From Oscillatoria sp. FACHB-1407 (GTDB taxonomy: Bacteria > Cyanobacteriota > Cyanobacteriia > Elainellales > Elainellaceae), in assembly GCF_014697545.1 (NCBI RefSeq), contig NZ_JACJSA010000001.1, positions 496,001 through 560,000 of the forward strand: a DNA stretch of 64,000 nucleotides, in the 5' to 3' direction. Shown piece by piece: positions 1 to 64,000 of the stretch. The notes below the pieces were generated by a model. That model saw only the letters and a program-made list of their open reading frames with translations. It was not told where the DNA came from and did not search any database. Each line of letters opens with the position of its first letter. The first letter of the stretch is position 1. The translations under genes and the position numbers were made by a program.

Positions 1-591
1 CCCCTGGTTCTCTTAGTGTTGTTGATCCAGAGACCAGGAATTCTGAGACGATAAGGAAGCAGGTAGGTAAATAGGTAGGTAATTCCATTCCATAAGGTGG
101 GTTAATGCCAGGGTCTTACTGTTTTGTAACAGATTTACTTCACCCTCCTCTGGTTCAATCATTACCATTTACAGAAGTCGGCAGTCTTGCAAAGACCAAG
201 AAGGGAGTAGCATAGAGTTTTTAGAGCTGATTTATGGCTACCGCCACTTCATTAAGGACAGAGGGGAAATGGGGGCACAGCCCCACACCCCCTTGTTTTA
301 TTTCCGAACCCTATCTGTGAATAGCAGTACTTAGAGCTTAAGATTGACTTGAATGAATTAGCTCTTAGACGCATTCCCTGGCTTAGATTCAATACTTAGT
401 TGGGATTACAGTTGTAAGAGTAAGGATTCAGCAAAGTCATGGGTGAATTCTTTTAATTCCTTGTCTAACCCCTACACATAGCGAGGCCAAGAGCCTCCAA
501 CCACAGGACTTCTCTACCCAAAATTGCAAATCTCGAATCGGTATCAGATTCAGCCCAGACCTGTAGCTAGACGTGTTGCCTGTATCAGCTC
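1..591. other. Intergenic, no gene recognised
   Basis: No convincing coding frame or RNA was seen. There is a short GTAGGTA/AATAGGTA repeat near 60-85. A stretch near 245-300 (aggacagagg followed by GC-rich hairpin-like sequence) resembles intergenic sequence near 43800-43860 and 51610-51650. The promoter of the sigma-factor gene probably lies in the last 200 bases, but no clear -10/-35 pair could be fixed by eye. Confidence 0.5.
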
Positions 592-1806
592 ATGCGCCAT
601 CGGCAAAACCTTATTGAACTCTTCTCAACCTTTGTACAGTTTGCTGGCGATCGCTTTGGTGGTTGGCTTGCGGACCCACGTCTAGAGCGCAGCATGAAAG
701 CCAGCTTGCAGCAAGCCGCTACAACCGTTAGAGAGCTATCAGAAGGGATTTGGGCATTGCACTGGCATGAGCATTGGCGTAAAAATCCCACTGGATCTGC
801 GGCTAACCACCTGTCTGCCTATCTGCAAGAATCGTGCTACTGGGCAGCCTATAAGATGATCAATCGCTTTACCAGCACGCCCTATAAGCTGTCCGATTGC
901 TTTCAAATTGCGATCGCCGACCTGCCTAAAATTCTCAATCGCTTTAGTGCTGCTCAAGGGTCTAGCCTCAAAGCCTACGCCAGTGCTGCCTTTGGCACTG
1001 CCATTCGCGACACGCTGCGCCAACGCCAGGAAGCAGACATCTGTTCTGACTGGGGATTGCTCCGCAAGCTCAGCCAAAAACGATTTGCAGATGCATTAAG
1101 CAAGGCAGGGCTACCCAACCACAAGGTAGCTCAATACTCTCTCGCCTGGAACTGCTTTAAGACCATCTATGTGCCATCCAAGGGCACAGCAACTCGACAA
1201 TTAAGCCGACCCGAACGGTCAACCTGGGAGGCGATCGCTGACCTTTACAACCGCGATCGCCTGCAACTCGAAGATCCTGGGCTTCCCTGTAGCCCTGAAG
1301 TGATGGAACAGTGGCTCAGTTTTTGTGCCGAACGGGCACGTGCCTATCTTTACCCGTCTGCCCTATCCCTCAATGCGCCCAAACCTGGACTCGATGAAGG
1401 AGAACTGCAAGATGATTTGCCTGACCCTATGGCGGATGCTCCCCTCAGTTTGCTGATTGCTGCCGAAGAAGCAGAGGTGCGCGACTCACAGCGATCGCAA
1501 ATCAACACTGTGTTGCTCAATCAGTTAGAACAAATGGACACCCAGGCTCAACAGTTGTTGCAGCTTTACTACGGGGATGAACTGACCCAACAACAGATTG
1601 CTCAAGAGCTAGGAATCAAGCAATATGCGGTTTCTCGGCGTTTATCTAAAACCAGAGAAATATTATTGCTGGCATTGGCAAGTTGGAGCCAGCAAACCTT
1701 GCATATTTCTCTCAGTTCAGACGTAGTGAGCAATATGAACGATGTATTAGAAGAATGGTTGTACAGCTACTTTCACAACGCGCCACCATTCACCAAAGGA
1801 GTTTAG
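592..1806 (+). CDS. Sigma-70 family RNA polymerase sigma factor, cyanobacterial type
   Basis: A 404-residue protein. The clearest domain is a C-terminal sigma region 4 helix-turn-helix at about residues 316-362 (LTQQQIAQELGIKQYAVSRR), expected to contact promoter -35 elements. The long N-terminal part is helical, lacks the classical region 1.2-2.4 motifs of group 1/2 sigma factors, and fits the alternative sigma-like proteins of cyanobacteria. The ATG at 592 is kept because the encoded start (MRHRQNLIELFSTFVQF) looks like a natural N terminus. The stop codon directly abuts the ATG of the DUF1822 gene, whose ribosome site (AAAGGAG) lies inside the end of this gene, so the two are probably translationally coupled. 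Which genes it controls is unknown; autoregulation of this cassette is an inference. Confidence 0.85.
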   Translation: MRHRQNLIELFSTFVQFAGDRFGGWLADPRLERSMKASLQQAATTVRELSEGIWALHWHEHWRKNPTGSAANHLSAYLQESCYWAAYKMINRFTSTPYKLSDCFQIAIADLPKILNRFSAAQGSSLKAYASAAFGTAIRDTLRQRQEADICSDWGLLRKLSQKRFADALSKAGLPNHKVAQYSLAWNCFKTIYVPSKGTATRQLSRPERSTWEAIADLYNRDRLQLEDPGLPCSPEVMEQWLSFCAERARAYLYPSALSLNAPKPGLDEGELQDDLPDPMADAPLSLLIAAEEAEVRDSQRSQINTVLLNQLEQMDTQAQQLLQLYYGDELTQQQIAQELGIKQYAVSRRLSKTREILLLALASWSQQTLHISLSSDVVSNMNDVLEEWLYSYFHNAPPFTKGV

Positions 1807-3048
1807 ATGCTTTCGGGTTTTGAGACACCAATTCAACTTTGGTTAGAAATTCCGGCAACGGTGCAGTCCACTGCCTGGCAACAAAGCCAAGCTTTCTCTA
1901 CCGCTGCAAGCCGATGGAACGCTTATCTGAATCAACTCTGTGTAGAAACGTTTCTGCACTGGTGGCGCGACACGGCTCAGTCGCAGTCGTGTGAAGCAGC
2001 TCAAATAGCCGATCCTTCAACATCGCCCGAATTATGGGAAGTGATGAATGGAGTAGCCCTAACCCTCGATCACACTCGTTTGGTGTTAATTCCATCCGAG
2101 GCGATTGACACGAGCGAACTGCGAACCCCCCAAGAATGGGTCGATATTCCCAGTTGGGCAGGCGACTATTACCTCGCTGCTCAAGTCAACCCGGACGAAG
2201 GTTGGATTCGATTTTGGGGTTATACCAGTCACCACCAAATTAAAGCCAATGCTCATTATGAAGCGGGCGATCGCACCTACACACTCCCTTCAGATGCGCT
2301 GATTGCCGATCTGAATGTGTTGTGGGTCATCCGTCAACTCAATGCCCAAGAGGTAACGCGAGGCGTATTACCACCGTTGCCCGAATTAACGATCGAACAA
2401 GCCGAACTGCTATTAGAACAACTCTCACCCAAAATTTCACAAGAAATGTCTATGCTTCAGTCGCCCCGGTTAATGGTTTCCTTCGAGCAATGGGGATCGC
2501 TGTTACAAAACGTAGAATGGCGATCGCGCTTACTCAGCCACTATCGCTCGACTCCGGCTATGGCTCCCCAGGCTGACACACCTGCCCTTGCTACTGTCAA
2601 CACTTCTACCCCGGTACGCCTGAGCCAGTGGTTTCAGAATGTATTTGAAGCAGGCTGGGAATCGCTGGAATCGCTCTTTGGAGAAGCCAATCTGGCGTAT
2701 AGTTTTCGGAGAACTGAAACCGCAGAAGGCATTCGGCGGGTTAAATTAGTGTCATTAGAAACGACGTTCCAACCGCAGTCAGCCGTATTGATGATCTCGC
2801 TGACTCCAGAAATCGACGGCAGGGTAGAAGTCCAGGTGCAACTACGCCCCACCCCAGGGGATGTGTATCTACCAGCAGATGTGTCGCTGCGGTTACTTTC
2901 AGTTGCATCTCAACCGTTACAATTTACGCGATCGCGCCAACAAGATAACTACATTCAACTCAAGCGATTTCGCTGTCTGCCAGGGTGGGAATTTATCGTG
3001 CAGATCGAGTTAAATGGAACCATTGTCACCGAACACTTTATTAGCTAG
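1807..3048 (+). CDS. DUF1822 family protein
   Basis: A 413-residue soluble-looking protein without signal peptide or obvious membrane helix. It resembles the cyanobacterial DUF1822 family, whose function is unknown. Features include a Trp/Gln-rich N-terminal half with many aromatic beta-strand-like segments, a linker near residues 255-275 rich in Ala, Thr and Pro, and a C-terminal beta-rich part. The start codon immediately follows the sigma-factor stop codon, with a good AAAGGAG site 5 bases upstream, so the two are almost certainly co-translated at a fixed ratio. That arrangement is typical of regulator/partner pairs, so an anti-sigma, sigma-tether or protease-substrate role is plausible. 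No motif shows it directly. The gap to the CHAT gene downstream is 36 bases. Confidence 0.75.
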   Translation: MLSGFETPIQLWLEIPATVQSTAWQQSQAFSTAASRWNAYLNQLCVETFLHWWRDTAQSQSCEAAQIADPSTSPELWEVMNGVALTLDHTRLVLIPSEAIDTSELRTPQEWVDIPSWAGDYYLAAQVNPDEGWIRFWGYTSHHQIKANAHYEAGDRTYTLPSDALIADLNVLWVIRQLNAQEVTRGVLPPLPELTIEQAELLLEQLSPKISQEMSMLQSPRLMVSFEQWGSLLQNVEWRSRLLSHYRSTPAMAPQADTPALATVNTSTPVRLSQWFQNVFEAGWESLESLFGEANLAYSFRRTETAEGIRRVKLVSLETTFQPQSAVLMISLTPEIDGRVEVQVQLRPTPGDVYLPADVSLRLLSVASQPLQFTRSRQQDNYIQLKRFRCLPGWEFIVQIELNGTIVTEHFIS

Positions 3049-3084
3049 TGCCCTAGCTATCTCCAACACTACAACGCCAATACT

Positions 3085-5508
3085 ATGGGGCAGTTAGTCG
3101 TCTTAAATTTGGGCAGAGGCAACTGGCAGCAGGGGTTTCCCTCTGTCATTGCTCAGCTTTGGGAGGCGGGTAGAGCACCCATGCAATTTACTGGCAGCTT
3201 ACCCGCCGCGCCCGATTTAGAAAACCTCTATCGTCAGTGGCGATCGCTGTATGAAGCGTTGTATGCCGGGCTAAATTGGCGACAATCCCCTGCCGCACCT
3301 GTTCCAGAGATTGAAATCATTGAAGACGATGTCACCAACGTCTCAGAAACAGAGTTCTTCGCACTCTGTCGGGAACTTCAGGTGCGATTGAATGGCTGGT
3401 TAGATGCCAGAGAGTTTCGCAAGATCGATCGCAGCCTGCGAACTCGTCTACACCCCGGTGATGAAGTCCGACTGATTATCACGGCTGAAGACAACGGCGT
3501 GTTACGCCTGCCCTGGTGTCTGTGGCAATTTTTGGAGGATTACCCCAACGCGGAGATCGCCCTGAGCCCGTTTGAATATCGACGGTCAATCAAGTCCGAC
3601 CTCCCTAGAACGAGCGATCGCGTCCGAATTCTGGCAGTTTTGGGTAACGCGCATGGCATTGATACTGAGCACGATCGCCAACTTTTAAAAGCACTGCCCC
3701 ATGCGGAACTCAGCTTTTTAGTAGAGCCTGACCTGGCAACCCTGAACCAACACCTGTGGGGTTCCAGTTGGGATATTCTGTTTTTCGCCGGACATAGCTC
3801 CAGCCATCAAGGCGGACAGATGCAACTCAACGCCACCGAGAGCATCAGCATTGAGCAACTGCGCTATGGGCTTAAACAGGCGATCGCCAACGGGCTAAAA
3901 CTCGCTATCTTCAACTCCTGTGATGGATTGGAATTGGCACACGACCTGGCTGACCTCCACATTCCCCAGGTGATCGTCATGCGGGAACCCGTCCCCGATC
4001 GGGTGGCGCAAGAGTTCCTCACATCAGTTTTACCTGCTTTCGCGAGTGGTCAGTCGCTCTACAAGGCGGTGCGCCAAGCCCGCGAACATCTCCAGACAAT
4101 CGAGCATGACTTTCCCTGTGCCACCTGGCTTCCGGTGGTGTGCCAAAACCCTGCCGAGGAGCCTGTCTTCTGGAAGGACTGGTGTGTTCAACCCAGTCAC
4201 CTCACACCCGCTACAACCCCCTGGCAACGCTGGACTAAATACCTACCCAGTCGTCGCCAAGTTTGGCAGGGACTGGCTGCCAGTCTTGCCATCACTGGGG
4301 CGGTGTTAGGGGTGCGCTGGATGGGTTGGTTAGAGCCGCTAGAGCTACGGGCATTAGACCACTTGCTGCAAGTTCGCCCCCATGAGGAACCTGATCCCCG
4401 CCTGTTGATCATCACGGTCGATGAGGCGGATATCCAGGCGCAGGGGCAAGATCAACGACGCAGTTCCCTATCGGATGCCACGCTCACTCGCCTTTTAGAA
4501 GAACTAGAACAGGCAGATGCCCAAGTGATTGGGCTGGACGTCTATCGCGATTTTCCGGTGGATGCCGATCAGCCCCAACTGGCAAACCAACTGCGGGAGA
4601 GCGATCGCCTCATTGCTGTGTGTAAGAGCCGAGATGCGGAGGTCGATTCCTTTGGCGTGGCTCCACCACCAGAAGTGCCTAAAACCCGTCTTGGCTTTAG
4701 CGATTTCCTCAAGGACGAGGATGGGGTGCTCCGACGGCACCTCCTCTCGATGACCCCCGACCCCCTCTCTCCCTGCGCCACGGCCTATTCCTTCAGCAGC
4801 CAAATTGCCTTTACCTACCTGCACGCAATGGGTATCTCGGCGCAGTTCACCCCAACCGGAAATCTCCAGATTGGTGAGACGGAGTTTCCTCGCCTGCGCG
4901 ATCGCTCCGGTGGCTACCAAAGCATTGATGCAGGAGGGAATCAGATTCTATTGAATTACCGGGCTCTCCCTCATCCTGACAAAATTGGGGATCAAGTAAC
5001 TCTGACTCAATTTCTGCAAAATCCGGCTCAACCCAATTCACTCCGGGGCAAAGTTGTCCTGATTGGAGTAACGGCTGTAAGTGCAGGAGACTATTGGGCA
5101 ACGCCTTACGGGTCTGATGCCTTTCGAGAACTGTCAGGGGTATTCGTTCAGGCACATATGGTCAGCCAGATCCTCAGTGCAGTGCTAGATGGGCGATCGC
5201 TGTTGTGGGTCTGGTCAGGTTGGCAGGAGGGTCTATGGATTTTGGGCTGGGCACTGGTTGGAGGGGGGCTTGCGCTCTGTCTGTCTCCAAGACAGGTGGT
5301 GATTGGGGCGATCGGAGGGGGTGCGGTTCTATACGGAACTTGTGTTCTCCTGATCACTCAGGGAGGGTGGGTGCCTCTGATTCCAGCGGCTGTAGCATTC
5401 GCCACCACTACTGGTATGGTGGTCTACCTCAAGAACAAATCTTTCTCTACTTCAGGTCAATTCTCCGAAACGGGACACTTATCAGGTGTTTTACAAATCA
5501 GAAAATGA
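3085..5508 (+). CDS. CHAT protease domain fused to CHASE2 sensor domain
   Basis: An 807-residue membrane protein. The N-terminal about 370 residues form a CHAT (caspase-like) domain with the expected catalytic pair: His237 in FFAGHSS and Cys279 in FNSCDG. A membrane helix at about 393-413 is followed by a CHASE2 extracytoplasmic sensor domain (begins LELRALDHLLQVRP, then RLLIITVDEADI) up to about 690. Two or three C-terminal membrane helices fill roughly 710-790. The likely topology is protease in the cytoplasm and sensor in the periplasm. Unlike many CHASE2 proteins it carries no cyclase, kinase or phosphodiesterase, so the CHAT domain is the probable output. It is third in the sigma/DUF1822 cassette. 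A CHAT domain of this kind could cleave a partner protein when an envelope signal is sensed; the substrate is unknown. Confidence 0.9.
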   Translation: MGQLVVLNLGRGNWQQGFPSVIAQLWEAGRAPMQFTGSLPAAPDLENLYRQWRSLYEALYAGLNWRQSPAAPVPEIEIIEDDVTNVSETEFFALCRELQVRLNGWLDAREFRKIDRSLRTRLHPGDEVRLIITAEDNGVLRLPWCLWQFLEDYPNAEIALSPFEYRRSIKSDLPRTSDRVRILAVLGNAHGIDTEHDRQLLKALPHAELSFLVEPDLATLNQHLWGSSWDILFFAGHSSSHQGGQMQLNATESISIEQLRYGLKQAIANGLKLAIFNSCDGLELAHDLADLHIPQVIVMREPVPDRVAQEFLTSVLPAFASGQSLYKAVRQAREHLQTIEHDFPCATWLPVVCQNPAEEPVFWKDWCVQPSHLTPATTPWQRWTKYLPSRRQVWQGLAASLAITGAVLGVRWMGWLEPLELRALDHLLQVRPHEEPDPRLLIITVDEADIQAQGQDQRRSSLSDATLTRLLEELEQADAQVIGLDVYRDFPVDADQPQLANQLRESDRLIAVCKSRDAEVDSFGVAPPPEVPKTRLGFSDFLKDEDGVLRRHLLSMTPDPLSPCATAYSFSSQIAFTYLHAMGISAQFTPTGNLQIGETEFPRLRDRSGGYQSIDAGGNQILLNYRALPHPDKIGDQVTLTQFLQNPAQPNSLRGKVVLIGVTAVSAGDYWATPYGSDAFRELSGVFVQAHMVSQILSAVLDGRSLLWVWSGWQEGLWILGWALVGGGLALCLSPRQVVIGAIGGGAVLYGTCVLLITQGGWVPLIPAAVAFATTTGMVVYLKNKSFSTSGQFSETGHLSGVLQIRK

Positions 5509-6109
5509 TTCGTGCCGCTTGTTTTTCCAGCCATACAAGCTAATTACCAGACAGCGTCAGTATCTTTCAACCCATGACTGATTTTTCTGTTGTCCTATTC
5601 ATGACTGCTCCGGTGATACTGACAATCATGACCATTTCTACATCAGGCATACAGGGGTTCCAACCCTTGTCTGGGGCGCAGATCCCATAACCCTCTGTCC
5701 TCGGCTTTGTGCGTAGCACTATGACGCTGATTCTTACAGACTTAGTCAGTTATTTGCGTTATCCTAATGTAGGCTCGTGTAAAAAAAATAACAGAAAAAT
5801 ATAAGTTCTCTATAGGTGAGTTAGAAAATAGATGTGCCAAATTAGGTGTTAGAGAGTCATTCCGACAACCCTGGAATTTCTTCTGGCACTAGAAATACAG
5901 GATTGCATCTGCTTTTTTAGCTCTTGTGAGAATCAAGCACACAAGAGATAACAATTCCGGAAACAATGTCTAATAGCTGCTTGGTCAATATTGGGTTTGG
6001 ACCGATATTTGTTTGAAGTAACGCTCATGTATATGCTTAACAGGCTGCACTGATTCAAATTCGTCGATACCGATCCTCGAACCTAATTTCCATTTGCTAG
6101 AGGTCAACG
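5509..6109. other. 600-bp intergenic gap inside the CHAT cassette
   Basis: No gene, strong terminator or tRNA was seen between the CHAT-CHASE2 gene and the DUF928 gene. The stretch becomes AT-rich after about 5750 and probably carries a separate promoter for the DUF928 gene. A 38-codon frame from 5574 has no supporting features and was not called. Confidence 0.4.
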
Positions 6110-6913
6110 ATGCTTGCTATTCAGCCCCCATTTCACGTTATGCGCTCTGTTTGTAGCTTCGGTTTAATTTTGACGAGTTTGCTAACTGCCGTTGTTCAAA
6201 GTTCGGCTAGGGCAACCAGTGATCCCCTCAATCAGGAACAGGTTGTTTTCGTTGCACCTCAACCTCCCCTAGATCAGGGCGCACCCTCCGGCAGACGGCA
6301 AGGCGGAGCGAGTCGAGGTCCATGCCGCAATTACGAGACTTTGACTGCTTTGACCCCCGTCACCTCGGATGGCAAGGTTTGGGGCTTAACAACCCTCGAT
6401 CGCCCCACCTTCTGGTTCCACATTCCCAATACCTTGACCGACGATGTTCCCGTCGAATTCGTTCTGCAAGATAGCGAAGATAATTACGTCTATCGCACCA
6501 GAGCCAGTGCGCTTGAAACGCAATCTGGTATCATCAGTGTCTCTCTGGACGCATCAGAACGGACGCTAGAAGTAGGCAAGACCTATCACTGGACGTTTTC
6601 AATTTACTGTGATGCGGCTCATCCTTCGGCATCCGTCTTTGTCAGAGGCTCCGTGCAACGCATCGCCCCTTCATCCGAGTTAGAACAGCAACTCAGCACC
6701 GCTACCCCATTACAGCAAGCCTCTGTGTATGCGGCTAATGGCATCTGGTATGAGGCGTTAACACTGCTGGCAACCTTGAAACAGCACAATCCGGGTGACT
6801 CGCGCACATCCACAGCCTGGACGGAGTTACTGGAGCAAGCAGATTTAGGGGCGATCGCCCCTGCTCCGATTGTGTCCTGTTGCACCTTTGACCAGATTCC
6901 AAGTTCCAACTAG
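6110..6913 (+). CDS. DUF928 family secreted protein
   Basis: A 267-residue protein with an N-terminal signal sequence (hydrophobic residues about 14-33) and the DUF928 signature GRRQGGASRGPC at about residues 61-72, followed by a domain in which the target is described by WFHIPNT and YRTRASAL-type strands. DUF928 proteins are cyanobacterial, probably exported, and of unknown function. A GAGG ribosome site precedes the ATG. It is on the same strand as the sigma/DUF1822/CHAT genes but 600 bases away, so it may be a regulatory target or an effector rather than a member of the same transcript. A pair of Cys residues near the end (VSCCTF) could form a disulfide. Confidence 0.82.
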   Translation: MLAIQPPFHVMRSVCSFGLILTSLLTAVVQSSARATSDPLNQEQVVFVAPQPPLDQGAPSGRRQGGASRGPCRNYETLTALTPVTSDGKVWGLTTLDRPTFWFHIPNTLTDDVPVEFVLQDSEDNYVYRTRASALETQSGIISVSLDASERTLEVGKTYHWTFSIYCDAAHPSASVFVRGSVQRIAPSSELEQQLSTATPLQQASVYAANGIWYEALTLLATLKQHNPGDSRTSTAWTELLEQADLGAIAPAPIVSCCTFDQIPSSN

Positions 6914-6951
6914 TTAACCTGATCCCGAACTCACGTTGAATAGGCATCAGT

Positions 6952-7620
6952 TCATCGAGCCATGCTAGTCCCCTGGGGTTGGTGTGGCTCAATGGTTTCT
7001 AACACCTCGAATAATCGGGCTACTTTTTCCAAATCTTTGTCTCCGGGCGATCGCTCCACGCCACTCGAAAGATCGATGCCATCTGGGTTAACTTGCTTCA
7101 GAGCCTCTGCCACATTGGCTGGAGTGATGCCACCCGCCAGTAACCAGGGGCGATTGGGACGAAACGCTTTCAGGCTTGCCCAGTCTAACGTGGTGCCCGT
7201 CCCTCCTAATAAGTTGGGGTGATAGGCATCTAACAACAGCCCAGCAACCCAGGGTTGATAGCGATCGGCTTGCTGCAAATCTTGCCCTGTCCGAATTCGC
7301 AATGCTTTGATCAGGGACACCTGTGGCAGAGCAACTTGCAACTGAGCACAAAAGTCGGGAGATTCGCTGCCGTGTAGCTGGATGACATTGAGATCAGCGA
7401 TCGCCACGACCCGTTTAATGTCTTCAATTGAGGCATTGGCAAATACCCCTACGCGATCGACCGATCGCCCATCCAATGCCTCAATTATTGTTTGAATCTG
7501 CTCAGGCGTGACAAACCGAGGCGACTGAGACACACACATAAACCCCAGAGCACTGGCTCCCAAATCCGCGATCGCCCTCCCTTGTTCAGGCTGGGTAATT
7601 CCACAAATCTTTACTTTCAT
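6952..7620 (-). CDS. trpF: Phosphoribosylanthranilate isomerase
   Basis: A 222-residue (beta/alpha)8 barrel enzyme of tryptophan biosynthesis, converting N-(5'-phosphoribosyl)anthranilate to CdRP in the cytoplasm. The start MKVKICGIT carries the catalytic Cys6, and LLLDAYHP carries the general-acid Asp. The phosphate-binding end is represented by [11 protein letters not shown] and [16 protein letters not shown]. Length is close to the usual 200-220. It is a stand-alone gene convergent with the DUF928 gene; no other trp genes lie next to it, as is common in cyanobacteria. Confidence 0.95.
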
Positions 7621-7979
7621 TTACGGTTAATTACAAACATTTGTATTGCTCAAAGACGTTCTGGGTCAACCCAGAAATCGTTAGAAACTACATTTAACAG
7701 GGGCTATCAGAGTTTATACCAACGGCTTCAAGGAATAAGAGACTACATAGATTTGTATCAGTTTTGACGGTCTATGTTAACTCTTCAAACAAAACGTTGT
7801 TTAAAGCAAGCTACTTTTTATAATCCTTGTGATTTCTTTTCCATCGTTTATAGCAACCGTTTTAACAATTAAGACAGAAGGTTATGGGGATACCCCCAAC
7901 CAGAGGTAGCCCTGCACCTCATCCTAATTAACTCTTCGATTGCTATAGCCACCATTCGTTAAAGTTAGGAGAATAAACC
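7621..7979. other. Divergent intergenic region between trpF and psaK
   Basis: About 360 bases with no gene. It should contain the promoters of both flanking genes. A good ribosome site (TTAGGAGAATAAACC) occupies the end and fixes the psaK start. Confidence 0.5.
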
Positions 7980-8246
7980 TTGATTCACTCTACTTTAGTA
8001 CTTGCTGTCGCTTCCACCGCTACCTGGTCGCCCAAGGTTGCATTTATCATGATTGCCTGCAACCTGTTTGCGATCGCCATTGGCTACTATGCCATTCAAA
8101 AGCGGGGTGTGGGTCCTGCATTACCAGTAGAATTACCGGCTATGTTTACTGGGTTTGGCTTACCAGAATTGTTGGCAACGGCTAGTTTTGGACATTTGCT
8201 TGGGGCTGGATTCATTTTGGGTTTAGCTAACGCTGGGGTTATCTAG
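7980..8246 (+). CDS. psaK: Photosystem I reaction centre subunit PsaK
   Basis: An 88-residue thylakoid protein with two membrane helices (about 18-38 and 61-84) joined by a charged loop (AIQKRGVGPALP). It sits at the edge of photosystem I and helps bind antenna chlorophyll or IsiA/phycobilisome energy. The residues FIMIACNLFAIAIGYYAI and SFGHLLGAGFILGLANAGVI match the family. Translation appears to start at a TTG: AGGAG lies 8 bases upstream and the predicted N terminus MIHSTLVLAVASTATWSP is of the usual length. A hairpin about 100 bases after the stop may terminate the transcript. Confidence 0.93.
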   Translation: MIHSTLVLAVASTATWSPKVAFIMIACNLFAIAIGYYAIQKRGVGPALPVELPAMFTGFGLPELLATASFGHLLGAGFILGLANAGVI

Positions 8247-8352
8247 TCCAGGTTCCCAAATCCACCCTGTCGAGGTGACAGTGGTGAAGGTGTGAGAGCG
8301 GTGCTCTTAGGCCAATACAACATAAACCCATTTAAAGATACTCGAAGTGAGC

Positions 8353-8386
8353 AGAGGTGCGAGATTCTCGTGCCTCTTTATGTTTT
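8353..8386 (+). terminator. Likely terminator of psaK
   Basis: Arms AGAGGTGCGAGA and TCTCGTGCCTCT can pair with two G-U wobbles, followed by TTATGTTTT. It lies about 105 bases downstream of the psaK stop codon. The T-run is imperfect, so this is a moderate call. Confidence 0.5.
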
Positions 8387-8404
8387 GCAGATTAAACTTC
8401 TTAA

Positions 8405-8442
8405 AATATATAGCTTTGGTTAGAAAGCTGAGGACAAAGGCA
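8405..8442 (+). repeat. Interspersed repeat family A, partial copy
   Basis: The core tatagctttggttagaaag followed by aggacaaaggc recurs near 11022, 17689, 57566 and, inverted, at 51322-51370 and 47339-47375. Only the first part of the element is present here. Confidence 0.7.
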
Positions 8443-8575
8443 ATAACTCTATTACCTTACTGTTAACGTCACGACAAAACCTACCCCTACGCCTCCTACA
8501 TTTGCCCCAAGAACCGTTTAGATTGGTATAACGTCAATCCGGGTTGCGGATCCGAGGCATAGTTGTTTCAAGCGT

Positions 8576-8720
8576 GTGAGAACCAGGCATTAGGGAAACC
8601 TCCCCCAACCCCCCTTGCAGAAGGTGTTTCGGTTCACCCACAGGCACGCTTCGCATCGGTTCCAAGTCCGGGTGTTTCTAATCGGGTCAAGCCCCTTTGA
8701 CAAAGGCTCAAAGGTTCCCA
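8576..8720 (+). repeat. Interspersed repeat family D
   Basis: Begins gagaaccaggcatt and ends ggctcaaaggttccc, with an internal core gcttcgcatcggttccaagt. Two more copies lie at 39929-40083 and 44045-44230. About 145 bases, noncoding, directly upstream of the site-2 protease gene. Confidence 0.75.
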
Positions 8721-8834
8721 AAGCTAGGGGATTTAGGGGTCTGAGAGGACTTGTGGTTATAACTGTAGCCCCATGGGCTTACTGAAGATGCTAGCCAAGC
8801 GGGCAATAAAGTAAATGTTGTGGAGCAGAGCACC

Positions 8835-10037
8835 ATGAAACTGGGTTGGCGTATCGGTTCTATTTTTGGCATTCCGCTATTCATCGACATTTCATGGTTC
8901 TATATTCTGGCGTTGATTACCCTGTGGTATGGCGGTTGGGTATGGCGCGATCGCGATTGGAGTACCTCTGTCACATGGATAGCGGGGCTTGTGATGGCTC
9001 TACTGCTGTTTACATCCGCTGTGTTGCATGAACTGGGGCATAGCCTTGTGGCGCGATCGCACGGGATTCCAGTAAATTCGATTACCCTGTTCCTGTTTGG
9101 GGGCATCGCTGCCATCGACCAGGATGAATTTAAAACCCCCCATCAGACCTTTCAAGTGGCGATCGCTGGTCCCACGGTGAGTTTTGTGCTGTTTCTATTG
9201 TTCATTCTCACAGTGCGGTTGCTTGCCTTCTCGGATCCCACGGCTACTATTCTGGAGGAGTTGGCGTGGTTGAACCTGGTCTTGGCTCTGTTTAATATGA
9301 TCCCCGGTCTTCCTCTGGATGGCGGGCAGGTGCTTAGAGCCGCTATTTGGCAGTTAACAGGGAATCACCTTAAGAGCATCCGCTGGGCAGCCAGAATTGG
9401 ACAAGCCCTGGGCTGGATAGCAATCTTCTCTTGTGCAATTGGGTTTTTGACGTCTTCTAACCTTTGGTATCTGTGGATCGCGTTTTTGGGTTGGTTTGTG
9501 GTTCGCAATGCCACAACCTACATGCAAGTATCTGACCTGCAAGAGGCACTCATTCAGCTTCATGCCTCAACGGCTATGACCCGTGACTTTCGGGTGATTG
9601 ATGCCCATTTAAGCATCAATGAATTCACTCAGAATTACCTGTCGCGGGAAACCGCCTCTCCTTTGTTTTTTGCTGTTTCGGATGGACGCTATCGCGGCAT
9701 GATTGATGTGAATCAACTGCGCCATCTCGAAAAGAGCCACTGGGATAGCCCTGTAGAGGCGATCGCCCACCCCTTGAACGACATTCCCACCGTGACAGAA
9801 ATGACCTCCCTGGCAATGGTCATCAACCTGCTAGAAACTCACCAATTGCGCTCTATTCCTGTGTTATCGTCCGCAGGCTCCATTGCAGGAGTGATTGATC
9901 GCGGAGATATCGTTCGAGCCGTGAGTGAACGCCTTAATATTGCGATTTCAGACACCACCATCACTCGTGTCAAGGACGATGACACGTATCCGCCCGGACT
10001 ACCCCTCTCTTCGATCGCTAAGTCTCTCGCCAAATAG
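8835..10037 (+). CDS. Site-2-type membrane metalloprotease with CBS domain pair
   Basis: A 400-residue M50-family protease. The zinc motif HELGH lies at His65-Glu66-His69, and the third-ligand motif NMIPGLPLDGGQ is present further on. At least five hydrophobic helices occupy residues 10-215. The C-terminal 160 residues contain two CBS domains, which usually bind adenine nucleotides and may gate activity. Such enzymes cut membrane-embedded substrates such as anti-sigma factors or remnant signal peptides. An in-frame GTG lies 15 bases upstream, but the ATG at 8835 has GGAG 9 bases before it and the N terminus MKLGWRIGSIFGIPLF fits the family, so ATG is preferred. It stands alone; its substrate is unknown. 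Confidence 0.92.
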   Translation: MKLGWRIGSIFGIPLFIDISWFYILALITLWYGGWVWRDRDWSTSVTWIAGLVMALLLFTSAVLHELGHSLVARSHGIPVNSITLFLFGGIAAIDQDEFKTPHQTFQVAIAGPTVSFVLFLLFILTVRLLAFSDPTATILEELAWLNLVLALFNMIPGLPLDGGQVLRAAIWQLTGNHLKSIRWAARIGQALGWIAIFSCAIGFLTSSNLWYLWIAFLGWFVVRNATTYMQVSDLQEALIQLHASTAMTRDFRVIDAHLSINEFTQNYLSRETASPLFFAVSDGRYRGMIDVNQLRHLEKSHWDSPVEAIAHPLNDIPTVTEMTSLAMVINLLETHQLRSIPVLSSAGSIAGVIDRGDIVRAVSERLNIAISDTTITRVKDDDTYPPGLPLSSIAKSLAK

Positions 10038-10158
10038 AACTCCCAATGGGATTGCCATCAGGAGGGAAAAACTGCTACATCTGTGTCTAATGAAATTTGT
10101 CTAATGAAAATTCAACTTAAGCCAGTTCGCTCAGCCCCAATATTTCATCCAAAATGCT

Positions 10159-10776
10159 ATGAGATCTCAACCTGCGTCTATTCAACTCCGCTCTATTACG
10201 CGATCGCTGTGGTTTAAGATTCTTAACCTTGCTATTGTGCTTTCGGTTTGTAGCTGGGCGACAGAGGCGATCGCCCAAATCTATCAGCGTGGCGACGTTG
10301 GTGTGGAAGTCGAAGCCATTCAAAGTGCCCTTGGCATCCCAGTAGACGGCATCTATGGTGATCAAACGGAGTCGGCAGTCCTCCGGTTTCAGCTTGCCAA
10401 TGGACTTGACGCAGATGGTATTGCTGGACCCCAAACTCTGAGAGCATTGGGTCTGGGCAGCTTAACTGGTCGAACTTTACCCCCTGTCCCAACAGTTCCC
10501 TACGATAACTTTTATGGATCTTCCGGCAACACTGTCGGTTTAAATGCCCCAATCGTCTCTACAACCAATCCCTATGTTGTCGTGATCCCTGGCATCAATG
10601 AGGCAGAACTGTTTCAAGCTCAACAGCTTGCTCCCGACGCTTACATCGTCCCTCGTGCTCGACGGGGAGCTTATATCCGAGCAGGGTCGTTTGCCCGCCG
10701 CTCAGAAGCAGAGAGCCTCTCGCGAGACTTGAGACGCTCTGGGTTAGATGCTCGTGTTGCCTATCGTCCTAGATAG
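10159..10776 (+). CDS. Secreted peptidoglycan-binding (PGBD) and SPOR-like protein
   Basis: A 205-residue exported protein. A signal peptide ends near residue 40 (ATEAIAQ). A PG_binding_1 repeat follows at about 45-95 (RGDVGVEVEAIQSALGIPVD, GIYGDQTESAVLRFQ). A SPOR-like C terminus is suggested by AYIRAGSFARRSEAESLSRD. Both domains bind cell-wall glycan, so the protein is expected in the periplasm at the wall or septum. No catalytic domain is visible. It is a single gene. Confidence 0.85.
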   Translation: MRSQPASIQLRSITRSLWFKILNLAIVLSVCSWATEAIAQIYQRGDVGVEVEAIQSALGIPVDGIYGDQTESAVLRFQLANGLDADGIAGPQTLRALGLGSLTGRTLPPVPTVPYDNFYGSSGNTVGLNAPIVSTTNPYVVVIPGINEAELFQAQQLAPDAYIVPRARRGAYIRAGSFARRSEAESLSRDLRRSGLDARVAYRPR

Positions 10777-10836
10777 CTGGGCTATCGATTTGCCAGACTG
10801 CAAAGCCAATCTCGAACCCAAGCTAACGCTAAGAAA

Positions 10837-10976
10837 CTTGAATTCGGGATAAGGATTTCGGCGGTTAAAACCGCCGCTATCGGGGGCAAAATCAACCTGC
10901 GTCGGTTCGTCAAATCCTGCATTTTCTGGAGTCCGCGTCGGCGGACTTCGCTCGAGTAGCCGCGAATTCATTCGCC
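10837..10976 (+). repeat. Interspersed repeat family B
   Basis: Starts aattcgggataaggattt and contains ggcggttaaaaccgccgc, a small palindrome, then tctggagtccgcgtcggcgg. A related copy lies at 47133-47273, where it is again followed by family A. Degenerate copies occur near 15129-15255 and 17410-17590. Noncoding. Confidence 0.7.
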
Positions 10977-11021
10977 AATCTCGAACCCAACCTAACGCTA
11001 AGAAGATTTTCCAGGAACCAA

Positions 11022-11125
11022 AATATAGCTTTGGTCAGAAAGCTTAGGACAAAGGTTACGGCTCAAATCCTGATGCTGGGAAAGCTTCCTAGCTTGCCTC
11101 CACCTCATCGAATGTGGCTACGGTT
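11022..11125 (+). repeat. Interspersed repeat family A, near-full copy
   Basis: About 100 bases from atatagctttggtcagaaag to catcgaatgtggctacgg. It is the reference copy for the family: the whole length is recognisable, inverted, at 47275-47375 and, interrupted by another element, at 17689-17895. Confidence 0.75.
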
Positions 11126-11193
11126 ATACCGTCAGGCGTTTCGCAAAATGTCCCTACCGAAGACCGATTGGTAGATTCTTTCTCAGCAATCTC

Positions 11194-12042
11194 CTAAACA
11201 CTGGATGGCTCGTGTTCCACTACAAACACGTTGGAATAGAGATTGGCTATGATTTGCTTGCCCTGTTGAGTTAACTCCAGATAATGTAAGCCATCCTTAA
11301 CGTAAGGATAGACCCCATTCCAATAAAACTTGGGGTAGTTTTTGCGCAAGTCTCCCGGATGACGATAGCCCAACGCCTTATTCACTCCGGTTTCTTCAAA
11401 TTCATAAAACAGTGCCCCAATTTTTTTGAGATAGCGGGGGTCGCTCAATTGACCAATGAGATCAGATGCTCGCAGCAAACCTGCAAAATTCATTGTGTCC
11501 TGGTGGTCTTCCGCTTTGGGCACTGGAAAGCGAGTTAACTCAATGTTGGACTTTACAGTTTCAGCATTAATCAGGCTGTGTCCGCCAAACCGCTCATCGA
11601 TAAACAATTTGGCGCGATCGACATGATAAGGGGTCAACGCCGCATCTGAGGAACCAGGCGGCAGGTTGATCATCTCACCCGCCTTGCCCGTTGCGTACCA
11701 CCCTTCTCGGTCGTTGCGACAAACGCCTTTGACGTAACCAATGTCATGGCATACCAGGGAAATGATGAAGTGTAGCCAATCTTCACAAGACACTCCTCCT
11801 TCGCGGATATGTTTTCCTCGAAGTATCTCTTGACCGACTAGCGTTACCAAAATTGTGTGTTCAACATTGTGGTAGAGCGCATCGCTGTTGGCAATGTTCT
11901 CTAACGCCATTGACCCTACCCAACCAATGATGTCTTCATAGTTAGACTTCCAACCCCCATAGGTACGCTGGTAGCCGTCTTTGAGCTGTTTAACAAAAGC
12001 ATCTATTAGCAGTTCAGTGGCGTTAAACATCCTAAAACTCAC
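11194..12042 (-). CDS. HD-domain metal-dependent phosphohydrolase
   Basis: A 282-residue cytoplasmic protein with the HD signature: His in YHNVEHT, then VCHDIGYVKG carrying the HD dyad. HD proteins hydrolyse phosphodiester or phosphomonoester bonds of nucleotides, often cyclic nucleotides; the substrate is not evident here. The GTG at 12042 is taken as start, but an ATG four codons in (MFNATELL) is equally possible; neither has a strong ribosome site. It lies 75 bases downstream of the sensor kinase gene on the same strand, so the two may be co-transcribed and functionally linked, for example as a cyclic nucleotide output. Confidence 0.85.
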   Translation of the reverse strand: MSFRMFNATELLIDAFVKQLKDGYQRTYGGWKSNYEDIIGWVGSMALENIANSDALYHNVEHTILVTLVGQEILRGKHIREGGVSCEDWLHFIISLVCHDIGYVKGVCRNDREGWYATGKAGEMINLPPGSSDAALTPYHVDRAKLFIDERFGGHSLINAETVKSNIELTRFPVPKAEDHQDTMNFAGLLRASDLIGQLSDPRYLKKIGALFYEFEETGVNKALGYRHPGDLRKNYPKFYWNGVYPYVKDGLHYLELTQQGKQIIANLYSNVFVVEHEPSSV

Positions 12043-12117
12043 CTGTCGTCAACAGAAGCGGGCGATCGCGCAGAATATATCACTGACTATCATACTCAGG
12101 AAAACGTGTAAGAGAGG

Positions 12118-14385
12118 TTACTGAGGGTACTTAGCCAGCTTATCTTCATGATTGAAGTGCGCCTTGATCGGAATCTCAACAACAAATTCTGCCCCTTGAT
12201 TAGGAGCGGAGCAACAATAGAGCTTACCACCGTGCTTTTCGACAACAATCTGGTAGCTGATTGACAACCCCAACCCGGTTCCCTGCCCGACAGGTTTGGT
12301 TGTAAAGAAGGGATCAAACAATTTAGAGCGGACTTGCTCGGTCATTCCTGCACCGTTGTCAATAATATGAATGGCGACCCAATCAGAGTTTAGAACCTCG
12401 GTACGAATACGAATCTGATATGGCAACGTCTCCGGTGATTGATGAACTTGCCTTTGCTGGCTCTGATGCAGTGCATCAATTGAATTGGTCAGCAAGTTCA
12501 TAAACACTTGGTTGAGCTGTCCGGCATAGCATTGCACCAACGGCAACTGACCATATTCTCGAACCACTTCAATCACCGAATATCCCGGTTTGGCTCGTAA
12601 TCGACTGTGCAAAATCATCAAGGTGCTATCAATACCCTCGTGAATATCCACTTCTTTGACCTCTGCCTCGTCAAGCCGAGAGAAAACCCGCAGAGACTTG
12701 ACAATTTCTCGAATGCGATCGGCTCCAATTTGCATTGAATTCAATAGTTTTGGCAAATCTTCACGAATAAAATCAAGGTCGATCTCCTCAATCTGCGCTT
12801 CAATCTCAGGGAAAGCGTGGACGCAATGTTTCTCGCAAAAGTCAACCAGAGCTAACAAATCACGTGTGTATTGATGAGCGTGGCACAAATTACCGTGAAT
12901 GAAGTTCACCGGGTTGTTGATTTCATGGGCAATCCCAGCAATCATCAAACCCAAACTCGACATCTTCTCTGTTTGAACTAGTTGGGCTTGCGTTTGTTGA
13001 AGATTGTGCAGAGCATCTTTGAGGGCAACGGTTCGCTCTTCAACCCGTTGTTCCAATGCTTCATTGGTTTTCTCCAGTTCTGTAAAAGACTCTCGCAGTT
13101 GCTTTGCCATGCGATTAAATGACTGCGCTAAAACGTTGAGTTCTCGGATGCCTTGAACCTCAACCGCTTGGTTTAAGTCGCCCAAGGCGATCGCACTACT
13201 AGCCGTGCTGAGTTTGCGAATTGGGGTTGTAATCCAGCGGGAGGCAACAATACTCATCAACGTTGCAAGCCCTAATGCAGCTAACGCCAACCCAATCGTT
13301 GTATTTGTATTAGCCTGATTAATTCCCTCCAGGTAGTTTGATTCTGGAATAACCGTCCCCACTACCCAATCTAAATATCCCACTGGGGCTAAAGAAATGA
13401 AGTATTTCTCTCCGAAGGGTCCATCCTGATACGTAAGAGTTCGTTCAGCGGTCACGCTGCTAATTGAGGCTTGATTCGTTCTTAGGGTCTGAACAGCAAT
13501 TTGCAAATAGGAATTGTTTGTCTCTTCTAATCGCTTTAATCGAACCGTGTCATTAACAATAATGTAAGTTGTTTCCTGTGCATCTGACGTCGCAATTAAT
13601 TCACTTTTAGAATTTGCAATAAAAATAATGCTTTTACCTTCTTGATCCAGCGTTTGAAGATACTGTGAGATTTGTTTTAACTCAAATGAAATATTAATGA
13701 CACCAATAAACTTGCCTTGAAGCCTTAATGGCATTGACGAGCTAATTCCCGGTGTACGGGTAGCTCGAAACATGTAGACATCACTCCACGACAACTGATT
13801 CAGGTTTTGAGCTGCAATCTGATACCAGGGTTGTCTGGGGGAATAGTATTGATCGGTTATTTCTTGAGTGCCCATTACACGCAGTTCCGAGCTACCTTCT
13901 TGATAACTAACCGTTGTATTGGAAGATTGCTGAGTTTGAGGATTCCATTGACGGCTGATGACATTAATCTCGTCATCCTGAGTATTTTGAACTCCAAAAT
14001 AATCCCCATTGCGATAGCCAAACTCAATCGCAGCAAAACTTGGGTTTGCCTCTAACAAACTCAAATAAAAGGCTTCTCTTTCCCTGGGGTTTTGGAGATT
14101 GACGAGATTGCGAGTGAATGCCCGTTGAATAATATTTTGAGTCGATGAAACATTACTAAAAATATTACCAACTTCTTGAAACGTACCCCTGGTTAACTCT
14201 TGATTAACTTGAGTAATAATGCTATCAACATTACGCTTTGATAGAATGAGCCAGGAAAAATGAACAACGCCAGCAGAAGCACTGATCGTAATCAAAATTG
14301 CCCCTATCAATGCTGCTCTCAACCCTAACGTCCTGCGCTGAGTTCTTGAAATATGCTGTTTGCGTGACGATGCAATCAGTCGCAT
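12118..14385 (-). CDS. Membrane sensor histidine kinase (Cache, HAMP, HisKA, HATPase)
   Basis: A 755-residue kinase. A membrane helix at about 23-50 is followed by a periplasmic Cache-type sensor (to about 355; FDPFF-like and PWYQIA motifs typical of the fold), a second helix at about 365-388, HAMP, a coiled coil (residues 430-475) and a kinase core. The phosphoacceptor is in GIAHEINNPVNFIHGN, of the NtrB/ZraS-like type. The ATPase has the N box (NLLTNSIDAL), DNGAGM and GTGLGLSIS. No receiver domain or response regulator is adjacent; the HD protein immediately downstream is the only obvious partner. Confidence 0.93.
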   Translation of the reverse strand: MRLIASSRKQHISRTQRRTLGLRAALIGAILITISASAGVVHFSWLILSKRNVDSIITQVNQELTRGTFQEVGNIFSNVSSTQNIIQRAFTRNLVNLQNPREREAFYLSLLEANPSFAAIEFGYRNGDYFGVQNTQDDEINVISRQWNPQTQQSSNTTVSYQEGSSELRVMGTQEITDQYYSPRQPWYQIAAQNLNQLSWSDVYMFRATRTPGISSSMPLRLQGKFIGVINISFELKQISQYLQTLDQEGKSIIFIANSKSELIATSDAQETTYIIVNDTVRLKRLEETNNSYLQIAVQTLRTNQASISSVTAERTLTYQDGPFGEKYFISLAPVGYLDWVVGTVIPESNYLEGINQANTNTTIGLALAALGLATLMSIVASRWITTPIRKLSTASSAIALGDLNQAVEVQGIRELNVLAQSFNRMAKQLRESFTELEKTNEALEQRVEERTVALKDALHNLQQTQAQLVQTEKMSSLGLMIAGIAHEINNPVNFIHGNLCHAHQYTRDLLALVDFCEKHCVHAFPEIEAQIEEIDLDFIREDLPKLLNSMQIGADRIREIVKSLRVFSRLDEAEVKEVDIHEGIDSTLMILHSRLRAKPGYSVIEVVREYGQLPLVQCYAGQLNQVFMNLLTNSIDALHQSQQRQVHQSPETLPYQIRIRTEVLNSDWVAIHIIDNGAGMTEQVRSKLFDPFFTTKPVGQGTGLGLSISYQIVVEKHGGKLYCCSAPNQGAEFVVEIPIKAHFNHEDKLAKYPQ

Positions 14386-14708
14386 GTGAGCTAAAAATTC
14401 TTGAGCTTCGACTACTCTAAGGACGAGGCAATTAAAAAATTTAGAGTCAGTTTTGTAGATGCCGGTTTGTAGATGCTAGAGCAAACGCAGATGACCGTGT
14501 AATTTACTCTATTCCTGCAAATTGATTCGCTTCCCGGATTAGTATGCCCTTTTGTATAAGTTTTCTATCAGGATTAATACACTTGAACTACTAATCAAAC
14601 GCCTTTTAGGGCAGAAATGAGGCAGAAACGGCAGGCTAAGCAGTCGCGATCGCCCCAATCAATAGTTGCTACTGCAAAGGTTTCAGTAGATGCTATTCTT
14701 AGAATATT
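14386..14708. other. Intergenic, promoter region of sensor kinase and tRNA
   Basis: About 320 bases with no gene seen. The kinase gene reads leftward and the tRNA rightward, so both promoters are expected here. One HIP1-type GCGATCGC site is near 14645. Confidence 0.4.
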
Positions 14709-14780
14709 GCGGGTGTAGTTCAGTGGTAGAACGTCAGCTTCCCAAGCTGAATGTCGTGGGTTCGAGTCCCATCACCCGCT
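14709..14780 (+). tRNA. tRNA-Gly (anticodon CCC)
   Basis: A complete cloverleaf of 72 bases: acceptor GCGGGTG pairs with CACCCGC, discriminator T, D-arm with AGTGGTAGA, anticodon stem TCAGC/GCTGA with loop TTCCCAA giving anticodon CCC, and T-arm GTGGG-TTCGAGT-CCCAT. The CCA end is not encoded. No other tRNA was seen in the window. Confidence 0.95.
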
Positions 14781-15349
14781 TATTTCCAGATCAAAGTATC
14801 TCAACGGGTATTTAATTCACACACCAGTCAGTAGAATTTTGATCGATAACAAGTTCAAACTGAGTGAATGTTTTCGTTAGACACAAACCAGTGTTTGAGT
14901 GATGAATTAATAACCGCAATTACAACATTAGAGCTACACTCAGATCTCAATAAGTATTTCACTTCCTTCAAATCGTGTGTGTTTAGAGAGCTTCTGTATG
15001 GAACACTAACACCTCCTGGAGAGAACCTGTATTAACAGGAAGAAGCCATTTACAGAGATAATAATCACACCCAACTCCCTTACCTGGCTGATTGACAAAA
15101 GTTCTGAAACCTCTGATATTCTATGTTGTGGCTGGCGAATTGAATTCGCGCTTATCCGATCGAAGTCTGCCTTCACGGACTCGATGCATCAAGGTTTTCT
15201 GTAACCCGCGTCGGCGGGTTTTGCTTCTATCGCTGCGATTTAAATCGCCAAGCATAAAAGATTTGTCAGAAGCCAGCATCCCTATTCCTAAGTTAGAGGA
15301 AGAAAAGCACTACTCATTTCACACTTGAAGTAGAGCTAGGGCAGAAGAG
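14781..15349. other. Intergenic with degenerate family B repeat
   Basis: No gene called. From about 15129 to 15255 there is a degraded copy of the family B repeat (gaattgaattcgcgcttatc, cgaagtctgcc, cccgcgtcggcgggttttg), which contains a small GC-rich hairpin. The rest shows nothing recognisable. Confidence 0.5.
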
Positions 15350-15535
15350 ATGAGTAAAGACCCGGTAACTCTAGTGGGAATAGGTGTTGCGACAATTATC
15401 GCCGTTTGGTTTGGAGTGTCTATTTTCAACCCTAGACTCATTGGGCGAGCAGACTATGAAGAGTGCATTGGTGGGGCAGCTGATTCCGGCAACTTAACAC
15501 CTGATTTATCCCAAGTCTGTAGCCATTTAAAGTAG
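15350..15535 (+). CDS. Small unknown membrane protein
   Basis: A 61-residue protein, not recognised. Residues about 8-27 form one hydrophobic helix (VGIGVATIIAVWFGVSIF), followed by a polar tail with two Cys (EECIGG and QVCSHLK). AGAAGAG lies just before the ATG and could serve as ribosome site. Short length and lack of a family make this a moderate call. Confidence 0.5.
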   Translation: MSKDPVTLVGIGVATIIAVWFGVSIFNPRLIGRADYEECIGGAADSGNLTPDLSQVCSHLK

Positions 15536-16001
15536 CAGAATAACTCTTAGGTCTGCGGAGTCACGGTATCCCTCTTCAATCAATTTGAATGGAAAGTAGC
15601 CAAATTTCTCTTCCCTGGCTTGACAGTGGAACTTTGGTTGGGTCGAACGGCAGACAAAGACTCTGACTCTCCGCAGGAACCCTGCAAATCAACCCTTGCG
15701 CCTCCACAAATTTAACCTTGCCGACCTGTTATGCACTAGGTCTATAGTCAGTAGCTCTAACTAAAAGATGCTTTGCTCACCTATGTAGTGGGCTTATAGA
15801 AGTTCTACAAATCAAGAAAGCATTTTGTCAAGATATTCCCGCAATTTTTAATCTTGTCTTGTCAGTTCAGTCGATATATCAACTCTTATTCATTGCACAT
15901 ACTTTGTGATAAAAATAACGCCTATAGGTACATGAAATTACCCCAAGATTCTTGTTACAATCGTTACTCCAAACTTTTTACTTAAAGACTCATTTCAAAA
16001 T
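15536..16001. other. Intergenic, nothing recognised
   Basis: About 465 bases without a convincing gene or RNA. The last 150 bases are AT-rich and probably hold the promoter of the next small gene. Confidence 0.4.
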
Positions 16002-16196
16002 ATGAATCCTGACGAGTTTACTCAGTGCTTCAATCTGGCTAAAGCTCTTGGTCTAGTAGTGTCCAGCCGAAAAGTAGAAGGAGTGCTTTATGTCTACACA
16101 ACGAATGGGATAGCCCGTTCTTGGGATAGTTTTATGGCTGAATATCCGTTGGAGAGGTTACAGTCTTTAGTTAGCCGAATGCAGCCTTACCATTAG
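16002..16196 (+). CDS. Small unknown protein
   Basis: A 64-residue, soluble, mixed-charge protein (MNPDEFTQCFNLAKALGLVV...). Not recognised. No clear ribosome site precedes the ATG, but the amino-acid composition looks natural and the frame has no competing gene. It could be a real small cyanobacterial protein or a chance frame. Confidence 0.45.
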   Translation: MNPDEFTQCFNLAKALGLVVSSRKVEGVLYVYTTNGIARSWDSFMAEYPLERLQSLVSRMQPYH

Positions 16197-16423
16197 AGTC
16201 AAATCTTCGTCAAGAGGTTAACGTTTGCAAGTTGTGGCATTCATCAGAGTGTCCAACATCAAGATGGGTTTTGAGATTTACTATACTTAAAACCCATCAT
16301 TTATATTGATCTTTGTAGATACTTCAAACACATTACGAGAGGACACCACTTAAAGATGTACTCCTCCCCATTCAGTGCGATGCGCAACTAATTTTGAAAT
16401 TATTATCCTTAACGAAAGTAATA

Positions 16424-16489
16424 CTTTGAAGATAATGTTTCTGCAATGTGTGAGCTACACCACTCTCAGCAGAAACATTATCTTCTAAA
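16424..16489 (-). terminator. Long perfect stem-loop downstream of the pentapeptide gene
   Basis: Arms GAAGATAATGTTTCTGC (16428-16444) and its exact reverse complement (16469-16485) form a 17-bp stem with a 24-base loop, extendable with a bulge. It begins about 20 bases after the stop codon of the leftward pentapeptide gene. There is no T-run, so it may protect the mRNA 3' end or be a structured repeat rather than a simple intrinsic terminator. Confidence 0.55.
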
Positions 16490-16506
16490 GAAACTACCAA
16501 CAATTC

Positions 16507-16914
16507 TCAACTCACACAATCGCGCTTAGACAATGTTTTGTCAGGTCCAATTGTGTTGCAAATTGTTGCGCTGTTGAGGTTAACGTTCTTCAAGGTGGCA
16601 TTTTCTAAATTTGCACCCGTTAAGTTAACTACTAAAAGATTCGCATCACTAAGATCTGCTCCACTCAAATTCGCATCCTTAAAATTCACTGCCATTAGAT
16701 CTGCCTTACTCAAATCAGCGTGGCTTAAGTTAGCGTTACTCAAGTTGACACCTCTTAAATCCTTGTGCCTTAAATCAGCCGTACTGAGATCGCATCCAAT
16801 ACATGAACGTTGTTCAAGGAGTTGCTTGACATGATCAGGGTTAGCCGCTTGAGCAGGTGTAATGAAACAAAAAAGGGTCAATAAAAAAGTAGCTGCTAGA
16901 GTAATAAGTCTCAT
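16507..16914 (-). CDS. Exported pentapeptide-repeat protein
   Basis: A 135-residue protein with a signal peptide (about residues 1-23, cleaving after AQA) and about 15 A(D/N)LXX pentapeptide repeats (residues 45-115) forming a right-handed quadrilateral beta-helix. Two Cys near the start of the mature domain (SCIGCDL) and two near the end suggest disulfide caps. The frame stays open far upstream, but the ATG at 16914 has a strong GGAGGGAAG site and opens a signal peptide, so it is the true start. Function is unknown; a small periplasmic or lumenal structural role is plausible. Confidence 0.88.
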   Translation of the reverse strand: MRLITLAATFLLTLFCFITPAQAANPDHVKQLLEQRSCIGCDLSTADLRHKDLRGVNLSNANLSHADLSKADLMAVNFKDANLSGADLSDANLLVVNLTGANLENATLKNVNLNSATICNTIGPDKTLSKRDCVS

Positions 16915-17182
16915 ACTTCCCTCCACTGACGATTTTCTGTTTAGAGAACCTCTTGCATGAATCGGTTTTGAGAGTGTGAATGGTTGCCTGGTTAGCCATA
17001 CAACCACACACAAAAGTTTAATAATTAATTTTCCCCAAATCTCATAATTTTTGATCACCTGTAGTAGTCCTATTTGACTGATGAGAATGAGGGGGCGGAG
17101 GGACAATGCTCTCTTCCGGGAGACAAAGCCCCAATTCCTCTTTAACTTTCGTGCATGATTTAGGAGAGTCATAGTCACAGTT

Positions 17183-17283
17183 ACCTTAGTTAAGACAAGG
17201 CACTCAACAGGACAGACGCGATTAATCGCAGTCCTCGGAGCAGGGCTCAAATTCAATGCTCTAATGGTTTTGGCGATCGCTAT
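17183..17283 (+). repeat. Interspersed repeat family C
   Basis: Begins accttagttaagacaaggca and includes aacaggacagacgcgattaa and ctaatggttttggcgatcgc. A second copy lies at 57463-57565. Noncoding; it contains the short palindrome element CGCGATTAATCGC in slightly altered form. Confidence 0.65.
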
Positions 17284-17324
17284 ATCCCTCTTCTGTCACT
17301 CTCTTCGTAAACAAATCTCATACA

Positions 17325-17375
17325 AACCTCGTTTCCAAGCTCCTGCTTGGAAATAGAGTGACGGAGGCTCTGCCT
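17325..17375 (+). repeat. Hairpin repeat family E
   Basis: Consecutive small hairpins: tttccaagctcctgcttgga, then ggaggctctgcctcc. The same pair recurs in a longer cluster at 63250-63352. It lies in the roughly 1 kb gene-free stretch between the pentapeptide and GTPase genes. Confidence 0.6.
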
Positions 17376-17688
17376 CCTAAAGCAACGGTTCCATGGGTGC
17401 ATCTAGTGATGGGGGAATTGAACCTGGCGAATGAATGCGCGGCTATCCGATCGAAGTCCGCCGACGCAGGCTGCGGTTTTGACCCAGGCAGAATCGGTCT
17501 GCCACCTTCTCTCAACATACAAGGCAGGTTTTGTTCTGGTAGCGTTCGACTGAGCTCACGCCGAAGTCTGCGGTTTTAACCGCCACTCCCCTAACCGTCA
17601 GATGCACCCAGCCTCCATGCGTACATTCCTAGCTAGAAGCTAGAAGGCTTTCAAAAAAATACTCTCCATCCAAAGTGATTAAAGAGGG

Positions 17689-17895
17689 ATATAGCTTTGA
17701 TCAGAAAACTTATACCAATTTGAATTGAAAAGGCGACGCATGCTTGTACGGGTTTGGCAGTGCCAAACCCCTCCGTAACTCTGATTTGTTCGCAAAACTC
17801 TTTAAATCGGTATTAGGACAAAGGCACTGGGTCAACCACTGATTATGAGGAGCTTTCTGCCTTGCCTTCGCCCCGTCGAATGTAACTACAGCTGT
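17689..17895 (+). repeat. Family A repeat interrupted by a 100-bp element
   Basis: The family A sequence (atatagctttgatcagaaaa ... aggacaaaggcactgg ... cgaatgtaactac) is split after CTTA by a 100-base segment at 17713-17812. The segment has inverted ends taccaatttgaa / tttaaatcggta and an internal hairpin ggtttggcagtgccaaaccc, and is flanked by TTA on both sides. This is what a MITE insertion into an older repeat looks like. Degenerate family B sequence lies just before it (17410-17590). Confidence 0.65.
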
Positions 17896-17922
17896 ACTGT
17901 GTTGTTTAGTCTCATTGGATGC

Positions 17923-19452
17923 TCAATCAGTTTGGGTCAAAGGTTTGACCACACGATCGATCGCCGTTTGAACAAAAGCCTTGATGAACTCATCCCGGCG
18001 ATTCAGTTGGAACTGCATCTGAACAGCTTCAGTAATGCCACCATCTCCCCATTCCTGGTTGCGGCGGAAGTATTCGATAAAACTTTTGCCTGCAATGCGA
18101 GTTAAATATGCAGCTGTCACTCCCTGAATGGCTCTGCCGATGACAAAGGTACCAATATTTGTTTGCAAAGCAATCGAAAAAAGCTCGATCGCCCCTCTGA
18201 CAACTCCTAGACTGACCAGGGTTCTAGCCAGCGAAAATGCTAGTTCTTTACCTCGCTCAATGTTGAGTTCACAGCCATACACCTGACCTAGCTCCACCAC
18301 CATTTGAGCGTTGACGGCTGCTGTTGCCAACAGATCAATTCCTGGCAAGGGAGTGACTGAAACCACACCCGCTCCGATCCACTGAAATCGATCGACAATC
18401 TTCTCGGCTTGCCGTAATCGTTGAGCATCTAGCAACCGACGCGCTTCTTCACCCAAGCGTTGCGATTGCAATAGGATGTTGTCTGCAATCAGGTCTTCAC
18501 CTTCAAGTCGCAAAATGGCGGCAATCCGCCGCAGTAGCGGCAAGATATCGGGTTCTGGTTGAAAGCGATCGCCATTCTCTAAAACAACCACTTGAGGGTT
18601 TGCCGCGATCGCCACGACATCTTCAGCCGCAACAATTGACTGGACTCGTTGCCGTAATCGAGCCAAAATTGCCTCTCGATCAGCCTCCGTATATAAGTCA
18701 GATTTATTGAGAACGATGAGCGATCGTTTCCCAATTCTTACAAGCGATCGCAACGGCTCATATTCCGACTGACGCAAGTCGTTGTCCAAAACAAACAACA
18801 GTAAATCGGCTTCTGTTGCCAATTGACGGGCGAGTTGTTCTCGCTCAGTCCCTGCAACCCCTGTTTCTAAAATACCGGGGGTATCTGTGATCCAAATCTC
18901 TCGTTCCAATCCTCTTAACTGAAAGGAGTACGTTTCTCCGAGAGTGGTCGTTCCCATCGGTGCGCCCACTTGCCCGACCATACGTCCAACGATCGCATTC
19001 ACGATTGACGTCTTACCCGCTGACCCAGTACCAAACACTAGCAAATGCAACGGTCCCTGAGATAGGATCGCCTGGATTTCACGCGAACGATCGAGCAATG
19101 CTTGCCGAACGACCTCATCTTGAATCTGGGCAACTTGCCGTTCTACGGCTCGCAGTGTTTCTGTAGCCGCATCTGTTTTTTCAACAAACGTTTTTGCGGG
19201 TTGTTTGCGACGGGGAGGACGCAAAAACAAAACGGCATAGTAAATTAAGCTTGCTATCAACGTCGTCAGGAGAGCTAACACAACTCCCAGGACTAGATTG
19301 GCCAACAGCGGCGAGACAAAAGAGAGACTGGCATATAGCCGAATCAGCACGTCAGCTAGCCACAGCAACGATCCCAACGCAAGGAGGATGCTGACAATAG
19401 TGACTAGAAGGCGCGATCGTGACATGAATGGATCTAGTTTCAATAGAACCAT
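17923..19452 (-). CDS. Membrane-anchored GTPase with DUF697-type C terminus
   Basis: A 509-residue protein. Two hydrophobic helices at about 12-35 and 44-72 anchor the N terminus, followed by a GTPase domain: G1 GTGSAGKTS, G3 DTPG, G4 NKSD. The C-terminal 180 residues contain hydrophobic, Gly/Ala-rich helices (VSVTPLPGIDLLATAAVNAQ, VIGRAIQGVTAAYLT) of the DUF697 type. Such proteins are common in cyanobacteria and are thought to act at membranes; the exact role is unknown. A second in-frame start nine codons in (MSRSRLLV) is possible. It lies 284 bases downstream of the RRM gene, separated by a strong stem-loop. Confidence 0.85.
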   Translation of the reverse strand: MVLLKLDPFMSRSRLLVTIVSILLALGSLLWLADVLIRLYASLSFVSPLLANLVLGVVLALLTTLIASLIYYAVLFLRPPRRKQPAKTFVEKTDAATETLRAVERQVAQIQDEVVRQALLDRSREIQAILSQGPLHLLVFGTGSAGKTSIVNAIVGRMVGQVGAPMGTTTLGETYSFQLRGLEREIWITDTPGILETGVAGTEREQLARQLATEADLLLFVLDNDLRQSEYEPLRSLVRIGKRSLIVLNKSDLYTEADREAILARLRQRVQSIVAAEDVVAIAANPQVVVLENGDRFQPEPDILPLLRRIAAILRLEGEDLIADNILLQSQRLGEEARRLLDAQRLRQAEKIVDRFQWIGAGVVSVTPLPGIDLLATAAVNAQMVVELGQVYGCELNIERGKELAFSLARTLVSLGVVRGAIELFSIALQTNIGTFVIGRAIQGVTAAYLTRIAGKSFIEYFRRNQEWGDGGITEAVQMQFQLNRRDEFIKAFVQTAIDRVVKPLTQTD

Positions 19453-19639
19453 TGTAGAGACGATCTTCTAGAGATGATCTCATCGAGATGATCTCAAATC
19501 TCGTCATCCTGGTAAATTGCTCTGTTGGCGTTATCGCTACCTGATATGAGGCATAAAGAATTGGCATCGGCAACGAAGTGCCACGGCACCAGACCTCAAA
19601 TTCCAAACAGCATTACCACCGACATTAAATCGGCTAGCA

Positions 19640-19705
19640 GTCACCATAAACTAGCAGCAATTTCGAGAACATCCTACAGGCTTCTCGAATTGCTGCTATG
19701 GTGAC
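19640..19705 (-). terminator. Long stem-loop between rbp and the GTPase gene
   Basis: The arms GTCACCATA...GCAGCAATTTCGAGAA and TTCTCGAATTGCTGCTATGG are complementary over about 24 bases, with a 5-base insertion and a one-base bulge in one arm and a 12-base loop. On the minus strand it follows the RRM gene, so it could end that transcript. It could also be a dispersed hairpin repeat or a small RNA. Confidence 0.5.
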
Positions 19706-19736
19706 GTATTGCAATCAGGTATGGCGATTAAAAAGC

Positions 19737-20024
19737 CTAAGCTCTGGGAGCACCACCGCCACTCTTAGAACCGCGATAATTTTCACGAGGCTTAGCTTTA
19801 TTGACTCGAATCTCTCGACCAAGCCATTCAGCCCCATCGAGGTCGGCGATCGCCTCATCCTCTTTCGATTCATCCTCCATTTCGACAAAAGCAAAACCTC
19901 GTTTTCTGCCTGTTTCCCGATCCGTAGGGAGGCTTACTCGACTGACTTTGCCATACTCGGCAAAAACTTCGCGCAAATCCTCTTCGGTAGCCTGAAAAGA
20001 CAGGTTGCCAACGTAAATAGTCAC
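19737..20024 (-). CDS. rbp: RRM-type RNA-binding protein (cyanobacterial Rbp)
   Basis: A 95-residue protein with a single RNA recognition motif: RNP2 IYVGNLSF and RNP1 RGFAFVEM, and a short Gly-rich tail (SGGGAPRA). Cyanobacterial Rbp proteins bind mRNAs, are often cold- or light-regulated, and some localise thylakoid-protein mRNAs. The frame extends to a TTG four codons upstream, but GGAGAGG lies exactly before the GTG at 20024, giving the usual start MTIYVGNLSF, so that start is used. A long AT-rich leader upstream would suit post-transcriptional control. Confidence 0.93.
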   Translation of the reverse strand: MTIYVGNLSFQATEEDLREVFAEYGKVSRVSLPTDRETGRKRGFAFVEMEDESKEDEAIADLDGAEWLGREIRVNKAKPRENYRGSKSGGGAPRA

Positions 20025-20264
20025 GATCCTCTCCAAACCAAATTTGATGTAGGGGCGAGTTAGGCAGTACCCTTGGGAACGTTAATAAAACATTCCTCAG
20101 GCTATTACCAAACTTTACTTCGCTGTGATCATAGCTGATCTTCTGACAAATGGCAGTAGCATATCAACCAAACAGGCATGTGCTTTTCTAAAGCTTTTCA
20201 TAGATTTACATAACCATTAGAATTTGCCTGTTTAATTGAGTTTTTTACGTCATTTATAAGTGTT

Positions 20265-22532
20265 TTATCGCACAATTTCACCCATATAGTTACCCCAAAG
20301 TTCAGCCGCTTGAGCACTTGCCCCTGACGTTGGGGTATTGTCATCATTTCCAAACCATATTCCAGTAACAATGTTGCGATTGGGAATATAGCCAACAAAC
20401 CAGAGGTCGCGATTATCGTTATTGGTCCCTGTTTTACCCGCCTCACCCAGGCCCAGATAGGCGTTACGCCCTGTGCCATTGCGGATGACTCCCTGAAGCA
20501 GGTCAGTCATAGTGCCTGCAATTCTTGCATCTAAGACAGGAACATTGATTTGGGGGTCGGTCGCGATATCGTAAATTACTCGACAGGTTTCAGGGTTATT
20601 GGGGTCAGTGCAGTCGCTGCTGTCCAAAATTCGATTAATTGCATGGGGACGGTTCCAGTTGCCGTTGTTGGCTAGCGTTCCGTAGGCTCCAGTCAACTCC
20701 AGTAGGGTCACTTCGCTCTGCCCTAATACGAGTCCGGGCACCGGATTGAGTTCAGATTGAATGCCCATCCGATCAGCCATATTGACAACCTGATTTAGCC
20801 CCACATCTTGAGCCACTCTCAACGCAACCACGTTTTCTGAAAGAGCTAGACCCGTGTCTACATCCATACTGCTGACTCTGGAGCGGCACCCCTCAAACAC
20901 CTGTCCACCCCACTCCAGGTCATCGCAGGAGTAGGATCGACCCGGAGAGATGCCCTGCTCGATCGCCGCTGTGAAGGCAAACACCTTAAACGTCGAACCG
21001 GGTTGGCGTAGAGCCTGGGTTGCTCGATTAAACTGGCTCTCCTGAAAGTTGTATCCCCCCACCAGGGAGAGCACACCCCCTGTGCTGGAGTCGAGTGTCA
21101 CCAACGCTCCTTGCGAGAACCCAGCAGCGGCTCCATTATTGTCGATCGCCGCTTGTAGAGAAGTCTCTGCGGTCGTTTGAAAGCGAGGCTCTAGCGTACT
21201 TTCAACAATGAAATTGCCCTCTTGAGCAAGCTCCTCCCCCAATAGCGTTTCTAACTCGTCAAAGACGTAGCTATAAAAGTAGGGAGCAATCGTGCTGCGC
21301 AATTCTTCAACAGCAGCAGGGTTAATTTCAATGCGCGATCGCCTTGCCCGTTGTGCCTCTTGAGCCGTGATCATGCCCTGTGCTGCCATACGGTTGATAA
21401 TGCGATCCCGTAGCTCTACTGCCGTGTCGTAGTCTTGCACCGGGTTAAAGGCATTGGGAGCAGGTAGAATACCCACCAGCGTCGCCGCCTCAGAAATCGA
21501 TAAATCACGTGCTGACTTACCAAAATAGAACTGTGCTGCATCCTCAAACCCATAGGTACCATTACCCAGATAGACACGGTTGAGATACATCAATAGCAAA
21601 TAGTTCTTGCTGTAATAGGTTTCTAGCTTGAGAGCGACAACTGCTTCCCGCAGCTTGCGCCCCGCTGAATCTTCGGTGCCAACATACTCCCGAAAAATAC
21701 TCCGTGCCAATTGCTGGCTGATAGTGCTTCCACCTTCCCGGATCTCACCCCCTCGAATATTGGTCACCAGGGCACGCAAGATACCAATCGGATCAATGCC
21801 CAGGTGCCAGTAATAACGAGAGTCTTCAGAGGCAAGCACTGCCTGAGGCAAATAAGGGGAGAAATCTGATAACCGTTGCATCTCAATATGGGCACGGTTG
21901 CGCGGCTCACGTAATGGAGTCTGGCGATCGCGTGCATAGACCACCACCGGACCTTGAACCGATTCTGGCAACGGATACACCGAAAAGCGTTGCCCCTGCA
22001 CCCCCACCCAGAGCCCCACCAGAGCACTCACCCCGGTAAAACCATACAGCCCATACCGAAAAACCTTGGCATACCAGGGAGGTGGATCGACGTACCGCAA
22101 CTGCACAGAAGCTGCCAACTCCGGCGGTCCTAAAGTCAACACATCTCCGTGTCGTAGCTCCAGGGTATTGAGGCGGCGTTTGCCACGGTAGATGCCATTG
22201 GTGGAATTTTCGTCCTTGATTAAAAAGGGAGTATTCCGTCCTCCCATGCGCGTCAGGGAGAGGTGAACCTGACTGACAACGGGATTTCGCACCACAATGT
22301 CACAGGATTTAGAACTGCGCCCCAACACATATCGCTCTCCCAAAAGCGGATAGGTTTCTGCTTTAGGTGACTCTGCCTCTTGCACCAACAGTTCTGGCAC
22401 TCTCGCATTAGGCTTGAGAATCAGTTTTGAGAAGTTGATCTTTGCCTGAACCGTTTGAACAGCCTGGGTAATGACGTTCAACAGAGTTTTGGGTTGATTA
22501 GGGGGTTGAGGAGGCGTTTGGGGTGGGGTCAT
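20265..22532 (-). CDS. Class A penicillin-binding protein with N-terminal FHA domain
   Basis: A 755-residue bifunctional peptidoglycan synthase. Residues about 60-145 form an FHA phosphothreonine-binding domain (VLGRSSKSCDIVV, STNGIYRG). A membrane helix follows at about 160-180, then a GT51 glycosyltransferase domain (EDSRYYWHLGIDP, GGSTISQQLARS) and a transpeptidase domain with active Ser513 in PGSTFK and the KTGT box (GEAGKTGTNN). The FHA domain faces the cytoplasm, so wall synthesis may be tuned by Ser/Thr kinases; the kinase at 35.1 kb is one candidate. Single gene. Confidence 0.95.
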   Translation of the reverse strand: MTPPQTPPQPPNQPKTLLNVITQAVQTVQAKINFSKLILKPNARVPELLVQEAESPKAETYPLLGERYVLGRSSKSCDIVVRNPVVSQVHLSLTRMGGRNTPFLIKDENSTNGIYRGKRRLNTLELRHGDVLTLGPPELAASVQLRYVDPPPWYAKVFRYGLYGFTGVSALVGLWVGVQGQRFSVYPLPESVQGPVVVYARDRQTPLREPRNRAHIEMQRLSDFSPYLPQAVLASEDSRYYWHLGIDPIGILRALVTNIRGGEIREGGSTISQQLARSIFREYVGTEDSAGRKLREAVVALKLETYYSKNYLLLMYLNRVYLGNGTYGFEDAAQFYFGKSARDLSISEAATLVGILPAPNAFNPVQDYDTAVELRDRIINRMAAQGMITAQEAQRARRSRIEINPAAVEELRSTIAPYFYSYVFDELETLLGEELAQEGNFIVESTLEPRFQTTAETSLQAAIDNNGAAAGFSQGALVTLDSSTGGVLSLVGGYNFQESQFNRATQALRQPGSTFKVFAFTAAIEQGISPGRSYSCDDLEWGGQVFEGCRSRVSSMDVDTGLALSENVVALRVAQDVGLNQVVNMADRMGIQSELNPVPGLVLGQSEVTLLELTGAYGTLANNGNWNRPHAINRILDSSDCTDPNNPETCRVIYDIATDPQINVPVLDARIAGTMTDLLQGVIRNGTGRNAYLGLGEAGKTGTNNDNRDLWFVGYIPNRNIVTGIWFGNDDNTPTSGASAQAAELWGNYMGEIVR

Positions 22533-22974
22533 GTACAGTTAGCGCAGAGCTATACAGAGAAAGGCAACACTCAGTTGTACTTGAGTTCCGAATTTGTTAC
22601 ATCCTATTCTACTCACTGCCACATCATTGGGTTTATCTCAAAAGAGCGATTACCCCGTAGGTGAACTGCTTTCTATTGCAATGAATTGAGCATACTGTAA
22701 CATCTCATATCTGTAGATTTACGGAAGCAACCTTTTTCTTAATTCATAATCCGTTTTAATCATGTTTGGTAATGTCAAAACAGCATCGGAGACACGATAG
22801 TAAGCGAATCTCACGGGCATGTCTTTGCATAATTCCAACGAAAGATCCCTGTCATCCCAATCTTTTTTTTGCTCTGTTGGTAATCCAAAAAGTTAGGGAA
22901 CTCTGGGTATATAGAGCAACTATTTTAACCTGATTAGAGAATTGCAACTGTGCGTATTGGGAGATGGGTTTGTG
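22533..22974. other. Divergent intergenic region, nothing specific
   Basis: About 440 bases between two divergent genes. It should carry both promoters. A GGGAG stretch at 22959-22963 is the ribosome site for the GAF-kinase gene. No repeat or RNA was recognised. Confidence 0.4.
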
Positions 22975-24444
22975 ATGCTAAGCCCTGAAGGAAGACTATT
23001 TTGCCGTGTAGATGATATGCCAAACCTAGAGCGAGAGCAACAACGATTAAGGATATTAAAAGAGCTTGGATTATTGGAGAACGGCAGTGTACCCGTTTTT
23101 GAGGAAGCCACTCAAACCGCCGCACACATTCTAAATGCATCCATCTGCATTCTGGGCGTCATCGATCACGATCGCCAGATTTTCAAATCTGCGGTCGGGC
23201 TATCTAGAATTGGGCTGATGAACGATCTTGCGTCATCGCGTCAGTTGGCTCGACCAGAAGCCTTTTGCACCCATGTTGTTGAGAGCCGTCAGGTATTAGC
23301 AATCGATGACGCGACCTTATATCCTGCTTTTGCTGCCAGTCTTCTCGTTCAACGCTATGGTATCCGAGCCTATCTGGGAGTTCCTTTGGTCACCTCCAGT
23401 GGGCACTGCATCGGCACACTTGCCATTCTCGATTTAGCTCCGCGCCAATTTACAGCCAAGGAGATTGAGCTGTTAGAGTTAGTCGCTCGTTGGAGCATGA
23501 GCGAATTTGAGCGCAACCGTTTCCTCCAAAATCCCCCTCCTCAGCCAGAGCAACCTGAGCCTCTGCCCTCTAGTTCTAAGCCTTCCACGTCCCCCAATCT
23601 GTCAGGGCTAGCGTTGGTCAAGCTCGATCTCATCACTCAAATGACCCAAGAGCTACGCACACCCCTAACCTCGATTCTGGGTATGGCAAGCGTGTTGAAC
23701 CGGGAAATCTACGGTCCATTGACCGACAAGCAAAAAGAATACATGGACATCATTCACAACAGTGGTCAGTACTTATTGACCTTAGTGAATGAGGTTTTGG
23801 AGGTGGGCGCATTAGCCACGGATCAACAGCCCCTGAATCTCACTGCCGTTGATATTGAGATGCTCTGCCAGCAGGCATTTAGCACATTAGGGCAATCCGC
23901 TCAGCGACGCGAACAACAGATTCGCTTGACCGTCGAGCCTGGGCAACGGGTCTGGTTGCTCGACAAGGATAAAGTGCGCCAGATGCTCTATCACCTCGTA
24001 TTTAATGTGATTCAGGCTTCCAGCGCAGATAGCATTATTCGTATCCATGTAGCTCATAAGCGCGACCAGTTGCATATTGCCGTTTGGACATCGCACCCCT
24101 GGTTGGGTGACGGCTTGCCTCAGGCAGAACTACGCTCTAATCAACTTCTCCACTCATCTCTTCGAGAGTGGAGTGGCATAAGTAGCGATCGCCAATTTGT
24201 AAGCGCAGTCGAACTTGATCGAATAGATGAGGTTAATCTTCACCATTCATCTTCAGAACACCTGGAAGACGCAGAGCCAAAACCTGATATCTCTCGGCAA
24301 AGCCTGGGGCTTATGTTTAGCCGATGTCTGGCACAAACCCATGGCGGTGATATCACGATCCAGGGGTCCGCAGAAACAGGCTATCGCTATGTGATTCAAT
24401 TACCTCGACTGACAGGCACCCCAAACAAAGAAGAAGCCTCATAG
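22975..24444 (+). CDS. GAF-domain histidine-kinase-like protein lacking the phosphoacceptor His
   Basis: A 489-residue protein. The first 190 residues hold a GAF domain (VPVFEEATQTAAHILN ... YLGVPLVTSSGHCIGTLAIL), then a Pro-rich linker, a HisKA-like dimerisation region and a HATPase-like region. The H box reads MTQELRTPL, with Gln225 where the phosphorylated His is expected. The ATPase part keeps an N-like box (VFNVIQAS) and a late Gly (THGGDI), but no DxGxG motif is visible. It is probably not an active kinase and may act as a regulator or scaffold. The ATG at 22975 is preferred, with GGGAG upstream. Its stop lies 3 bases from that of the convergent ABC permease gene. Confidence 0.88.
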   Translation: MLSPEGRLFCRVDDMPNLEREQQRLRILKELGLLENGSVPVFEEATQTAAHILNASICILGVIDHDRQIFKSAVGLSRIGLMNDLASSRQLARPEAFCTHVVESRQVLAIDDATLYPAFAASLLVQRYGIRAYLGVPLVTSSGHCIGTLAILDLAPRQFTAKEIELLELVARWSMSEFERNRFLQNPPPQPEQPEPLPSSSKPSTSPNLSGLALVKLDLITQMTQELRTPLTSILGMASVLNREIYGPLTDKQKEYMDIIHNSGQYLLTLVNEVLEVGALATDQQPLNLTAVDIEMLCQQAFSTLGQSAQRREQQIRLTVEPGQRVWLLDKDKVRQMLYHLVFNVIQASSADSIIRIHVAHKRDQLHIAVWTSHPWLGDGLPQAELRSNQLLHSSLREWSGISSDRQFVSAVELDRIDEVNLHHSSSEHLEDAEPKPDISRQSLGLMFSRCLAQTHGGDITIQGSAETGYRYVIQLPRLTGTPNKEEAS

Positions 24445-24447
24445 CTG

Positions 24448-25251
24448 CTATTTGCCACTCCAGTGAATGAATCGTTTCTCGACTAGCAGAAAGAACACAT
24501 TCAAAAAGTAGCCCAGGATGCCTGTGATCAAAATTGAGGCATACATGTCTTGAACATTGAGAATTTGTTGAGCATCAATGATGCGCTTCCCTAACCCCTG
24601 CTCAGTGCCAATAAACATCTCTGCCACAATCACGATCACAAGAGCAATACTGATACCACTGCGAAGCCCGATGAAAGTTTGGGGCAAGCTTTCAAATAAC
24701 AGCACATCTCTAAAGATTTGCAGGCGATTGGCACCCATAACCTTTGCGGCTAGGATGCGCGATCGCTTGGCATTCATCACACCATAGGCACTGTTGAACA
24801 AAATCAGCAACAGCGCACTAAACGCAGCAATGATGACCTTTGAGATGTCGCTGACTCCAAAAAACAGAATAAACATCGGGATCAGAGCACTGGCAGGTGT
24901 AGAGCGAAAAAAATCAATGAGAAACTCGACACTGCGGTAGACCCTCTCGGAACTACCTAACGCAACCCCTAGGGGAACTCCAACGACCGCTGCCATGAGA
25001 AACGCCTGAAACGTTCTCAACACAGTAGCGGCGAAATCCGTCATCATGGTTCCGCCAAAGATCTCGCTAAAGAGCCGCGCAAGAGTAGCGATCGGCGTTG
25101 GCAGCAATACCGGGTTGACCCACCCGGAGATGGAAATAAACCACCAGACAACAAACAACAACAGCACGCCTAACAGAGGCAAGAGCTTATCAACGATCGC
25201 CTGTAGAGGCAATGCCCGAAGAGTAGGGCTAGATGGGCGAACGACAGTCAT
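24448..25251 (-). CDS. ABC importer permease (NitT/TauT family)
   Basis: A 267-residue inner-membrane protein with about six helices and the EAA-type loop (FLIDFFRSTPASALIPMFILFFG ... VMGANRLQIFRDVLLFESLPQ). It forms the channel of the importer encoded with the ATPase and binding protein. The frame extends 11 codons upstream, but the ATG at 25251 overlaps the ATPase stop codon as ATGA, the usual coupled arrangement, and is used here. Substrates of this family include nitrate, sulfonates, taurine, bicarbonate and pyrimidine precursors; this one cannot be told. Confidence 0.93.
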   Translation of the reverse strand: MTVVRPSSPTLRALPLQAIVDKLLPLLGVLLLFVVWWFISISGWVNPVLLPTPIATLARLFSEIFGGTMMTDFAATVLRTFQAFLMAAVVGVPLGVALGSSERVYRSVEFLIDFFRSTPASALIPMFILFFGVSDISKVIIAAFSALLLILFNSAYGVMNAKRSRILAAKVMGANRLQIFRDVLLFESLPQTFIGLRSGISIALVIVIVAEMFIGTEQGLGKRIIDAQQILNVQDMYASILITGILGYFLNVFFLLVEKRFIHWSGK

Positions 25252-26039
25252 TTGCGCATCTCCTGACGAAAGATGTCTAGACAATGGCGGCTTACTTCGA
25301 CAAATTCTGGAGATGACAGGGTATCGGGAGTGCGGGGACGGGGGGCTTTAAAAGAAACTCGTTCTACCAGACGGGTTGGACGCTTGCTCAGCAACAGAAC
25401 TGTGTCAGCCAGATAGACCGCTTCTTCGAGATTGTGAACCACCATTAACATCGGCAGAGCAGCCGTCATGAAAATCTCTTGCAGCTTGTCACGGACAAAC
25501 AGGGTTGTCTCAAAATCTAACGCTGAGAATGGTTCATCCAGGAACAAAACTTCCGGGTCAGCAACCAGAGCACGCAGAATTGAGATCAGTTGTTGCTGTC
25601 CACCGGAAAAGCTATAGGGATAACGCCGCAAATCAAGGCGGATGTCAAACGTAGCGATGAGTTTTTCAACGCGATCGCGACATTCTCGCTCCGAGATCCC
25701 TTTTGCTTTGAGGGGGTAGGCAATATTATCAAAGGCACTCAGCCAGGGAAAGAGGGAATCTCGATAGTTTTGAAAGACATAACCAATGCGAGCACGCCGG
25801 ATTGGCTTGTCGTTGATCCAGATTTGCCCTGAATCGAATGGCAACAAGCCACTGATCATGTTGATCAACGTGGACTTACCACATCCATTGGGGCCAAAAA
25901 TCGAGATGAACTCATTGTTGGGTAAGTCAAGACTGAAATTGTCGTAAAGCGGTTGTCCAGCAAAGGATTTGCTTAATCCTTCGATGCGGATACAAGTTGT
26001 CGGTGGGGCGATTTTGGTTTCAGCATCAACCTTGACCAT
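25248..26039 (-). CDS. ABC importer ATPase (NitT/TauT family)
   Basis: A 263-residue cytoplasmic ATPase: Walker A GPNGCGKST, Q-loop YVFQNYRDSLFPW, signature FSGGQQQ, Walker B VLFLDEPFSALD and switch His in MVVHNLEEA. It powers the permease encoded next, with whose gene it overlaps by four bases. The binding-protein gene lies 20 bases upstream. The signature is SGGQQQ rather than the more usual SGGQRQ, a minor variation. Confidence 0.95.
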   Translation of the reverse strand: MVKVDAETKIAPPTTCIRIEGLSKSFAGQPLYDNFSLDLPNNEFISIFGPNGCGKSTLINMISGLLPFDSGQIWINDKPIRRARIGYVFQNYRDSLFPWLSAFDNIAYPLKAKGISERECRDRVEKLIATFDIRLDLRRYPYSFSGGQQQLISILRALVADPEVLFLDEPFSALDFETTLFVRDKLQEIFMTAALPMLMVVHNLEEAVYLADTVLLLSKRPTRLVERVSFKAPRPRTPDTLSSPEFVEVSRHCLDIFRQEMRK

Positions 26040-26059
26040 GACGGGTTACTCGCGTGAGG

Positions 26060-27097
26060 TTAAGCAGGTTTATAGAGCAGTGGTTCCACTTCGACTGTGC
26101 GGGAAAATACACCTTTGTCTGTCATGAAATCAAAGAACTTTTGAAAATAGCCGACATCCTCTGGTGTGAACTCGTCATACATGGTGTAAGCAGCGAGAGG
26201 CACCTTTTGCACCAGATCACCCTCGATCGCCGTGTAGCCGACTAAATATTGCCGCGCCTCATCGGGATCATTGCGGATGTCTTCGATCGCTTTGCGATAG
26301 GCTTCGGCGTAGACCTTAGCCGTCTCAGGATAGGCATTGATGAATTGGGTGCTCAAAGTCGCTGAACCACCAAACCAGGGTGCTTTGGGGTCATCTAAGA
26401 TGTACTTGGCGACAACTCCGTTTTCGAGAATGCGGGTGATTCCCTTCATGCTGCCGACGGTGCCTGTAGGCTCTAGCGTGTAAGCAGCATCAATTTGACC
26501 TGCTTCGATCGCCGCAACGTGCTGTTTGATTTCAAGCTGCATCACTTGAACCCCAGTGATACCGTTTTTCTCTAAGACTGCTTCGGCGATCGCCTTGTTT
26601 TGTGCGCCTGGACCTGAAGCTACTTTCTTACCCTGTAGGTCGGCGATCGATTGGATTGGGCTGTCTTTAGCCACAATGAACTGTTCTAAGACATAGTCCA
26701 CATTGCTGGGATTGGAGGCAAAGATTTTGAACAAGCCAGGTGAGGCAATTTCAGCCAATGCCAAAGCTCCTGATGCCGTCCCGTTACCCGACCCTTGTAA
26801 TCGTCCTGCAATAATCCCCTCTGCAACTTGTTGTGCAGAAGCAAACTTTACCGCTTCTACGTCTAAACCTGCCTCTTTGAAGTAGCCTTTCTCAACCCCC
26901 AAGTACAGCGGCAAGCCAGAGGCAATAGGCCAGAATCCAATTGAGATCTTTCCGGGATTTTCGGAACTAGAACCGGAAGCAGCGGTTGATTCGGTTTGAG
27001 GAGCCTGAGTTGAAGAGGGTTGCACACAGGCATGAGCCGCTGTAGCTAAGACTGCACCAGCACCTACTTGTAATAATGTCCGTCTACGAATTCCCAT
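26060..27097 (-). CDS. ABC importer substrate-binding lipoprotein, NMT1/SsuA-like
   Basis: A 345-residue exported protein. The N terminus GIRRRTLLQVG has a twin-arginine-type motif and a lipobox ending AAHAC (Cys24), so it is likely a Tat-exported lipoprotein on the periplasmic face of the membrane. The body is a periplasmic binding protein of the NMT1/THI5-like type (ISIGFWPIASGLPLYLGVEKG, DLQGKKVASGPGAQNK). It is the first gene of the operon. The substrate is not evident; the family covers sulfonates, nitrate, taurine and thiamine precursors. Confidence 0.92.
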   Translation of the reverse strand: MGIRRRTLLQVGAGAVLATAAHACVQPSSTQAPQTESTAASGSSSENPGKISIGFWPIASGLPLYLGVEKGYFKEAGLDVEAVKFASAQQVAEGIIAGRLQGSGNGTASGALALAEIASPGLFKIFASNPSNVDYVLEQFIVAKDSPIQSIADLQGKKVASGPGAQNKAIAEAVLEKNGITGVQVMQLEIKQHVAAIEAGQIDAAYTLEPTGTVGSMKGITRILENGVVAKYILDDPKAPWFGGSATLSTQFINAYPETAKVYAEAYRKAIEDIRNDPDEARQYLVGYTAIEGDLVQKVPLAAYTMYDEFTPEDVGYFQKFFDFMTDKGVFSRTVEVEPLLYKPA

Positions 27098-27266
27098 AAT
27101 GAATCTCCCTCATGGTTGCCCATCACGGTACAGGTAGGACGTGAATATTCAGAGAAAAAATCGGGAAGAAATCGAGAAGTTTAGCCAGGAACAGGTTGAA
27201 GGGGATCTGGAAACTATCAACGCTTAGATGCTACAGACATCTTATTCATGAAGAAGTCTGAGATGT

Positions 27267-27505
27267 AGTCAATGGTCAATCGTCATGGGTCAATGGTCAA
27301 TCGTCATGGGTCAATGGTCAATCGTCATGGGTCAATGGTCAATGGTCAATGGTCAATCGTCATGGGTCATGGTCAATCGTCATGGGTCAATCGTCAATCG
27401 TCATGGGTCAATCGTCAATCGTCATGGGTCAATGGTCAATCGTCATGGGTCAATCGTCATGGGTCGATGGTCAATCGTCATGGGTCAATGGTCAATCGTT
27501 GCTGG
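27267..27505. repeat. Heptanucleotide tandem array, GTCAATG/GTCAATC/GTCATGG
   Basis: About 34 seven-base units in mixed order, three of them (GTCAATG GTCAATC GTCATGG) often forming a 21-base superunit. Because seven is not a multiple of three, all three frames look open and repetitive; none is a gene. It lies between the binding-protein and AAA genes. A related array is at 36958-37087. Confidence 0.95.
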
Positions 27506-27569
27506 TCATACATAAATGACGAATAACGAATGAAAGAGTAGGTTTCACGATCGATTTCGGACTGTTACA

Positions 27570-28823
27570 TCAGGAACAGGAGCATAACTCTCTTAATTGT
27601 TTTTCGACCCAAGTAGAGTTAAACACTTCTCGATAGATTGAGTTCTTGACTCGTAGCATTCCTTTTTGACTTTCAACCAGACCTGACAACAATAGCTCTG
27701 TTGATTCAAGGGTGTGATCCATTGGAACATTTGAAGAGCGCAGGATCTGGCGATATAGCTCTAATAGCCGCTGTGCCTGGCGTTTATTGCGTAGTAAGTA
27801 ATTTTGGATAGTCCGCAAATGTTCGGGTTGATCTTGCATTTCCCAATTCTGAATAATGTGCGATCGCACCAACTGCTCTACCCAGAGCAACTCAGTACCC
27901 GGTGGGAAAAAGGATCGATTCACTGAAATTTGGCTCTCTTGCACCACCAATTGACAGATTTTTTGTGTGAGAAAAGGCTGTCCTCCAGTCCACGCCAGGA
28001 TAGAGCGCAAGACAGCCTGGGGGTGATGAACCCACTCTAACAATCCTGCGATGAGTGGTTGGGCTTCGTGCTCCTGAAACCCTCGCAACTCCAGTAATCG
28101 TGGAGTATTGAAAGAGACATCCGTATCGTTGGTATCTATTTGAGCCATTGAACGCCGACTCACTAAACTCTGAGCAACCAAACTTGGATCAACTGAACTT
28201 TGGCTCACTGAGTTTTGACCAACCCAATTCTGGTTCGGCGAATCATAACCCACCAGATGATGCAGGTGAGCGACTCCAAACAACGCCCAGGTTAATCGAC
28301 TATAGGCAGAGCAGTAAACCCGTTTTTTATAGCATTCATAAATGAGTGTCAGAAAACCGTGAACTGTAAATGGCAAATCAAAAACACTATCAATCTCATC
28401 TACAAAGATACAAATCGATGCTTGTGGAAACTGAACTATCAGAATTTCTTCAAGCAATAAACTCAATCGTTGTAGTTCTGAAAAACGATTGTGGTTATTC
28501 CACCATTGGTTGAAGTTAATTGCTGTTAATAGTCCAAAATCATGTAGGAGTTCAAATGCAATACTCTTATACCACTGCGATCGCGTGATGTGCTGGCTCC
28601 CAATTCGAGCCATGTCTAACGAGGCACACACCACCCCCATTTGCTGTAGCTGGTGGCGCATTCTAACCCGTAAACTTGACTTGCCCATTTGGCGGGAGTT
28701 CAAAACGCAACACAGTTCTCCTGCCCGTAATGCCTGATAGAGATCGGTATCAGCTTGTCTGACAACATAACTGAGAGCATTCACTCTAAGGCTGCCACCA
28801 ACTTGATATGCATAACTATTCAT
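27570..28823 (-). CDS. AAA-like (PF14516-type) ATPase with short internal pentad repeats
   Basis: A 417-residue protein. An N-terminal peptide (YQVGGSLRVNALSYVVRQAD) leads into a P-loop: Walker A LNSRQMGKSSL and Walker B ICIFVDEIDS. The C-terminal half is a winged-helix-like region (VEQLVRSHIIQNWEMQDQP ... ELLLSGLVES). The protein fits the cyanobacterial AAA-like/STAND-related family seen in signalling and conflict systems. Residues about 198-227 are a low-complexity insert of six 5-residue repeats, of the pattern xSVxQ, coded by a 15-base repeat. No effector domain is visible. It overlaps the upstream AAA gene by eight bases, so the two are co-translated. Confidence 0.85.
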   Translation of the reverse strand: MNSYAYQVGGSLRVNALSYVVRQADTDLYQALRAGELCCVLNSRQMGKSSLRVRMRHQLQQMGVVCASLDMARIGSQHITRSQWYKSIAFELLHDFGLLTAINFNQWWNNHNRFSELQRLSLLLEEILIVQFPQASICIFVDEIDSVFDLPFTVHGFLTLIYECYKKRVYCSAYSRLTWALFGVAHLHHLVGYDSPNQNWVGQNSVSQSSVDPSLVAQSLVSRRSMAQIDTNDTDVSFNTPRLLELRGFQEHEAQPLIAGLLEWVHHPQAVLRSILAWTGGQPFLTQKICQLVVQESQISVNRSFFPPGTELLWVEQLVRSHIIQNWEMQDQPEHLRTIQNYLLRNKRQAQRLLELYRQILRSSNVPMDHTLESTELLLSGLVESQKGMLRVKNSIYREVFNSTWVEKQLRELCSCS

Positions 28824-30156
28824 TCTGGATCTCGGCTAATTGTAAATTAGCAAGCTGTGACCTGAAGTATTGTTGATACAGGTCACAACTGGGTCTGACT
28901 TCGTTGCCAGTGAGACGAATTAACCCCATACCTTCAAGCCTGTGGGCGATCGCTGCGTCCAGTTGCACTGCACGAGAGGCAGTAATGACATGGTGAAACG
29001 CCTCTAACAGTTCTGGTTGTTGACGTAGTGAATTCCAATGTCGATGCAAATGACCACTATAAATTCCGGCTTGAGTGGGGGCTTGTTGCAATAGGTTTGT
29101 TAACGAAAGACCTTCAACTTTGAGGTGATAAAACGCTAATTGTAATAGATAGGGATGTCCTCCAATTAAAGCTAGCAGGGGTTCTAAATCGGATAGGGTA
29201 ATGTCAAGTTGCTCTAATTCGTATCGTTGCATCAATTCATAGATTTGCGATCGATTAAAGCCCAGCAGTTGAATAGGCAAACCAACATTAAATGGGGATT
29301 GGCTCGGTTTTATAGGCATAGATGCCTCTGTTGAATGAGCAATGACCAATCGCAGTTTTTGCCATGTAAGTTGTTCTGCGGCTGTCTCATACCAGGTTCT
29401 CAATAAGGACAAGAAGTCTTGCGTGAGATCGGGGTATTCAAAGACGCGATCGACATCATCTATGGCTAATACCAGAGGATTGTTCAGTTCCTTCAACAGA
29501 TAGTCTTGAAAGTAGACTGTACAACTGACCTTGCTCCCAACTTCTTCATCCCAAAAATCGTCTATTTTGGGTTCCAAATACAACTGACGGCTGATATTAA
29601 TACAAAACCAACGTAAGAATTTGTTGAGCTGACGGAACAACTGGCTGTCTGCAATTTGTAGGTTAAGCATCGCCGTTTGTATCCCTTTACGTTTTGCCTG
29701 GGCGAGAATGCGATAAATGAGGGATGTTTTTCCGGTTTGGCGTGCTGCTTTAATGCGAATTAAGCTACCCGGTTGACTGATTTCAATGTTAGTCCGATCT
29801 TCGATGAGAGGATGACGGATATAAATACTGGAATGAAGTGGGACAGCACCACCCGGATATTCAATGCGATTAGAACTTTGAATTGCAGGTTGAAAAGGGA
29901 TTCCTCCAAGTTGATTGCGCCCTAGAATGAGCTTAATATTTTTCTTAGTAACCTTCTCTTCTAAAGCTTCTGAAAGCAAGCTCCACAATTGGGAGCCAAC
30001 TTCTTTAACATAATCCAGGTCATACCCTGCCTCAAGAGCAATTTCTCGATATAGCTTGCCAACCCAAGATTCCAGAAAAATAATCTCCTGAATGGAGTTC
30101 AAGGACTTCGGTTCCAGGAGTTGCTTAACAATATTTAATGCTTCTTGTGCCGTCAT
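28816..30156 (-). CDS. AAA-like ATPase with N-terminal vMAP-type helix-turn-helix region
   Basis: A 446-residue protein. Residues 1-85 (ALNIVKQLLEPKSLNSIQEI, GYDLDYVKEVGSQLW) match the N-terminal region of vWA-MoxR-associated proteins (vMAP). A P-loop follows: Walker A AARQTGKTSLI, Walker B LVLAIDDVDRV; then a winged-helix end. It is a paralogue of the overlapping downstream protein, sharing the IKAARQTGKTS / LNSRQMGKSS arrangement. vMAP-type N termini occur in predicted ternary conflict systems with an effector or GTPase partner; none is adjacent, so the partner may be the downstream AAA protein itself or encoded elsewhere. Confidence 0.85.
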   Translation of the reverse strand: MTAQEALNIVKQLLEPKSLNSIQEIIFLESWVGKLYREIALEAGYDLDYVKEVGSQLWSLLSEALEEKVTKKNIKLILGRNQLGGIPFQPAIQSSNRIEYPGGAVPLHSSIYIRHPLIEDRTNIEISQPGSLIRIKAARQTGKTSLIYRILAQAKRKGIQTAMLNLQIADSQLFRQLNKFLRWFCINISRQLYLEPKIDDFWDEEVGSKVSCTVYFQDYLLKELNNPLVLAIDDVDRVFEYPDLTQDFLSLLRTWYETAAEQLTWQKLRLVIAHSTEASMPIKPSQSPFNVGLPIQLLGFNRSQIYELMQRYELEQLDITLSDLEPLLALIGGHPYLLQLAFYHLKVEGLSLTNLLQQAPTQAGIYSGHLHRHWNSLRQQPELLEAFHHVITASRAVQLDAAIAHRLEGMGLIRLTGNEVRPSCDLYQQYFRSQLANLQLAEIQNE

Positions 30157-30821
30157 TTGTCAGACTTGGATTTTAGGCAAAATTGGATCAAACAATGATT
30201 TTGCCCCAACTATCGCACTAAGCTGAACTACAGATTGACTTTTCCTAACTAATTCCTACTTTATTCACACTTTTAAGCTAACGCTTAATAAGGTTTACCC
30301 ACTTTTCTTCACAAAACAAACCTATTTACGTACTTTAAAATTTTGATGGTAGCAAATTACACTTGTTTAATTTAGGGTTTTAGGCTAAACCACCTTTAGC
30401 AAGGGCGTTGAATTGCCCTGCACACTTACTCTCTTTACCCACCCTATCCCTCTAGATAGATGCGGTATTAGGGTCAGCTGGATATGTTTTATTTGGGGTA
30501 TCGTTTCAACTTTATAGATAGCATTGTGCAGACTTTAGAAGTGTTTCGCTGTATGGTGCAGGTCATGAAGTCGGGTTTAGTAGATTTAAGTTCAGTCTTT
30601 AAACCTTATTTGTATTGATCGTCTCCACGATTTGTCATAAGCGAGACTAGGTTAAGCGGGAACTCCTTCGATTAGAGAGAAAGAAGGAGTAACGTTTCAA
30701 AATCTTGCTTTGTTAAACAATGCTGTCCAAGTTATCAGGCAAATTAAGGGCGATCGCCCCTGCAACCCATCAGCTATTTCTATTTAAATAATTGCCTCGA
30801 TTTAACTTATCAACCTTGCAT
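30157..30821. other. 665-bp intergenic region, nothing specific
   Basis: AT-rich and gene-free between a leftward AAA gene and a rightward response regulator gene, so both promoters should be here. No repeat family, hairpin or RNA was recognised apart from a gggcgatcgcccc palindrome near 30748. Confidence 0.4.
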
Positions 30822-31223
30822 ATGAAGACTATTTTGGTGATTGAAGATGACAGATTTAATCGAGAGAATTTGTTAGCCATATTAGAGTTTTCAGGATTTC
30901 ATGCGATCGGCGCAGAGCACGGTCTGATTGGTCTGCAACAGGCTCAAACGTTATTACCAGATCTGATCATTTGCGATGTTGTGATGCCTAAGTTAGATGG
31001 TTTTGGTGTTTTACAGGCACTTCGGTGCAACCCCAAAACCGCATCAATTCCAATTGTGTTTCTCTCTGCTAAGGCGGACAACGCTGATATCAGAAAAGCG
31101 ATCGATTTAGGGGTGGATGAATATTTAGTAAAACCCTTTACGATCACTACCCTGGTTCAAACGATTTTTCCCTATTTGGACGGTTATCAAGTGTCTTCTC
31201 ATGCCTTGACTAACCAAACTTAA
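30822..31223 (+). CDS. Orphan single-domain response regulator
   Basis: A 133-residue CheY-like receiver. The acidic pair Asp9-Asp10, phosphoacceptor Asp52 (IICDVVMPKLDG), Ser/Thr in VFLSAKA and Lys in VDEYLVKPF are all present. The frame extends ten codons to a TTG, but the ATG at 30822 opens the standard strand KTILVIEDD. There is no output domain and no adjacent kinase, so it probably relays or competes for phosphate. Confidence 0.92.
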   Translation: MKTILVIEDDRFNRENLLAILEFSGFHAIGAEHGLIGLQQAQTLLPDLIICDVVMPKLDGFGVLQALRCNPKTASIPIVFLSAKADNADIRKAIDLGVDEYLVKPFTITTLVQTIFPYLDGYQVSSHALTNQT

Positions 31224-31295
31224 AGCTACCTTCAACTGCCACTGTGCAGGGTTCCACCCCCACACCCCGTCTTAACCAACCCTCTGGTTGCTATA

Positions 31296-31805
31296 TCAGT
31301 TAACCGAGGGCAAGGTTGTAAAGATTTGGGAGATAACTTGTTTGGCTTTGTTATCTAAAGAAACCCAATCCACTTCGCCTGTGTCTGCTTCAATTAAGTT
31401 TGTATCGATATCAACGGTGGGATTGTCGGACAAATTGACAACAGGGTTATAGTTGCGGAAACAGATTTGATAGCAAAGTTGCCACAGGTCAACTGTCACC
31501 TCGCGATCGCCCTTTTGTAAGCAGAGATAGTAACCCGGATGAGGCTGGGGCAGTTGGGCTAGCGTTGCTTGAATCTCGGTTCGGCGTTCTGGAGAGGCAG
31601 TTTGCAACTCATTTTGCAGCGTAGTCACCGTTGCTTTGATGTCGTCAGGGGTATTCTCTGCCCAAATTGGCACTTCCTGATAGGTGCCACGCCAGGATGA
31701 CTGGTCTAGCTCCTTGCGGAGGTTGTCAACGACCCGAATAAAAACGGGTTGCATGAGTTGTTCTGCCTGTTGCCACGCGATCGTGCTTGCAAACTTCGGC
31801 ATCAT
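31296..31805 (-). CDS. Conserved unknown protein, third gene of a small operon
   Basis: A 169-residue soluble protein, not assigned to a known family. It starts MMPKFASTIAWQQAEQLMQP and has a central helical part and a C terminus with FRNYNPVVNLSDNPT and aromatic residues. A strong AAAGGAGG site 9 bases before the ATG supports the start. The upstream gene ends 15 bases before it, so it is the last gene of a three-gene leftward operon (DUF4168, 86-residue unknown, this one). Confidence 0.7.
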   Translation of the reverse strand: MMPKFASTIAWQQAEQLMQPVFIRVVDNLRKELDQSSWRGTYQEVPIWAENTPDDIKATVTTLQNELQTASPERRTEIQATLAQLPQPHPGYYLCLQKGDREVTVDLWQLCYQICFRNYNPVVNLSDNPTVDIDTNLIEADTGEVDWVSLDNKAKQVISQIFTTLPSVN

Positions 31806-31820
31806 GGGCGATCGCCTCCT

Positions 31821-32081
31821 TTATGCGTGTCGATTGACTTCCTGTTGCAGCCATGGGTCAACAGGTTGCCCATCTCGACGGCGCAACTCGATTTCGACCA
31901 CCATCACCAAGCCTGAACCGGGCGGAGCAGGGTGCTGATGAAACAGAATCTCATAGGCATTTGGGTCTTCTTTGCGTTCTCTCAGCCAATCTTGAACCTT
32001 GGTCGTCGCAAAGAAAGACTGCCCCTGCTCAAACATGCGGGTGATTTGCATTTGCAGGGTATAGGGGTTAAACCGGGGCAT
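31821..32081 (-). CDS. Small conserved unknown protein
   Basis: An 86-residue protein, not recognised (MPRFNPYTLQMQITRMFEQG, then EILFHQHPAPPGSG). Mixed hydrophobic and charged, no signal peptide. It lies 25 bases after the DUF4168 gene and 15 bases before the 169-residue unknown, so it is probably expressed with both. Confidence 0.7.
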   Translation of the reverse strand: MPRFNPYTLQMQITRMFEQGQSFFATTKVQDWLRERKEDPNAYEILFHQHPAPPGSGLVMVVEIELRRRDGQPVDPWLQQEVNRHA

Positions 32082-32106
32082 GGTGTTAAACGGAGATCGA
32101 TTTGAG

Positions 32107-32616
32107 TTAAGGATTGCCCTGCTGGAGCCGCATGATCTCGCGTTGAATCACCGGAGCCAAACTGGGGTTAGACTGCATTGTGACTGTAATTGTATTAAAT
32201 CGGTTGATGGTCAGGTTGTTTCTCTCAACAATTTGAGTGGCTCGGTTGCAATAGTTTACAGCGATTTGGCGGATGTTTTGGCTGAGGTTGTTCAGGCTAT
32301 TGGGGCGATGGCAGGCGATCGGTGGCACTTGCCCAGAGCCTAAAATCCGCTTGATCTCATCATAAGCGGCTTGGCGGATTGGCTCAATTGCCAAGACCGA
32401 GCGAGCATAACTCTGGATCTCTTCATTGCTGATGTTAGCGACCGACTGACCATAAGCCGCACGATCCAACGTTACAGCAGCAGAACCATCTTGTGAAAGG
32501 TGCAACGTAGGCACCCATCCTGCCAGTAGACCCACGATGGAAGCCATACCTGTTAGAAGCGATCGCACCAACAATCGTTTGAAAACGCGATGGGATGAGC
32601 GCAGAGAGTTGATCAT
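32107..32616 (-). CDS. DUF4168 family exported protein
   Basis: A 169-residue protein with an N-terminal hydrophobic stretch (about residues 16-36) and a DUF4168 domain: ISNEEIQSYARSVLAIEPIR, AYDEIKRI, IRQIAVNYCNRA. These proteins are found in cyanobacterial envelopes and have no known activity. It is the first gene of a leftward operon. Confidence 0.85.
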   Translation of the reverse strand: MINSLRSSHRVFKRLLVRSLLTGMASIVGLLAGWVPTLHLSQDGSAAVTLDRAAYGQSVANISNEEIQSYARSVLAIEPIRQAAYDEIKRILGSGQVPPIACHRPNSLNNLSQNIRQIAVNYCNRATQIVERNNLTINRFNTITVTMQSNPSLAPVIQREIMRLQQGNP

Positions 32617-32903
32617 ATTAGGATGTTAAATCGGTAACAGCTCTAGACTGGAGACACTAAAGACGCATTTGAGGGCTTTATATCGTTTTGAACTATTTTA
32701 GGCAAGGGAAGTTCCAGTCCCCTCCATCAATTTAAAGAGAAGGGTGGAAAGTATTTTTACTCACTATTATGAAGCGAAGTCGTCTTAAAAGTGAGTAGTG
32801 GGGATCAGGGAATTAAATCGTCAGAAGGGTGAGGATAAAAGTAAGGAAAAAGCAGAAAAGTAAGGTTACATCTTACACCTTTCCCACTGATGGCAAGTAG
32901 TAA

Positions 32904-33887
32904 CTATCTCCGCATTGTTTGACATAGCTCAATCACTTTTGTTTGAAATAGCTCTAATTCATTGGCTCCTTGCTTCAATCCGGACTCTAGTTCCAGCAAG
33001 ATGGGTAGAGTTTGAGACAGAGCCTCCAGGGACAGCGATTTCACATCTTTTTGCAAGAAGTAGATTTGTTTGGGATTGTTGATTTCTGCTGCTCGTGCGA
33101 TTTCTCGCTCATCTCGCTCACCTGACTCGGTCATGAGTTTGATCCACAGCCAGGTACGAAAGCGACCAATCAGCGTCTTGACGATCATCAGTGGAACTTC
33201 GTTGCGACGAAACAGATCGGAGATCAGCGTCAGAGCCCTGGCGGTATTGCCCTGTCGAATGGCATCTGCCAGTTGCAAGCTGTTTTGAGTCGAAGCTGTG
33301 ACTAGAGTAGCGATCGCCTCCTCGCTCAAGGGTTGCGACCCAGAACCCCCATAAAGCCGTAATTTCTCCAGTTCACTAAATAGCTGTCGGGTGTCATTGC
33401 CCACGGCCTCCGCCAACATCTGCGTTGCGGTTGGGGTCAGCTTAACCCCCACCTCCTGAGCCGCTTGTTTGACTTGAGTCACCAGTTGATCCGTTTTCCA
33501 GGGAGAAATCGCCGCAAACTCTCGAATTTCAGCGTGTTTCTGGAGCAGCTTAGTGGATTTAATGCGTCCATCCGGCTTATTTGTTGCGGTCAATAGCAAC
33601 ACTGTCGTTTCTGGAATCAGAGGCAAGGTGCGCTCTAACTCTGATAACAAATCCTCAGAACATCGGACACAAACCGTTGTATCGACTAGCCAGACCAATC
33701 GACTGCCACTGCCGAAGGGTGGGGTCATCGCCTGGTTGAGGGCTTGAACGACGGCATTCGGCTGTTCTGGGGAGATTTTGTCGTAGTTGAAACTTGCCCA
33801 GTCGGCATCGAGGGTGCGATCGCGCAGAGCAGTCACCGCACGGTTGAGGGCAAAGTCGTCGTCACCCCAGTATAAGTAGATGGGCAT
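32904..33887 (-). CDS. holA: DNA polymerase III delta subunit
   Basis: A 327-residue clamp-loader subunit that opens the beta sliding clamp. The start MPIYLYWGDDDFALNRAV, a AAA-like middle (LVWLVDTTVCVRCSEDLLSE, LLLTATNKPDGR) without a working Walker A, and the C-terminal collar (RTWLWIKLM, ELESGLKQGANELELFQTKV) fit the family and length. The leader immediately before the ATG is a purine/pyrimidine heptamer array lacking a Shine-Dalgarno site. Confidence 0.93.
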   Translation of the reverse strand: MPIYLYWGDDDFALNRAVTALRDRTLDADWASFNYDKISPEQPNAVVQALNQAMTPPFGSGSRLVWLVDTTVCVRCSEDLLSELERTLPLIPETTVLLLTATNKPDGRIKSTKLLQKHAEIREFAAISPWKTDQLVTQVKQAAQEVGVKLTPTATQMLAEAVGNDTRQLFSELEKLRLYGGSGSQPLSEEAIATLVTASTQNSLQLADAIRQGNTARALTLISDLFRRNEVPLMIVKTLIGRFRTWLWIKLMTESGERDEREIARAAEINNPKQIYFLQKDVKSLSLEALSQTLPILLELESGLKQGANELELFQTKVIELCQTMRR

Positions 33888-33945
33888 GGAAGTAGGGAGT
33901 GGGGAATGGGGAGTAGGGAGTAGGAAGTGAGAGTAGGAGGGTGAA
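33888..33945. repeat. Heptamer array (AGTAGGG/AGTGGGG/AATGGGG) in the holA leader
   Basis: Seven-base units of related sequence directly upstream of the holA ATG. On the transcribed strand the leader is almost all pyrimidine near the start codon. Similar units recur at 55690-55790. Confidence 0.8.
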
Positions 33946-34108
33946 GGGGTGGAGGAAGGCGATTAGCGTGACTGAACGAAAAGGTTGGGAAAAGAGGGGT
34001 TTCGATGGATTTCACCAGTTTGCCCAATAGAAAAGAAGCAATTCTTGAGGTTATGATAATAGTGGATCTTAGGATGCGTTAATTACTTAGCTTACAAGAA
34101 GATTTAGA

Positions 34109-34375
34109 ATGGCTGTTAAATTCCGTGAAAAAGCATTAATGGCTTATGAAACGATGCCAATTAATCAAAAAGACAAGGTATCTCAAATCATAAAGCTATT
34201 GAATATTAACAATCAACAGAGCCTAAAACCACATAAATTGCATAAGCTAAATGGTGAAGGTTTAGAAACATGGGTGGTCAGAGTAGATCCAACTATACGT
34301 TTATTGTTTACTGAGATAGACAAGGATTTTTTAATTATCGATATTATCGACCGTGCAAAGAGAGATTATCAGTGA
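34109..34375 (+). CDS. RelE/ParE-like small protein
   Basis: An 88-residue protein with the RelE/ParE fold pattern: two N-terminal helices (REKALMAYETMPINQKDKVSQ), then strands KPHKLHKLNG, LETWVVRVDPTIRLLF and FLIIDIIDRAKRDYQ. Toxins of this superfamily cut mRNA or poison gyrase, but the catalytic residues are too variable to judge here. No antitoxin gene is adjacent. Instead it overlaps the next gene, a Shedu-like nuclease, by four bases (GTGA), implying co-translation. Both genes are visibly AT-richer than their neighbours and lack HIP1 sites, suggesting recent transfer. Confidence 0.75.
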   Translation: MAVKFREKALMAYETMPINQKDKVSQIIKLLNINNQQSLKPHKLHKLNGEGLETWVVRVDPTIRLLFTEIDKDFLIIDIIDRAKRDYQ

Positions 34376-35031
34376 TAAATCTGATTTCTTATAACTTTAA
34401 TATCAAGGAATGTGAGACGCAGCTTCAGGAATTTGAGAGCTTTTTGAAGGAGAACCCAGCAATTAAAGAAAGTGGTGAAAACGGTTTACAAAAGTTCTTC
34501 GCGGCCCGCCCAAACTTAATTTTGCTGTTAGGGTCCTGGCATTTCGGACTAGAGCCAGCTTACTATAAGCCTGAGTTAAACTTATTTGGTAATGAGTTCA
34601 GATCTGACTTTGTAGTCGCTGACAAGCAAAAGAAAAAGTTTGTTTTTGTTGAATTTGAAGATGCTGATAGAGATAGTATTTTTAAGCGAAAGGGAAGAAG
34701 TTCTGACATAGCCAATAGTAGTTATGAGTGGTCTCCTAGATACGAGCATGGGGTGAGCCAAATTGTTGATTGGTATTACAGGTTAGATGATTTAGAGAGA
34801 ACGAACAGGTTTGAGGAGTATTTTGGTCGTCGTCAGATTAGCTACACTGGCTTGTTGGTTATTGGAAGAGATCATTTCGTTCATGAATCTGGATTGATGC
34901 AGAGATTTCGATGGCGATCAAGTAAGACGGTTATTAACAGTAAACTACTTCATTGCATGACCTTTGATCAATTACTTGAAGAGTCCTTAGAAAAGATCGC
35001 TACGTTAAAGAATAGTGACCAGTTGGATTAA
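34372..35031 (+). CDS. Shedu-like (DUF4263) putative nuclease
   Basis: A 219-residue protein. After a helical N-terminal part (ESFLKENPAIKESGENGLQK, FFAARPNLILLLG) comes a PD-(D/E)XK-like core: RSDFVVADKQKKK and FVFVEFEDADRD, in which the usual ExK motif reads ExE. This layout matches the Shedu (SduA/DUF4263) antiviral nuclease family. It starts with GTG overlapping the stop codon of the RelE-like gene. Later residues (YEHGVSQIVDWYYRLDDLERTNR, TGLLVIGRD) fit the family's C-terminal part. A defence or toxin role is probable; activity depends on whether the ExE variant still binds metal. Confidence 0.78.
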   Translation: MINLISYNFNIKECETQLQEFESFLKENPAIKESGENGLQKFFAARPNLILLLGSWHFGLEPAYYKPELNLFGNEFRSDFVVADKQKKKFVFVEFEDADRDSIFKRKGRSSDIANSSYEWSPRYEHGVSQIVDWYYRLDDLERTNRFEEYFGRRQISYTGLLVIGRDHFVHESGLMQRFRWRSSKTVINSKLLHCMTFDQLLEESLEKIATLKNSDQLD

Positions 35032-35107
35032 CATTACCCTACCGTTGCTTTCCTAAACGGTTTAATAGAAATCAAAAAGACGTCACAACACCTTATAGCG
35101 GTTTTCG

Positions 35108-36973
35108 ATGTATTGTTTCAACTCGCGCTGTCCAAAACCTCAAAACCCTGAGAAGTCGCGGTTTTGTCAAAGCTGCGGGGCGAGGTTGTTGTTGGGCGAT
35201 CGCTATCGGGGCTTTAGTGCGTTGGGGGGTGGCAATTCCAGTCGCACGTTTTTGGCATTGGATACGAAGCAGTTGCTCGATCCACGACGAATTGTAAAGG
35301 CGTTTACTCAGGCGGATGATGAGGTCGCAGCAGAAAAGTTGCGGCGAGAGGTCGCGCAGTTAGCCGTAATCAGCGAACATCCACAGTTACCGGATTTGTT
35401 GGCTTACTTTGAGCGCGATCGCCAACAATTTGTGGTGCAGGAATTTGTGGAGGGTCGCCACCTGTTGCACCAGTTAGCAGAGGAGGGCTGTTGGGATGAA
35501 GCCCAAATCTTACAACTCCTGCGAGAAGTCTTACCTGTTCTGCAATTTCTCCATGACCACCAGATCATTCATCGGGATGTAAAACCTGCGAACTTGATCC
35601 GACGAGGCAATGGAAAGCTGGTATTAGTCGATTATGGGGCAGCTAAAGTCACCTCTCAATCGACGCTGGGTAAAACGGGAACGGTGATGGGCAGTGCTGA
35701 ATATGCAGCCCCAGAGCAACTGATTGGTAAGGCGGTGTTTGCCAGTGATTTGTATGGGTTGGGTGTCACCTGCATTCACCTATTGACGGGGCTGAATCCC
35801 TTTGATTTATATAACAGTGCTGTGGGAGCCTGGTTTTGGCGTAGTGCAGCGGGAGAGGTGAGCGATCGCCTTACTAAAGTGATCGACAAACTGTTGCAGA
35901 GTTCTTTGAGCCAACGTTACGGTTCGGCGGCTCAGGTATTAAAGGATCTGGATATGGTGAGTGCGTTGGTCAGCCCATCGGTCAGTCCTGCTGAGGCAAT
36001 GGCACAATTTCAATCTGCCCCAAATCAACAGTGGGATGCGTACACCTTCACCCCTCCGATCGCCCCTCCTCAAGCTGGCATGAATGCTCTGGTGTTTGAC
36101 CCGATTCACCAAGTTCTGATTAGCGGTGATAACAAGGGCACCGTGAACCTGTGGAATATTACCAATCAGGAGCACTTGCAGACTTTAATTGAAAATCAGC
36201 AAGCACTACAAAGCCATTCCTCCCCTGGAGCGATCGCCACGCTTGCCCTTAGCCCCGATGGAGAGGTAGTTGCGGCTGGAGGTTGGGATGACGCCGTTCG
36301 AGTGTGGAATCGTCAAACGGGTCAGTTATTGCATACGCTTTCGGGGCACCGTGCCGATGTTACTTGCATCGTGATGCATCCCAACGGACAGCATGTGATT
36401 AGCGGCAGTCGAGACAAGACGATACAACTATGGGACTGGCAGACAGGGGAATCCCTGCTCTGCTTTAAGGGGCACAAGGCAGCAGTTGAAGCGATCGCCC
36501 TCAGTGTCAACGGTCAACGACTCGCCAGTGGGGATGCTCAGGGAGCCGTCAAGATCTGGCATCTGGGCACTCAGGAGTTACTGCGAACCTTACCGAGTCA
36601 TGCCGCCGCGATTGGGGCGATCGCCCTCCATCCTGACAACGAAACCGTCATTAGCAGCGGGTGGGATATGGCAGTGCAGGTTCGTAACCTCCGCACGGGA
36701 GGGGTAAAACACCTCCTCAAGGGACATCTCCTTCCAGTCACGTCACTCAGCATCAGTCCAGACGGCAAAACTTTGGCAACGGGAAGCCATGACAGCACAA
36801 TTAAATTGTGGGATTTGAGCCAGGGCAAGCTAATCAGCACCCTCACTGGACATACTGCTGCGGTAGAAGCGATCGCCTTCTTGTCCGATGAGGTTATCGC
36901 TAGTGGTAGTCAAGATGGCACGATTAGAGTTTGGAGAAAAGTTGAGGTTTGGTCAGCAGTCAATGGTCAATAG
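35108..36973 (+). CDS. Ser/Thr protein kinase with zinc ribbon and WD40 repeats
   Basis: A 621-residue cytoplasmic protein. A Cys4 zinc ribbon (Cys3, Cys8, Cys20, Cys23) comes first, then a Hanks-type kinase (about 28-290) with the catalytic loop IIHRDVKPAN and metal-binding DYG instead of DFG, and seven or so WD40 repeats (about 330-615; FKGHKAAVEAIALS, ISGSRDKTIQLWD). It could phosphorylate FHA-domain partners; the window encodes three FHA proteins (PBP1, FHA-zinc, FHA-flavoprotein). The C-terminal seven residues and stop codon come from the start of a heptamer array, so the original 3' end was overwritten. Confidence 0.93.
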   Translation: MYCFNSRCPKPQNPEKSRFCQSCGARLLLGDRYRGFSALGGGNSSRTFLALDTKQLLDPRRIVKAFTQADDEVAAEKLRREVAQLAVISEHPQLPDLLAYFERDRQQFVVQEFVEGRHLLHQLAEEGCWDEAQILQLLREVLPVLQFLHDHQIIHRDVKPANLIRRGNGKLVLVDYGAAKVTSQSTLGKTGTVMGSAEYAAPEQLIGKAVFASDLYGLGVTCIHLLTGLNPFDLYNSAVGAWFWRSAAGEVSDRLTKVIDKLLQSSLSQRYGSAAQVLKDLDMVSALVSPSVSPAEAMAQFQSAPNQQWDAYTFTPPIAPPQAGMNALVFDPIHQVLISGDNKGTVNLWNITNQEHLQTLIENQQALQSHSSPGAIATLALSPDGEVVAAGGWDDAVRVWNRQTGQLLHTLSGHRADVTCIVMHPNGQHVISGSRDKTIQLWDWQTGESLLCFKGHKAAVEAIALSVNGQRLASGDAQGAVKIWHLGTQELLRTLPSHAAAIGAIALHPDNETVISSGWDMAVQVRNLRTGGVKHLLKGHLLPVTSLSISPDGKTLATGSHDSTIKLWDLSQGKLISTLTGHTAAVEAIAFLSDEVIASGSQDGTIRVWRKVEVWSAVNGQ

Positions 36974-37087
36974 TCAATGGTCAATGGTCAATGGTCAATG
37001 GTCAATGGTCAATGGTCAATGGTCAATGGTCAATGGTCAGGGTAAAGGGTAAAGGGTAAAGGGTAAAGGGTAAAGGGTAAAGGGTAA
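36958..37087. repeat. Two joined heptamer arrays, GTCAATG then GTAAAGG
   Basis: About 11 GTCAATG-type units followed without a break by about seven GTAAAGG units, both seven bases long. The first units supply the last codons and the stop of the kinase gene. The GTCAATG unit is shared with the array at 27267-27505. Confidence 0.95.
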
Positions 37088-37150
37088 TGCTCTAAAGGTG
37101 ATGAACAATGGACAATGGACGAATGACTATTGACGCTCAATTCAGCACTC

Positions 37151-37810
37151 ATGATTAGGTACGCGATCGCCCTGCACACCACTAGCCCAGAACTCGGCTT
37201 GGCACTGAGTAACTTTGAGCATGAATTCCGTAGCCAAACCTGGGATTTAGGACGGGCACTCTCGACCCACCTGCACTACCACCTCAACGAGTTCCTTCAT
37301 CCGCAACAGTGGTCAGATCTGTCGTTTATAGCTGTTGCCAGGGGACCAGGAAGTTTCACCGGAACGCGCATCGGAGTCGTTGCAGCGCGAACGTTGGCAC
37401 AGCAACTTGACATTCCCCTGTTTGCCATTTCTACGTTGGAGGCGTTTGCCTGGTCAAAACAGCGGCAGGTAGCCTCAGAACCGATTGATATTGCGGTGGA
37501 AATGCCCGCTCAACGGGGAGAAATCTTTGCGGCGATCTACTCAATTCAGCCAACGCAACCCAAGGAATCTGAAAAACTAGCGGTTCTGCCAAATGTTACA
37601 GTTCTCTTCCCGGATACCACTCTCACGCCCGATCGCTGGCAAGCGGTGTTGAAGGAGTGGAATCGCCCCTATCAACTCATCACGACGGAGGCAAATCTGG
37701 GATCATCGGCTACCAGTCTGCTAGAACTGGCATACGCCCAATGGCAACAGGAAAAACGCCCCCACTGGGCAGATGCCTTACCATTTTATGGGCAGTCATC
37801 GGTAACATGA
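37151..37810 (+). CDS. tsaB: tRNA threonylcarbamoyladenosine biosynthesis protein
   Basis: A 219-residue cytoplasmic protein of the ASKHA fold, partner of TsaD in making the t6A base of tRNAs. The motif ARGPGSFTGTRIGV and the substrate-side strand AVEMPAQRGEIFAAIY are typical. The frame extends seven codons to a TTG, but the ATG at 37151 (MIRYAIALHTTSPELG) is preferred; there is no obvious ribosome site for either. Confidence 0.92.
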   Translation: MIRYAIALHTTSPELGLALSNFEHEFRSQTWDLGRALSTHLHYHLNEFLHPQQWSDLSFIAVARGPGSFTGTRIGVVAARTLAQQLDIPLFAISTLEAFAWSKQRQVASEPIDIAVEMPAQRGEIFAAIYSIQPTQPKESEKLAVLPNVTVLFPDTTLTPDRWQAVLKEWNRPYQLITTEANLGSSATSLLELAYAQWQQEKRPHWADALPFYGQSSVT

Positions 37811-37888
37811 TTTCTCGTAGGATGGGTTAGCAAAGCATAACCCGTGCTGCTTAAGGGCTTGATGCGTTACAGCTAAGCCGAACACATT

Positions 37889-38497
37889 CTACTGATCCGC
37901 ATCAGATGAATCGGCAGGGGAATCAATTAAACCGGGTGGAGGGGTGATCTCGATGCGACGATGCTCCAAGTCCACCACGGGGACGATCGCCTTCACAAAG
38001 GGAACTAGCACCGTTGAAGATTTGCCCTGGGGTTGGTCGAGTTTGACCTCCAGCAGATCGTTTCCAGCGGGAATCACATCGGTTACTGTGCCGACCAACG
38101 TTCCGGTTGCCTGATCAAACACTTGCAGATCAATCAGATCGAGGACGTGAAACTCGTCTTCTTCCAACATGGGGCGATCGCTCTCTGGCACTAACAAGGC
38201 GCAATCTCGCAATGCCTCAGCCTGATTGCGATCGTCGATGCCTGCCAATTTGACGACAAACAACCCTTTCCCGGTTAGATAACGACCGGAGACAAGTTCC
38301 ACGGGTTCTGGGGTGGCGGTGGGCGATCGCAACAACCATCGCTTTCCCGGTTGCTCAAATCGCTCCGGAAAGTCGGAATCGGGATACACTCGCAATTCAC
38401 CCTTCAAACCCTGAACGGACACGATTCTGCCGATCTCGATCCACCCTGAAGGTGTAGAGGGAGGTTGGGTTTGAAGAGTTTTGTCCTTGTTACTCAT
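37889..38497 (-). CDS. rimM: Ribosome maturation factor RimM
   Basis: A 202-residue protein that assists 30S subunit assembly at helix 31-33 of 16S rRNA. The RimM domain runs [18 protein letters not shown] to about residue 110, then a PRC-barrel domain ([43 protein letters not shown]). Both N- and C-terminal tails are longer and more polar than in E. coli. It lies 14 bases after the aminotransferase gene. Confidence 0.94.
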
Positions 38498-38511
38498 ATC
38501 AACCTTGACAC

Positions 38512-39795
38512 TTAAACCGTTACGGGTAGTCGCCCATACACCTGTTGTACCACCTGCGCTAGTCGCTGTGCGGCAGTTTCGAGTTCTGCGTCAGTGGCGG
38601 TGAGGCTTATGCGGAAGCATTCCTGGGTGTGTCGCCAGGATTCTTGCAAGCCTGGGAAGAAGGCACTACCGGGAACGAGGATCACGCCCACTTGTTTGAG
38701 TTCTTGATAAAACTCCCAATCGGTCATGGGTAAGTCTTTGAGCCACAGCCAACCAAAGATCGACCCTTCTCCTCGATGCAGAAACCAGGGAATGTCACTG
38801 GGCATCGCCTGATCCAGAGCCGCTTCGATCACCTGGAATTTGGCTTGATAGTGAGGACGAATGACTCGTTCTGAAATTTCGGTGAGTGCACCAGAGCGAA
38901 TGGCACGGGCAGCAATCGCCTGTCCATAGCGGGAGGAATGCAGGCACATATTCGTCAGAAAGGCTTCCAGGTATTGAATCACCTGCTCATCGCCTAACGT
39001 GATCCCAACTCGTTCTCCGGGAAGCCCTGCCTTGGAGAGGCTCGTGCAGTGAACGACATTTTTGCCAAAAACAGGAGTCATCTCGGTAAAGCTGAGTGCC
39101 GGGAAGGGAGGCGCATAGGCAGAGTCGATAAATACTGGAACATTGTAGGGTTCCGCCAGTGCCGTAATTTTTGCCACCTCGTCGTCAGTTAATACGTTTC
39201 CCGTTGGATTGCAGGGACGGGAGAACAGCACAAAACCCGTACTGTCATTGATTTCGAGTTGACTGAAATCGGGACGATACTTGAATCGATGGGCAGCTTC
39301 ATCTATGTCGAGGGTCGGCTTGTAGGCTTTCAACGCTTCGGGAACCAGGGTGACACCGCCATAGCCTGTGTAATCTGGGCTAAGGGGTAGCACGATTTGC
39401 TTGAGCCGACCATCAGTGGTGTAGCCACCCAGCGCATTCGCCGCCAGGAAATAGAGGGATTGACTACCGGGGGTAATGAGAATGTTGCGATCGCTCAAAT
39501 TCAGCCCATATCGCGTGTTGTATTCCTCCAACACGGCATCAATCAGCGGTTGATAGCCCTGACTGGAGCCATATCGGCAGACCACTTCGCCATACTCAGG
39601 ACTGGCTAACAAATCCGCTGTGCAATCTCGCCACAACTGCTCTACCTCTGGCAAAATCACCGGATTGCCTGCACTCAAATTGATGAACTCTCGACCATTG
39701 GAGCTTCGCAGCGTTTCAATGATGTCTTTCATGATCGCCCGCACCCCAGTCAGGTGAGACATCTGTTCGCCAAATTGAGTCAGAGTGGGGTTCAT
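38512..39795 (-). CDS. avtA: Valine-pyruvate-type aminotransferase
   Basis: A 427-residue PLP-dependent fold-type I aminotransferase. PLP contacts are recognisable: [21 protein letters not shown] and the Schiff-base Lys in [15 protein letters not shown]. The overall sequence follows enterobacterial AvtA closely in places. The enzyme interconverts valine and alanine with their keto acids. The frame runs 22 codons further upstream, but the ATG at 39795 opens the family-like [18 protein letters not shown] and is used here. rimM follows 14 bases later, so the two are probably co-transcribed. Confidence 0.88.
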
Positions 39796-39928
39796 AGGTA
39801 GCCAGATTAGTGATTGTATTGAAGTCCTAAAATAGTCGATTTGGGGCGATCGTTCAATCAATTGCGCTCATGGTGGTTGATTAATTTTGTTCGTTCTAGG
39901 TTGAATGCTGGGCTACCGGAGAATGATT

Positions 39929-40083
39929 TGAGAACCAAGCCTTGGGGAAAAGTTCCCCAATCCCCCTGGCTAAGAGACGAAGCGCGTCCCTCAGACTCCC
40001 TCTGCAAGGAGTGTTGGAACAGTAGTAAGGCTCGCTTTGCATCTGTACCAAGTACGGGTGCCCCTGCTCAAATGACTCCATAA
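39929..40083 (+). repeat. Interspersed repeat family D
   Basis: A more diverged copy of the repeat also seen at 8576-8720 and 44045-44230: begins gagaaccaagccttgg and keeps ctcgctttgcatctgtacca in the middle. It lies between the divergent/convergent ends of the aminotransferase and FHA-flavoprotein genes. Confidence 0.65.
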
Positions 40084-40118
40084 CCTCCGTATTCCAACAG
40101 GACACCCTCATAATTTCC

Positions 40119-40214
40119 TTCTTCTCTTCGCTTTTCTTTTTTCCTTCTTCTCTTCGCTTTTCTCTTCTCTCTTCCCTTTTTATCCTTCATCCTTCATCCT
40201 TCATCCTTTCCCCA
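40119..40214. repeat. Pyrimidine tract with CATCCTT heptamers
   Basis: About 95 bases of C and T with cttctcttcgcttttc repeated twice, ending in four CATCCTT units, right at the 3' end of the FHA-flavoprotein gene. It is another member of the seven-base array class. Confidence 0.85.
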
Positions 40215-42155
40215 TCAGGGTGCCTGATTCGCTACCCACTTCACCCATTGCAGGAGCGATCGCCCCCCATTCAATGATTTCAAGCCAGGAGCACGAGCCG
40301 CAACGAGGCTATCGACCGATTGCAGAGCGGCGTATTGCAATCCCAAAAAGCTATCGACAGCAGCATGGGGGCCTCCCAGCGTAATGGCTCCTGCCGCGTA
40401 GAACCGTCCTGGGTTCGTCCGCATCTCCGCTAACTCAAAGTCGTTGGCAACGGTGAGACGACCCAACGGGTTCACAGGCAGGTTGTAGTGAGTGAGCAGG
40501 TCATCCAGTAGGGGACTGTTTTTCACCTTGGCATCCATCCCCGTTGCATCAATGATGAAGTCTGCCTGGAGTTGAATTTTGCCCTTAAATTCGCGTTCCT
40601 GAATGGTGGTAATCGTGCCCTGATCCGCCTTTTCAACCATCTCGACTTCGCCAAACACGATCTTGTACCATCCCTGTGCTAACCCCTGCCGGACGATCGC
40701 CTGCCAGTCGCGCCGATCGGCAGTGGTCGTACCACCCCAATCTGCCAGCAACCGCAGTCGTTGTTGCGGATCAGCGGCTTCAAGCAGAGCACGCAACTCT
40801 CCACCCCAACAAGCTTTAGGCCAGTTAAAGGGTTGCAGTTCGTAGTGGTGTTTGACCAACCGTTGAGCATTGCCAAAGCGATTGCCCTGAGGTTTAGGCG
40901 ATCGCATCAGATGTAATACCGAGATCTTAGAGTTACGCTGACGAGCTTCGTGCAACCGCTGAATAACACGCGAGGCAACGATCCCCCGCCCCCGAATCAG
41001 AACCGTTCCGCCTTGCTTTTCGAGGGTTTCGTACACCGAATCGTGAGGCTCATAGGCGTTGATGACGCACTTAAAATCTCCCGTTTTTTCCCGGTAGGCT
41101 TGCAGATCCGGGAGAAACTGAATGGCAGGATATCCGGTCGCCAGATGCACATAGCGGGCAATCACAAAGGCATGATCGCGACGATTCGCCGTAGAGCGAG
41201 AATAGGCGATCGCATAGCGTCCATCGTCGGTTTTGCGAATGGCTCGCACCCGCCCATAGCGAAAAATAGCATTCCACCCAATGCGGTCTACCTCCCGGTC
41301 AATCGAGGCAAAGACGTTTCCAGAACGAGGCGTGTAAGTTTCTGCCAGCGTTGGCTCACCGAACACTTGCCAGAGATATTTCAGCGCAGAATTGATCTTG
41401 CCCTGACGAAAGTCGTGCCACGCTTCCCGGAAGGCATAGCTGGGAAAACCCCAAATATTGTCGGGGCAAGAGTCCGAGTTCGATCGCAACCGTTCGTGAT
41501 AGGGAATTTGGGAATTCAAACAGAGTTGCCGATAACGCGCATAGGGCTTTTCCTCCATGCCGATCGCCGCAATTTGCCCTGGACTGGCTCCACACAATCG
41601 CAACAGATCAACCCAGATAAAACTGCCCAACCCTGCCCCGATCGCCACATAATCAAATTCCTGCATCGGCAAACCCAAATCCATCAACTGATGCAGCGAT
41701 ACCAGAGGTGCCTGAAACTGCGGTGGTGGAAAGTTGGGTTCCGTAATCGCAGCAGGGGGTGCCGGGGTAGGATTGCCCGTCTCCGGGTGAAACAGAATGG
41801 TCGAATCAGCAACTGGACTGGCAACGAGGCGTGATGTCAGGGAAACCGTGAGGTGATAAGGCCCAATCTGAATCACATCGCCATTGGTAATAAAACTGCG
41901 GTTTTGGCGAGTGCCATTGACGAACGTGCCGTTGCTGCTGGTTTGGTCAGTGATCACCAGACCAGAACCATCTGCTTCGATCAGCGCATGGAAGCGGGAC
42001 ACCTGACCACTATCCAGCACAATTCGCGACACCCGCTGTTCATTCAATGCAACAGGCATTCGGGCAAACTCACGCCCCAGCGCAATCGGAACAGTAAAAG
42101 TGGGCGATCGCCGCTCCCCGGTTGCTGGGTCGTCCCAAGTCAACTGAATTTGCAT
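40215..42155 (-). CDS. FHA domain fused to an FAD-dependent oxidoreductase
   Basis: A 646-residue fusion. Residues about 20-110 form an FHA domain (QVSRFHALIEADGS, SSNGTFVNG). After a Pro-rich linker (PTPAPPAAITEP) comes a two-nucleotide-site flavoprotein: FAD motif DYVAIGAGLGSF, a family-like GFPSYAFREAW region, a second dinucleotide motif VLIRGRGIVASRV, and a closing FYAAGAITLGGPHAAVDSF. The flavoprotein half resembles N-hydroxylating or lysine/ornithine monooxygenase-like enzymes only loosely. The FHA domain suggests phosphothreonine-dependent recruitment or control. It lies 42 bases downstream of a second FHA gene on the same strand. Substrate unknown. Confidence 0.85.
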   Translation of the reverse strand: MQIQLTWDDPATGERRSPTFTVPIALGREFARMPVALNEQRVSRIVLDSGQVSRFHALIEADGSGLVITDQTSSNGTFVNGTRQNRSFITNGDVIQIGPYHLTVSLTSRLVASPVADSTILFHPETGNPTPAPPAAITEPNFPPPQFQAPLVSLHQLMDLGLPMQEFDYVAIGAGLGSFIWVDLLRLCGASPGQIAAIGMEEKPYARYRQLCLNSQIPYHERLRSNSDSCPDNIWGFPSYAFREAWHDFRQGKINSALKYLWQVFGEPTLAETYTPRSGNVFASIDREVDRIGWNAIFRYGRVRAIRKTDDGRYAIAYSRSTANRRDHAFVIARYVHLATGYPAIQFLPDLQAYREKTGDFKCVINAYEPHDSVYETLEKQGGTVLIRGRGIVASRVIQRLHEARQRNSKISVLHLMRSPKPQGNRFGNAQRLVKHHYELQPFNWPKACWGGELRALLEAADPQQRLRLLADWGGTTTADRRDWQAIVRQGLAQGWYKIVFGEVEMVEKADQGTITTIQEREFKGKIQLQADFIIDATGMDAKVKNSPLLDDLLTHYNLPVNPLGRLTVANDFELAEMRTNPGRFYAAGAITLGGPHAAVDSFLGLQYAALQSVDSLVAARAPGLKSLNGGRSLLQWVKWVANQAP

Positions 42156-42197
42156 AGGGATAGGGTTTAAAGGAATGGATCTAACTTCACTCGCCCA

Positions 42198-42758
42198 CTA
42201 CTTGTCTCCCGGAATCATCAACACACTGGCCGCAGCGGCTAACGACGTACCACACCAGGGACACCCCGACCCCAGGCGATCGTAAGGCGATACCTGCTGA
42301 CACTTGGGACACATCAAGCCATAGCTGGGCGTTTGAGGCTTTGCCGGAGGATAGGCGGTGGGTGCAGTCGCAGTTGCAGTTGCAACAGTTTGGGCGGGTG
42401 GTACGATCACGGTTTGGGGCACCGAGCCAAGGGCGATCGCAGTCACCTTTAACTCAACTTGCCCCAGGTAGAAGCTCATCCCCTTTTGTAACATCACCTC
42501 TCCTTGTGTCAACCGCTGCCGATTGATCACTGGAGGATTAGTGTCGCGTAGATTACGTAAAAAGAACCCCTGGCGCGGCACATCAAAAAAGATTTCAACG
42601 TGCAATCCCGACACTGTTGGGTCTGGAAGGATCACATCACATCGGACAGGATCGCGCCCAATTCGGGTTGTTCCAGGATTTTTTGTGGGGCGATGGTCAT
42701 CCAGGATTTGCACCTTGGCTTTACCCGCTTCCACCCATTCCAGTGTTAATTGATTCAT
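42198..42758 (-). CDS. FHA-domain protein with C-terminal zinc ribbon
   Basis: A 186-residue protein. An FHA domain fills about residues 15-105 (IGRDPVRCDVILPDPTVSG, NPPVINRQRL). After an Ala/Pro-rich linker comes a Cys4 zinc ribbon (MCPKCQQ ... GCPWCGTSL). It resembles FraH-type cyanobacterial proteins with the order of domains reversed, so the gene name is not given. It is the first gene of a leftward pair with the FHA-flavoprotein, and together with the kinase at 35.1 kb suggests a local phosphothreonine circuit. Confidence 0.85.
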   Translation of the reverse strand: MNQLTLEWVEAGKAKVQILDDHRPTKNPGTTRIGRDPVRCDVILPDPTVSGLHVEIFFDVPRQGFFLRNLRDTNPPVINRQRLTQGEVMLQKGMSFYLGQVELKVTAIALGSVPQTVIVPPAQTVATATATAPTAYPPAKPQTPSYGLMCPKCQQVSPYDRLGSGCPWCGTSLAAAASVLMIPGDK

Positions 42759-42886
42759 AGTGGGGTCGTCTAAACCTCATCTGATCTCTACCACGATCTC
42801 ACCCTAGAAAATTGGATTTCGCCGCAATTTTAATCTACGTCCGCAATCTTCATTCAAGTGTTCTTTTCAACCCTTCATTCCCCCAA

Positions 42887-43657
42887 TCAAAATCGGGTCG
42901 GGGCTAACCACATTAACATATCTCGCTTCAGCTGATTAAAATCTCGATAGACCTCCTGTCGAACAAACTGCCCGATCGCATCCAATGGCGTAAATACATT
43001 CCCCGTCTGCCACTTCACATCTTGCCCCAGGGGAGTGAGGTGATTGCCTTTCAGAATCTTGAGAGCCGTCATGCTGGGGAAGCGGTTCAACAACGCCTCC
43101 GTCAGAGATTTGGTCTGGTCGATGTCATCATCGGTAAATTTGATCAGCAAATTGCGGCGCACCTGATATTGCTGCTCAATCAGGTCGTTGGTTTCCTCTG
43201 GCGACGGAGTAAACTCAACTGCCAGATTGGGTGCGAACTGGTAAAACTGCTCAAAAAATGGAATCGATCGCCGCGCCGGATAGTTGTTAAACGAGATCAA
43301 AATGTTGCCAGCCCGCTCCTGGGGAAACAGACTGCCAATCAACACATGCAACTTACAGCCCATGCTGTGTCCCACCCCATAAATCGGCAGATACCGCTTC
43401 TTAAAGACCTGGCTTTGCAGATAGTCCAATGCCGCGTTGAACGATTTGAGTACATCACGAGCGATCGCCGTGTGGTCAAACGTGTTAACAAACGGAGTTG
43501 CGACAATGGCATACCCCTCTTCTGCCAGAAATTCCAGTAAGCAGCGGTACGTAACTTGAGGAGCAGCAGCCACAAACGCCCCTCCCAAAAAGTGAATAAT
43601 GGCGATCGGACGTGGTGGCACCAATACCCAGTTTCCAGAAATTTCCTGCCAGATCAT
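42887..43657 (-). CDS. DUF1350 family alpha/beta-hydrolase-like protein
   Basis: A 256-residue protein. The nucleophile elbow GVGHSMGCK and strand IHFLGGAFVAAAPQ place it in the DUF1350 group of alpha/beta-hydrolase-fold proteins, common in cyanobacteria and plastids. A late His in LKGNHLTPLG may complete a triad. Substrate unknown. A TTG four codons upstream is in frame, but the ATG at 43657 gives the usual MIWQEISGNWVLVPP start. Confidence 0.85.
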   Translation of the reverse strand: MIWQEISGNWVLVPPRPIAIIHFLGGAFVAAAPQVTYRCLLEFLAEEGYAIVATPFVNTFDHTAIARDVLKSFNAALDYLQSQVFKKRYLPIYGVGHSMGCKLHVLIGSLFPQERAGNILISFNNYPARRSIPFFEQFYQFAPNLAVEFTPSPEETNDLIEQQYQVRRNLLIKFTDDDIDQTKSLTEALLNRFPSMTALKILKGNHLTPLGQDVKWQTGNVFTPLDAIGQFVRQEVYRDFNQLKRDMLMWLAPTRF

Positions 43658-44434
43658 GCGATACGTCAAGAGAGAGCTTCTTCTATCCTAAATCGCAATC
43701 ATGGACTGCATGGCTCTCAGACGCATTCAATTGATTTGTGGGCAGTATTGGGCAGTATTAGGTTATAGCGAAAGGTATAGCAGTACTCACTAAGGTTAGA
43801 ACGGGGTGCAGGGGTGGAACCCCTGGCTGGGGGCGCAGCTCTCACACCCCCTTATGTCCTAATGCATAGGCGTAGGGCTATACAAGATGTAAGTCATCTG
43901 CAATCCAGGTATCTGAAACCATTCTTGACCAACTTATAGGACTGACGTACTTGAAGCCTAACCTTTTGATTTCCCCTTGCCCTCCTTAAAAGGCTACGGT
44001 GTACACACATCTTTGCTTTGCAATGAGACACTCGGTTACTGCAATGAGTTCGAGAACCAGACATTGGGGGATTTTCCCCCAAACCCCCGATTGGGGGACG
44101 CCACTGCCTCCCCCAACCCCCCTAGCAGAAGGTGTTTGGGTTAACCCAAAAGCGCGCTTCGCATCGGTTCCAAGTCCAGGTGCTTCTGATCGGGGCAAAA
44201 CCTTTGACAAGGCTCAAAGTCCCCCAAGATTGGGGGATGTAGGGAGCTATGGAGACTTATGTGTACACCGTAGCTCTGAAAAGGGGGACTCCCGAAATTT
44301 CCATTTTTGGGGGTTGGGGGATCTAACTGCATCAGTCCGGAATTAATTGAATCCCAAAACTTGAAAAACTACTTGTCCTGCCTCTACAACCGCTTAAATT
44401 CCTGAAAAAGCCGTCACTAAATTACTTCTCATCT
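43658..44434. other. Intergenic with family D repeat and GC-rich hairpins
   Basis: No gene. A family D repeat (see 8576-8720) occupies 44045-44230 and here carries an extra cccaaacccccgattggggg hairpin. Near 43800-43855 are ggggtggaacccctgg and related hairpins, also found near 245-300 and 51610-51650. Confidence 0.6.
44045..44230 (+). repeat. Interspersed repeat family D, longest copy
   Basis: Begins gagaaccagacattggggg, contains ggtgtttgggttaacccaaa and cgcttcgcatcggttccaag, and ends ggctcaaagtccccc. About 35 bases longer than the 8576 copy because of a ccgattggggg insertion. Confidence 0.75.
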
Positions 44435-47119
44435 ATGAAGACTTTTAGAGTGTCTGGTAAACCCACACTAAAAACCGTGTTAATTGTCCCCTTTGTCCTG
44501 CAAGTGTCGATCGCAGTTGGGTTAACAGGCTACTTTTCATGGCGCAACGGTCAAAAAATGGTGGATTCTGTTGCTCAACAGTTGAGCAATGAAGTCACCA
44601 ATCAGATTCACCAACATTTGACTCATTATATGCAACTGCCGCAGACGGTGACACAATTCAACACGGAAGCTGTGCAGCTAGGTCAGGTCAACTGGAGCCG
44701 TTCCAGGACAATTGAGCAGTATTTGTGGCGGCAGATGCGTCAGTTCAAGGATCTCAGCCCGATCGCCTTTGGTAACGAACAGGGCAACATTTGGGCAGTT
44801 GATCGCACCGAAGATGGCTCCCTGGTGATTCGGGTGCGGGATGCATCAACTCAAGGGGAATACCGCACCTACGCAACGAACGATCAGGGCGATCGCACCG
44901 AGTTATTGCAAGTTAACACATCATTTGACCCCCGTTCTCGCCCCTGGTATCAAAAGGCAATTGCGGCTAACGGGCTGATCTGGACTGACATTTATCCCTA
45001 CTTTTCGTCGGCAGGGTTAGCCATTAGTGCGGCTCGACCGTTTTACGATTTTGAGAGCAACCAGGTGATAGGGGTGACAAACGCCACTGTTAGTCTGGCT
45101 CAGCTCAATCATTTTTTACGAAGAATCAACCTCAGCCCATCTGGGCAGATGTTTATCGTGGAGCGATCGGGCAATCTGGTTGCGAGTTCAACCCTGGAAG
45201 ATCCCTTCATCATCAGACCAGAACAAAGACCCGCCCGTCTGGCAATGACTGCAAGCCGCGACCCCCTGACCCGCCAAACCGCTCAACAATTGTTAAAGGA
45301 TTTTGGCACCCTTGCCCATATCCAACGCAACCAACAGTTGGAATTTTACATTGATGGCGATCGCCACTTTTTGCAGGTGGCTCCCTTCACCGACTCCTAC
45401 GGACTGGATTGGTTGATCGTCGTAGTCATTCCCGAATCCGATTTCACGGCACAGTTAACCGCCAACACTCAAACTACCGTCATGCTGTGTTTACTCGCAC
45501 TGGTAGGGGCGATCGCCTTTGGATGGGTCACAACTCAAGGCATCGCACAACCCATCCTGCAACTGTGTCGCGCCAGTCGAGCCATGGCAGACGGGCAGTT
45601 AGATCAGCAAATTGATGCTGACTCAGCGATTCAAGAGTTGGACGTGATGGCGCACTCATTCAATCAGATGGCAGAGCAACTGCGCCAATCCTTCGCCAAA
45701 GTCAAACTCGCCCTACACGAATCTGAGGAGAAATTTACCAAGGTTTTTCACAGTAGCCCTGACCCGATGGTGATTGCTACGTTGGAGAGTGGACGCTTTT
45801 CAGATGTCAATGACAGTACCTTAAAATTATTGGGTTTCTCACGCGACGAGTTTATTGGACACACCGCAGGCGAATTGGATATTTGGGAAGATGGGTGCGA
45901 TCGCGATCGTTATCTCCAGCTTTTACGAGAACAGGGATGGGTTCGCGACTATGAAATGACATTTCGTTGCAAATCTGGTCAGCCCAAAATTCTGCTGATA
46001 TCTGCCGACATCATTGATTTGGAAGGAGAGCGTCGGGTGATCTCGATGGGCAAAGACATTAGCGATCGCAAACAAGCTGAAGCAGCCCTCTGGGAGACAA
46101 ATCATTTATTGCAATCGATCCTCGACAGTGCTCCAGTTGCAATCTATGTCAAAGACTTAGAAGGGCGATATTTAATCGTTAATGCTCAGGTAGAAGACAA
46201 CATCAACATATCGCAAGACAAAATACTGGGTAAAACAGATTACGAGTTATTTTCATCTGATATTGCAGAACAATTACAAGTAAACGATCAGAAAGTGATT
46301 GCATCCGGCAGTGTTGTTCGGCAAGAAGAAGTCATCTCACACGAGCATGGCTCCTATACTTTTCTCTCAGCTAAATTTCCGCTCTACAACTCAGATGGAA
46401 CGTTGCAGGGAATCGGTGGCATCTCAGTTGATTTGACGGAACGAAAACAGGCTGAAGATTTGATTCGAGCCTCTCTTGAAGAGAAGGAAGTATTGCTTAA
46501 AGAAATTCACCATCGAGTTAAAAATAACTTGCAAATTGTGAGTAGCTTACTGCGATTACAAGCTCGCTCGATTGACGATGAAAAGATTCAGACCCTGTTT
46601 CAGGAGAGTCAGAATCGAGTACAAGCCATGGCACTAATTCACAAAAAATTGTATGGATCAAAAGAATTGGCTCATATCGATTTCGTGAGTTATGTCCAGA
46701 GTCTCGCTGACGATTTGATGGACTCCTACGAGGTGCAACCGTCCTCGATTCAACTCATGGTTGACCTTGAACCAGTTGACCTAAACATTGATATTGCTAT
46801 CTCCTGTGGATTGATCATCAACGAGTTAATTACCAACATCTTGAAATATGCCTTTCCAACAGAGCATGGAGAGATCAAGATTCGCGGGCGAGTATTGCTT
46901 CCAGCAAGAGAAGTACCTCCCACCGTTGACCCATATTACGAACTCAGCGTCTGTGACAACGGTATTGGTTTACCCGACACTTTTGACATCCATCAAACAA
47001 CCACGTTGGGTTTAAGACTGGTCAGTCGCTTGACTCGTCAGTTACGCGGCACAATCGATATCGATCGCAGCAACGGCACGTTGATTAAAATCACCTTTCC
47101 GGCTCTTCGAGACAAGTAA
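44435..47119 (+). CDS. Sensor kinase: Cache, HAMP, two PAS domains, HisKA_2-type core
   Basis: An 894-residue membrane sensor. A membrane helix at about 14-34, periplasmic Cache-type domain (PRSRPWYQKAIAANGLIWTD and similar), second helix near 350-372, HAMP, then two PAS domains (KVFHSSPDPMVIATLES; SILDSAPVAIYVKDLEGRYL) and a HisKA_2 core with the phosphoacceptor in LLKEIHHRVKNNLQIVSSLL. The ATPase part has an N box (NELITNILKYAFP) and VCDNGIGLP. HisKA_2 kinases usually signal to stand-alone receivers such as the one at 30.8 kb, though that pairing is only a guess. Confidence 0.92.
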   Translation: MKTFRVSGKPTLKTVLIVPFVLQVSIAVGLTGYFSWRNGQKMVDSVAQQLSNEVTNQIHQHLTHYMQLPQTVTQFNTEAVQLGQVNWSRSRTIEQYLWRQMRQFKDLSPIAFGNEQGNIWAVDRTEDGSLVIRVRDASTQGEYRTYATNDQGDRTELLQVNTSFDPRSRPWYQKAIAANGLIWTDIYPYFSSAGLAISAARPFYDFESNQVIGVTNATVSLAQLNHFLRRINLSPSGQMFIVERSGNLVASSTLEDPFIIRPEQRPARLAMTASRDPLTRQTAQQLLKDFGTLAHIQRNQQLEFYIDGDRHFLQVAPFTDSYGLDWLIVVVIPESDFTAQLTANTQTTVMLCLLALVGAIAFGWVTTQGIAQPILQLCRASRAMADGQLDQQIDADSAIQELDVMAHSFNQMAEQLRQSFAKVKLALHESEEKFTKVFHSSPDPMVIATLESGRFSDVNDSTLKLLGFSRDEFIGHTAGELDIWEDGCDRDRYLQLLREQGWVRDYEMTFRCKSGQPKILLISADIIDLEGERRVISMGKDISDRKQAEAALWETNHLLQSILDSAPVAIYVKDLEGRYLIVNAQVEDNINISQDKILGKTDYELFSSDIAEQLQVNDQKVIASGSVVRQEEVISHEHGSYTFLSAKFPLYNSDGTLQGIGGISVDLTERKQAEDLIRASLEEKEVLLKEIHHRVKNNLQIVSSLLRLQARSIDDEKIQTLFQESQNRVQAMALIHKKLYGSKELAHIDFVSYVQSLADDLMDSYEVQPSSIQLMVDLEPVDLNIDIAISCGLIINELITNILKYAFPTEHGEIKIRGRVLLPAREVPPTVDPYYELSVCDNGIGLPDTFDIHQTTTLGLRLVSRLTRQLRGTIDIDRSNGTLIKITFPALRDK

Positions 47120-47132
47120 AAAGCCTGATACC

Positions 47133-47375
47133 AACGTAAATTCGGGATAAGGATTTTGGGTGGTTAAGCCCGCTGCTATAGGAGCAAACCCGATTCTGGT
47201 CGATTCATTACAACCCGTATCTTCTGGAGTCCAGGTCGGTAGGCTTGGCTTTGATAACCGCGAATTTATAGCCGCAGCCATATTCGATGGGGCGGAGGCA
47301 AGTCAGGAAGTTTTCCCAGCATCCAGGTTTGACCCATTGTCTCTGCCTTAAGCTTTCTGACCAAAGCTATATTCG
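47133..47375. repeat. Composite of repeat families B and A
   Basis: Family B (aattcgggataaggattt ... tctggagtccaggtcgg) at 47133-47273 followed by a full-length inverted family A (cagccatattcgatggggcg ... ctttctgaccaaagctatat) at 47275-47375. The B-then-A order also occurs at 10837-11125 with A in the opposite orientation. Confidence 0.75.
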
Positions 47376-47408
47376 CCAGGTTCTTAAACTGATAGGACTG
47401 ACGCCGTT

Positions 47409-47551
47409 ATACCGATTTAACTGGTTTCCAGTGCAAATGCGGATGCTCGTAGGAGCGGGTTTAGCGGTTTACTAACGGCAAACCCAAGAACCTATCTGTA
47501 AAACCCACCCCTACCGACATTTGCCTTGATCACAATTTAATCTGGTATTAG
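47409..47551 (+). mobile_element. MITE-like element with ATACC ends
   Basis: About 140 bases bounded by ataccgatttaa and ttaatctggtatta, which are imperfect inverted repeats and resemble the ends of the 17713-17812 element. Contains a GGGTTTAGCGG-type hairpin. No gene. Confidence 0.45.
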
Positions 47552-47676
47552 ATCCCTCAAACCCCTTAAAAACGGGACTTCTGGAATTCCTCACTCATTA
47601 AGGATGTTTGAGATAAAAGGTTAAATCATCCAATGCTTCAAGTGATAGATTATATCCATGCTCACTTAACAGCACT

Positions 47677-49023
47677 GTGACACCATTGAATCCTCACTCT
47701 CTTCTCAAGCAAGCCCAGACTGCGATCGCCCAATCCAATTGGACATCATCGATTGATTCCCTACAGGATGTCGTTTGGCAGCAGTCATCCGCTACCTCTG
47801 CTGCGGTGGACTTGGTGTTGAATGAGGTTTTGAGTCTGGCATTGACGATTTTGGAGTCGGGTGATTTTCAGAGCCGTTGGGATGTTGCAAAACTTTTTCC
47901 GGGGTTGGGCAACCGGGCGATCGCTCCACTGATTAGCCGATTGCAGGATGATACAGCGGAGTTAGAGGTGCGGTGGTTTGCAGCACGCATCCTGGGAGAG
48001 TTTCGCCATCCCGATGTGATAACGACGTTAGTACAAACCCTCCAGACCTGCAAAAACGAGGAGCTATCTGGCATTATTGCGGTCGCGCTCTCCAGCATTG
48101 GGGCAGAGGCAGCGCAAAACGGCTCTCCCGCTGAGGTGATCGCAGCGTTGACTGACCTGTTTAACGCACCCCAGACCCGTCGTTGGGCAGTACAGATCCT
48201 ATCCCGAATGCCCCACTCTGAGAGTGTGCCACTGTTACTGCAAGCGGCAGACGATCCTCAAGCAAACATTCGGGCGATCGCCATTGATGCCCTCACCAAT
48301 TTTCATGACCCTCGAATTCTCGATGTTTTTATGCGGGCGACGGCTGACCCCGTGGCAACAGTTCGAGTAGCAGCGGTGACAGGGTTGGGATTGCGGGCTG
48401 ATGCGTTACCCGAAACAGATCTGGTAGGGACGATTCAACCGTTGTTGTTTGACCTGAACGCTCAAGTTTGTGAACAAGCGGCGATCGCCCTGGGTCACCT
48501 GGGAACCGAAGCGGCAGTGGATGCGCTGGCAGACGTATTGCAGTCGCCCCACACCCCAGACCCCCTACGACTCACCCTCTTGCAAACGTTGGGCTGGATG
48601 GAGACGAGCCGAGCGATCGCCGCTGTGCAACAGTTTCTACGCCATCAAACGGCGAGTTCCAGTGCTCAATCCATCATTCAAGCTAGCTTGCAAGCCCTGA
48701 CTCAGGTCAGCTCTCCTGCGCTCAAACATCAGATTGCCCAATTTCTGATTGAGTTGCTGCAATCGCGTCACCCGGTCACGCAGACCGAAGCTAACCGCCA
48801 ACTGCTGGCAGTGGGCTTGGGGCAACTGGGGGAACCAACTGCCCTGGAGCCGTTGATTCAGCTATTGGCAGACCCGGATATGGGAGTCCAACTCCATGCG
48901 ATCGCCGCTCTCAAGCATCTCGACTCTCAGACCGCTCATTATCGGCTGATGGAGCTATCGCAGACGCAAAACCTCAAAGCAGACCTCTCGCGCGGGTTGG
49001 CGATCGCCTTGCGAGAGTGGTGA
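47677..49023 (+). CDS. HEAT-repeat protein
   Basis: A 448-residue all-helical protein of about ten HEAT repeats (LEVRWFAARILGEFRHPDVI, ALGHLGTEAAVDALADVLQS, GLGQLGEPTALEPLIQLLAD). The family includes phycobilin lyases and scaffolds; no lyase-specific residues were recognised, so only the fold is called. Translation starts at a GTG (47677). Confidence 0.85.
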   Translation: MTPLNPHSLLKQAQTAIAQSNWTSSIDSLQDVVWQQSSATSAAVDLVLNEVLSLALTILESGDFQSRWDVAKLFPGLGNRAIAPLISRLQDDTAELEVRWFAARILGEFRHPDVITTLVQTLQTCKNEELSGIIAVALSSIGAEAAQNGSPAEVIAALTDLFNAPQTRRWAVQILSRMPHSESVPLLLQAADDPQANIRAIAIDALTNFHDPRILDVFMRATADPVATVRVAAVTGLGLRADALPETDLVGTIQPLLFDLNAQVCEQAAIALGHLGTEAAVDALADVLQSPHTPDPLRLTLLQTLGWMETSRAIAAVQQFLRHQTASSSAQSIIQASLQALTQVSSPALKHQIAQFLIELLQSRHPVTQTEANRQLLAVGLGQLGEPTALEPLIQLLADPDMGVQLHAIAALKHLDSQTAHYRLMELSQTQNLKADLSRGLAIALREW

Positions 49024-49107
49024 GGAAAATGTATCAAAGATTACCAAACCCAGTCGGTAAATCCGCTAACTTCACAGAACGGAACGGGGATTGGATGATC
49101 AAGGGAC

Positions 49108-50055
49108 ATGCGTTTAGAACAATTGCAAGCATTCCTTGCGGTGGCTGAGACGGGCAGTTTTCAAAAGGCAGCTCAAAGGTGTGGATTGACACAGTCCACC
49201 ATCAGTCGCCAAATTCAAAGTTTAGAGACAGAGCTAGAGATATCCCTGTTTCATCGAGGTGCTCAGGCAACCCTGACGCTGGGGGGCGATCGCTTCTTGC
49301 CCCGTGCTCGCAAGATCTGTCAGGAATGGCAAAATGCCACCCAAGAACTCACCGATTTGCGGACAGGAAAACAACCCGAACTGTGTGTTGCGGCAATTCA
49401 TGCCTTGTGCGCCTACCACCTGCCGCCTGTGTTGCAACAGTTTTGTCAAGATTACCCAGAGGTGCAACTGCGGATCACTGCGCTGGGCAGCGATCGCGCC
49501 CTTAAGGTGTTGAAAGATGGCTTAGTCGATGTGGCGATCGTGATGCACAATCGGTTCCTGAGTAACAGCCCTGAAATGGTGGTCAAGGTACTTTACGATG
49601 AACCCATCAAAGTGCTGATGGCAGCCAATCACCCCCTGGCTCATTTTGAAGCGGTGCCCTGGGAGGAGTTAGCCCAATATCCTCAGGTTGTTTACAAGGA
49701 TGGTTACGGGATGCAACGTATTGTGCAAGAACAATTTACCCGTCGCGGTTTGAACTTCCGTTCTGCTTTAGAATTGAATACTCCTGATGCCTTTCGAGGT
49801 GTTGTCCGCCAGAGCGAGATGATTACCCTTTTGGCAGAATCTGAACTCGTAGAAGCCTACGCCGATCCAACCCTGACCGTACGGGCGATCGCCGCTGATC
49901 CCAATTCCAGCGACACCCTGACTGACCCTCCACTCACCCGACGAATTGTGTTAGTAACCACCCGCGATCGCCTTGAAATTCCGCCCATCCAGCACTTCCA
50001 CAATCTCGTCCTCAAGCTACTGGTACCCCAGGCAGGAGTGGCATTACAAGGATAG
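49108..50055 (+). CDS. LysR-family transcriptional regulator
   Basis: A 315-residue DNA-binding regulator. The first 60 residues are a winged helix-turn-helix (MRLEQLQAFLAVAETGSFQKAAQRCGLTQSTISRQIQSLE, seen in parts), followed by a coiled-coil linker and a two-lobed effector domain (LCVAAIHALCAYHLPPVL onward). The downstream TrpD-like gene, on the same strand, is a candidate target; target and ligand are not known. Confidence 0.93.
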   Translation: MRLEQLQAFLAVAETGSFQKAAQRCGLTQSTISRQIQSLETELEISLFHRGAQATLTLGGDRFLPRARKICQEWQNATQELTDLRTGKQPELCVAAIHALCAYHLPPVLQQFCQDYPEVQLRITALGSDRALKVLKDGLVDVAIVMHNRFLSNSPEMVVKVLYDEPIKVLMAANHPLAHFEAVPWEELAQYPQVVYKDGYGMQRIVQEQFTRRGLNFRSALELNTPDAFRGVVRQSEMITLLAESELVEAYADPTLTVRAIAADPNSSDTLTDPPLTRRIVLVTTRDRLEIPPIQHFHNLVLKLLVPQAGVALQG

Positions 50056-50111
50056 TGGAGACTGGGAAAATTGATAAATCAGTTTTTATCCTTCATCCCT
50101 GCTTCTTTGCT

Positions 50112-50203
50112 TGTTCCCTAATGTCTTCTTTTTTCTCTCTTCTCTTTTCATTCTTCTTTTTTCTCTCTTCTCTCTTCTCTCTTCTCTTCTCTTTTCTCCT
50201 TCC
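50112..50203 (+). promoter_or_regulatory. Pyrimidine-only leader before the TrpD-like gene
   Basis: About 90 bases of nearly pure C and T run into the ATG at 50204, with no Shine-Dalgarno sequence. Repeats of ttctctcttc are visible. The TIR gene at 60675 has a similar leader. Such tracts could bind ribosomal protein S1 or be heptamer-array debris. Confidence 0.6.
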
Positions 50204-51316
50204 ATGAGCACCGCATTTCGGGATCTACTTAAAAAAGTTGGCAGTGGTCCACATACGAGCAAGGAGCTGGATCGGCAGGAATCAGCCAATGCTACTCGCA
50301 TGATGCTGTTGCAGGAAGCCACGCCTGCTCAGATTGGCGCGTTTATGATTGCCCACCGCATCAAACGCCCAACCGGAGAAGAGTTAGCAGGGATGTTAGA
50401 CGCCTACGAGGAGCTTGGTCCTAAATTGCAACCGATTCAAGCCGACTATCCGGTAATGGTGTTGTGCTCTCCCTATGATGGGCGCGATCGCACCGTACCG
50501 CTCAGCCCTTTAACGGCATTGATGCTCGCAACGGTGGGGTGCCCGGTGGTGTTGCATGGGGGCGATCGGATGCCGACTAAAGAGGGAGTTCCCCTGGTGG
50601 ATATCTGGCGAGGGTTGGGGGTCAACTGGGCATCTCTTACGCTAAACCAGGTGCAACAGGTGTTTGAGCAAACTCGATTGGGGTTTGTTTATCTGCCCAC
50701 CCACTTTCCATTGGCACAAGCCCTGGTGCCCTACCGGGAGCAGATCGGCAAGCGACCTCCCTTTGCCACACTGGAGTTGATGTGGTCCCCTTATATGGGA
50801 GAGGCGCATGTAGTGACGGGATTTGTGCATCCACCAACCGAGGAGATGACCCGCCATGCCCTCACACTCCGAGGTGTGAATCAATGCACCATGATTAAGG
50901 GATTAGAGGGCAGTTGTGACCTGCCACGGGAGCGTACTGCCATCATTGGGTTGGGGCAACGTCGTTGGGTTGAAGATGCACCTGAAATCCACTCTGAAAT
51001 TCACATTGAACGCCTGCATCTCCATTCTCGTGACCATGGGTTCACCAACGTCAACGTGACTTTAGAGACAACAGAACAGGCGATCGCCCAGATGATCGAT
51101 ACCCTGCATGGTCAGTCCTCTGAGCTAACCGCATCTGTGATTTGGAATAGTGGCTTTTACCTGTGGCGGTGTGGTTGTTCTCCCAGCATAGAAGCGGCGA
51201 TCGCGCTGGCAATGGAACTGTTGCAACAAGGTCAAGTGCTCTCAACATTAGAAAAACTATGTGGGGCGATCGCGACTGTGCAACCCTCACGACAAGAAGC
51301 ACAATTGCCTATCTAA
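50204..51316 (+). CDS. Anthranilate phosphoribosyltransferase-like protein (TrpD2-like)
   Basis: A 370-residue protein of the phosphoribosyltransferase / nucleoside phosphorylase-like class III fold: the N-terminal helical domain (RQESANATRMMLLQEATPAQ, GAFMIAHRIKRPTGEELAGM) and central glycine-rich strand VVLHGGDRMPT. It is distinct from the normal tryptophan enzyme and closer to TrpD2-type proteins, which bind nucleic acid. The frame runs 31 codons further upstream through the pyrimidine tract, but the ATG at 50204 (MSTAFRDLLKKVGSGPHTSK) is the natural start. Confidence 0.88.
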   Translation: MSTAFRDLLKKVGSGPHTSKELDRQESANATRMMLLQEATPAQIGAFMIAHRIKRPTGEELAGMLDAYEELGPKLQPIQADYPVMVLCSPYDGRDRTVPLSPLTALMLATVGCPVVLHGGDRMPTKEGVPLVDIWRGLGVNWASLTLNQVQQVFEQTRLGFVYLPTHFPLAQALVPYREQIGKRPPFATLELMWSPYMGEAHVVTGFVHPPTEEMTRHALTLRGVNQCTMIKGLEGSCDLPRERTAIIGLGQRRWVEDAPEIHSEIHIERLHLHSRDHGFTNVNVTLETTEQAIAQMIDTLHGQSSELTASVIWNSGFYLWRCGCSPSIEAAIALAMELLQQGQVLSTLEKLCGAIATVQPSRQEAQLPI

Positions 51317-51321
51317 AGACC

Positions 51322-51370
51322 GGGATTTGAGCCATTGCCTTTGTCGTAGGCTTTCTGACTAAAACTATAT
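51322..51370 (-). repeat. Interspersed repeat family A, partial inverted copy
   Basis: ggatttgagccattgccttt and ctttctgactaaaactatat match the start of family A in reverse. It lies 6 bases after the stop of the TrpD-like gene. Confidence 0.65.
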
Positions 51371-51393
51371 ACACACTAGGAGTAAAAACACTA

Positions 51394-51426
51394 AGACCAA
51401 GCTGTAACAGCTTGGTCTGATTTTTT
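51394..51426 (+). terminator. Strong intrinsic terminator
   Basis: Perfect 12-bp arms AGACCAAGCTGT / ACAGCTTGGTCT with a small loop, then GA and TTTTTT. It ends the TrpD-like transcript 78 bases after its stop codon. This is the clearest terminator in the window. Confidence 0.9.
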
Positions 51427-51793
51427 ATGTACCAGCCATATTATGAAAGGCTTGGCTGGCTTTATTTATCGTTATGTCTATAAGGATAATAGGTATCTCT
51501 ATAAAATTCTGAAAAACTAAGCTTTTCTTAAAGTCTTAGTATATTCAGTTACATATCGACATAAGAGAAGCTTCGACGTACGCCAAATCTACAGTAACCC
51601 CCACTTTATTGAGGACAGAGGGGGTGTGAGGACTGCGCCCCTAGCAAAGGATTCCAATAGGCTAGGCAACACCTGAATTCAACCAGTTTTAACCGCCAAA
51701 CCACTCATCAACGAGAGCAAGTCCTGGAGAATCCTATCAGCATTCAGCAACACCTAGAAGCTCAAAAGTAGAAGAAGCTCAAAAGTAGAAAGA
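51427..51793. other. Intergenic, hairpin-type repeat fragment only
   Basis: About 370 bases. Around 51600-51650 there is a fragment (tgaggacagaggg, gaggactgcgcccc) of the hairpin-type intergenic sequence also found near 245-300. No gene. Confidence 0.4.
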
Positions 51794-52618
51794 TTATTGC
51801 AAATCGTAAACAGCTTGCTTGAGCGGAGACAGCAACTCCATCGGCAATTGCAGCATATTTAACGTATTAGACGGCTGATTTTCAAACTCAGCCGGTCCAT
51901 GATAATCACTGCCACCCGTCATCAACAGCCCATATTGCTGACACCATTTCTCCAGCGTTTGTCGCTGACTGGGAGTGTGGTTTGGATGATACACCTCGAC
52001 TCCCTGTAGTCCAGCCTCAATCAGCTCTAACAACACTTCTTCAATTTCGCCACCACGATAGAGATAGGGGTGTGCCCAAATAGCGATCGCCCCACAGGAG
52101 CGCAATAACGAAATTCCTTCCTGAATCGAGAATTTTTCGTAGTGGACGTAGGCAGGTTGGTGATCCCCCAAAAAGCGATCGAACGCCTCACGGGATGATT
52201 TGACATATCCTGCTTCTACCATGGCTGTTGCAATATGAGGACGACTGGGTGCAACCCCTTCACCCAGGAATGGCATTTGAACAACATAACCCAGGGCTGC
52301 CAGCTTATCTAGGATCTGCTGTGCGCGTCGCTTGCGCCCCTCAACCCGCTCCCGCAGTGGTGCTTGTAACTGGTCGGGGTTGGGATAATATCCCAGAATG
52401 TGTAAGGAGCGATCGCGATGAACAGTGCTTAACTCGACTCCTGGGACAATCTCAATTCCCCAGGTAGCAGCGGCAGCGATCGCCTCGTCCCATCCTGCCA
52501 ACGTATCGTGATCGGTAATTGCTAATGCACGGATTCCGGCTTTTGCGGCAGCTTCGACTAACTCACTGGGGGTGAGCCTGCCATCGGAATAGGTGGTGTG
52601 GGCGTGAAGATCTAACAT
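51794..52618 (-). CDS. PHP-domain metal-dependent phosphoesterase
   Basis: A 274-residue enzyme of the PHP family. The metal ligands are visible in order: DLHAHTTYSDG, ITDHDT, PGVELS, and a late GGSDYHG, with AHPYLYRGG between. It resembles the stand-alone YciV/TrpH type (3',5'-nucleotide or RNA 5'-end phosphatase), rather than a polymerase-linked domain. Single gene. Confidence 0.93.
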   Translation of the reverse strand: MLDLHAHTTYSDGRLTPSELVEAAAKAGIRALAITDHDTLAGWDEAIAAAATWGIEIVPGVELSTVHRDRSLHILGYYPNPDQLQAPLRERVEGRKRRAQQILDKLAALGYVVQMPFLGEGVAPSRPHIATAMVEAGYVKSSREAFDRFLGDHQPAYVHYEKFSIQEGISLLRSCGAIAIWAHPYLYRGGEIEEVLLELIEAGLQGVEVYHPNHTPSQRQTLEKWCQQYGLLMTGGSDYHGPAEFENQPSNTLNMLQLPMELLSPLKQAVYDLQ

Positions 52619-52819
52619 TTCCTTATTGTAGGGTCATTCTTGTATCCCTATCTCAGCGGTGAACCGAAGGCAAGGGCGAACCCCGGTATCCTGCCTAAGA
52701 GAGTGTAAAAGCACATTGCGACTCAAGTCGCAGCTACACGAGCAAAACTGCCTCCACAGGTTACAGAAAACCTGGATGGGTTTGAGTCTGCAACGATGGA
52801 TTAAATCCATCATCCTCAG

Positions 52820-53926
52820 TTACGCTTTAGCCCAACTGTGATGAATCTGGATATTGCGGCTCTGCATCGTCTGTTCAAACAACTCCGTCGTCAGAGCTTG
52901 TTCCACTGCCCACACACCCGGTTTATGGAGTTTCCCAGTCAGTAACAATTGGGCGATGCTGCCTGTGCCATTGCCAGCAGCGATCGCTGTGTTGCTGTGG
53001 ACTAAGGTTGACACATAAGCGGCGGGTTGACCATCTTTTTTGCCTGTCACTTCTGAACGGATGCCGACTCCAATGCCACTGAGGCGATCGGTAACACTGG
53101 TCATGCGAAAGCTGACCTGAGCCAGAAACTCCGTTCCCTGCTTGCTGCGAATCCAGGATTTTGGGAAGATGTGGGCAGCAATCCAGGTGAGGTGATTGTA
53201 GAAATCCGGCACAGAGCCAAACTTGGTGACAACGGTTTTAACCGGAAAGGATTCTGCCAGGGTAAAGGTTTCGGGCATCTCAAACCAGTAGACATGCACT
53301 TTGCCGTAGGGGGCAGGCAACTGGATGGGTTGGCGATCGCTATAGGGTTTGACTTTTGCCCAGGCTCCATTCAACCAGGCATCAAAAGGTTTCAATAAGC
53401 CCAGAAACGTCGTTCGCATCACCGTAATGCCTGCCCCACCCGAACCGCTCACTACATAGCTGAGGTGGATCTGCTCCGGCTCATCCAACTGCTCTACCCC
53501 GTGGCGCACCATACTGTTAGAGATACCAGGAAAAATGCCCGAGTTGACAATTGCAGTCACATCCGCCGCCGCTGCCATGTCGCTGCGACTCAGTGCCCGT
53601 TGGGTAAATCCAGCATTATCACTCACATCCAGATAGTTCACTCCCTGCCCGATGCACAGGTCAAGCACGCTTCCGTCCCGATAGTGAAACGGACCCGCGC
53701 AGTGGATCACGAGATCGGACTGGGCGATCGCCTGCTTGAGCCGAGCATCATCACTCAGGTCAAGCTGCAAAAAATCGGTGCGATCGCCTGGGAAGGAGTC
53801 TTTCCAGGTGGTATCCTCACTTCGACCTGTGATGGTGATATGCGCGTCTGTATGGTGAATCAGATCGGTGGCGACACTGCTACCAATGCGACCCCGACCC
53901 CCCAAGATTAAAACCCGATTTGTCAT
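52820..53926 (-). CDS. Saccharopine-dehydrogenase-like NAD(P)-binding protein
   Basis: A 368-residue protein with an N-terminal Rossmann motif (RVLILGGRGRIGSSVATDL) and a saccharopine-dehydrogenase-like core (SDLVIHCAGPFHYRDGSVLD, VNYLDVSDNAGF). Related proteins act on membrane lipids or carotenoid-linked substrates; the exact reaction is unknown. It starts 21 bases after the crtO stop, on the same strand, so the two probably form an operon and this protein may work on a carotenoid or its lipid carrier. Lysine metabolism is unlikely. Confidence 0.85.
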   Translation of the reverse strand: MTNRVLILGGRGRIGSSVATDLIHHTDAHITITGRSEDTTWKDSFPGDRTDFLQLDLSDDARLKQAIAQSDLVIHCAGPFHYRDGSVLDLCIGQGVNYLDVSDNAGFTQRALSRSDMAAAADVTAIVNSGIFPGISNSMVRHGVEQLDEPEQIHLSYVVSGSGGAGITVMRTTFLGLLKPFDAWLNGAWAKVKPYSDRQPIQLPAPYGKVHVYWFEMPETFTLAESFPVKTVVTKFGSVPDFYNHLTWIAAHIFPKSWIRSKQGTEFLAQVSFRMTSVTDRLSGIGVGIRSEVTGKKDGQPAAYVSTLVHSNTAIAAGNGTGSIAQLLLTGKLHKPGVWAVEQALTTELFEQTMQSRNIQIHHSWAKA

Positions 53927-53947
53927 AACTCTAGAGAAAAATTCAAC

Positions 53948-55639
53948 CTAGACAATGCCAAACCGAGATTTAGCGATCGCCTTTATCGATTGTCCTGCCT
54001 TCACAATTGCTCTGCCCAGATTGTTTTGAGAACTTAAAAAAACGCGAGCACAATTGCGTCCCGGCATCCCCGAAATCGACCCACCGGGATGGGTTCCCGC
54101 TCCCGTCAGGTACAGTCCTTGAATCGGGGTTTTGTAGTTAGCAATTTCTGGCAGCGGACGTAAAAAGATCATTTGGTCAAGCGTCATGTCCAGGTGATAG
54201 TAATTCCCTTTGTAGGAACCCAACCGCTCGCCTAATTCCGCCGGACTTTCGACTCGCCGCGCCATAATGGATGATTTGAGATTGGGAGCATACTCCGCTA
54301 ATTTGTCGATGACGCGATCGGCAACTTTCTCCTTTAACTCATTTGTCCATCCTGTGCCATTCAACCCGGTGCCCTCCGCACCAGCAATTTGATAGGGTGC
54401 AAAGAACTCAATCCACAAGGTATGTTTGCCTTCTGGAGCCATGGTTGGGTCAAGCATCGTCGGCACCACCGCATACATCGACGGGTTCGCATCGGGAATT
54501 TGCCCCAATGTGATTTGGTTGTGGGCATATTCCACATGCTGCATCGAGTCGGCAATCAACACCGAACCAATCAGATAAGAATCATCGTGGTTGTGGTGCT
54601 CAAATCGAGGAGCTTCCGACAGAGCACAGTCAATCTTAAGAATGGTTTCGTTGTTGTTCACCGTGCGTCGCTCTAGCCGCTCCCGCAGATTGGGGTCAGC
54701 ATCATCCACATCCGCTGCATCCACCAGTTGCAGAAACAATCGTCTGGCATCGATATTAGAAATCACGCCATGGGTTGCCCGGTATTCTGTGCCGTTTGCC
54801 ACCCGAACGCCAACCGCCTTGCCATCGTCAATCAACACCTGCTTTACAGGTTGATCCGTGAGCACGACTCCACCCAGATGGGTCACCAGTTTGAGCAATG
54901 CCTGGGTCAACGCCCCGGTGCCACCTTTGGGTCGTGCCATACCGGGATGGTGCCGCATGGACATCATCATCGAACCGATCGCCAATGTTTTTTGCGAAGG
55001 AGGTGCGCCAAACTCCGATGACAGGCGAGCCAGTGGTGCTTTGAGAAACTCTGAATCAAACCACTCATTCAACAAATCCTCTGGACTGGTCATCATCGTC
55101 CGCACCCAATCCAAAGCCTTGTTCACACCACCCACAACGGAAAACAAATCCTGAATGCGGTTGCCGTTGTAGTTCGACAAAATCTCGAATACCGCCTGAG
55201 GAGGGGCGTTGAACATCGGCACCAGAGCATTCGTGACACGCTGCCAATAGTCGGTGAACTCCGCGTATTTTTGAGCATCGCGATCGCTAAACTGGGCGAT
55301 CTCGGCGCAGGTCTTTTCCACCGATCGGTGCGCCAAAAAGTACTTGCCATCGGGATGGGGGCAAAACGTCACCGGGTCACAAAACAGGTATTCCAACCCA
55401 TAGCGGGTCAGTTCCAGTTCCTCTACTACCGGACCCAGGTGAATAAACTCGTGGTCGATCGCACAAAGGTTGAACTTAAACCCCGGAGCATCGGGAATCA
55501 CCTCCTCTGTTGTCGCTGCCCCACCTGGCACCGATCGCCGCTCTAACAACAGCACACTGTAGCCTGCTTTGAGCAGGTAAGCCGCACACGTCAACCCATT
55601 ATGACCTGCACCAATTATTACCACATCATAGGTTTGCAT
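53948..55639 (-). CDS. crtO: CrtO-type beta-carotene ketolase
   Basis: A 563-residue FAD enzyme that oxidises beta-carotene at C4 to echinenone (and canthaxanthin) in the membrane. The dinucleotide motif DVVIIGAGHNGLTCAAYLL, FNLCAIDHEFIHLGPVVEEL, RPKGGTGALTQALLKLV and the closing LYLTGAGTHPGGSISGMPGR follow the Synechocystis enzyme (slr0088) closely. Echinenone is a photoprotective pigment and a ligand of the orange carotenoid protein. It is followed by a saccharopine-dehydrogenase-like gene. Confidence 0.93.
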   Translation of the reverse strand: MQTYDVVIIGAGHNGLTCAAYLLKAGYSVLLLERRSVPGGAATTEEVIPDAPGFKFNLCAIDHEFIHLGPVVEELELTRYGLEYLFCDPVTFCPHPDGKYFLAHRSVEKTCAEIAQFSDRDAQKYAEFTDYWQRVTNALVPMFNAPPQAVFEILSNYNGNRIQDLFSVVGGVNKALDWVRTMMTSPEDLLNEWFDSEFLKAPLARLSSEFGAPPSQKTLAIGSMMMSMRHHPGMARPKGGTGALTQALLKLVTHLGGVVLTDQPVKQVLIDDGKAVGVRVANGTEYRATHGVISNIDARRLFLQLVDAADVDDADPNLRERLERRTVNNNETILKIDCALSEAPRFEHHNHDDSYLIGSVLIADSMQHVEYAHNQITLGQIPDANPSMYAVVPTMLDPTMAPEGKHTLWIEFFAPYQIAGAEGTGLNGTGWTNELKEKVADRVIDKLAEYAPNLKSSIMARRVESPAELGERLGSYKGNYYHLDMTLDQMIFLRPLPEIANYKTPIQGLYLTGAGTHPGGSISGMPGRNCARVFLSSQNNLGRAIVKAGQSIKAIAKSRFGIV

Positions 55640-55689
55640 TCAGACCACTCCGGGAAAGCACCTCTTTTAACCTATACCAAGTTGGGAGG

Positions 55690-55790
55690 AAGTGCAGGGC
55701 ACGAGGGAATAGGGAGTAGGGAGTGGGGAATAGGGAGCGGGGTGTAGGGAGTGGGGGATGGGGAGTAGAGGAGTAGAGGAGTATGAGGGA
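55690..55790. repeat. Heptamer array (GGGAATA/GGGAGTA/GGGAGTG)
   Basis: Roughly 14 purine-rich seven-base units, of the same class as at 33888-33945. It begins about 50 bases upstream of the crtO start codon and runs directly into a 42-base palindrome. Confidence 0.85.
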
Positions 55791-55832
55791 ATGGAGTGAA
55801 GAGACGCGATTAATCGCGTCTCTTCACTCCAT
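55791..55832. repeat. Perfect 42-base palindrome
   Basis: Left half atggagtgaagagacgcgat (then t), right half its exact reverse complement, with no unpaired centre. The inner gagacgcgattaatcgcgtc part recurs at 63138-63159 and, altered, at 63166-63191 and in family C. It could be a cruciform, a hairpin in RNA or a dimeric protein site. It lies 66 bases before the next gene. Confidence 0.9.
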
Positions 55833-55897
55833 CACCCGGATCTATCTGATCGCCCCTGGAAAAAGTAAGGGTATTTCGTTAAACGCAAGGAATAGCT

Positions 55898-56287
55898 ATG
55901 GCTCACCTCAGGCGATCGCTCGTTGTTCTCATTCCCGCGCTACTTTCCCTATCCCTTCCTGCTCAGGCTCAGACGGTGAATCTCAGTGCGCTGCAAACCA
56001 ATCTACAGGCGGCAGTTTGCCAGAACGATTGGAATCAGGCTCTCCGGGCGATCGCCCCTCTCATCGGCTCACCGGGAATCTCCACCGAATATCGCCAGGA
56101 GTTACTCCAATTTCGAGCACAGCTAGAAGACTTGCGAGCCGCGCAAGCCGAGTTAACCAACTTTCCCAACTGCGAAGGGGTAATTCGCGTCACTCAGCCA
56201 CTCCAGTCAACTGCTCCCAGCCAACCACTCGACTGGTATAGAGCCGTTCAGAACCTTCAGGAGTCTCGCGGCAATTTTGGATTTTAG
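55898..56287 (+). CDS. Small exported protein of unknown function
   Basis: A 129-residue protein with a signal peptide (hydrophobic about 8-22, cleaving after AQA near residue 24), then a helical mature part with two Cys (AAVCQNDWNQAL and NFPNCEG). AGGA precedes the ATG. No family recognised; it probably lives in the periplasm. The next gene, a pentapeptide protein, is 131 bases further on. Confidence 0.8.
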   Translation: MAHLRRSLVVLIPALLSLSLPAQAQTVNLSALQTNLQAAVCQNDWNQALRAIAPLIGSPGISTEYRQELLQFRAQLEDLRAAQAELTNFPNCEGVIRVTQPLQSTAPSQPLDWYRAVQNLQESRGNFGF

Positions 56288-56418
56288 ATTTTGAATTTTG
56301 GATTGCAACATCTCACGACCAGGGGTTGCATTGTGTTTTGTAACACAACGTTCCGGATGAATTGAGATTTTGCGGGAATACTCTTAGAGGAATTGGTGGG
56401 TAATTCAGGATAAACATT

Positions 56419-57375
56419 ATGGCAAATCAGGAACAACTGGCTTTGCTCCAACAGGGCGTAAACCTGTGGAACGAGTGGCACCGAACCCATCCTATGCAAA
56501 ATGATTTGAGCGGTGCTGACCTCAGTGCTCTCGATCTCAGACGAATCTATCTAAATGACGCAGATTTGAGTGGGGTCAACCTCAACAAAACTGATTTGAA
56601 AGACGCCGACCTGAGAAAAGCCATTCTCTTTGAAGCCAACTTGATCGCAACCAATCTATACAAAGCCAACTTGAGTGAAGCCTATCTGAGTGAAGCTGAC
56701 TTGAGCGAAGCCAATCTCTGCGAAGCCTTTTTGAGCGAGGCGATTTTGAGTGAGGCGATTCTCGTCGAGGCTGACCTGAGCCGAGCCAACCTCAGAAAGG
56801 CGGTGCTCTGGCTTGCCCACTTGCGGGAAGCTAACCTAAGCGAAGCGGACCTGACCGGAGCAGATTTAAGCGAGGCTAATCTGCGCGATGCGTTGCTCAA
56901 CCTGGCAAACCTGACTGGAGCCAACCTCCACCAAACTGACTTAACCGGAGCTAGCCTGCGCTGGACAAACCTGACCAGAGCAAACTTTAGTCAAGCCAAT
57001 CTGAGTGAAGCGAACCTCAACCTCGCCAATCTGAAGGACACAAACCTGACCCAGGCAAACTTGTCAAAAGCCATTCTCAGTCTGGCTGAGCTATGTGGCG
57101 CAGATCTGAGTGGCGCAAATCTGGCAGGGGTTAATTTGATTGGGGCAGACCTGAGCGGCGCAAACCTGAAGGGAGCCAACTTGACTGAGGCAGACCTGAT
57201 CGGCGCAAATCTGGCGGATGTGAATTTGGATGGAGCCGATTTGACGGGTGCCAACTTGAATGGAGCTAACTTGCAACGGGCTGATCTCACTCATACGGTG
57301 ATTGAGCGAGCCGACTTACGGGAAGCCGACATTACAACGGCAACTCTACCGTTTGGTTGGCAACCCGCCCGATAA
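56419..57375 (+). CDS. Large pentapeptide-repeat protein
   Basis: A 318-residue cytoplasmic protein made almost wholly of A(D/N)LXX pentapeptides (about 52 units from residue 32 on; e.g. ADLSGANLAGVNLIGADLSG), forming a long beta-helix. A 30-residue helical cap (NQEQLALLQQGVNLWNEWHR) opens it. Such proteins can mimic DNA or scaffold complexes; function unknown. Strong internal repetition makes it prone to length change. Confidence 0.92.
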   Translation: MANQEQLALLQQGVNLWNEWHRTHPMQNDLSGADLSALDLRRIYLNDADLSGVNLNKTDLKDADLRKAILFEANLIATNLYKANLSEAYLSEADLSEANLCEAFLSEAILSEAILVEADLSRANLRKAVLWLAHLREANLSEADLTGADLSEANLRDALLNLANLTGANLHQTDLTGASLRWTNLTRANFSQANLSEANLNLANLKDTNLTQANLSKAILSLAELCGADLSGANLAGVNLIGADLSGANLKGANLTEADLIGANLADVNLDGADLTGANLNGANLQRADLTHTVIERADLREADITTATLPFGWQPAR

Positions 57376-57462
57376 AATAGTTGCCAACAGCCTGTCCGAA
57401 AACCTCAACTATGGTTTCTAAAACTTAGGAGATTTTTAGAAACCAAAATATATAGCCGTAGT

Positions 57463-57605
57463 CACCTCAGTTAAGACAAGGCACTCAACAGGACAGACGT
57501 GATTATCGCGTCTCTTTCGGCAAGACTCAAATTCAATCTCCTAATGGTTGTGGCGATCGCTATAGCTTTGGTCAGCAAGCTTTGACAGAGGCAATGGCTT
57601 AAATA
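57463..57605 (+). repeat. Repeat family C followed by a partial family A
   Basis: Family C (cctcagttaagacaaggcac ... ctaatggttgtggcgatcgc) at 57463-57565, then tatagctttggtcagcaagc, a partial family A. The first is shared with 17183-17283. The rest of the 690-base gap to 58063 is AT-rich with no gene seen. Confidence 0.65.
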
Positions 57606-58063
57606 CGGCTATATAAAGTTCTGAAAAGGGTTAGTAACTTTTCATGATCAACTTGATGAATTCCTTTATAAAGGAGTCATAATTTCAGTAGAAATCCTGA
57701 AATCCTACCTTTCAGACAGCCCAACCAAGATTCAGGAATCGATCGATAAAAGTCCTTTTCTTCTAGTGAAAAGGTTGAGTTGCGTCGAAGTTCTTCTGCC
57801 AATTCAGATTCACTCTCTTTCCCTCACGATTGTCAGAAACTATCGATGAAATAGAAGGAGCTATTTCATCTCATATAGCTGAATGGGCTACTAGATTAGC
57901 CTATTCCACCTCAAAAACAACATTTATAAAGCACAAACCCCCAAAGAAAAAACATTATTAGTCATTGCTTCAAACTATTTCGCGGAAGCGATCGCACTAA
58001 TCTAATGAGCACATTGGCAAAATCAATCTTTTGTTTTGAAGCCGATATAGGTGGAGTTTGAAA

Positions 58064-58417
58064 ATGAAAACCATTGTTAATTTAGCCCTTTCTGTAGTGG
58101 TAAGAGAAATTGAAGACACTTTAGAAACTTACCCCTACCATCCCTACCAACAAGCCTTCTCTATTCCAGAAGTGCGTCAACGGCTGATCTCTTACGTGTT
58201 GAGTCGAATTCCGGGTCACTATGCTGTGATTGATGATCCAGAGGAAACAGCGATCGACACAGCGTGTCTTTACACGTGCACTGAAGAAAAGCTGCATATT
58301 GAATCCCTGATTCAGCATGGAATAGAACGCATTCTACAAGAAGATTCTGATTGGATTGAGCACCACATTCCCCAGACGGTCACTCCTGGATGTGCTGCAT
58401 CCAACTGGTTTGGCTGA
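58064..58417 (+). CDS. ComFB-family small protein
   Basis: A 117-residue protein (VREIEDTLETYPYHPYQQAF, RQRLISYVLSRIPGHYAVID) of the late-competence ComFB family as found in cyanobacteria. Members including Anabaena CdgR and Synechocystis proteins bind c-di-GMP and affect cell size, motility or competence. The zinc-type Cys residues of the Bacillus protein are not conserved. The ATG at 58064, with GGAG seven bases upstream, is preferred to a TTG two codons earlier. Confidence 0.8.
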   Translation: MKTIVNLALSVVVREIEDTLETYPYHPYQQAFSIPEVRQRLISYVLSRIPGHYAVIDDPEETAIDTACLYTCTEEKLHIESLIQHGIERILQEDSDWIEHHIPQTVTPGCAASNWFG

Positions 58418-58621
58418 TGCCATTTTGAATTTTAGGTTTTAGATTTTGGATTTTGTGTTCGTGGCTTCTGCTTCCAATCTAGAATCACAAATCTCCAATC
58501 CAAATTCGTTGTAAGTCGGACATTGCGATCGCCCAGTTCGGTTCTACGACCCACCCTCCTTCCGAATCCCAGGTATCGTCATAAGTAACAGCCGCGATAC
58601 AGTGGGTATACTGCCTCGTAG

Positions 58622-60265
58622 GTGTCTAGAGTTTGCAGGATTGAGAGGAAGGGTCAGGTGTATAAATGGTATTTGCCAACCCTGAGTGAGGTCATTGCCC
58701 TGAGCGGAACGGTTCAGGGTCGTCAGGTTGGTTCACCAACACAGCAGCAAGTGCGAGCCGAGCGAGAGTGGTATGGAGCGATCGCCGCACTGAACGTTCT
58801 GCTTCAGCAATCCCTTCGTGATGAGTCTCAAGCGCAAACCTTTCAAGGCGTGATTTTATCGGGTCCCGCGCCTGTGTTAGAGCAACCCGAACTGGTAGCG
58901 CAGTTTTCGACCTGGACATTTGCCGCAGACCCGCTTCGTACGTCTGCCTGGATGCCGTTACAACTGTTGCCCGCCGCTAATCAACAGACCTGTGTAACCG
59001 ATTTATCGATGGCAACTCTGCCCCTGTTGCCCGAAGACCCCCTCTCCGCTGAACAGTTTTGTCTGGTGCTGACTCCCACCTTTGGGTTGGTGATGGTACT
59101 GGGCGAAGGGCTAGATGGGGAACCCGCTTTTCTCTTCTCTTTTACTCCAGAAGTCGTGTGGCAGGCGTGGCAGTGTTTGCGATCGCGCCTGATGTTGAAT
59201 GGCTCCCAGTTCCTCAAGCAACTGAACGACCTGACGCAACAGTTCAAACCCGTCGCTCCCTCCTATGAAACGGTGATGCAGTTTAGCCAGTTGACGCTGG
59301 CGTACTTACCCGATTCCTACGAGTGGGAAGATGAGCGAGATGGACGCCCCAAGGAAAAAATTCGTCATGATGGCAGTGTGCCGTCAGAAGTTTCCTTAGA
59401 TGCGCCGAATGGCAATGGCACGAACGGACACAATGCGGTCACTGCCTCCTGGCAACAGGCTTCTAATGCCACTGTTGCTGCGTTACACGATGAGATCAAT
59501 CGCCACCAGGAACGACTCGACCGACTGACGCAGGTGAAAGCCAGTCCAGACGCCGAATTGTTGCAGGCGATCGCCCACGAAGTCCGCACTCCCCTCGCCA
59601 CCATCCGCACCCTGACCCGCCTGTTACTAAGGCGCAAAGACCTCAGCCCCGATGTGGTGAAGCGGTTGCAACTGATCGACCAGGAATGCACCGTGCAGAT
59701 CGATCGCTTCAACCTGATCTTCCGTGCGGTGGAACTGGAAACCGCTGAGGTGAAATCGCCCCTGTCTCCGTTGGCCGCCATCTCGCTGGGGCAGGTGTTT
59801 CAACAGAACGTCCCTCGCTGGCAGGAGCAGGCAAAACAACGCGACCTCACCCTGGAAGTCGTCGTGCCGCAAAAGCTGCCGATGGTAGTAGTTGACCCAA
59901 CCATGCTAGAACAGGTGCTAACCGGATTAATCGATCGCATCACTCACAGCTTGCCTCCCGGTAGCCACATTCAGGTGCGGGTCAAACTGGCAGGACACCA
60001 ATTAAAGTTACAATTCCAGTCGCAACCCCGGTGCTCTGGCAGTTCCGATGCAACAGACGCAACTAACCAACCCTTTACCCCCACATTGAAATCCCTCGGT
60101 CAACTGCTGATGTTTCAGCCAGAGACGGGCAGCTTGAGCCTCAATTTGAGTGTCACAAAGAATTTGTTTCAGGCATTGGGCGGCAAACTCATCGTCCGAC
60201 AAAAACCCCAACAGGGCGAGGTGTTGACCATCTTCCTGCCGCTTGAGACGAGAGGGAAGGAGTGA
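58622..60265 (+). CDS. Sensor histidine kinase with divergent ATPase domain
   Basis: A 547-residue soluble protein, starting at GTG. An N-terminal about 200-residue domain is of unknown type, possibly a degenerate DICT/GAF-like sensor. A coiled coil precedes the phosphoacceptor in QAIAHEVRTPLATIRTL. The HATPase region is weak: the N box reads VLTGLIDRITHS, no DxGxG is visible, and only a late LGGKLIVRQKPQQGEVLTIF strand remains. It may be a phosphotransfer or regulatory protein. No partner regulator is adjacent; the ComFB gene lies 204 bases upstream. Confidence 0.82.
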   Translation: MSRVCRIERKGQVYKWYLPTLSEVIALSGTVQGRQVGSPTQQQVRAEREWYGAIAALNVLLQQSLRDESQAQTFQGVILSGPAPVLEQPELVAQFSTWTFAADPLRTSAWMPLQLLPAANQQTCVTDLSMATLPLLPEDPLSAEQFCLVLTPTFGLVMVLGEGLDGEPAFLFSFTPEVVWQAWQCLRSRLMLNGSQFLKQLNDLTQQFKPVAPSYETVMQFSQLTLAYLPDSYEWEDERDGRPKEKIRHDGSVPSEVSLDAPNGNGTNGHNAVTASWQQASNATVAALHDEINRHQERLDRLTQVKASPDAELLQAIAHEVRTPLATIRTLTRLLLRRKDLSPDVVKRLQLIDQECTVQIDRFNLIFRAVELETAEVKSPLSPLAAISLGQVFQQNVPRWQEQAKQRDLTLEVVVPQKLPMVVVDPTMLEQVLTGLIDRITHSLPPGSHIQVRVKLAGHQLKLQFQSQPRCSGSSDATDATNQPFTPTLKSLGQLLMFQPETGSLSLNLSVTKNLFQALGGKLIVRQKPQQGEVLTIFLPLETRGKE

Positions 60266-60387
60266 TGGGACGTGAGGGTGTGGGTTAATGAGGTGATGGG
60301 GTTGATGGGGGATTCGTAGGGGCGCAGCATTCGGCAGGAAGATCCTCGGTGAGACAATATATCTGTTGCCCGAATGCTACGCCCTGA

Positions 60388-60507
60388 CCTGGAGTGGAGC
60401 AAGGCGATCGCGTAGGGTGTCGTTAGCGCAGCGTAACGCACCACAATCCTGGAGTGGAGCAAGGCGATCGCGTAGGGTGTCGTTAGCGCAGCGTAACGCA
60501 CCACAAT
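60388..60507. repeat. Perfect 60-base tandem duplication
   Basis: Two identical 60-base units from cctggagtggagcaaggcga to gcgtaacgcaccacaat. Each contains a HIP1 GCGATCGC-type site. The preceding gcccgaatgctacgccctga also recurs, inverted, at the right edge of the window. Confidence 0.95.
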
Positions 60508-60641
60508 CCAAAATCCAAAATTCAGGCTAGATCCCCGGCTTCTGATTGATGTGCGATCAAGGTATCAAAATCGCAAAGGAGAAGCCGGGGATCTGAGAAA
60601 CCTTACAGACAGAACTCCTTAAGCAGAGTAAAACTAAAGTA

Positions 60642-60674
60642 CCTCCTCTTTCTTCTGTCTTCTTTCTTTTCTCT
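60642..60674 (+). promoter_or_regulatory. Pyrimidine-rich leader before the TIR gene
   Basis: Thirty-three bases of C and T with a single G run into the ATG, so no Shine-Dalgarno site is present. It resembles the leader of the gene at 50204. Confidence 0.55.
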
Positions 60675-61163
60675 ATGTCTAACCCGCCCCAGGTTTTTAT
60701 CTGCTACGCCCATCTAGACAAACCATTTCTCGATCGCCTGCGGATGCATCTGGCACCACTGGAGGACGAGATCAGCGTCTGGTCAGATCAGCAACTAGAG
60801 ATGGGCGATCGCTGGGATGACGAAATCAAATCCACGCTGCGATCGGTGAAAGCGGCGATTTTGCTGGTAAGTCCGGCGTTTTTAGCCTCGAAGTATATCA
60901 AGAACAGCGAACTGCCCGTGTTGTTGCATCGAGCACAACAGGACGGCGTGAAGATCTTGCCCGTGATCCTCAGTCCTTGCCTGTTTAATGAGGCGAAGTT
61001 TAAGTTTCCTGACCCCAAAACGGGGCCAGAGCAGTTGTCGCTGAGTGTGTTTCAGGCGGCAAACTCGCTCAAAGACCCAATGAGCAAGCTACCCGAACAT
61101 GAGCAGGATGCCCTGTTTCTCAAGTTGGCACAACGGGTGATTCAGATCTCCAATGGGGATTGA
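60675..61163 (+). CDS. TIR-domain protein, probable N-terminal half of a split TIR-NACHT
   Basis: A 162-residue protein that is wholly a TIR-like domain: QVFICYAHLDKPFLDRLRM, WSDQQLEMGDRWDDEI, ILLVSPAFLASKYIKNSEL and a C-terminal helix pair. Glu79, in IKNSELPVLL, sits where NAD-cleaving TIR domains have their catalytic Glu. The stop is a TGA at 61161-61163, after which the same reading frame continues open into the NACHT gene without any frameshift. TIR domains in bacterial defence degrade NAD+ or make signalling nucleotides on infection. Pyrimidine-rich leader, no ribosome site. Confidence 0.9.
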   Translation: MSNPPQVFICYAHLDKPFLDRLRMHLAPLEDEISVWSDQQLEMGDRWDDEIKSTLRSVKAAILLVSPAFLASKYIKNSELPVLLHRAQQDGVKILPVILSPCLFNEAKFKFPDPKTGPEQLSLSVFQAANSLKDPMSKLPEHEQDALFLKLAQRVIQISNGD

Positions 61164-61244
61164 CTGGAGTCGTCCGACGAGGAACCGGACAAAGTAACCC
61201 TCCCAACTGCCAAACGAGACTTAACTCAGACTAAGCTGCTGAAC

Positions 61245-63122
61245 TTGGTCACAGATGAAGTGCAAAAACGCTTAGATCAGTCGTTGCACAATACCGTGCG
61301 GCTAACATTGGGCATGGAGCGGCAGGATTATCGGGTACAACGTCCCTGGTCAGCGGCGATCGCCCAACCTAACCAAACACCTGTGCCACTGGATACCAAC
61401 ACCTCCGTTGTGGACGTGTTCGATCGCCCCGACCTCAATCGCCAACTGCTGATCTTGGGGAAACCGGGAGCAGGCAAAACTACCATGATGCTCGATTTGG
61501 CGCAAGCACTGGCAGAGCGAGCCAGAATCGACAACACCGAACCCATTCCCGTGTTGGTCAACCTCTCCTCCTGGAAAGATCCCAAACTGCCTATTGTCGA
61601 TTGGCTGGTGGGCGAACTCAAAGAGAAATATGGACTGCGGCAAGACCTGGCAAAACAGTGGATTCAGACCAATCAACTGCTGCCCCTGTTGGATGGCTTA
61701 GATGAAGTCGCCCCGCAAAATCAGCAAGCTTGTGCCAAAGCGATCAACGCCTGGTTAACCGGAGAACTGGAGCAGCGACCCTGCGGTGTGTTGATCTGTT
61801 GTCGGCGGGAAGAGTTTGAACAGGTCGTGCAGCAACCCCTGAATCTGTATGGCGCAATCTATCTGCAACCCCTCACTCCAGCGCAAATCAAGGGGTATTT
61901 TACCCAGTTTGGCTTGCAAGGGTTATGGCAAACTGTTCGAACTAATAAGGCATTGTATTATCTACTGACTAACCCATTGTTTTTGTCGATGTTTGGCTTG
62001 GTACAAACTCAAAAAACCTTTTCATTGGAGTTATGGCAAGCCAAGACTACCTCTAGGCAAAAAGTAGAATACTTGCTCGACACCTACTGGGAAGCGGTGA
62101 TGAACCGTGAGTTGATCACCAACCCCAACGAGCGCAATCAAGGGATATTGAGCCGAACCTATGGTACAAAACCCCTACCCAAACAGCAAACCATCCGTCG
62201 TTCTCTGATCTTTGTAGCGAAAATGCTCAATCGAGAGTCAAGTACGGAGTTTTTGATTGAGAAGCTGCAACCCGCTACCCTTATCACCCAACACCAAAAA
62301 TGGTTGTATCAGTCGAGTTTTATGCTGGTGGCTGGGCTGATGGTTTGGCTGATGGCTGGACTGATGCTTGAACTAACGGTTGGACTGAATGCTGAACTGA
62401 TGGTTTGGCTGATGGTTTGGCTGATGATTGGACTGATGGTTGGACTGATGATTGGACTGATGGTTGGGCTGGATACCATCGATCCTGTGGAAGCAATTTC
62501 TTTTCCTTCATCGCGCGAAGTACAAGAAATCTTTCAACGACTTTGTCGATGGCTTATTCTTTTGCTGATGGTTGGGCTGATGGTTGGGCTGATTTTTTGG
62601 CTGATTCTTTGGCTGATGGTTGGGCTGATGGTTGGGCTGGATCGGCTGATTGGTGCACTGATTTCTATGCTGATTCTTGGGTTGATTCTTGGTCTGACTT
62701 TTGAACTGAAGAATAGGGTGAAGGCAGATATCCAGAGCCGCATTCAGCCCAATCAAGGCATCAAAAACTCGATCAAAAATATGGTTATCGTCAGTGCGAT
62801 CGCCCTGCTGCTTGCCCTATCCCTGAAGCTTCTACTGGAATTTCTCCTTCCGATGGCTGTTGCCCCTGAACTAGTCCCTAGAATCGTCGCGTTTTCACTA
62901 TCTCCTCTAATCTGGCTCGGTTTTCTTGAAGGGGGTGGACGAGCATTAATTCAACACGTTGCCCTTCGATTGGTGCTTGCAGCAAATGGCTATGCTCCCT
63001 TTCGCTATGACTTGCTGCTCAACTACTGCACCGAGCGGTTGTTGTTACAGCGGGTGGGGGGTCGCTATCGGTTTATGCACAAGTTGTTGCAAGACTATTT
63101 TGCCAGGATGGAGTTGAGGTGA
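61245..63122 (+). CDS. NACHT NTPase with membrane C-terminus, in frame with the TIR gene
   Basis: A 625-residue protein if begun at the TTG 61245, though the same frame is open from 61164 directly after the TIR stop codon, and no start codon here has a ribosome site. The NACHT core is clear: Walker A GKPGAGKTT (residues 72-80), Walker B LLPLLDGLDEV (Asp150, Asp153, Glu154), ICCRREEF sensor. Residues about 355-490 are two blocks of membrane helices built of LMVGL/LMVWL units, encoded by a 12-base repeat; the C terminus (YRFMHKLLQDYFARMELR) is the usual NACHT-family end. Likely an anti-phage sensor whose TIR effector is encoded just upstream. Confidence 0.88.
   Translation: MVTDEVQKRLDQSLHNTVRLTLGMERQDYRVQRPWSAAIAQPNQTPVPLDTNTSVVDVFDRPDLNRQLLILGKPGAGKTTMMLDLAQALAERARIDNTEPIPVLVNLSSWKDPKLPIVDWLVGELKEKYGLRQDLAKQWIQTNQLLPLLDGLDEVAPQNQQACAKAINAWLTGELEQRPCGVLICCRREEFEQVVQQPLNLYGAIYLQPLTPAQIKGYFTQFGLQGLWQTVRTNKALYYLLTNPLFLSMFGLVQTQKTFSLELWQAKTTSRQKVEYLLDTYWEAVMNRELITNPNERNQGILSRTYGTKPLPKQQTIRRSLIFVAKMLNRESSTEFLIEKLQPATLITQHQKWLYQSSFMLVAGLMVWLMAGLMLELTVGLNAELMVWLMVWLMIGLMVGLMIGLMVGLDTIDPVEAISFPSSREVQEIFQRLCRWLILLLMVGLMVGLIFWLILWLMVGLMVGLDRLIGALISMLILGLILGLTFELKNRVKADIQSRIQPNQGIKNSIKNMVIVSAIALLLALSLKLLLEFLLPMAVAPELVPRIVAFSLSPLIWLGFLEGGGRALIQHVALRLVLAANGYAPFRYDLLLNYCTERLLLQRVGGRYRFMHKLLQDYFARMELR
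62335..62690 (+). repeat. Coding 12-base repeats (CTGATGGTTGGG type)
   Basis: Two blocks, 62335-62472 and 62560-62690, of degenerate 12-base units coding Leu-Met-Val-Gly or Leu-Met-Val-Trp, giving hydrophobic helices inside the NACHT gene. The blocks are separated by about 85 bases of ordinary coding sequence. Confidence 0.9.
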
Positions 63123-63137
63123 GAGGGAATAGGTGAA

Positions 63138-63191
63138 GAGACGCGATTAATCGCGTCTCCCCATCGAGAGGACGATTAATCGCGTCTCCTC
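63138..63191. repeat. Palindrome gagacgcgattaatcgcgtc, two copies
   Basis: A perfect 22-base copy at 63138-63159 and an imperfect one at 63166-63191, just after the NACHT stop. The same core forms the centre of the 42-base palindrome at 55791-55832. Confidence 0.85.
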
Positions 63192-63249
63192 GTGTAGAAG
63201 GTGAAATTGTTGATGTAGTAGGTGTTTTTAACCTGTTAAATCAATTTAC

Positions 63250-63352
63250 CTCGTTCCAAGGCTCTGCCTTGGGATGTTGCAGAGGAGGCTCTGCCTCCTG
63301 AATATGAGTGGCAGAGCCACTTGAAGGCATTTCCAGCTAGAAGCTGGAAACG
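63250..63352. repeat. Hairpin cluster, family E
   Basis: Four small hairpins in a row: ccaaggctctgccttgg, aggaggctctgcctcctg, agtggcagagccactt, and tccagctagaagctgga. The first two resemble those at 17325-17375. Confidence 0.75.
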
Positions 63353-63377
63353 AGAAACAACAAGAAGCACTGCTATA

Positions 63378-63629
63378 AAGACTCATGCATCAGTCATTGC
63401 TCCTCTTTCACCAGGCTCTGAACCTCGTTGATGAGTATCAGAGACTCGTCCATGAGTGACAAAGACTCGTTCACGAGTATTAAAGACTCATCCAAGAGTG
63501 ATCACATATCATTCACGAGTGATCAACGCTCTCTCATGAGTATCTGAGACTGATGGATGAGTGATTCACACTCTCAAATGAGTCTCCACAACTGATCGAC
63601 GAGATCAAAAGACTCGTCATACGAATCAA
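63378..63629. repeat. Twelve-unit degenerate 21-base tandem array
   Basis: Units of exactly 21 bases, consensus near RAGACTCRTYCAYGAGTGAT, with clear matches from 63378 through 63629. The best units contain ACTCGT-NN-ACGAGT, an inverted repeat with two-base spacer. The + frame through units 2-6 would read a 7-residue repeat (DSSMSDK, DSFTSIK), but it stops quickly and has no ribosome site. It may be an array of protein-binding sites or a decayed coding repeat. Confidence 0.85.
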
Positions 63630-63676
63630 ATGTGAAACTCGCTAAATTAACGACCCCCTGTAGTCCCCCTTGGTAA

Positions 63677-63839
63677 GCAGGGTGGTTTCATACAAGTGAA
63701 GAATTTTTGCTTCGCCCCCCTAGCCCCCCAAAATTGGGGGGAAATTGGTCTGAAGTCCCCCAGAGTTGGGGGATTTAGGGGGCAGATTAAGGGATTAAAC
63801 TCCAATTCACTTTTCTTTGTGTATATGAAACCACCCTGC
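63677..63839. mobile_element. MITE-like element with 16-base inverted ends
   Basis: 163 bases bounded by GCAGGGTGGTTTCATA and its exact reverse complement. On both sides is a direct repeat ctgtagtcccccttggtaag (five or six C), overlapping the ends by one base. The inside has GC-rich hairpins (aaaattggggg) and no gene. Confidence 0.7.
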
Positions 63840-63954
63840 TGTAGTCCCCCCTTGGTAAGGGCGACAACCGGGGATGAATTAGGGGCATCCTCATATTCAA
63901 ATTGGTATTAGACCGATCGCCCCTATTTTCTACTCATGCGTTACACTGCGATGC

Positions 63955-64000
63955 GATCGCCTTTGTCTCTGCTCCAGTTCAGGGCGTAGCATTCGGGCAA
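63955..64000 (-). repeat. Inverted copy of the 60369-60410 sequence at the window edge
   Basis: cagggcgtagcattcgggca and the preceding gcgatcgccttt match, in reverse, 60369-60410. The TIR-NACHT locus is thus bounded by inverted copies of one dispersed repeat. Truncated by the window end. Confidence 0.7.

Follow-up and report, generated by a model that had tools for sequence, protein, structure and literature searches.

The window analysed here, a 64,000-nucleotide stretch of the Oscillatoria sp. FACHB-1407 genome (8.13 Mb in 66 contigs), carries on its minus strand two adjoining genes for FHA-domain proteins: an upstream gene we call P and, 42 bases further on, a gene we call F, in which an FHA domain is joined to a predicted flavoprotein (Table 1). 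An earlier note, made from the sequence alone, had singled out this fusion, its FHA neighbour, a WD40 Ser/Thr (Hanks) kinase some 3 kb away and a third, PBP1-type FHA protein at 20-22 kb, and had suggested that a phosphothreonine signal controls redox chemistry at this locus. The fusion is confirmed, and the other genes lie where the note had placed them; the interpretation built on them is partly supported.

Table 1. Genes and features of the window (residue numbers refer to the encoded protein)
Feature	Position	Strand	Basis
F, FHA-flavoprotein fusion, 646 aa	40215..42155	-	ORF, Pfam FHA match, conservation
Pfam-matched FHA part of F, residues 41-98	41862..42035	-	PF00498, E 1.3e-14
Predicted flavoprotein half of F, residues 152-646	40218..41702	-	Motifs, model fold
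GAGLGS, FAD-type dinucleotide-binding motif, residues 173-178	41622..41639	-	GxGxGS kept
INAYEPHDSVY, at FMO-fingerprint place, residues 365-375	41031..41063	-	Motif kept
GRGIVAS, second (NADPH-type) dinucleotide motif, residues 389-395	40971..40991	-	GxGIVAS kept
C-terminal Trp-containing helix of F, residues 633-646	40218..40259	-	Invariant residues; role inferred
P, FHA protein with zinc-ribbon-like tail, 186 aa	42198..42758	-	ORF, Pfam FHA match
FHA domain of P, residues 31-99	42462..42668	-	PF00498, E 5.1e-12
Zinc-ribbon-like Cys pattern of P, C150-C169	42252..42311	-	Cys conservation
WD40 Ser/Thr (Hanks) kinase	35108-36973	opposite to F	Seven WD40 stretches
PBP1-type FHA protein	20265-22532		Transglycosylase, transpeptidase and N-terminal FHA domains

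The FHA domain of F matches PF00498 with 54.8 bits against a cut-off of 20.7, and is in frame with the flavoprotein half in all 120 further F loci (L033-L152); in one F match (G320) the contig start cuts the gene ahead of the point where fusion would be visible. Some genomes occur in two collections, and removal of identical F sequences left 115 of the 120 loci, on which the counts of distinct loci below are based. No curated Pfam or NCBIfam model covers the fusion, which is thus not the widespread annotated family that it might have been. Nor are its phosphothreonine-binding residues missing: of 41 F proteins compared, all have R28 (just ahead of the stretch matched by Pfam), S53, H56 and N80, and 40 have N75. 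Conserved Arg, Ser, His and Asn residues of this kind hold the phosphothreonine in FHA domains. Such a signal may control F. Conservation is nevertheless higher in the flavoprotein half, where 30% of positions carry a single residue in at least 97% of the 41 sequences, versus 11% of FHA positions. PDB sequence matches of the FHA domain include GarA and OdhI, which have an FHA of the same kind but are separate small inhibitor proteins, whereas that of F is fused to its enzyme.

P is a conserved neighbour of F. Its own FHA domain (46.5 bits against the same cut-off of 20.7) keeps G34, R35, S50, H53 and N74 in 13 of 13 P proteins. Of the 110 distinct loci with room for it, 98 have the P gene ahead of F in the same orientation, and P is among the recurrent neighbours in 31 of 41 F loci. 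The zinc ribbon that the earlier note had read in its tail stands as a C-terminal cysteine pattern (C150 and C166 in 13/13, C169 in 12/13) and not as a recognised family, every match to Pfam zinc ribbons falling below cut-off. Orthologues of P scoring at least 164 bits, the lowest match counted, were found in 40 of 292 cyanobacterial genomes, all of which have F, and 7 of the 47 F genomes are without it. Three genomes (G085, G241, G087) were not counted since the profile matched nothing in them but frames of 371-424 aa, which scored 86-95 bits; the matches in G019, G024, G042 and G172 span the FHA part only.

The flavoprotein half (the C-terminal 495 residues) gave no significant Pfam match and no PDB sequence match, whether searched singly or as a profile, and F as a whole has NCBIfam matches below cut-off only, a single one of which falls outside the FHA part. 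Its identification as an FAD-dependent oxidoreductase, as the earlier note had it, is therefore upheld by motifs and by a model fold typical of redox flavoenzymes, and not by significant sequence similarity to a known family. Among the 120 other F loci, GxGxGS is read in 116 and GxGIVAS in every one, and in 119 the latter is closely preceded by [V/I]x[A/G][Y/F]xxHxxxY, whose place presumably corresponds to that of the fingerprint FxGxxxHxxxY/F of flavin-containing monooxygenases (FMO); relative to that fingerprint, the F family has Val or Ile for Phe, and mostly Ala for Gly. From these motifs and the model, F is predicted to bind FAD and NAD(P)H. Cysteines are sparse: in an alignment of 25 F sequences only columns 212, 230, 315 and 449 keep Cys in at least 8 rows, and the CxxC redox pair of thioredoxin reductase is absent. 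C230 is present in all 25 cyanobacterial rows and is Arg in the single relative from Nonomuraea (see below), so that with its addition the family has no invariant cysteine; this and the lack of a conserved CxxC pair argue against dithiol reductase chemistry. At the other end of the protein, S633, W637, W640 and P646 are invariant in 25 of 25 sequences, and the Trp-containing helix they mark is possibly a membrane-facing tail.

The structure prediction that the earlier note had proposed for this half was run with AlphaFold2 on 25 sequences, and is of moderate quality (mean pLDDT 77, pTM 0.67), a strongly conserved stretch at about residues 222-237 being modelled at pLDDT below 50. Foldseek places SidA, PvdA and a lysine N6-hydroxylase at the top (E ~1e-15, 10-15% identity, TM by target up to 0.70). 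VIA-align 2 of the predicted model ranks YpdA highest (Z 22.3, rmsd 2.7) with 308 of roughly 480 residues aligned, close to PvdA (Z 21.2, rmsd 3.5, 372 aligned); flavin-containing monooxygenases and thioredoxin-reductase-like proteins come next. F therefore appears to share the fold of the N-hydroxylating and flavin-containing monooxygenases as well as that of YpdA/Bdr and thioredoxin reductase (TrxR)-like proteins, and has an FMO-like His/Tyr motif, with the Phe replaced, ahead of the NADPH-type motif; that its family as a whole keeps no redox Cys may set it apart from YpdA. Because monooxygenase and YpdA/TrxR-like folds are all among the top matches, the model supports a fold class and not an activity.

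An FHA domain on a flavin monooxygenase has a precedent. Zeaxanthin epoxidase belongs to a different flavoprotein class (group A) from F, and no FAD_binding_3 domain was among the matches of F at E 1. Excerpts of PMC11429058 and PMC2483416 describe the plant and algal epoxidase as carrying a C-terminal FHA domain, and its diatom counterpart as having none. The FHA domain of F is N-terminal; since both its position and the class of flavoprotein differ, the fusion in F is independent of zeaxanthin epoxidase, although joining an FHA domain to a flavin monooxygenase is not a novel idea. Among the open-access papers retrieved, no title or abstract opening shows the cyanobacterial fusion, and neither this family nor its membrane partner turned up.

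The flavoprotein half occurs in 47 of 292 cyanobacterial genomes and 28 of 116 genera, and the fusion is thus not a chance event. Copies from other genomes are 48-72% identical to that of the window, and their distribution is patchy: in a search of 40 near relatives, the window's own genome included, 11 have one. In the scan of genome contigs the best 80 of 300 relatives were taken, all 80 cyanobacterial. F is co-inherited with P and with a second partner, a small membrane protein that the earlier note had missed and that we call M: 46 of the 292 genomes have M and all of these have F, while a single draft (G278) has F without M. Across the 292 genomes, log10 p is -52 for F with M and -42 for F with P, and -27 for F with M when counted by genus, kinship being ignored in each case. 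Three genomes (G174, G255, G284) have two copies of F and two of M, which split into the same two groups. In a comparison of 40 F-M pairs drawn from 42 F and 44 M sequences, M group B (support 0.996) and F group B (0.943) consist of the same 13 members, although in the rooted M tree group A does not form one clade. An anti-phage role was considered and rejected, as none of F, P, M and the F of Nonomuraea has a PADLOC match at E 0.01, and no relative was confirmed in viral contigs or found in phages (the latter with the Nonomuraea F as query). Carriage on plasmids was likewise rejected, because the only match in 72,556 plasmid records is a chromosome-sized record of Nonomuraea.

M (about 140-144 aa) is likely the partner of F. 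It is a recurrent neighbour in 32 of 41 F loci. Of 113 distinct loci with enough sequence, 45 have M downstream of F, in the same orientation and no more than 700 bases away; a limit of 4.5 kb takes in 67 of the 95 loci that reach so far. In the genome of the window M is unlinked to F and lies on a different contig (G000:C25:100033-100452, 66% identity to the query). Its model (mean pLDDT 82) has four long helices, at residues 5-30, 39-64, 71-92 and 104-129. Basic residues are found at the N-terminal end (net +2.0), at the C-terminal end (net +3.5) and in the middle loop, where net charge is near 0; as its ends are basic, both termini are probably cytoplasmic, the membrane topology as a whole being predicted from model and motif. 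In one locus (L064:7179-9386) the second F copy of G255 is joined in frame to M, giving a 735 aa product. We do not take this as functional proof of a partnership: the C-terminal part of F is lost and an intact F is present elsewhere in G255, which suggests a deletion.

The earlier note had proposed to look for the same fusion in other phyla. The one relative of F found outside cyanobacteria came from the plasmid collection and belongs to Nonomuraea gerenzanensis (Actinomycetota), at 39% identity over 98% of the flavoprotein half. This 505-aa ORF is not fused to FHA, and a profile of F FHA domains finds none within the 25.4 kb around it. Directly after it comes a relative of M (40.7% identity), which, read from a TTG, starts in overlap with the TGA stop of F; since the frame is open further upstream, that start is itself an estimate. 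An F without FHA followed at once by M suggests, judging by this one genome, that flavoprotein and M form the older unit, to which FHA and P seem to have been added in cyanobacteria.

We propose that F is a membrane-associated flavoenzyme acting with M, and that its FHA domain and P couple its assembly to threonine phosphorylation by Hanks kinases, a reading to which we give a roughly even chance. F would be an FAD- and NAD(P)H-dependent enzyme of class B monooxygenase/YpdA-like fold that works with M, the older of its partners, on the cytoplasmic side of the membrane. The FHA domain at its N-terminus and the upstream P would both have been gained in cyanobacteria, and phosphorylation of threonine by one of the Hanks kinases would decide when or where F assembles. 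On the model, F probably acts as an oxygenase. Monooxygenase rather than reductase chemistry, physical contact of F with M and dependence on phosphorylation are each what we infer. Hanks kinases are abundant in cyanobacteria, and to our knowledge the targets of most of them are unknown. If true, the proposal would provide a kinase-to-redox connection in cyanobacteria that is open to test, centred on a conserved enzyme, of a family without Pfam or NCBIfam model, that carries its own putative reader of phosphothreonine and is inherited together with two partners, and that is perhaps switched on or placed at the membrane by protein kinases.

A more specific version, that a Hanks kinase phosphorylates Thr2 of M and the FHA domain of F or P docks there, bringing the FAD/NADPH enzyme to the membrane, is a long shot. 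The N-terminus of M, M-T-P-T-L, is a candidate docking site by its probable cytoplasmic location and its invariance, T-P-T-L being present in all 87 cyanobacterial copies that could be read (duplicates included), and we take it to be a pThr-x-x-Leu site of the sort FHA domains prefer. From its putative TTG start the Nonomuraea M, whose F has no FHA domain, reads I-P-T-L, with Ile before P-T-L; this is a single contrast.

Two readings compete with the proposal on its separate parts. F might instead be an electron-transfer reductase, so that electrons from NADPH would enter the membrane by way of M and reach, for instance, quinone. YpdA and TrxR-type ferredoxin-NADP reductases are among the close folds, and the latter work without a cysteine pair, so the lack of an invariant Cys in F is compatible with this; in the window's own genome, moreover, M is followed by an FAD/NAD(P) oxidoreductase (Pyr_redox_2, E 2.4e-49; L163:9715-10926). 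We nevertheless consider it somewhat unlikely, given that the FMO-like His/Tyr motif is so widely kept, that cyanobacterial M has a single conserved His (29/29), which the Nonomuraea protein lacks, and that the model of M has no fold match in the PDB at E 0.001, hence no known quinone or haem fold. The second reading concerns the FHA domain, which would serve as a constitutive protein-protein adaptor independent of phosphorylation. FHA domains can also bind without phosphate, and that of P has -NP- where -NG- is usual; against this stand the invariant binding residues of F and P described above and at least 11 kinase matches in each of the 47 F genomes, which together make such an adaptor rather doubtful.

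That F is a siderophore-type N-hydroxylase, acting on ornithine, lysine or a diamine, is very unlikely. SidA and PvdA are its best Foldseek matches, and together with DfoA they share its overall fold and two dinucleotide-binding sites, but F is only 10-16% identical to them, is fused to FHA and has a membrane partner, which would not be expected to be co-inherited with such an enzyme. We rejected this identity because the family profile Lys_Orn_oxgnase (PF13434) remains below cut-off (3 of 25 members matched, best E 0.15); no siderophore gene was recognised among the recurrent neighbours, inspected by eye and partly scanned.

The functional link to the WD40 kinase implied by the earlier note is not supported. 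Excerpts of PMC2176072 describe WD40 kinases as common in cyanobacteria. Of the 115 distinct loci, 9 have a kinase no more than 6 kb from F, observed with one kinase as phmmer query (divergent kinases may be missed), against about 5.5 expected from the kinase density of the window's own genome or 8.1 from a density of 6.5 kinases per Mb, itself a rough assumption from per-genome counts over the best ~43 scored candidates. Kinases near F are accordingly recurrent but not conserved neighbours, and we rejected the WD40 kinase as a dedicated regulator of F, an extremely unlikely role in spite of its distance of 3.2 kb, of a kinase gene that directly follows M in L049 and L067 and adjoins F in L033, and of a kinase within ~9 kb in 10 of 41 F loci (the window included), since the count within 6 kb is near chance, the gene is on the opposite strand with three genes between (an aminotransferase and two we take to be RimM-like and TsaB-like) and the genome has 36 kinase matches in 8.13 Mb, besides 14 FHA matches.

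Several other genes recur in these neighbourhoods. An endonuclease V gene is found upstream of P, often adjoining it, in 18 of 41 F loci (one member scanned). Near M, 8 of 41 loci (L056-L060, L062, L064, L071) carry a gene with a weak YHS-domain match, below cut-off, whose product has by eye a lipoprotein-like start; all 8 are without P there. A GDSL/SGNH hydrolase gene lies ahead of M in 11 of 41 F loci and in L164, L165, L168 and L172, keeping its place even at loci where M and F are far apart (one member scanned, the rest assigned by likeness), and may in some lineages belong to the module as well.
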